A stretch of 22,040 nt of DNA, taken from IMG/VR virus record IMGVR_UViG_3300027704_000188, positions 1-22,040 of that record, one strand, 5' to 3'. This document shows positions 1 through 22,040 of this stretch, one piece after another. Origin of the DNA: a virus. Under the pieces are notes generated by a model. It was not told the origin of the DNA and made no database searches. It saw nothing but the letters and a program-made list of their open reading frames with translations. A program made the position numbers and the translations under genes. Each line of letters starts with the position of its first letter. Position 1 is the first letter of the stretch.

Positions 1-2074
1 CTACGTAATATGCTCCCGCTGGAATAGCTTGATACATTTCATAAGTCATACCCGTTTGCTCAGTAAAGACAATAGGGTCTTCTTCCGTACCTGGGCCTGT
101 GTTCTGTGCAACTTCAGCTGGAGGAAGAGTAGTCCTGACGATCTCACCCCTAGCAATACGAGCCTCAGCTGTGCTGTCACGAAGAGCATCAGAGGTATCA
201 TCCAGTATTTCAACTATACCTGAGTCCACGTTAAGTGCTCTCTCGTAGCTTCGTAGTTGAAGAAGACGTGTTGAGACACTAGAAACCTTGCTGTACTGAG
301 TAGACAAGCTTCTCCAAATAAGAGATTCTGGTTCACTAGGGTTGATACCTTTTGTTGCTGCAAGGAAACTTTCATACTCAGGACTATCTGGAGTGATTTG
401 ACCAGTTGCTGCAAGCCTGTTTTGTAACCTATTAAAAGCTGTTGGGCCTTCTTTCCAGAGTGCGTTAAAGTCTCCGCCGTAGTACACCTTTACAACACCC
501 TGAATGTCTTGGTACTCTGGTGCGTTAGACAGTCTAAAGCTCAGTGTCTCAGGGTCAAGAGAAATTTGTGGAATGCTTTGAACAAGCCCAAGGGCCTTAC
601 CTGCGTAGTTAGCAGCATTCTTTTGAAGGGCAGCAGTCATCTGTGCTTTTAAGATAGTAGCAGTTTCGGCGTCCTTACCACCCATTCCTTCCAAGTCCCT
701 AAGAATACGTAGGTTACTTGGAGCAAACAAGGAGTCAAGACCTGTCGTAGAGTTTGTTTCTAGTCCTCTTAGCATCAAGAGGTTAGACATGTTAGATATG
801 ACAGAAGCCCAAGCCTCTTTAGCATTCGGATCAGCTAGAACTTCTGCTGGGTCAGAGAGAATATCCTTAAGTAAAGCACTCTGAGTAGTAAGGTTTTTTC
901 CAACTGCTTCTGTATCCCCTTCAATATCACTGTAGGCATCCGTAAGTTCTGTAGGGAAGATTTCAGGAGAAGCAGCAAGTTGTTCAGTTGTGGTTCCTTC
1001 ACTGGTAACTAAGGCAGTTATAGCTGGATCAAAGTTAAGATCACTAAAGCTAACAACGTTGTTCACTCTATTTCCAGAGGTAGACATTTCTTTCATAAGG
1101 TCATCAGAGATGGCTGCGGCGGCAGCAATCATGAATTCCTCAGACCTCGCAGCAAGGATAGCCATTGGGTTTTCCTCAGAAAGAGTCAAAGCCGTCCTTG
1201 CAACGTAGGCTATTGCTTTTGCAGAAGCTACTTTTTCATCGTAGTTTGTAATTGTCTCAAACATTCTATCAATAGAAGCAATCTTTGTTTCCATCTGCTC
1301 CCACAGTTCAGCATTCATGTTACCAGATGGGCGCATAAAGGCTGGTTGTGATCTCAGTTGTGCAAAGGTTGCCTGAAAAGCTACAAGCTCTTCAACGTTA
1401 AAGTCACGACCACTCATTTCAACATCAAGAGCAGCGGAGAGAGTACTCCCGAACCTTTCAAGGGTTTCCATGTTACCTGGAAAACCACTAGCATAGTTTA
1501 AATTACCTGCTACAAGGGCTGCGTTACCTTGTGCAACGTTTGAGGCCAAAGAACCTACGGCTCTAGTAGTAGCCTGTTCGTAAGTAATTGTCTCTCCATT
1601 TGCCTCTGCTTCTGTTAGTGTTAGGTTTATAAGACCTAACCTAGTACCCTCACCCTGGTTATTAAACAGATTAGTAGCTGTGTCTTGAGCAGATACAGGC
1701 TGTACAGGGACAGTGAATACATCTTGACCAAGAACTCTAGCTGCAACAGCAGTCTGTTCATCATTTAAACCAAGGTTTGCTAGTTCAATTGCGTAGTTTG
1801 CAGCTGCTTGGTCCCTTGACATACCACCTGAGATATCTTGTTGAGCACTCTGGATAATGTTAGTAAAAGCTGCTCTATCTCTATCTGACTGTGTTGGAAG
1901 GTTAGACCTTGCTGCACTAGCAATAGCCCTATCTTGAGCAAGTTGCGCCCTAGCAAAAGTATCTAATCCATCCAGTAGGTTACCAGCTAAAGCTAACCCT
2001 GTAGATGAAGGAGCCTGAATAGGTTGTTCAAAAGCTCCTGCACCCTGCACGTTTTGGTCTAATGTAAAGGCCAT
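1..2074 (-). CDS. Large internal virion/ejection-type protein, C-terminus missing (partial)
   Basis: The reading frame opens with ATG at 2074 and stays open for 691 codons to the left edge, so the stop lies outside the window. The start has a strong AAGGAG eight bases upstream (2083-2088), inside the end of the preceding gene, whose stop is only three bases away. The product begins MAFTLDQNVQGAGAFEQPIQ and is rich in Ala, Gln, Asn, Thr and Glu, apparently largely helical, with no signal peptide, no clear membrane segment and no catalytic motif I recognise. Its place as the second of two giant genes after the tail-nozzle and gp14-like genes is where T7-like phages encode inner-core proteins that enter the host cell with the DNA. 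That role is inferred from position and size only; it could also be another large tail protein. Confidence 0.75.
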   Translation of the reverse strand, partial: MAFTLDQNVQGAGAFEQPIQAPSSTGLALAGNLLDGLDTFARAQLAQDRAIASAARSNLPTQSDRDRAAFTNIIQSAQQDISGGMSRDQAAANYAIELANLGLNDEQTAVAARVLGQDVFTVPVQPVSAQDTATNLFNNQGEGTRLGLINLTLTEAEANGETITYEQATTRAVGSLASNVAQGNAALVAGNLNYASGFPGNMETLERFGSTLSAALDVEMSGRDFNVEELVAFQATFAQLRSQPAFMRPSGNMNAELWEQMETKIASIDRMFETITNYDEKVASAKAIAYVARTALTLSEENPMAILAARSEEFMIAAAAAISDDLMKEMSTSGNRVNNVVSFSDLNFDPAITALVTSEGTTTEQLAASPEIFPTELTDAYSDIEGDTEAVGKNLTTQSALLKDILSDPAEVLADPNAKEAWASVISNMSNLLMLRGLETNSTTGLDSLFAPSNLRILRDLEGMGGKDAETATILKAQMTAALQKNAANYAGKALGLVQSIPQISLDPETLSFRLSNAPEYQDIQGVVKVYYGGDFNALWKEGPTAFNRLQNRLAATGQITPDSPEYESFLAATKGINPSEPESLIWRSLSTQYSKVSSVSTRLLQLRSYERALNVDSGIVEILDDTSDALRDSTAEARIARGEIVRTTLPPAEVAQNTGPGTEEDPIVFTEQTGMTYEMYQAIPAGAYYV

Positions 2075-2077
2075 CTA

Positions 2078-5000
2078 TTATTCTCCTTGAGCAGCTTGTG
2101 CTGTAATTCTTGCGGCAGCAGACTGCCCTTGTGTTCTTTTTAATAGGTCAGTTATTTGACTAAGGTCCGTAAGGCTGCGGTAAAGGCTTTTTTGATTCTC
2201 AATGGAGAACCCACCATCCTCAACTGCGTTAAAGGCATCATTGTATAGTGCTTGACCTTCAGCTATTTTATCTGGGTCGCCTGTTGCAATAAGTTCTAAC
2301 CCTTGATCTGCGTACTTGCTGATACGAGTCCTTGTTTTTCTGAACTTACGATCTTCACTGTACGAGATATCTTTAGTGTCGTAGTGATTTAGAACCCGCA
2401 TAGGTGTAGCACCCGCAACAATAGAGGAAATCAAACCAAGTGTAATCTCATCTTCTCCAAACTCACCCGCAATACCCCTACGTTTACTACGATACTGCCC
2501 TGTTTCAATAAGCTCCCAGACCTTTGCAAACATATCAATAGACTTAACGCCTCTCGTTAGCCGTACAAACTCTTGATAAGCAATAGAGTTGTGTCCAGCG
2601 TTAAGAGCCTTTGCCAGACCGTTGATTGACTTATAACTATCACTAAGGATTTGACCAGATGGGCCTGAGATTGTCTCAAGAAGTGGGTCTTCACCAAACA
2701 TTGCCCAGTACTGTTGTGCTGCACCAGACATAGGGCCAATACGAGAACCTAGTGAAACGTCAGTACCTGCAAGTTCTGAAATTGCAAGATCAAAGAGGCC
2801 GAACTTAACAGCATTGAGCACAGCTGCTGAGTTAGGGTCTTCAGGGTCAACACCGAGAGCAGTCATTGCCGCAATCATTTTAGGTGGAGCACCCATACCT
2901 CTTGCACCGAATGCTAGAGTGTTCCAAGTTGCCATTCTAAGACGTTCAGCACCTGTAAGGTCTCTGCCGATAAGAAGGTTATCTACGAAGCGCATAGAAT
3001 ATGACTGCCACTGTGTAGCCAAAGCAAGGATTGGACCCTCTTGGTATCTACCCTTCTGTCCAGATGTCATACGGAAAGAAAGGGCTTGCTCTCTGTTTGA
3101 GACATAACGAATACCCTTGTCTGAGAAGACATCTCCAGATACTTTTTTAGCATTGTGTTCCATCACTGCTACAGATGCGGCTGCAATTCTACCGAAGAGT
3201 TCACCACCCTTAAACGGTGTGAGTCCCATCTCTAAGGCTTCGTTGAACTTACTTTTTGAACTATTAAAGGTAGCACCATTACGTTCAAGAGTGTTAGAAC
3301 CAATGATGCTTCTGCCTGACTCTCTCATGTACCGTACAGTGTCGATCAACTCCTGCTTAGTCATCAACAAACCACCATACTCTTGCATGGTTTCACTTAC
3401 AAGTCTCTCAATGTCAGCATCAGCTGCTTTTCGTGTCTTGAAAAGAAGAGCAGCAATGATAGGTACGTTAGGAGCAGCCTTCATACCGTATTTAGGAGAG
3501 ATGAAAGTAATCTGTGCTACGTGAGAGGCGTTAAGAATGAACTGATCGGGGTTAAACAAACCCATCTTCATGTGAAAGACTAAAGCTCGTGTTCTACCAG
3601 CTACGTTACCGATCCAATCAGCAGGATTAGAAACCTTCTTTGTTTTATCGTAGATAGCTTCTGACAACCAAGTAGAAAATGCTGTCGTGTCGTCAGTACG
3701 TTCCATGAGACCAAGACGAGATTGAATAGCTCGTTGCTGTTGCCTCATCTCACGGTTGATGCCCTTGTTGTCTCCACTTACCTTAGCTAAACGGATAAAG
3801 TCTTCAGGGTTGTGAGGGACATCACCATCAAAAGTTACGTTACCTCTGGAACGAGCCTTATTAACCCATCCGTTTACCGCAGACTGAGTAGCCTTGTAGT
3901 GCGAGTAACGGTAAGCCTCAGACTTAAACTGTTCTATAATGTTTTCAATAGGATTTTGGTTGATTGCTCTACCGCCACCGTAAGTCATAGGAGGTGTATC
4001 ACCACGTTTACGGGTTACCCGCATAGCCTGGTACTCACCAATAGACATGCCAGCACCTTCAGGGATAGATTCTTCCACCTTACTGTCTCTAGCCTTGACT
4101 TCAAACTTGTTAGTGAAGCTCTCGTCATGGTCAGCAGCAATTCTCTTAAGTGTAGTGAAGTCAACTACACCTGTGTTCCAAGAGTTGTTACGAGCAATCA
4201 TAGCATTGACCTTAACTAAGTCCTCACCAGACAACTCTAGCTTACGAATACCCTTTAGACCTCGTGAGGCAATGTAAGGAGCTAAAGCTTCTACAATGTT
4301 GTTAAGTTGTGAAGCAGCTGTAGTAGCTTCTTTTGTGGAGAAAGAACCAAGCAGTGTACGGAACCCACCTGTAACCTTCTTACCGCCTGCTAGTGTGTCA
4401 GTGTAAACTGTACCGATGAAGTGTCTAAGTCTATCGTTGTTACGAGGGCCACCTACGTTGTAACCAAGAACATCAGACTTAAGAGGTACTCTGCTACGGA
4501 TCACATCTGTTACGTGGTCATACTTGATACCGTCAGCAGCCTCAAAAGGTTCATCAAGTTTATAAACAACTCTATCACCAATCTGACTAGGGTTTACTTG
4601 ACCAGTCAAACGGCTAAATACAATAGTATTTTCAGGAATAACATCAACTGCAACGGCAACAGTATCGTAGCCTTCTTCAACAGTGATTGTTCTACCGTTA
4701 CGTTCAGCTACTCTCTTAAGAATGTCTGTAGCCTTGATGTTCCATGCTGCGTTGTTAATGTCAGTCAGGGCATGGTAGGCCTTCATCTGTTTCTCTGAGG
4801 GTATTTTACCGTATAGAGAAAAGAAGTCTCTAATAAACTCTGGGTCTGTTGGAGCACCACGAGTAGCAGCCAGGCCTGTGTCAATGTCACCAAGTAGACC
4901 ATCACGGTATCCCGTCATAATATCTTCGATCTGTTTAAACTCTGTCTTAGACAAGGCTCTTACATCCTTAAAGGATTGATCAGCAAACTTAGAGAACCTA

Positions 5001-6610
5001 GTTACAACACCTTCAGCTGCGTTGATTAGAAAACCTAGTCGATCTCCTAGGGCAGTCTGAGGAGCAGAGATGATACCAGCAATGGCTCTTTTAATTACAT
5101 TCTCTTCAGGGTTCACATCATCTAAGGTTTCAGCTAGTCTCCGAGTATCAAGACGTTCACTGTACTCAAGGTAGTAACCTTTAGGTTCAACTGTAGCTTC
5201 AACACCCTCAGGTAGGTCTCCTACTCTGTCAACACTGTCACCTGTATCCTTACGGATAATTCTAGGGGCCTCAACTACAGTGTACCTAGGGTCATTGTTT
5301 ACAGACTTCAGGGCTGCTTCTCTTGTAGGAAAGGCTCTTCCGTCAATAGGGTTGCCTAGCCTTACTGTTGTAGTAAAGAGGTCAGACCCTTCATCCAGGA
5401 TTCTATACAAAGCTACAGTTGGGTTGTTGGTAATTCTAGCAATACGAGTTACGACACCCTGTACTGCTGATTGTAACTGATCAGGGGAGAAGGCTCTACC
5501 ACTTACAACAGACTTCATAAGCTTAGACATCTTCTCAAAGACAGAAGAACCGTTAGTTGCCTGTACTACAGCAGCAGAGTTAGGCATGTTAACAGGCCCT
5601 GTTGGTCCTTGGAAGGGGTCCATCGTACTAGGACCAGCCTTGTAAGCTACATTGTCTGGAGCAGAACCAGTGTTGAACTGACGAACTGTAGCTGCTGCCC
5701 CTGCATCTGGACCTCTAGAGGCTGTAACTACATCTGTAGCAGAACGAGCAGACATAACACGTTTCAAGACTTCTCTGGACGCAGCAGGGATACCCTTAGC
5801 AGACTGAAAACCAAGTCTTCCAACACCCCTTATAATTCTTGAAGACATACCAAGTGTAGCAAGCTCTACCATAGCCATAAACTGTTTAAAGTTAGCAGCT
5901 GGGTCTGTGCCAAAGTTTTCTAATTGTGTTTGAAGTTCTCTAAGGTTCTCGTACTCACGAAAGTTCCCTAGACCTTCACGTTCAGCAGAGTTAAGTTCAG
6001 ATTCCCAGAACTCTTTAAACTCTTCTGGTTCCATGTTGAGGGTTTCAGCAAACTCAACAGTCTTGGATTCGTCACCCCTAGCCAGGTTTCTAATAGATAC
6101 TGGAAGCCAACTAAGTGCCTCAATAGACCCAGCTGCAAGCCAACGAGCAGTAGAAGGATCGTTGATCTCAAGACGTTCCTCAATACGGTTAGACAACCAC
6201 TCATAGTTAGAGAGCATAGCAAGGCCGTAAGGGTTTATTTGATTATCATCTGTCATAATCATGCTGTTAAAGAAGTATTCTCTAACACCTACAGTCTTTT
6301 CTTGACGAGCTAGATACTCAGCAATATCAACTGCTGCTTCCTCTGCTGGTACACCAGCTGCAAACAGTACGTTAAGGAACCTTTCAGAGTCAGGGTACTG
6401 ACGTACTAGGTCATCGTTGGAGAAGTCCCCAGCAACCCTAGCTTGAGACACCACAACAGGGTCTACCTCAAGGATTGTAGACTGTTGATCCACGATACGT
6501 TGTTCACGAGGAGATGTAGGGTCTACTCTCACTACAGTCTGAGGTGCTTCCTGACCCAGAGTTTCCTCTAGGCTAGTAAGGGTGTCTTCAAAGGAAGGGA
6601 TGTTAGCCAT
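2078..6610 (-). CDS. Giant internal virion (DNA-ejection type) protein, 1510 aa
   Basis: This is the largest complete gene in the window. ATG at 6610 follows an AAAGGA with eight-base spacing, 16 bases after the preceding gene. The N-terminal 250 residues are acidic and helical; a central part around residues 480-700 looks mixed alpha/beta; more hydrophobic, Phe- and Met-rich segments lie near residues 1005-1035 and 1215-1300; the tail is charged and ends in Ala/Gln-rich sequence. Its size is close to that of T7 gp16 (about 1,300 aa), and it follows a small gp14-like gene, so I infer an internal core protein ejected with the genome. I could not find a lytic transglycosylase motif of the kind that starts T7 gp16, nor any other enzyme signature. 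It is certainly a gene; the function is an inference from context. Confidence 0.8.
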   Translation of the reverse strand: MANIPSFEDTLTSLEETLGQEAPQTVVRVDPTSPREQRIVDQQSTILEVDPVVVSQARVAGDFSNDDLVRQYPDSERFLNVLFAAGVPAEEAAVDIAEYLARQEKTVGVREYFFNSMIMTDDNQINPYGLAMLSNYEWLSNRIEERLEINDPSTARWLAAGSIEALSWLPVSIRNLARGDESKTVEFAETLNMEPEEFKEFWESELNSAEREGLGNFREYENLRELQTQLENFGTDPAANFKQFMAMVELATLGMSSRIIRGVGRLGFQSAKGIPAASREVLKRVMSARSATDVVTASRGPDAGAAATVRQFNTGSAPDNVAYKAGPSTMDPFQGPTGPVNMPNSAAVVQATNGSSVFEKMSKLMKSVVSGRAFSPDQLQSAVQGVVTRIARITNNPTVALYRILDEGSDLFTTTVRLGNPIDGRAFPTREAALKSVNNDPRYTVVEAPRIIRKDTGDSVDRVGDLPEGVEATVEPKGYYLEYSERLDTRRLAETLDDVNPEENVIKRAIAGIISAPQTALGDRLGFLINAAEGVVTRFSKFADQSFKDVRALSKTEFKQIEDIMTGYRDGLLGDIDTGLAATRGAPTDPEFIRDFFSLYGKIPSEKQMKAYHALTDINNAAWNIKATDILKRVAERNGRTITVEEGYDTVAVAVDVIPENTIVFSRLTGQVNPSQIGDRVVYKLDEPFEAADGIKYDHVTDVIRSRVPLKSDVLGYNVGGPRNNDRLRHFIGTVYTDTLAGGKKVTGGFRTLLGSFSTKEATTAASQLNNIVEALAPYIASRGLKGIRKLELSGEDLVKVNAMIARNNSWNTGVVDFTTLKRIAADHDESFTNKFEVKARDSKVEESIPEGAGMSIGEYQAMRVTRKRGDTPPMTYGGGRAINQNPIENIIEQFKSEAYRYSHYKATQSAVNGWVNKARSRGNVTFDGDVPHNPEDFIRLAKVSGDNKGINREMRQQQRAIQSRLGLMERTDDTTAFSTWLSEAIYDKTKKVSNPADWIGNVAGRTRALVFHMKMGLFNPDQFILNASHVAQITFISPKYGMKAAPNVPIIAALLFKTRKAADADIERLVSETMQEYGGLLMTKQELIDTVRYMRESGRSIIGSNTLERNGATFNSSKSKFNEALEMGLTPFKGGELFGRIAAASVAVMEHNAKKVSGDVFSDKGIRYVSNREQALSFRMTSGQKGRYQEGPILALATQWQSYSMRFVDNLLIGRDLTGAERLRMATWNTLAFGARGMGAPPKMIAAMTALGVDPEDPNSAAVLNAVKFGLFDLAISELAGTDVSLGSRIGPMSGAAQQYWAMFGEDPLLETISGPSGQILSDSYKSINGLAKALNAGHNSIAYQEFVRLTRGVKSIDMFAKVWELIETGQYRSKRRGIAGEFGEDEITLGLISSIVAGATPMRVLNHYDTKDISYSEDRKFRKTRTRISKYADQGLELIATGDPDKIAEGQALYNDAFNAVEDGGFSIENQKSLYRSLTDLSQITDLLKRTQGQSAAARITAQAAQGE

Positions 6611-6626
6611 TTAGTCAATCCTTTGC

Positions 6627-7091
6627 TTATGTTACAGGTTGTGCTGGAAACGCATTAGAAATACCAAAGTTCATAGCTTTAAACCCTAAGCTTGCAATAC
6701 TCTTGTAGTTCTGAGCCTTCAAACCGAGGTTAGAGATTTCAGTAGACAGTCCACTCTGTTGTGAACCATAGCCTAGTTCTGCACCTAGCTGTGACCTACC
6801 TGCACCTACGGCTCCTGAAAGACCTGAAGACTGAGCAACACCTGAAGCTTGAGCAGATGATTGTGCTCTTGCACTAGCAATCATGTTAGACCTAATAGCA
6901 GCCCTACGTTGTCTACGTACCTGTAAGGCCTGTGCTCTCTGTTGAGCACGAGCCTGTGACTTAGATGCTTGAGCAGACTTTACTGTACCTACTACACCAG
7001 CTGTTGCACCAAGTACAGCAACACCAGCGGCAGCACCGCCACCTACAACACTACCTATAGTAGCTAAAGCTGTTCCAATCATTACTACCAT
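6627..7091 (-). CDS. Small internal virion protein, T7 gp14-like
   Basis: A 154-aa protein with a Gly/Ala/Val-rich hydrophobic first 38 residues, then a very Gln/Arg/Ala-rich stretch (about residues 40-70) and a Ser/Gly/Gln-rich second half. A hydrophobic head followed by a basic helical segment is characteristic of T7 gp14-type internal virion proteins, which help form the channel across the host outer membrane during DNA ejection. ATG at 7091 has AAGGAG seven bases upstream (7099-7104). A second ATG three codons later lies too far from that site to be preferred. The gene starts one base after the acetyltransferase stop and precedes the two giant putative ejection proteins, which supports the assignment. 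No homology search was possible. Confidence 0.65.
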   Translation of the reverse strand: MVVMIGTALATIGSVVGGGAAAGVAVLGATAGVVGTVKSAQASKSQARAQQRAQALQVRRQRRAAIRSNMIASARAQSSAQASGVAQSSGLSGAVGAGRSQLGAELGYGSQQSGLSTEISNLGLKAQNYKSIASLGFKAMNFGISNAFPAQPVT

Positions 7092-7092
7092 C

Positions 7093-7551
7093 TCATAGCT
7101 CCTTTAAGTAAATAGTTTCGGCTCTCTCGTAGCCTAGTCTGTTATATAAGTTTTCAAGACTAGAGATACCTTCAATATCTCCCATGCCTACTTGATTAGC
7201 TCCACTCTCTTTGGCCCATTTCTCAAAGGCTTTCATGAGACGGATAGAAGCTGGTTTTCCTCTGTAATCTTTAGAAACAAACCATGCAAGTTCTGTTGCT
7301 TGCACTGTGTGAGACATGTACAACTCAGATAAAAGACCTACAAGTGCTCCTTCAATCTCTCCGTCTACATCAATAACAAAGATTTCCATGTTAGGATTTA
7401 GAAAAGAAGAAAGTAAAAACTGTTCTGTCTTGTCTTTGTTCCACTTGTGAGACTTTGGAGCTTCTCTTGAGAACTCCTTTGCTAAGATTAGAATGTCAAA
7501 GACATCATCTTCTGTAGCTGTTCTTATTCTAGATACCTGAGTTTTTAGCAC
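7093..7551 (-). CDS. GNAT-family acetyltransferase
   Basis: A 152-aa protein with the order of a GCN5-related N-acetyltransferase: N-terminal RIRTATEDDVFDI strand-helix, a central beta strand with MEIFVIDVDGEIEGALVG (residues 55-72), the acetyl-CoA-binding strand-loop-helix ELAWFVSKDYRGKP at residues 88-100 (pyrophosphate loop near RGKPA), and a C-terminal NLYNRLGYERAETIYLK typical of the family. I chose GTG at 7551 because GAGG lies six bases upstream; TTG one codon earlier is also possible. Both overlap the end of the tail-nozzle gene by over 20 bases, implying translational coupling. The substrate is unknown; GNAT enzymes acetylate amino groups of proteins or small molecules. Its position inside the virion operon suggests late expression and possibly a virion or host-protein target. 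Confidence 0.85.
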   Translation of the reverse strand: MLKTQVSRIRTATEDDVFDILILAKEFSREAPKSHKWNKDKTEQFLLSSFLNPNMEIFVIDVDGEIEGALVGLLSELYMSHTVQATELAWFVSKDYRGKPASIRLMKAFEKWAKESGANQVGMGDIEGISSLENLYNRLGYERAETIYLKEL

Positions 7552-9685
7552 CAATTACCTCGTAGCCTACTAAGTGGAAGTCTTTACCTGTTGTACTCTC
7601 GAACCGTAGCTTCATTGAACGGCCTCTGCCTCGAACCTTAGACTTGGTAACCACTGTATTAGTTGGGTAGTGGATAGAGCTAAGATCGTCGGGGTCTACA
7701 ACTGGTACATCTTTTAGTTTATAGATTTCTCTAGGTGTAGAACCTACCTTGTTTAAGTTCCAGGATACTGACATCTTACAGCTTGAAGGATTGATGAAGT
7801 CATAACCTGCACCGTCTGCTACGTAACCTTCCTCAGTTACTCGCATGTAGGTTGTGATGTAAGGAGCATTCTTGAACGTACCCATGCTACCCATAAAGTC
7901 ATAACTAGCTTCTGCAAAACTACTGTAGTCTGCATCACCCCAGTCAAGGTATGTGTCTCCAGAGAACCTAGCAACAGTCATCTTGCTATTTACACCACTT
8001 CTAACAAGCAACTTAATCTCAGTCTCACCCTGAAGAAAGTCTCTGTAGAGAGTAGCAACTACATTGTCAGAACCGTTAACAATAGTGTCTGAACCGTTAA
8101 TAACCTGTGTCTCTGTAGAGGTAGAACCTAATCCACTGAAGTAAGAAGTACCTATAATGTAATGACCAGCTGCCCCGTCTGCTACTTTCCAAGGGTGAAA
8201 GGCTTGAAGGGCTAAGTCTAGTACAAGAATGTTATTGTACTTATAGTCAATACTCTCATCTTTGTTAGGGTAGAACCAGTAGATGCGTTGGTTGATTTGG
8301 TCGTACTCAACAAAAGCCTGGGCCTTCTTCTCGTTAGGGATTTCATTCCAGAGAGTTTGAATTGTAGAAAGGGATAGGTTGTTAGCAGTAGGTGTGTTTA
8401 AACCTTCACCAGCTTGAATTGCGTAGATGCCTGTCTTGGCCCACCAGATAGGTACGCCTCCACCAACTGTAAAAGTGTTCTCGTTAACAATACCTACATC
8501 AGAAATCTGAGTGATAGAAAACTCTGTAGCACGAAACACGTTGTCTACACCAGCAACAGACCATACACCGTTCTCAGCAAACACGATAAGGGATGCACCT
8601 AGTACGTACAACTTACGAATGTTGTGAGCATCTGGGATACTTACTACACCACCGTCAGTGTCCAACAAGTCAGCAATGATTTCAGATGTGGGATCGTTAA
8701 CCTGATAGCAGTTACCAATGTCACGAATGTTTTCAGTCAACCTAGAGAAGTAAACCTTGCCACCGTTCTTAGCTGAGTCAATACCAGCATAGAAGATTCG
8801 TCCAGCATAGGCTGCAACACTACGGAATCTACCTGTCTCTACTTCAGTAGGAATACTATTTGTACGAACCTTGTTAAAGACATCAAGTACATAGTGACCG
8901 TGGGAAGCTAGTGATGAACCAGTGTAGATTTCTTTCCAGTCTGCTTTATTAAAAGCACCAGAAGCAGTCTTACCTGAGTACCATGCGTGGGTCAAGGGAG
9001 GGTAAGTTGAGGAGTCTCCTAGATAAGTAGTCAGAGCAGCTGCACCCTTAGTGCCAATCCAGCCAACATTCTCTGTATCATACTTTCTTTGATTAGAAGG
9101 AGAAGTTTTATCTTCAAAGTACTCATCTGTTACTTCAGCAACAGAACCCTGCCACTCAAAGTCTCTCTCCTTAAAAGCAATAGCTGTAGCTGTAACTTTA
9201 GGAGAAGCTGCTGCATCATACTCAAGGTAGATTGTGTTAATAGCTGGAGAGGCAACAACGAGAACACCATTCAGGGATGTAACCTGAATACGTTCTTCAG
9301 AAGGGGAAAGGTTGTTGCTTGCTGAGTAGGTCGAAAGGTCTACAGAAGCACTGCTTACTAATTGGGCAGAAAGAGGGTCTAAAGCCTTCTCATAGAAAGT
9401 AAGGTCTTTACCGTTCTGTACTACAAGAAATTCTAGGTTAGTAAGTCCTGCAACATTGGACCAAGTAGATGTCTGAAACACACCACCTTCAGGAATAACT
9501 GCACCACTTGTAACTGCACCTGTCTCTAAAGTAACGGCCTTACGTCTACGTCTTGTACCATCCCGTTCAAGAGCACAGTTAAGCTCATCAACAGATGCGT
9601 TCTCAGGGAACGTAAGTTCAGAGGCCTCAGTGATGAGACCCTTGACAAAGGTATTAACCGTTCTCTGAATTAAGCTCTGAGGCAT
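7529..9685 (-). CDS. Tail nozzle protein, tail-tubular-protein-B-like (T7 gp12 type)
   Basis: A 718-aa protein starting MPQSLIQRTVNTFVKGLITE, followed by the TFPENASVDELNC...RDGTRRRR pattern common to tail-tubular-B-type proteins of short-tailed phages. The rest is beta-rich with many aromatic residues, as expected for the beta-propeller-like nozzle that forms the distal tail tube and is reached by DNA during ejection. The length is close to T7 gp12 (about 790 aa). ATG at 9685 has AAGGA eight bases upstream and overlaps the previous gene by 32 bases. It sits after the adaptor-like gene and before the ejection-type genes, matching T7 gene 11-12-14 order apart from the inserted acetyltransferase. 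A short tandem NGSD repeat is encoded near 8070-8100. Confidence 0.8.
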   Translation of the reverse strand: MPQSLIQRTVNTFVKGLITEASELTFPENASVDELNCALERDGTRRRRKAVTLETGAVTSGAVIPEGGVFQTSTWSNVAGLTNLEFLVVQNGKDLTFYEKALDPLSAQLVSSASVDLSTYSASNNLSPSEERIQVTSLNGVLVVASPAINTIYLEYDAAASPKVTATAIAFKERDFEWQGSVAEVTDEYFEDKTSPSNQRKYDTENVGWIGTKGAAALTTYLGDSSTYPPLTHAWYSGKTASGAFNKADWKEIYTGSSLASHGHYVLDVFNKVRTNSIPTEVETGRFRSVAAYAGRIFYAGIDSAKNGGKVYFSRLTENIRDIGNCYQVNDPTSEIIADLLDTDGGVVSIPDAHNIRKLYVLGASLIVFAENGVWSVAGVDNVFRATEFSITQISDVGIVNENTFTVGGGVPIWWAKTGIYAIQAGEGLNTPTANNLSLSTIQTLWNEIPNEKKAQAFVEYDQINQRIYWFYPNKDESIDYKYNNILVLDLALQAFHPWKVADGAAGHYIIGTSYFSGLGSTSTETQVINGSDTIVNGSDNVVATLYRDFLQGETEIKLLVRSGVNSKMTVARFSGDTYLDWGDADYSSFAEASYDFMGSMGTFKNAPYITTYMRVTEEGYVADGAGYDFINPSSCKMSVSWNLNKVGSTPREIYKLKDVPVVDPDDLSSIHYPTNTVVTKSKVRGRGRSMKLRFESTTGKDFHLVGYEVIGAKNSGI

Positions 9686-9971
9686 CTAGTTTTTCCTTAT
9701 CGGCCTTACGAGCCTTAGACCTGTCATTAACTGCTTTACGAGGTGTAGTCTTCTTTAGGGCTAGGTGGGTAGCTACAGCCTTTAAGGCTCCGTCCATTCC
9801 TGTCCAACTTCCACTCAACTCACTAGGAACTTGTGCTCCATTTTCGTATTTAACTGAGTAGAACTTAAAACCATCCTGAGGTTTGTAAACAACTAAAGCC
9901 TTCTCTGTTTTATCACTGTGGACTTTAACTTCTTGACCATCTTCACTTTTGATTAACTTAATGTCTACCAT
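9654..9971 (-). CDS. Small protein of unknown function between adaptor and nozzle genes
   Basis: A 105-aa protein. The first 70 residues look like a small beta-rich fold (VDIKLIKSEDGQEVKVHSDK, then FKFYSVKYENG). The last 35 are highly basic and charged (KKTTPRKAVNDRSKARKADK) and probably flexible or nucleic-acid/charge interacting. It overlaps the upstream adaptor gene by 14 bases and the downstream nozzle gene by 32 bases, which argues for a real, translationally coupled gene although its own ribosome binding site is weak (AAGG about 13 bases upstream of ATG 9971). I do not recognise the family. The position suggests a minor virion or assembly protein. Confidence 0.7.
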   Translation of the reverse strand: MVDIKLIKSEDGQEVKVHSDKTEKALVVYKPQDGFKFYSVKYENGAQVPSELSGSWTGMDGALKAVATHLALKKTTPRKAVNDRSKARKADKEKLDASELNSENG

Positions 9972-10707
9972 AGTTATTCTTTGGCCTTCCTACGTTCAGT
10001 CTGTGTAAATCATTCTGTACGTACACTTTCTGCCGTCTAGCTGTCTGTTCAATCTTAGGATCAGAACCAGTCTTAAACAAGGACATGGCTGTAGACTTTG
10101 CTTCAGCTAAAAAGTAAGGGAACATTACATCATCTAAGTCTGGGGTGAAGCTATCTGTAAAGGCGTCAAACGTAGGGTACTTAATACCATACGATCTCGT
10201 CTTAGCAGATGTAAGGATTGCGTCTACAGTAGCCATGTAGGAATCAAGAACCACGTTCTCATCATCAAAGGATGTGTAGTAACTAGGCATAACGTCATTA
10301 CGAATAAGCAAGATACTGTCTGCCTGTACGTCATCAACCTGCAAGACGTTAGAAGCTGTACTGTCTCTAGCGTCTGACAAAGCAAAGAACTCATCTGGCT
10401 CTAGGTAGATAAGACGTTGATAGTCTACTCCACCAACAACCTTAGTTACGTTGTAGTCCAGAAACTCAATGTTCTTTACACGAGAAGGAAAAGAGAAGTG
10501 AGTAGGTCTAACAGAGCTAGAAAAGGATGTAAGCTTAATTATCTGGGAGTGTTCAGGAATATCACGAGTAGCAATCATTGCAAAGTAGGTATTCTCTACT
10601 ACTGAAGCAATCTGTCCAGCCTCGTTAGAATCTGAAATACTGTTAATCTCCTCCGAATCCATGTCGGACAAGATATTCTGGACCATTTGAAGGAGAGTCA
10701 TTTTCAT
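9958..10707 (-). CDS. Head-tail adaptor, tail-tubular-protein-A-like (T7 gp11 position)
   Basis: About 249 aa. It opens with MTLLQMVQNILSDMDSEEIN, then a helical segment with TYFAMIATRDIPEH, an N-terminus seen in head-tail adaptor proteins of short-tailed phages. Such proteins form a ring under the portal and bind the nozzle. It is directly followed by one small gene and then the nozzle gene, in the T7 11-12 arrangement. The start is ambiguous: GTG at 10716 overlaps the preceding stop, ATG at 10707 is one base past it, and ATG at 10701 gives the conserved MTLLQMV start. I used 10707. The Shine-Dalgarno sequence is weak for all three, so coupling to the upstream gene is likely. Confidence 0.75.
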   Translation of the reverse strand: MKMTLLQMVQNILSDMDSEEINSISDSNEAGQIASVVENTYFAMIATRDIPEHSQIIKLTSFSSSVRPTHFSFPSRVKNIEFLDYNVTKVVGGVDYQRLIYLEPDEFFALSDARDSTASNVLQVDDVQADSILLIRNDVMPSYYTSFDDENVVLDSYMATVDAILTSAKTRSYGIKYPTFDAFTDSFTPDLDDVMFPYFLAEAKSTAMSLFKTGSDPKIEQTARRQKVYVQNDLHRLNVGRPKNNYGRH

Positions 10708-10708
10708 G

Positions 10709-11281
10709 TTATGCACTCATTCCAATAATAGAAACGTAAATGTTTGCGTAGTCAACGTCTACATTGTTTACACTAGCTTTAGTCTTAATTGCAATTTCAT
10801 CATTTTGTGCAAGAGAGGTAAGACCTGTTACACTAATAGAACCCCAAGTACCTGTAGCAATACTACGGATTGTCCGTGATCCTACAATCTCAGTACCATT
10901 CTTAAACAAAGCCCACTCTACCTCATGTGATGGCCCTGAAGATTGACTAGAAGACATTGTTACGTTGATAAGACCTGTAAGACCTATAGCATCGTCATAC
11001 CTAAATCTTAGGTTAGGGGATGTAAGAACTGTAAAGCCTGATACTGTAGATGAAGAGATAGAAGGAGATAAGAACTTCTCAGCTGTATCTGTATCTAGGG
11101 AGTAAGCATAGGGGGAAGAAGCATTGAAAGAGGTAGCAGCACCAAGGTGTCTGTGGATAGGTTGCCATACCCCACTACCAGAACCATTAGCTACGTATGT
11201 CTCTCCACTGTTAGCAGCAGATGTACCCTTAGGTTCGTGCAATGCACTACCCGTAAGTACTGAATGTTCTACGTTAGCCAT
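10709..11281 (-). CDS. Head-fibre/decoration-like structural protein
   Basis: A 190-aa protein starting MANVEHSVLTGSALHEPKGT, followed by SGETYVANGSGSGVWQPIHR. The HEPKG plus YVANGSGSGVW pattern occurs at the start of small capsid-decoration or head-fibre-like phage proteins. The remaining 120 residues are Ser/Thr-rich and predicted all-beta, like a fibre head or lectin-like domain. ATG at 11281 is chosen over an upstream in-frame start because AAGGA lies eight bases before it and the upstream part would overlap the promoter region. It is the first gene behind the strong promoter at 11318-11346 and comes straight after the capsid gene, consistent with a protein added to the capsid. Exact role uncertain; a tail accessory role is possible. 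Confidence 0.7.
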   Translation of the reverse strand: MANVEHSVLTGSALHEPKGTSAANSGETYVANGSGSGVWQPIHRHLGAATSFNASSPYAYSLDTDTAEKFLSPSISSSTVSGFTVLTSPNLRFRYDDAIGLTGLINVTMSSSQSSGPSHEVEWALFKNGTEIVGSRTIRSIATGTWGSISVTGLTSLAQNDEIAIKTKASVNNVDVDYANIYVSIIGMSA

Positions 11282-11317
11282 GTTATATATCCTTAGCGGG
11301 GGAGACTTCTTAAGACT

Positions 11318-11346
11318 ATTATACACACAAGTAAAATAGTTGTCAA
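11318..11346 (-). promoter_or_regulatory. Near-consensus sigma-70 promoter for the connector/tail block
   Basis: On the minus strand a perfect TTGACA (11346-11341) is followed, after exactly 17 bases, by a perfect TATAAT (11323-11318). Transcription would begin around 11311, giving a leader of roughly 30 bases before the ATG at 11281. The hexamers are flanked by a short inverted repeat, ACTATT (11340-11335 on the minus strand) and AATAGT (11320-11315), that spans the spacer and enters the -10 box. The site lies just after the capsid-gene hairpin, so it restarts transcription for the genes downstream. Confidence 0.85.
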
Positions 11347-11359
11347 GTTAAAAGTGGTA

Positions 11360-11385
11360 ACAGGAGGAGATTTCTCCCCTCCCGT
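11360..11385 (-). terminator. Hairpin after the major capsid gene, probable terminator or mRNA 3' stabiliser
   Basis: Eleven bases after the capsid stop codon, the minus-strand RNA can form a GC-rich hairpin. ACGGGAGG...GGAG pairs with CTCC...TCCTGT, giving about ten base pairs with a two-G bulge and an AAAU loop. The stem is strong, but the following sequence (TACCACTTTTAA) has only a short, displaced T run, so termination may be partial or the hairpin may protect the 3' end of the abundant capsid mRNA. Confidence 0.55.
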
Positions 11386-11396
11386 TGTATTTTAGT

Positions 11397-12344
11397 TTAA
11401 GCCATTGGCTTCGTAAGAACAGAAACCATGTTCTCTGGACGGTACAGTTTCATACCATAACGTGCAGTAGTTACAAACTCTGTACGCTGGTAGTCTTTGT
11501 TGTACTCTGTGTCCACGTTTGGCATCTGACGCCATGCACCAACAAAAGGCGACACAGCTTGGTCAGCTGAGAAGAACAAGTTGTTGATTGCGTTAGCAGG
11601 AGCAGCTGCACCACTGATAGTCTCTGAAGATTTTGTTGCAAGGTAGTTAGATGTATAGACATCAAAACCGTAGATGTTAGCAACAAAGGACATACCAGAA
11701 GCGATACCAGTATTGACGATACCTTCCCAACGTGGGTTGTTAGATACAGTTGTCAAGGCTGAGAGGGTATTCATCTCAAATTCAACAGATGGATCAACGA
11801 TAGCCACGAGGTTACGCTGTGGTACTTTACCAGTCTTCAATGCACGAAGAGCTTTTGCGAAGTCTTCAACTGCAATCTTACCACCAGTACCTGAACCAAT
11901 CATACGGTGAGCAACACCGTTAATGTCGTTAGGGTTAGCAGCTGTTTGACCAGTCTGAGCAAGCTTCATGATGTCTGTTTCCAGACGTTCCATCAAGGCA
12001 CGTTCCTGGAGTGGAACAAACTGAGACATGATCTGATTGGCGTAGTAAACATCCTGCATCGCTTTGTTAGTGATGTAGTTACTGGACTGAAGGTAGTCAG
12101 TAATGGTAAATGTGAACTGTGAATCGTCAATCGGTGTGTAAGACACTGCTGTATCTTCAGCATAGTCAGCAATGGTTGCGTCACCCAGCGATGGGATTTT
12201 GAATGTATCACCGTCAGGGAAATCACTCAACCAGTTGACATACTTCATACCTTGCAGTTCGTCACGCAAGATTTCTTTAAGTTCGGCGGACCAAACCTCT
12301 GCACGTTTTGCTAGTGCTAGTGTAGCTACTGTGTTACCAGCCAT
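11397..12344 (-). CDS. Major capsid (coat) protein
   Basis: A 315-aa protein directly downstream of the scaffold gene, the usual coat position. The N-terminus has AKRAEVWSAELKEILRDELQGMKYVNWLSDFPDGDTFKIPSLGDATI, followed by long helices and alternating beta strands (for example NYITNKAMQDVYYANQIM, then VPQRNLVAIVDPSVEFEM) and a basic C-terminal strand RYGMKLYRPENMVSV. This fits HK97-fold coat proteins of podoviruses in length and arrangement; the N-terminal GDTFKIPSLGD pattern recurs among phage coat proteins. ATG at 12344 has AAGGA eight bases upstream, with a 12-base gap after the scaffold stop. It is followed by a hairpin and a new promoter, which may allow its mRNA to be handled separately. 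Called from position, length and composition; no structural check. Confidence 0.87.
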   Translation of the reverse strand: MAGNTVATLALAKRAEVWSAELKEILRDELQGMKYVNWLSDFPDGDTFKIPSLGDATIADYAEDTAVSYTPIDDSQFTFTITDYLQSSNYITNKAMQDVYYANQIMSQFVPLQERALMERLETDIMKLAQTGQTAANPNDINGVAHRMIGSGTGGKIAVEDFAKALRALKTGKVPQRNLVAIVDPSVEFEMNTLSALTTVSNNPRWEGIVNTGIASGMSFVANIYGFDVYTSNYLATKSSETISGAAAPANAINNLFFSADQAVSPFVGAWRQMPNVDTEYNKDYQRTEFVTTARYGMKLYRPENMVSVLTKPMA

Positions 12345-12356
12345 TTTCGTATTCCT

Positions 12357-13124
12357 TTATTTGTAGAAGTCACTACCTAGACGCTCAGCATCTGCCATCA
12401 TCGCCCGTTGGGTAGTAGGTTTATAGTACATAGTCGAGTTTTCTCTGCGAAGTCTCTGGTAGTATCCAAAGTCCTTTTCAGAGGATGCTTGCATTGTAGA
12501 ACCTTCAGTACGAATGCTCCCTTGAATCACTGGAGAACGTTTAGGTGCTGGTTGTCCAAGCAACTGCATAAAAGCAGCAGGTGACTTAGCAGCCATGCCC
12601 TGTAGTTCCGATAGTGATAGCCCTAGTTCAGCAGCCTTTTGCTGCACTGTAGCAGCAGCTTCTGTACCGTAGGCTTTTTCAAGTTCCGCCTCTACGACAG
12701 CAATGTTATTTTTAGTAACACTTTGTTGCTCTCGTTTCATCAGGGTCTGTTCTACTAGGCTCTCAATGTTAGCTTCACTCGAACTAAGCTGGGTGTTAGC
12801 TGTATTCGAAGTGCCACTCATGTTGTTATTAGGATCAAGAAGTTCGGTTGTGGGTTCCGAGGCCATTTCTTCCATCTTAGCAGTAACTCCAAGTTTGTAT
12901 GTTTGTTTCTCTAGGTCAGCTTTTAGTGAAGCATTCTCTTGTTTCATCTGTTCGATGAACTTATCAGCTTCTAGCTTTCCCTTTGCTAACGCCTCTACAT
13001 CGTTGAACTTACGTCCGTCTCCTACAAGATCACCTAGAACAGAAGGGTTGGTTACCACTTCAGAAGGTGCTACTTGTTGACTCTGTGTTACAGGGGTTAC
13101 CTGTTCCTCAGAAAATACACTCAT
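12357..13124 (-). CDS. Capsid scaffolding protein
   Basis: A 255-aa, acidic, Gln/Glu/Ser-rich protein with a disordered start, a coiled-coil-like segment at about residues 50-75 (LEADKFIEQMKQENASLKAD) and a second helical region at about residues 120-180. The C-terminus is basic and aromatic (FGYYQRLRRENSTMYYKP), as in scaffold proteins whose C-terminal helix binds the coat. It lies between portal and coat genes, the conserved scaffold position. ATG at 13124 has AAGGA six bases upstream and is two bases from the preceding stop. It should line the procapsid during assembly and leave before or during DNA packaging. Confidence 0.85.
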   Translation of the reverse strand: MSVFSEEQVTPVTQSQQVAPSEVVTNPSVLGDLVGDGRKFNDVEALAKGKLEADKFIEQMKQENASLKADLEKQTYKLGVTAKMEEMASEPTTELLDPNNNMSGTSNTANTQLSSSEANIESLVEQTLMKREQQSVTKNNIAVVEAELEKAYGTEAAATVQQKAAELGLSLSELQGMAAKSPAAFMQLLGQPAPKRSPVIQGSIRTEGSTMQASSEKDFGYYQRLRRENSTMYYKPTTQRAMMADAERLGSDFYK

Positions 13125-13126
13125 TG

Positions 13127-13369
13127 TTAATCCTTGTCTAAGTTGATTAAGTCCAACACAGTGGTTACTGCTCGATTGAACCCGTTACGATCTGCTTGCT
13201 TGTATGCCCACGATGGTGAGTCATAGTCTGCGGCAGGGGTAGTATCCTTCAGCATAGGCTTCAGGATTTCTTTAAGGCGGTCTAGTCCCTCTCTGCTAGA
13301 ATGTAGGGACTGACTTACTGCCTCTTTTTCTTTCTTTGACTTGCAGTCTTTGAACCAAGCTGCCTTCAT
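13127..13369 (-). CDS. Small unknown protein between portal and scaffold genes
   Basis: An 80-aa, highly charged, helical protein (KDCKSKKEKEAVSQSLHSSREGLDRLKEIL) with an aromatic C-terminal half (DYDSPSWAYKQADRNGFNRAV). Its ATG overlaps the portal stop as ATGA, and its stop lies two bases before the scaffold start, so it is firmly embedded in the head operon and translationally coupled. I do not recognise its function. Similar small genes are common at this spot in short-tailed phages, and a minor assembly role is plausible. Confidence 0.75.
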   Translation of the reverse strand: MKAAWFKDCKSKKEKEAVSQSLHSSREGLDRLKEILKPMLKDTTPAADYDSPSWAYKQADRNGFNRAVTTVLDLINLDKD

Positions 13370-15159
13370 TCAATAGGCTCCTCAGGGGCTTGCTGTGGTG
13401 CAGCCTCTAGCTGTTGCATACCCTGGTCTACCATCTCTTCTTGTTCAGCCTCAAACTCTACCTGTGCGTCTGTGACGACCTTCTGAGTCTCAAGCTGTTC
13501 AGATACTGCAATGTTCTCACCAAACAAGGCTGGTTCACCAAGTTCATCTGCCAACAAACGAGCAAACTCTTTACCTGAAAGATGAGAAGCAATGGTTGGG
13601 TCTGATGCTTTGATCTGGAACATAGTAGTAAGGTTCTGTACACGTTGAGCACGTTCAGCAAAGTGACGAGCACCCATTGGTATGATCTTACCATTTGATC
13701 TAAGATCATCACGAGTAATCTGTGTGAAGAAGTAAAGACCTGTATCTTCGTTCAAGACCTTAGCTGTATCTTCGTAGTCCATGTTACGACGAGCTACTTC
13801 AAGCATTGCGTTCAGGATAGGCTCAAGGAACACACGTTCAAAGTGAGCAGTCTTATGTTGGAAGATACGACCAGCTGCTGTCATAAGCTGGTTAACTTCA
13901 AAGGCTGTCTTCTCTCCAGCACTACGGATACCCATAGCCTCACGAGGAGCACCAGCCATCATCTCCATCTTAGCTTCTAGGTTCTGAATCTGGAAGTCAG
14001 CATTAAGAGCAGTAGCATCTGGTACAAGGTAACCTACATCTCCCTCATCACCCAAGTAGATACGAGTATTAGGGGCAAAGTCAAAGTCTTCTACGTCACC
14101 CTTAATCTTAAGAACAGGATAGGCAATCTGGTCAAACACGTCAGCCTTAAGGTTCTCAAGGTGATCAATGCGGTACTGCATACCAACTAGGTTATCTAGT
14201 GGACCCATGCTGTACAGGTTGTCTGGGCGGTCTCTCCATCCTGCGTGGAAGATAGGGTCACGTCCAAGGAAGCTAGGGTTCTCTTCGTTAGACAAGACAT
14301 AGGAACGGTCTACGATAGTAATGACACGGTTGTTCATAAACTTACCAGTGTCTGTGTCATAAATGTCACCATAGAAAGTAAGAATTTCTACGTAGTCAGA
14401 TTCATAGTAGTCTGTCAGGTTAGAGAAGCCATCAGCTACAAAACCCTCAGACTTGTTTACATCAATCTCGTTACCCTTAGCTGCACCACGGTTACCTAGC
14501 ATCTTATTAAAGACGCCTTCCATGTAAGCTTTATCAGGGGATGTCTCAATCATACGTTGTACTTCACCCAAGGTAAGGATAGAACGAATGATCTTAGGAG
14601 TATCAGCAAACTCAGCAGCTACTGGGTTAAAGCAAATATCGTATGGTGAAATACGTACAAGCTTAGGACCAACGTAGTTTACTACACGTTCACCATCTTC
14701 AAACTCTGTGATTTTACGTTGATAGTCTACTGTAGCAAAACAGTTACCATACAAAATGTAATCATTGATAAGCTTGCTAGTTGTGTTAACAAAGTCAGAC
14801 TGACGTAGCTTGTTCTGCATGTAAGCCTGGATGATGTCACGTTTAATCTTAACGTCACCCTCTTCGTCAGTAGCTTCAAAACGGAACCATCTTTTCTGAG
14901 GGAACAAAGCAGCAAAGTAGTTTGCGTGAAGGTTATCAGAAATCTGTGTTAGCTTTGGGGTAGTCGTAGAGTTAGACCACGGCAACTTGTTGTTGCTCGT
15001 AGTACGAGTATCTGTAGCGTACACGTAGTTACGCAACTCTTGCCACTCTTTAATCTTTTCAGAACGGGCATTGTTCCAAGAAGTCCAACGGCTAGAAATA
15101 TCCACAGCAAGAGTGTGCGGATCAATAACGCCTTCAATGTCAAGTGTAGTGCCAGCCAT
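13366..15159 (-). CDS. Portal (head-to-tail connector) protein
   Basis: A 597-aa protein, of portal length. An N-terminal RSEKIKEWQELRNYVYATDT region and a LPWSNSTTTPKLTQISDNLHANYF segment are followed by a helical central part and, at about residues 395-440, the pattern APREAMGIRSAGEKTAFEV...AAGRIFQHK...FERVFLEPILNAML, typical of portal stem and wing helices. The last 40 residues are Glu/Gln-rich and probably disordered. The portal forms the dodecameric DNA channel and the docking ring for the terminase. It follows the large terminase gene and precedes the scaffold, the classic head-gene order. ATG at 15159 has AGGAG five bases upstream and is driven by the promoter at 15188-15216. Confidence 0.9.
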   Translation of the reverse strand: MAGTTLDIEGVIDPHTLAVDISSRWTSWNNARSEKIKEWQELRNYVYATDTRTTSNNKLPWSNSTTTPKLTQISDNLHANYFAALFPQKRWFRFEATDEEGDVKIKRDIIQAYMQNKLRQSDFVNTTSKLINDYILYGNCFATVDYQRKITEFEDGERVVNYVGPKLVRISPYDICFNPVAAEFADTPKIIRSILTLGEVQRMIETSPDKAYMEGVFNKMLGNRGAAKGNEIDVNKSEGFVADGFSNLTDYYESDYVEILTFYGDIYDTDTGKFMNNRVITIVDRSYVLSNEENPSFLGRDPIFHAGWRDRPDNLYSMGPLDNLVGMQYRIDHLENLKADVFDQIAYPVLKIKGDVEDFDFAPNTRIYLGDEGDVGYLVPDATALNADFQIQNLEAKMEMMAGAPREAMGIRSAGEKTAFEVNQLMTAAGRIFQHKTAHFERVFLEPILNAMLEVARRNMDYEDTAKVLNEDTGLYFFTQITRDDLRSNGKIIPMGARHFAERAQRVQNLTTMFQIKASDPTIASHLSGKEFARLLADELGEPALFGENIAVSEQLETQKVVTDAQVEFEAEQEEMVDQGMQQLEAAPQQAPEEPIE

Positions 15160-15180
15160 GATGACTCCTAGTCCTAGCTA

Positions 15181-15198
15181 TGTGTTAATAATAACACA
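15181..15198. repeat. 18-bp inverted repeat overlapping a promoter -10 box (possible operator)
   Basis: TGTGTTA and TAACACA are perfect seven-base inverted arms around a four-base ATAA centre. The element covers the whole -10 box of the promoter at 15188-15216 and reaches to about the start of transcription, the position of a classical repressor operator. In RNA its stem would be AT-rich and weak with no U run, so it does not look like a terminator. Regulatory use is inference. Confidence 0.5.
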
Positions 15199-15216
15199 GT
15201 GTAATTAACTTGTCAA
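15188..15216 (-). promoter_or_regulatory. Strong sigma-70 promoter for the head block
   Basis: On the minus strand a perfect TTGACA (15216-15211) is separated by exactly 17 bases from TATTAT (15193-15188). The -35 box begins a few bases after the terminase stop. The predicted start is near 15181, leaving a leader of about 20 bases that contains a tandem CTAGGA repeat ending in the AGGAG ribosome binding site of the portal gene. The spacer shares A.T...TTAC, in register, with the promoter at 11318-11346. Confidence 0.8.
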
Positions 15217-15219
15217 GTG

Positions 15220-16764
15220 CTAAAATGCAACACCACCGAATTTAGGGTGAAATACTACATTATTATCTTGATTTCTTTTTCGTATTGCGGAAGCACTCGG
15301 CTTAATAGCTACTTCAACAGCAGCTGCAAGACAGTCTTTGCAGTCATCGTGTGCTGGATTGTAAGACACCAACTCTTCTTCTAGTACCTGGCAGTGACCA
15401 CCACGGTAGTGATACATCTGTAAGTTGTCATACCTTGGTTCAAGAATAGCTGCGATACGTTCTTCCTTAGAGCCTTGGTGACGGTTAGGCCTGTGTTCGT
15501 CAACCTTAAGAGCTAGGCCGTTAGGTTTGATGTAGTTGTCTTTAAGTTCAGATACGATAGCTGACTGAGCAGCAGTACATTCAGCCCGTAGCTTTCTAAA
15601 GTCCCATCTGTTAAGAAGGTCTAGGATGTGCTTGAAGTACTCAGAAATCTTATCTGTTTTAAACCTGTCAATGTCTAAGACGTAGACGTTATTCTCATAG
15701 TCTACACCAATCACAACAATAGCTGTGTAGTCAGCCCTCTTGCTAACACTGTATGCAAAGTCAACAGCTGCACTGACGTTTAGTTTACGTCCCTTGTACT
15801 GCCACTGACCATTGTCTCTATCTAGATGCTTCCGATCATAGTACTGAAACTTCTCATAGGCGATAGGTTGTGTATCAGGATCAGTTGGGTCATTGTAGTA
15901 CTGTGCTCTAAACTGTACTCTGTCTAGGTACTGACCACGTTTCTTAGCTAGGATAGGGATGTCAAAACCAAACATCTTACCATCCTTACGAAGTTGACGG
16001 GGCCAGAGGAAGTCACCAGTACCATCACCGTTGTCTTCTACTGCCCGTTCCATTACTTCGTAGATGTTTTCTTTACCTGTAAGCTCACCCTGTTTAGTGT
16101 AGATGTCTTCCTCCATACCCATCAAGTTAGAGTACAAGTCTTTAGGGTGATACCGTGTACCTACGACCCACTCTTTCGCTTCACTACCTTCAATAGACGA
16201 GAGTAGAGAGTACTGAGACTTAACTTTATTACGGCCTTCATTCGTGTAAGCATTCTCGAAAACAACGACATCATCAAGGACAGCAATGTCGCAGTGCATA
16301 CCCGTAAGCGAGGTAGTAAGACCGCCAGTAAAGATCGAAGGGTCACGGATAGCTTCTTTCTTACGGTCTGGATGATCAAGAGCAATCTCTGATGTAGTCC
16401 ACTTTTCACGTTTACTCTCGTCCTTGTTTAAATGTTGAGGCCAGTACTTCTGGTGGATGTCAGACTCAAAGATGTTCTTGATAAAGGACAACTGCTTCTG
16501 AGCTAGGTTAGAGGTAGCTGAGATATACAAGACCCGTAGTGTAGGGTTCTTAGTTAACTCCCAGGCAACCCTGTAGGCGACCATAGCTGACTTACCGTGG
16601 TCACGAGGAAACAGAAGAAGCTGGTGAGTCTTAGCATCCTGCCTTGTCCACCACTTACAGACATCCTCGTGACAGTTACCTAGTACACGTTGAGGTGCTA
16701 CAAGCCTGATGAATGTCACCAAGCTTGCTTCTGCTGCTTCTTTGATTTCTTTTACTGTTGCCAT
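15220..16764 (-). CDS. terL: Terminase large subunit (DNA packaging ATPase-nuclease)
   Basis: A 514-aa terminase motor that pumps DNA into the procapsid through the portal and cuts the concatemer. Visible motifs, in order, are a variant Walker A FPRDHGKS (residues 52-59) after the adenine-motif region, Walker B DIAVLDD (159-165), a coupling-like segment VVGTRYHPKDL (200-210), and an RNase-H-like nuclease domain with AAVDFAYS (Asp335), RAECTAAQ (Glu395) and AHDDCKDC (Asp474/Asp477) as the likely metal-binding acids. All key residues appear intact and the length is normal. Its ATG shares one base with the stop of the preceding gene (TAATG). I saw no small terminase gene beside it; that gene may lie outside the window or be unrecognised. 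Confidence 0.95.
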   Translation of the reverse strand: MATVKEIKEAAEASLVTFIRLVAPQRVLGNCHEDVCKWWTRQDAKTHQLLLFPRDHGKSAMVAYRVAWELTKNPTLRVLYISATSNLAQKQLSFIKNIFESDIHQKYWPQHLNKDESKREKWTTSEIALDHPDRKKEAIRDPSIFTGGLTTSLTGMHCDIAVLDDVVVFENAYTNEGRNKVKSQYSLLSSIEGSEAKEWVVGTRYHPKDLYSNLMGMEEDIYTKQGELTGKENIYEVMERAVEDNGDGTGDFLWPRQLRKDGKMFGFDIPILAKKRGQYLDRVQFRAQYYNDPTDPDTQPIAYEKFQYYDRKHLDRDNGQWQYKGRKLNVSAAVDFAYSVSKRADYTAIVVIGVDYENNVYVLDIDRFKTDKISEYFKHILDLLNRWDFRKLRAECTAAQSAIVSELKDNYIKPNGLALKVDEHRPNRHQGSKEERIAAILEPRYDNLQMYHYRGGHCQVLEEELVSYNPAHDDCKDCLAAAVEVAIKPSASAIRKRNQDNNVVFHPKFGGVAF

Positions 16765-17156
16765 TAGGGTTCAGTCGGCCATGTAATGTTGTTAGGGAAG
16801 CCAGCTTGCTTTGGCACACCCAGTAGGTCAGTACGATACTGAGACCACTCTGTTTGTTTAGCTGCTGTAAGGTCAGCCCAGCGCAGTGGGTTAGACACCA
16901 GTGGGTCAACGACTGTGACTAGGATGTTGTCACGTTCACCTCGAACCTGTGCTGCTGTAGCTACATCTAGTTCCTCCTGAGTAGGTGGAACGTAGGCTTC
17001 TGCATCATCACCGATAGCTAACAGCAGTGCGTCGTTGTCTACAGTCCCGTCAGTGTCTGCTGGGTCTAGAGTGTAGGGAACCCAGCCGTGTACTGAGTGT
17101 TCAATCTCACAGTCGATAAGTGTTGGTGAGACGTATCTTGCGTTGCGATAGTTCAT
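16764..17156 (-). CDS. Probable tail fibre/tail assembly chaperone
   Basis: A 130-aa protein. The N-terminal half is small and acidic (GWVPYTLDPADTDGTVDNDALL). The C-terminal half carries the pattern RDNILVTVVDPLVSNPLRWADLT...W..YRTDLLGVPKQAGFPNNITWP, which matches the phage tail-assembly-chaperone family often encoded straight after a tail fibre gene and thought to help fibre folding or attachment. It begins immediately after the fibre stop (TAA then ATG, no gap) with AAGGA eight bases upstream and ends overlapping the terminase start. The family match is from memory of the consensus, so the precise role is less sure than the family. Confidence 0.75.
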   Translation of the reverse strand: MNYRNARYVSPTLIDCEIEHSVHGWVPYTLDPADTDGTVDNDALLLAIGDDAEAYVPPTQEELDVATAAQVRGERDNILVTVVDPLVSNPLRWADLTAAKQTEWSQYRTDLLGVPKQAGFPNNITWPTEP

Positions 17157-19397
17157 TTATGAAATCCTTAACCAAACAGATGTGTTAATTGACTGCGATG
17201 TGCTTGCCAAACTGATATGCCCCATAAGCCTCCACGTCCCAGCGGGGGAAGTAGTCCCCGCTCTGTTTGCGTTTGCATAATCTAACGACGACCCAGCAAG
17301 GGTCGATCCGGGGTTGCGAATGACATTATCGGCAGCAGGGGCGACGGCCAACAGTGCATAAGACCCAACAGAGCCAGCGGCTGCACCAGCACCAGCAATC
17401 AAGCCTGTGTCTGATGTGATGGAGCCAGCGAATACAGCGTCACCAGCTTCATTCATACTATAAACTTCGCCCGCAGATGTATCAGTAGTAATGCGGGCTT
17501 CGCCACTGCCGTTTGACTTTAGCCTGTGCTGGAAACCGTAAGTTCCCCAATTGGTTGTTGCGCCCGTGTAACCTGTGCTCGCTGCAATCATATAAGGTGC
17601 GTCTTGGTTGGATGCGTAGTTAATGACCTCTGCACGAACCTCATCTTGCGATACGACTGTGCCAGTAGCTGTGATATTACCTGTGACTGAGAGCTTCTCT
17701 GCTGGGCTAGTAGTACCAATCCCGACATTGCCCGATGCGTCAATCCTGAGCCTCTCGGAGGCGCTAGTCGTAAGTGTCATATAGTCGCCGTTGTGCGTAT
17801 AACCTACTTTACCTTGGTTTGCAGATGTTGCATCACCAAAGACTAACTGACCAACTCCTGTATCCGGTGTCAGGATTGTAATACCTGCGTTGCCGTTACT
17901 TTCTACCACCAGATCGTCTACTGCCGCACCCGCTGTCCCACCAGAGACCCCTGTGCTTACATGCAGCCTTGCGGTAGGACTAGCAGTACCAATCCCAACT
18001 CGACCATTAGAATTGAACCTTACAAACTCGGTTGCCGACCCTCCACCGTAACCTTGGAATATAAACGACCCATCGGATGCTTCGTTCCTAGCTCTAAAAT
18101 ATGTACGCCCATTCGATTGGGTTATTTGCGTCTGCTGGTTTGTTCCGTCACTATCGTTCATAAAGATATTTGGACTAGGACCAGTGAGGAACAAGTCATC
18201 TCCGATAGTAACGTCACCAGCAATGGCTAATTGAGACGTCGAAGCATCCCAGAGGAAGTCTGCTGTTGTGCCTGTGTCTTCGTAGAACTTAACATCACCG
18301 TTAGCTTCTACCTTCAAACGGTTTGTTGTCGACCCTCCGCCGTAACCTTGGAATAGGAACGACCCATCGGATGCTGCGTTCCTAGACCTGTGATATGTTA
18401 CCCCAGCCGATTGGATTATTTGCGTCTGCTGGTCCGCTGTGTCACTATCGTTTATAAAGATTTTTGGATTAGGACCAGTGATGTGCAAGTCATCTCCGAT
18501 AGTCACATCACTTGTGAAGGTTCCGTTAACAAACGTAGGGCTGTCAGTTGTGCCTAAACCAAGGTTTGTACGAGCAGAAGATGCACTAGCTACGTCAGAT
18601 AGGTTGTTAGCTGTAAGTAAAGCACCTGACAAAGAAGCATAGGCTGCAACCCAAACAGAGCCTGTGTAGACCTTCATCACATCATCAGTCGTGTTGTAAT
18701 ACAAAGCACCAGCAACTAAAGCATTACCATCATTATCTAGAGTTGGGTCACTTGCCTTTGCCCCTAAGTACCGATCATCAAAATTATCAAGTGCTGCAAG
18801 TGCTGCATCCTTAGCTGCCTCAGCACCAGTCTTGGCTGTTTCAGATTCAGTAGCTGACGTAGCTGCATTGGTTGCTGAGGTAGCAGCATTCGTTTGACTT
18901 GTAGCAGCATTCGTTTCACTTGTACCCGCAGCTGTTTCACTTGCAGTAGCATTAGTCTCAGACGTTGAAGCAGCGGTGGCAGCAGCTTGAGCAGCTACAC
19001 GATCTGCATCTACACCAGCCTCACTAGTAGCAGCCGCAGATGCACTTCCAGCAGAAGAAAGAGCAGAATAAGCAGAAGCAGTCTCTGCGGACTCAGCATT
19101 TGTCTCAGCTGTCTCAGCATTTGTCTCAGCAGTTTCAGCAGCTGCCTGTGCAGCCAAAGCAGCAGCCTTAGCAGCTTCTACATCTGACAGGTAGTCAGTA
19201 CCATTAATCAGCAAACCAGCTGCACCAATAATGTTATTACCATTAAGGTCTAGGTCTGCTTCCATAGCATTCGGAGTACTGCCATCCAAAGACAGAGTAT
19301 TATCGAAACTATCACGGAGGGCTTCGAAGTTAGCATTAAGGGTTTCAGTAGAGTTAAACCCTGACTGCAAAGTAGTTACTGTTGGTTTCTTAGCCAT
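17157..19397 (-). CDS. Tail fibre protein
   Basis: A 746-aa fibre. Residues 1-70 look like a virion-anchoring head (FNSTETLNANFEALRDSFDN). Residues 72-205 are Ala/Thr/Glu/Asn/Ser-rich with heptad-like repeats (ETAETN, then AATSxTN), probably a trimeric coiled-coil shaft. DDRYLGAKASDPTLDNDGNAL and YYNTTDDVMKVYTGSVWVA (about 207-252) are hallmarks of phage fibres. Residues 296-356 and 394-454 are two copies of one module (VTIGDDL...TGP.P.IF.NDSD), and VGIGTASP / VGIGTTSP mark two further beta repeats. No C-terminal self-cleaving S74 chaperone motif is evident. It should mediate host adsorption. ATG at 19397 lies two bases past the preceding stop with a poor ribosome binding site, suggesting coupling. 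Confidence 0.9.
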   Translation of the reverse strand: MAKKPTVTTLQSGFNSTETLNANFEALRDSFDNTLSLDGSTPNAMEADLDLNGNNIIGAAGLLINGTDYLSDVEAAKAAALAAQAAAETAETNAETAETNAESAETASAYSALSSAGSASAAATSEAGVDADRVAAQAAATAASTSETNATASETAAGTSETNAATSQTNAATSATNAATSATESETAKTGAEAAKDAALAALDNFDDRYLGAKASDPTLDNDGNALVAGALYYNTTDDVMKVYTGSVWVAAYASLSGALLTANNLSDVASASSARTNLGLGTTDSPTFVNGTFTSDVTIGDDLHITGPNPKIFINDSDTADQQTQIIQSAGVTYHRSRNAASDGSFLFQGYGGGSTTNRLKVEANGDVKFYEDTGTTADFLWDASTSQLAIAGDVTIGDDLFLTGPSPNIFMNDSDGTNQQTQITQSNGRTYFRARNEASDGSFIFQGYGGGSATEFVRFNSNGRVGIGTASPTARLHVSTGVSGGTAGAAVDDLVVESNGNAGITILTPDTGVGQLVFGDATSANQGKVGYTHNGDYMTLTTSASERLRIDASGNVGIGTTSPAEKLSVTGNITATGTVVSQDEVRAEVINYASNQDAPYMIAASTGYTGATTNWGTYGFQHRLKSNGSGEARITTDTSAGEVYSMNEAGDAVFAGSITSDTGLIAGAGAAAGSVGSYALLAVAPAADNVIRNPGSTLAGSSLDYANANRAGTTSPAGTWRLMGHISLASTSQSINTSVWLRIS
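18036..18216. repeat. Direct repeat copy 2 inside the tail fibre gene
   Basis: This 181-base segment matches 18330-18510 at a period of 294 bases (98 codons, in frame), with about 28 differences by manual alignment. It encodes fibre residues about 394-454 and probably arose by duplication of a beta-structured fibre module. Confidence 0.85.
18330..18510. repeat. Direct repeat copy 1 inside the tail fibre gene
   Basis: Partner of the segment at 18036-18216, encoding fibre residues about 296-356. The best-conserved patches encode FQGYGGGS, ASDGSF and NDSD, while residues between them differ, suggesting a kept scaffold with varied surface positions. Confidence 0.85.
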
Positions 19398-19399
19398 TG

Positions 19400-19744
19400 T
19401 TATAACCAGACACGTTTAGGAGCAGAAGGTGTAACACCATGTGATACGTCTAGTGCTTCGGTTTCATCACGAAGAAAATCTCCAGTTAGACGAATGTTGA
19501 CATGCCAGCCTGTCATAGCTACCATCTCAGGGTACTCCATACCATCAGACGTCAGGGTGTTACCTGTAGGCTCCTGTAAGACCCCTACTACGTCGATGGA
19601 GTAGTCTGAGGTGCTACTCACAAACTCGCCTTCCTCGTCCTCGCCTTCCTCGTCGTAAAAAGCAGATAGGACTGTAGCCATATCCGCTTCGCTTGTTAGC
19701 TTCAAAAAGAAGTCAGTCTTGATTACATTTTGTTCTTCTATCAT
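19400..19744 (-). CDS. Small tail-associated protein of unknown function
   Basis: A 114-aa protein with mixed alpha/beta appearance: TDFFLKLTSEADMATVLSAFYDEEGEDEEG at the start and MTGWHVNIRLTGDF near the end. A GWHVNIR-type segment recurs in small proteins encoded beside phage tail fibre genes, but I know no established function. It overlaps the upstream tail gene as ATGA, has GGAGG seven bases before its ATG, and ends two bases before the fibre gene, so it is translationally coupled inside the fibre cluster. It may be a minor tail component or fibre assembly factor. Confidence 0.75.
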   Translation of the reverse strand: MIEEQNVIKTDFFLKLTSEADMATVLSAFYDEEGEDEEGEFVSSTSDYSIDVVGVLQEPTGNTLTSDGMEYPEMVAMTGWHVNIRLTGDFLRDETEALDVSHGVTPSAPKRVWL

Positions 19745-21741
19745 GTTGATGCCTCCACAATACCAGTGTCTGTTAAGTCTTCATCCCACATACGGAACTG
19801 TCCGATTGTACCCATGAATGTGCTACCAAGGAGTAAGTTAGTAGATGACAAGTTAGGGAGGGCCGTTGGTGTGGTGTTGGCTGTTAGTGCTGTACCATCT
19901 ATAGCTCCGTTGAGGAACGTAGAGCCGTGACGTGATGCAAAGTTAAACGGTACGTTGGTGTCAGGAGAGTATGAAGTATTAGGTCCAGTTACAGCGTCTA
20001 ACACTTTGCCGCTTTCTTGCACCCAATAAATCGCCCCTGTTCTTGCTTGGTATGTCGAAAGCATTGAGTAAATATTGTTGGAATTGTCTAAATGCCAGCT
20101 AAAGAATTTACCATTATCACCATCAGTATCAGCATATGTCATCTTACCATCCATCTGGATAGACATGTTAGTAGAGCTATACGGTAGGTTGGCTGCAGGG
20201 ACTGTTAGCAAGTCAGCAGCACGAGTCGCCGCCGAACCTGCTGTTGGAATGTAGCTTGATGGGGTTGAGCCGACTTCTAGTTGTGCGCCATAGACTAAGA
20301 TACCAGATGTACCGTCGCCTTGAAAGGATTTGAAACCATAAGAAGAAGGAGTGTAGGTTCCTGTGTCAGAAGCACCTACGACAAAGTATTTCTCACCATC
20401 TCCGCTAATTGAAACTCTGTAAAAAGAACCTACAGGCTCAACAGTAGCCGTCTTTGATTGTGAACCAGCAGAATACACAGCCGTTTGTGTACCATCAGAC
20501 AAGTCAATAACAACAGCATAGTAGTTGCTGCTGCCGTTCAACCCAGCACAAATCGTAGCAAAGCCGTAACCCGCAGAAGCCACATAAACAGAGACTGAGT
20601 GGTCTGTATTGGGGAGGTTGGGGATTTGATAGGTGTAGTGAACACCAGAAGAAGTGTTAGGAACAACTTTGTTTGCGTTGGAGGTTCCGTCAGGGGACAC
20701 ACCTGCATTTGCTGTATTAGAGTTTTCAGTGGTTATCCAAGACGCACCCGTAAGGTCATTAGAATAAGTAAGCAAGTTAGTACGAGCTTCACTCTCGTGG
20801 AGGATACCTTCGTTAACCCAAGCTGTGCCATTGAAGCGGTGGTGGCCTACACGAGGACCATAGACAGCAGTAGTCGTAGTTGGGACGTAGCTGTCACCTG
20901 TCTCTGAGTTGTTTACCATGCCACCGAGGCTACTGCGGTACATGTGTGCGCCATAAATCTCAAATTCACCTATTTGGGCGGCAGGGCTGTTTTGGTTGTA
21001 CTTCCCAATCATAAAGAACAGTCCAGTGTCATTACCTAGAACAGTAGCCTCAAATGTAACTAACGTCCAAGTGGAGGTTACAGTTAGATTGGTCTGTGGT
21101 GCGTTGTTTGCACCGTTTGTGCGACCATTTAAGCTGAATGTAAGAGAAGTAATAGTGTCACTACGAACCCATGCGGCAAGAGTCACCTTATCTCCTGCAA
21201 TAACCGCAACTGTGGACAAGTTGTAAAGGTGTGAACTTGTACTATTGAAGTTAACTGTGGAGGCTGTGTTAGCTATACCCGTAGGTCCATCTACAGCATT
21301 ATCAACAACAATTGCGTTCTTGTTCCACGTACTAAAGGTGTTTGATTTTGTGATGATGTTATGTGGACGCCACTTCAGCAAGCCATCACTATCAACCATA
21401 GTTGCATTAGAGGAAGCTGTGTGAGTAATAGATGCAGCAAACGTAGAGGCAGTTGCACTCTTACGGTAGTAGTTTTCCTTAAAGTCAAACACCAAGGCTG
21501 GATCAAAACCATTAATAATATACGAACTTAGTGCAAACACTGAAGTACCATTACGTAAGTCTCGCATAGCTTCATAGTAGCTACCGTACTTAAACGTTAG
21601 GTATGCATGAATACGTTCATTCAAGGAACCTGTGTAACCTAAGTCACCCATAGCCTTAAAGTGCATATCATTAATAGAACCAGTGTAACCCTGACTCCTG
21701 AAGTACTGTAAGTCTTCATCTACTGTTGGAAAGAAGAGCAT
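19741..21741 (-). CDS. Modular lectin-like tail protein (receptor-binding candidate)
   Basis: A 666-aa protein. ATG at 21741 is preferred to an in-frame start farther upstream because AAAGGA lies nine bases before it and the upstream part would encode an unlikely Cys/Phe-rich leader. Residues 1-65 form an anchoring-type head with an internal repeat, GYTGSINDMHFKAM / GYTGSLNERIHAYL. Residues about 128-290 and 318-500 look like two carbohydrate-binding-module-type beta sandwiches; both close with a YGA...SY(V/I)PT signature. Residues 520-666 resemble a concanavalin/LamG-like domain (MSIQMDGKMTY, then LLLGSTFMGTIGQFRMWDEDL). It probably attaches to the tail or head and binds host-surface sugars. 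No enzyme active site was recognised. Confidence 0.82.
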   Translation of the reverse strand: MLFFPTVDEDLQYFRSQGYTGSINDMHFKAMGDLGYTGSLNERIHAYLTFKYGSYYEAMRDLRNGTSVFALSSYIINGFDPALVFDFKENYYRKSATASTFAASITHTASSNATMVDSDGLLKWRPHNIITKSNTFSTWNKNAIVVDNAVDGPTGIANTASTVNFNSTSSHLYNLSTVAVIAGDKVTLAAWVRSDTITSLTFSLNGRTNGANNAPQTNLTVTSTWTLVTFEATVLGNDTGLFFMIGKYNQNSPAAQIGEFEIYGAHMYRSSLGGMVNNSETGDSYVPTTTTAVYGPRVGHHRFNGTAWVNEGILHESEARTNLLTYSNDLTGASWITTENSNTANAGVSPDGTSNANKVVPNTSSGVHYTYQIPNLPNTDHSVSVYVASAGYGFATICAGLNGSSNYYAVVIDLSDGTQTAVYSAGSQSKTATVEPVGSFYRVSISGDGEKYFVVGASDTGTYTPSSYGFKSFQGDGTSGILVYGAQLEVGSTPSSYIPTAGSAATRAADLLTVPAANLPYSSTNMSIQMDGKMTYADTDGDNGKFFSWHLDNSNNIYSMLSTYQARTGAIYWVQESGKVLDAVTGPNTSYSPDTNVPFNFASRHGSTFLNGAIDGTALTANTTPTALPNLSSTNLLLGSTFMGTIGQFRMWDEDLTDTGIVEAST

Positions 21742-21749
21742 TAGTCTGT

Positions 21750-21827
21750 TATCCTTTATAAAAGAAAGTATAAACAAGAGAAAGGTTACAGTGTGCTTTA
21801 AAGGATAGCAACAACACAAACTGTAAC
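21750..21827 (-). promoter_or_regulatory. Leader with interleaved inverted repeats overlapping the ribosome binding site
   Basis: In minus-strand RNA, arm A GUUACAGU (21827-21820) pairs with A' ACUGUAAC (21792-21785). Arm B UAUCCUUUA (21807-21799) pairs over nine perfect bases with B' UAAAGGAUA (21758-21750), which contains the AAAGGA ribosome binding site of the tail gene starting at 21741. The order A-B-A'-B' permits either a pseudoknot or two competing states. The loops are 12, 6 and 26 bases long. This could regulate translation of the tail protein; function is inferred from sequence complementarity only. Confidence 0.45.
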
Positions 21828-21842
21828 GGAGTCAACTTGCTT

Positions 21843-22040
21843 TTAGTTTATTAAACCTATTCTATTGGCATCGTCTTCTGTATCAGCTTTATCCATAGCT
21901 GCTTGCTTCAAAACACCATCAAGCTCATCCCTAGATGGACGACCTCTCTTCTTATCGTTACCCTCTAAGTACCCAGCATCTGCTAAGTACTTCTGAGCAT
22001 TGTAACTAGCCTTACCCTCATTAAGATCATTGATCATGTT
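21843..22040 (-). CDS. Unknown small protein, N-terminus outside or at the window edge (partial)
   Basis: An open frame reaches the right edge and ends with TAA at 21843. The visible 65 residues are hydrophilic: NAQKYLADAGYLEGNDKKRGRPSRDELDG, then an acidic helix KADTEDDANRIGLIN. The KKRGRPS stretch resembles an AT-hook-like or nuclear-basic linker, but one copy is not enough to call DNA binding. An ATG exists at 22037, but only three upstream bases are visible, so whether it is the start or an internal Met cannot be told. Proximity to packaging and tail genes makes a packaging or regulatory protein possible. I do not recognise it. Confidence 0.6.
   Translation of the reverse strand, partial: NMINDLNEGKASYNAQKYLADAGYLEGNDKKRGRPSRDELDGVLKQAAMDKADTEDDANRIGLIN

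Follow-up and report, generated by a model that had tools for sequence, protein, structure and literature searches.

The tail gene of the virus studied here is preceded by a leader that is almost certainly a real, conserved structured RNA, consisting of two helices around an asymmetric internal loop and an apical loop that, judged by its complementarity, is likely to occlude the ribosome binding site of the gene. The window, that is, the whole stretch of 22,040 nucleotides analysed, is a 22-kb virus contig, and the leader was studied on its minus strand. The virus is a marine phage, and genes in the window match those of Cobavirinae (Zobellviridae), among them Celeribacter phage P12053L, Lentibacter phages ICBM1 and ICBM3, and Roseobacter phage SIO1.

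The tail gene (19741..21741, minus strand) encodes a 666-aa protein with an LFFPT-type N terminus and falls in PHROG 5939 (tail). Residues 314–521 of the protein match Rcc01080 (PDB 6tb9 and others, E 3.6e-21), the head spike fibre of RcGTA, and so a protein that belongs to a gene transfer agent from a related host group; the match supports a putative role in host-surface binding and agrees with an earlier sequence-only reading of this DNA, in which the gene was taken to encode a receptor-binding protein. A short in-frame N-terminal extension from a TTG at 21819 was rejected, as it is absent in L211. Upstream lies the C-terminal part of a gene (21843..22040, minus strand; phrog_8035) that is probably the small terminase (TerS), as suggested by its position; profile searches named no function for it. 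A 114-aa gene (19400..19744, minus strand) closes the inserted cassette and follows the tail gene in L001, L016, L017, L019, and L050. Short segments of a second tail fibre (MAKKPT; window 17157–19397, minus strand) resemble solved surface-fibre proteins, Bdellovibrio bd2133 among them (8ond, E 4.6e-7; 8ol4).

Two interleaved inverted repeats (A-B-A'-B') had been described in this leader and were found on the minus strand exactly where the earlier reading placed them. Arm A (GTTACAGT, 21827–21820) and arm A' (ACTGTAAC, 21792–21785) match as a repeat and fold as the 5' and 3' arms of the inner helix, P2, the base of which covaries. Arm B (TATCCTTTA, 21807–21799) is an anti-Shine–Dalgarno (anti-SD) sequence with an invariant UCC core in the apical loop, and is complementary over 9 bp to arm B' (TAAAGGATA, 21758–21750), which holds the Shine–Dalgarno sequence AAAGGA (21757–21752). 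The spacing from AAAGGA to the start codon of the tail gene (ATG, 21741–21739) is 10 nt, not nine as claimed. By repeat search, B/B' can be extended to 12 nt at 92% and A/A' to 11 nt at 91%. Because arm B sits within the loop of A-A', both pairings could form together as a pseudoknot, as had been proposed, and the alternative proposal of mutually exclusive arms falls away. When perfect interleaved arms of at least 8 and at least 9 nt within 95 nt were sought, the window yielded a single instance; dinucleotide shuffling produced the pattern in 5 of 60 windows, and shuffling of the leader itself did so in 7 of 20,000 trials. Taken alone, the interleaved pattern is unusual for a 107-nt leader and only mildly so for a 22-kb window; the comparison with relatives is therefore the decisive evidence.

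The earlier reading had the repeats right and overlooked an outer helix, P1, and a conserved internal loop. The window leader runs in the order P1, internal loop CUCC/CUU, P2, and apical loop with UCCUU, with P1 and P2 amounting to ~20 bp altogether around the asymmetric CUCC/CUU loop. The 5' arm of P1 (AAGCAAG, 21842–21836) begins directly after the TerS-like stop codon and folds, through covarying pairs, with the 3' arm (CTTGTTT, 21778–21772). Between P1 and P2, the GA of a UGA motif that is invariant in nine leaders (21832..21833) pairs with UC at 21781–21780, and the internal loop is formed in the alignment by CUCC on the 5' side (21828..21831) and on the 3' side by CUU (21782..21784), which lies within ACCUUUC (21786–21780), likewise invariant in the nine.

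Relatives were found using the tail protein, its first 70 residues, and two upstream-gene families as queries. The resulting leader set, alignment A4, comprises nine distinct leaders of 98–115 nt from Cobavirinae-type contigs in three lineages: the window's own leader (W) with L045; L048; and a third lineage, C, made up of L049, L050, L057, L052, L047, and L046. The same hairpin is predicted for each of the nine leaders folded singly, and P1 occupies an identical register throughout: W has AAGCAAG/CUUGUUU, L048 has AAGACAGA/UCUGUUUU, and the third lineage has AAAGAGA/UCUCUUU. Of the cells that the 12 pairs of P1 and the P2 base occupy in A4, 98.1% hold standard pairs; two-sided changes are seen at six pairs and in 12 cells, against a shuffle mean of 3.6, and the covariation score was reached by none of 500 shuffles. 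When the register was slid by 1–3 columns, pairing fell to 50–66% with at most one two-sided pair, and RNAalifold independently predicted both P1 and the base of P2, with a total of nine pairs changed on both sides. G-U pairs also occur among the helix variants, which argues for an RNA rather than a DNA-level repeat. Covariation of the arms, which had been named as a check on the earlier reading, is thus clear for the A-A' hairpin, with compensatory changes in three lineages; the B-B' pairing stands up to this check only partially.

These changes bear on whether the repeats arose by chance, act in transcription as a terminator or promoter, or mark a DNA recombination site at the border of the cassette. 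The recurrence of the two-repeat pattern in shuffled windows and the location of the leader at that border fit such readings, but the compensatory changes, G-U pairs included, do not, and we consider them highly improbable. No terminator-like site (a GC-rich stem followed by a T run) was found in 21500–22040, and the promoter search gave no supported site, the only promoter-like match being at chance level and outside the hairpin.

Rfam returned no match at E up to 1 for window positions 21000–22040; its only match, to mir-460, was a chance one elsewhere in L048. The leader is a new RNA family, absent from Rfam. A covariance model run against 43 records recovered one leader copy per genome and nothing else convincing, and gapped-pattern searches gave no leaders beyond those already known. 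A scan of viral contigs for TGTAACCTTTCTCT hit at least 119 stretches, apparently by chance because the pattern is too short. One sequence that resembled the leader, L232, was rejected because it overlies unrelated genes. Genome contigs searched with the tail N terminus yielded no relative, and the sole match to it in phage records was a remote one, T5S1, in which the tail gene overlaps the upstream gene and there is no leader.

The apical domain varies among the nine leaders except for a conserved island, UCC(U)U, which is complementary to the conserved AGGA of the Shine–Dalgarno sequence. Loop and site are contiguously complementary over 9 bp both in W (UAUCCUUUA/UAAAGGAUA) and in L048 (AUCCUUUUA/UAAAAGGAU), and over 7 bp in L045; the L048 binding site carries one additional A, opposite one additional U in the loop. 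Shuffling of the loops gave p values of 0.0025 (W), 0.0078 (L045), and 0.0023 (L048), and the duplex energies of these three leaders are −8.0 to −11.3 kcal/mol, compared with −5.8 to −6.0 for the 16S anti-SD. In the third lineage, pairing is confined to the core UCCUU/(A/G)AGGA (5 bp, one of them G-U), shuffled loops match the binding site equally well, and the duplex is weaker than that with the 16S anti-SD (−5.1 versus −6.1 kcal/mol). By pair counting, the 9-bp loop–site helix is 76% paired with one two-sided pair, a level that slid registers also reach, and its covariation across the nine leaders is not significant. The predicted pairing of B with B' over the ribosome binding site, as first proposed, thus extends through W, L045, and L048, and the third lineage retains no more of it than the core. 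All three lineages conserve this anti-SD core, but the complementarity supports a pseudoknot in only two of them.

By a rough estimate with Dirks–Pierce-like penalties, forming the pseudoknot is more favourable than the lone hairpin by ~5 kcal/mol in both W and L048. The L3 linker, which would have to run against the long P1+P2 stack, measures 13 nt in W and 7 nt in L048; with only 7 nt, P1 of L048 probably must open for the pseudoknot to form, and at least this leader may be unable to hold both structures at once. Once P1 is open in the third lineage, its 3' arm and the adjacent pyrimidines can pair with the binding site instead. As the 5' arm of P1 lies at the stop codon of the TerS-like gene, translation of that gene might melt P1 and so toggle the site between free and hidden. 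Masking the 5' arm of P1 does raise the predicted pairing of the site from 0.46–0.68 to 0.85–0.89 in lineage C and from 0.43 to 0.73 in L048, the added pairing coming from the P1 3' arm or nearby pyrimidines, but it has no effect in W (0.74 to 0.73) or L045 (0.97 to 0.97). The distance from the stop codon to P1 also varies, with the stop of L052 lying farther upstream and L046 carrying a different upstream gene. As a general mechanism such a switch was rejected on account of W, L045, and the L052 stop, and we judge it very unlikely overall.

Letters invariant across the leaders are those of the internal loop and its borders (UGA, CCUUUC), the apical UCC(U)U, and the AGGA of the Shine–Dalgarno sequence. 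The internal loop (UGA-CUCC/CCUUUC) is nearly invariant, whereas the helices on either side of it vary. This pattern would suit an operator or riboswitch in which a protein of phage or host origin, or else a metabolite, binds at the internal loop and opens or locks the fold. The preQ1-I and SAM-II pseudoknot riboswitches hide the Shine–Dalgarno site through a loop that pairs with the downstream ribosome binding site, and the loop of the present leader is likewise complementary to such a site; it differs from them in its stems, its large hairpin, the lack of an Rfam match, and the lack of a known ligand. In T4, gp32 uses a pseudoknot in the leader of its own mRNA to repress that mRNA; according to a 2010 review, this is perhaps the only viral pseudoknot in translational autoregulation (PMC3014915). 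The gene 32 leaders of T4, T2, and RB69 resemble the present one in being phage mRNA leaders that combine a hairpin with a pseudoknot topology and closely precede the gene they control (PMC3014915, PMC535899), but there the pseudoknot nucleates gp32 binding ~67 nt upstream and protein coats an A+U-rich stretch that spans the ribosome binding site, whereas here the leader's own loop complements the binding site and no protein is known. With no matching Rfam family or known ligand, and with conserved pyrimidines that may be merely anti-SD sequence, we regard the operator or riboswitch reading as improbable.

The hairpin might instead serve as a T7-type RNase III processing signal: such a hairpin lies between genes, has ~20 bp and an asymmetric internal loop, and would here be cut to release a separate tail mRNA. 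Its intergenic position and the two helices, about two helical turns in all, flanking a conserved asymmetric internal loop suit this reading, but RNase III sites are not known to require conserved loop letters or a UCCUU loop matching the binding site. A comparable design is found in T7 R1.1, a 60-nt RNA between genes 1.0 and 1.1 with two stems and a 4/5 asymmetric internal loop; the RNase III of the alphaproteobacterium S. meliloti, however, cuts R1.1 atypically and prefers longer duplexes (PMC6121014). Unlike such signals, the present leader, known from sequence alone, has helices that covary around conserved loop letters as well as a UCCUU anti-SD loop. If the cut fell on the 3' side, the anti-SD loop would be lost and translation thereby activated, so that processing and translational restraint could be combined in one leader. 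We consider RNase III processing, the chief rival reading, unlikely, but more credible than an operator or riboswitch.

The distribution of the leader ties it to one gene. Every locus in which the LFFPT tail gene comes after TerS has it, and no locus with a MAK-type tail gene in that place does. The cassette, which sits between the TerS-like gene and the next tail-fibre gene, has the order leader, LFFPT tail gene, 114-aa gene (where the contig reaches and the gene is kept), and the MAK-type gene comes after it. In cassette-free relatives the gap from the TerS-like gene to the tail gene is no longer than 38 nt and lacks this leader, the MAK-type start following the TerS-like stop by 1 nt (most of L190–L210), 32–38 nt (L220, L222–L224), or −1 to 6 nt (L226–L230). 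The 32–38-nt gaps of L220 and L222–L224 hold a different short leader (aacaatccaccactggtaaaggattatacacc) before a MAKKPD tail gene. The same tail N-terminal domain also occurs after another gene in L055, L056, and L059–L069, with its ATG 3 nt past the stop and no leader; the upstream gene in these is a basic protein ending in RSYARTKSAGKKNPKD. In L046, the leader stands behind a different upstream gene, so its association is with the tail gene rather than with TerS. The open reading frame upstream of the leader there (L046/L019, 1–93) is the end of a non-TerS-like protein (SIGRKYGVSAATVQGAWRRANLRNR), possibly, at a guess, an inserted endonuclease gene.

Control of the tail gene product by the leader is plausible on these grounds. 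Since the anti-SD loop and the hairpin are conserved and tied to one gene, restraint of tail translation in cis, by hiding of the ribosome binding site, appears the most likely function, and we hold it to be an evenly balanced proposition. The ~100-nt leader, as part of the tail-fibre cassette, would fold into P1, internal loop, P2, and an apical anti-SD UCCUU loop; that loop would pair with the ribosome binding site of the tail gene, as an H-type pseudoknot in two of the three lineages, and so hold back initiation of translation. The leader would thereby supersede the close stop–start junction of cassette-free relatives, and synthesis of the tail protein would be set independently, probably at a low level or late. 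Inhibitory leader hairpins of T4 gene e and other lysis genes similarly hide the start region and restrain translation, but in gene e a late promoter inside the 5' strand gives an unstructured late mRNA (PMC3014915), whereas the promoter search found none inside the present hairpin. It is also conceivable, if doubtful, that the leader represents a new family of switching RNAs, borne by an exchangeable tail-fibre cassette, in which some factor from phage or host is sensed at the invariant internal loop and the RNA flips between P1 and the anti-SD pseudoknot. The three diverged versions of the leader make compensatory-mutation tests possible.

Tail fibres determine host range, and phages swap them as cassettes. 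A conserved leader travelling with the cassette would be evidence that newly acquired fibres come with translational control of their own, replacing reliance on the close stop–start junctions of the surrounding operon; were the switching reading true, a newly acquired receptor-binding protein would arrive with its own control of dosage or timing.
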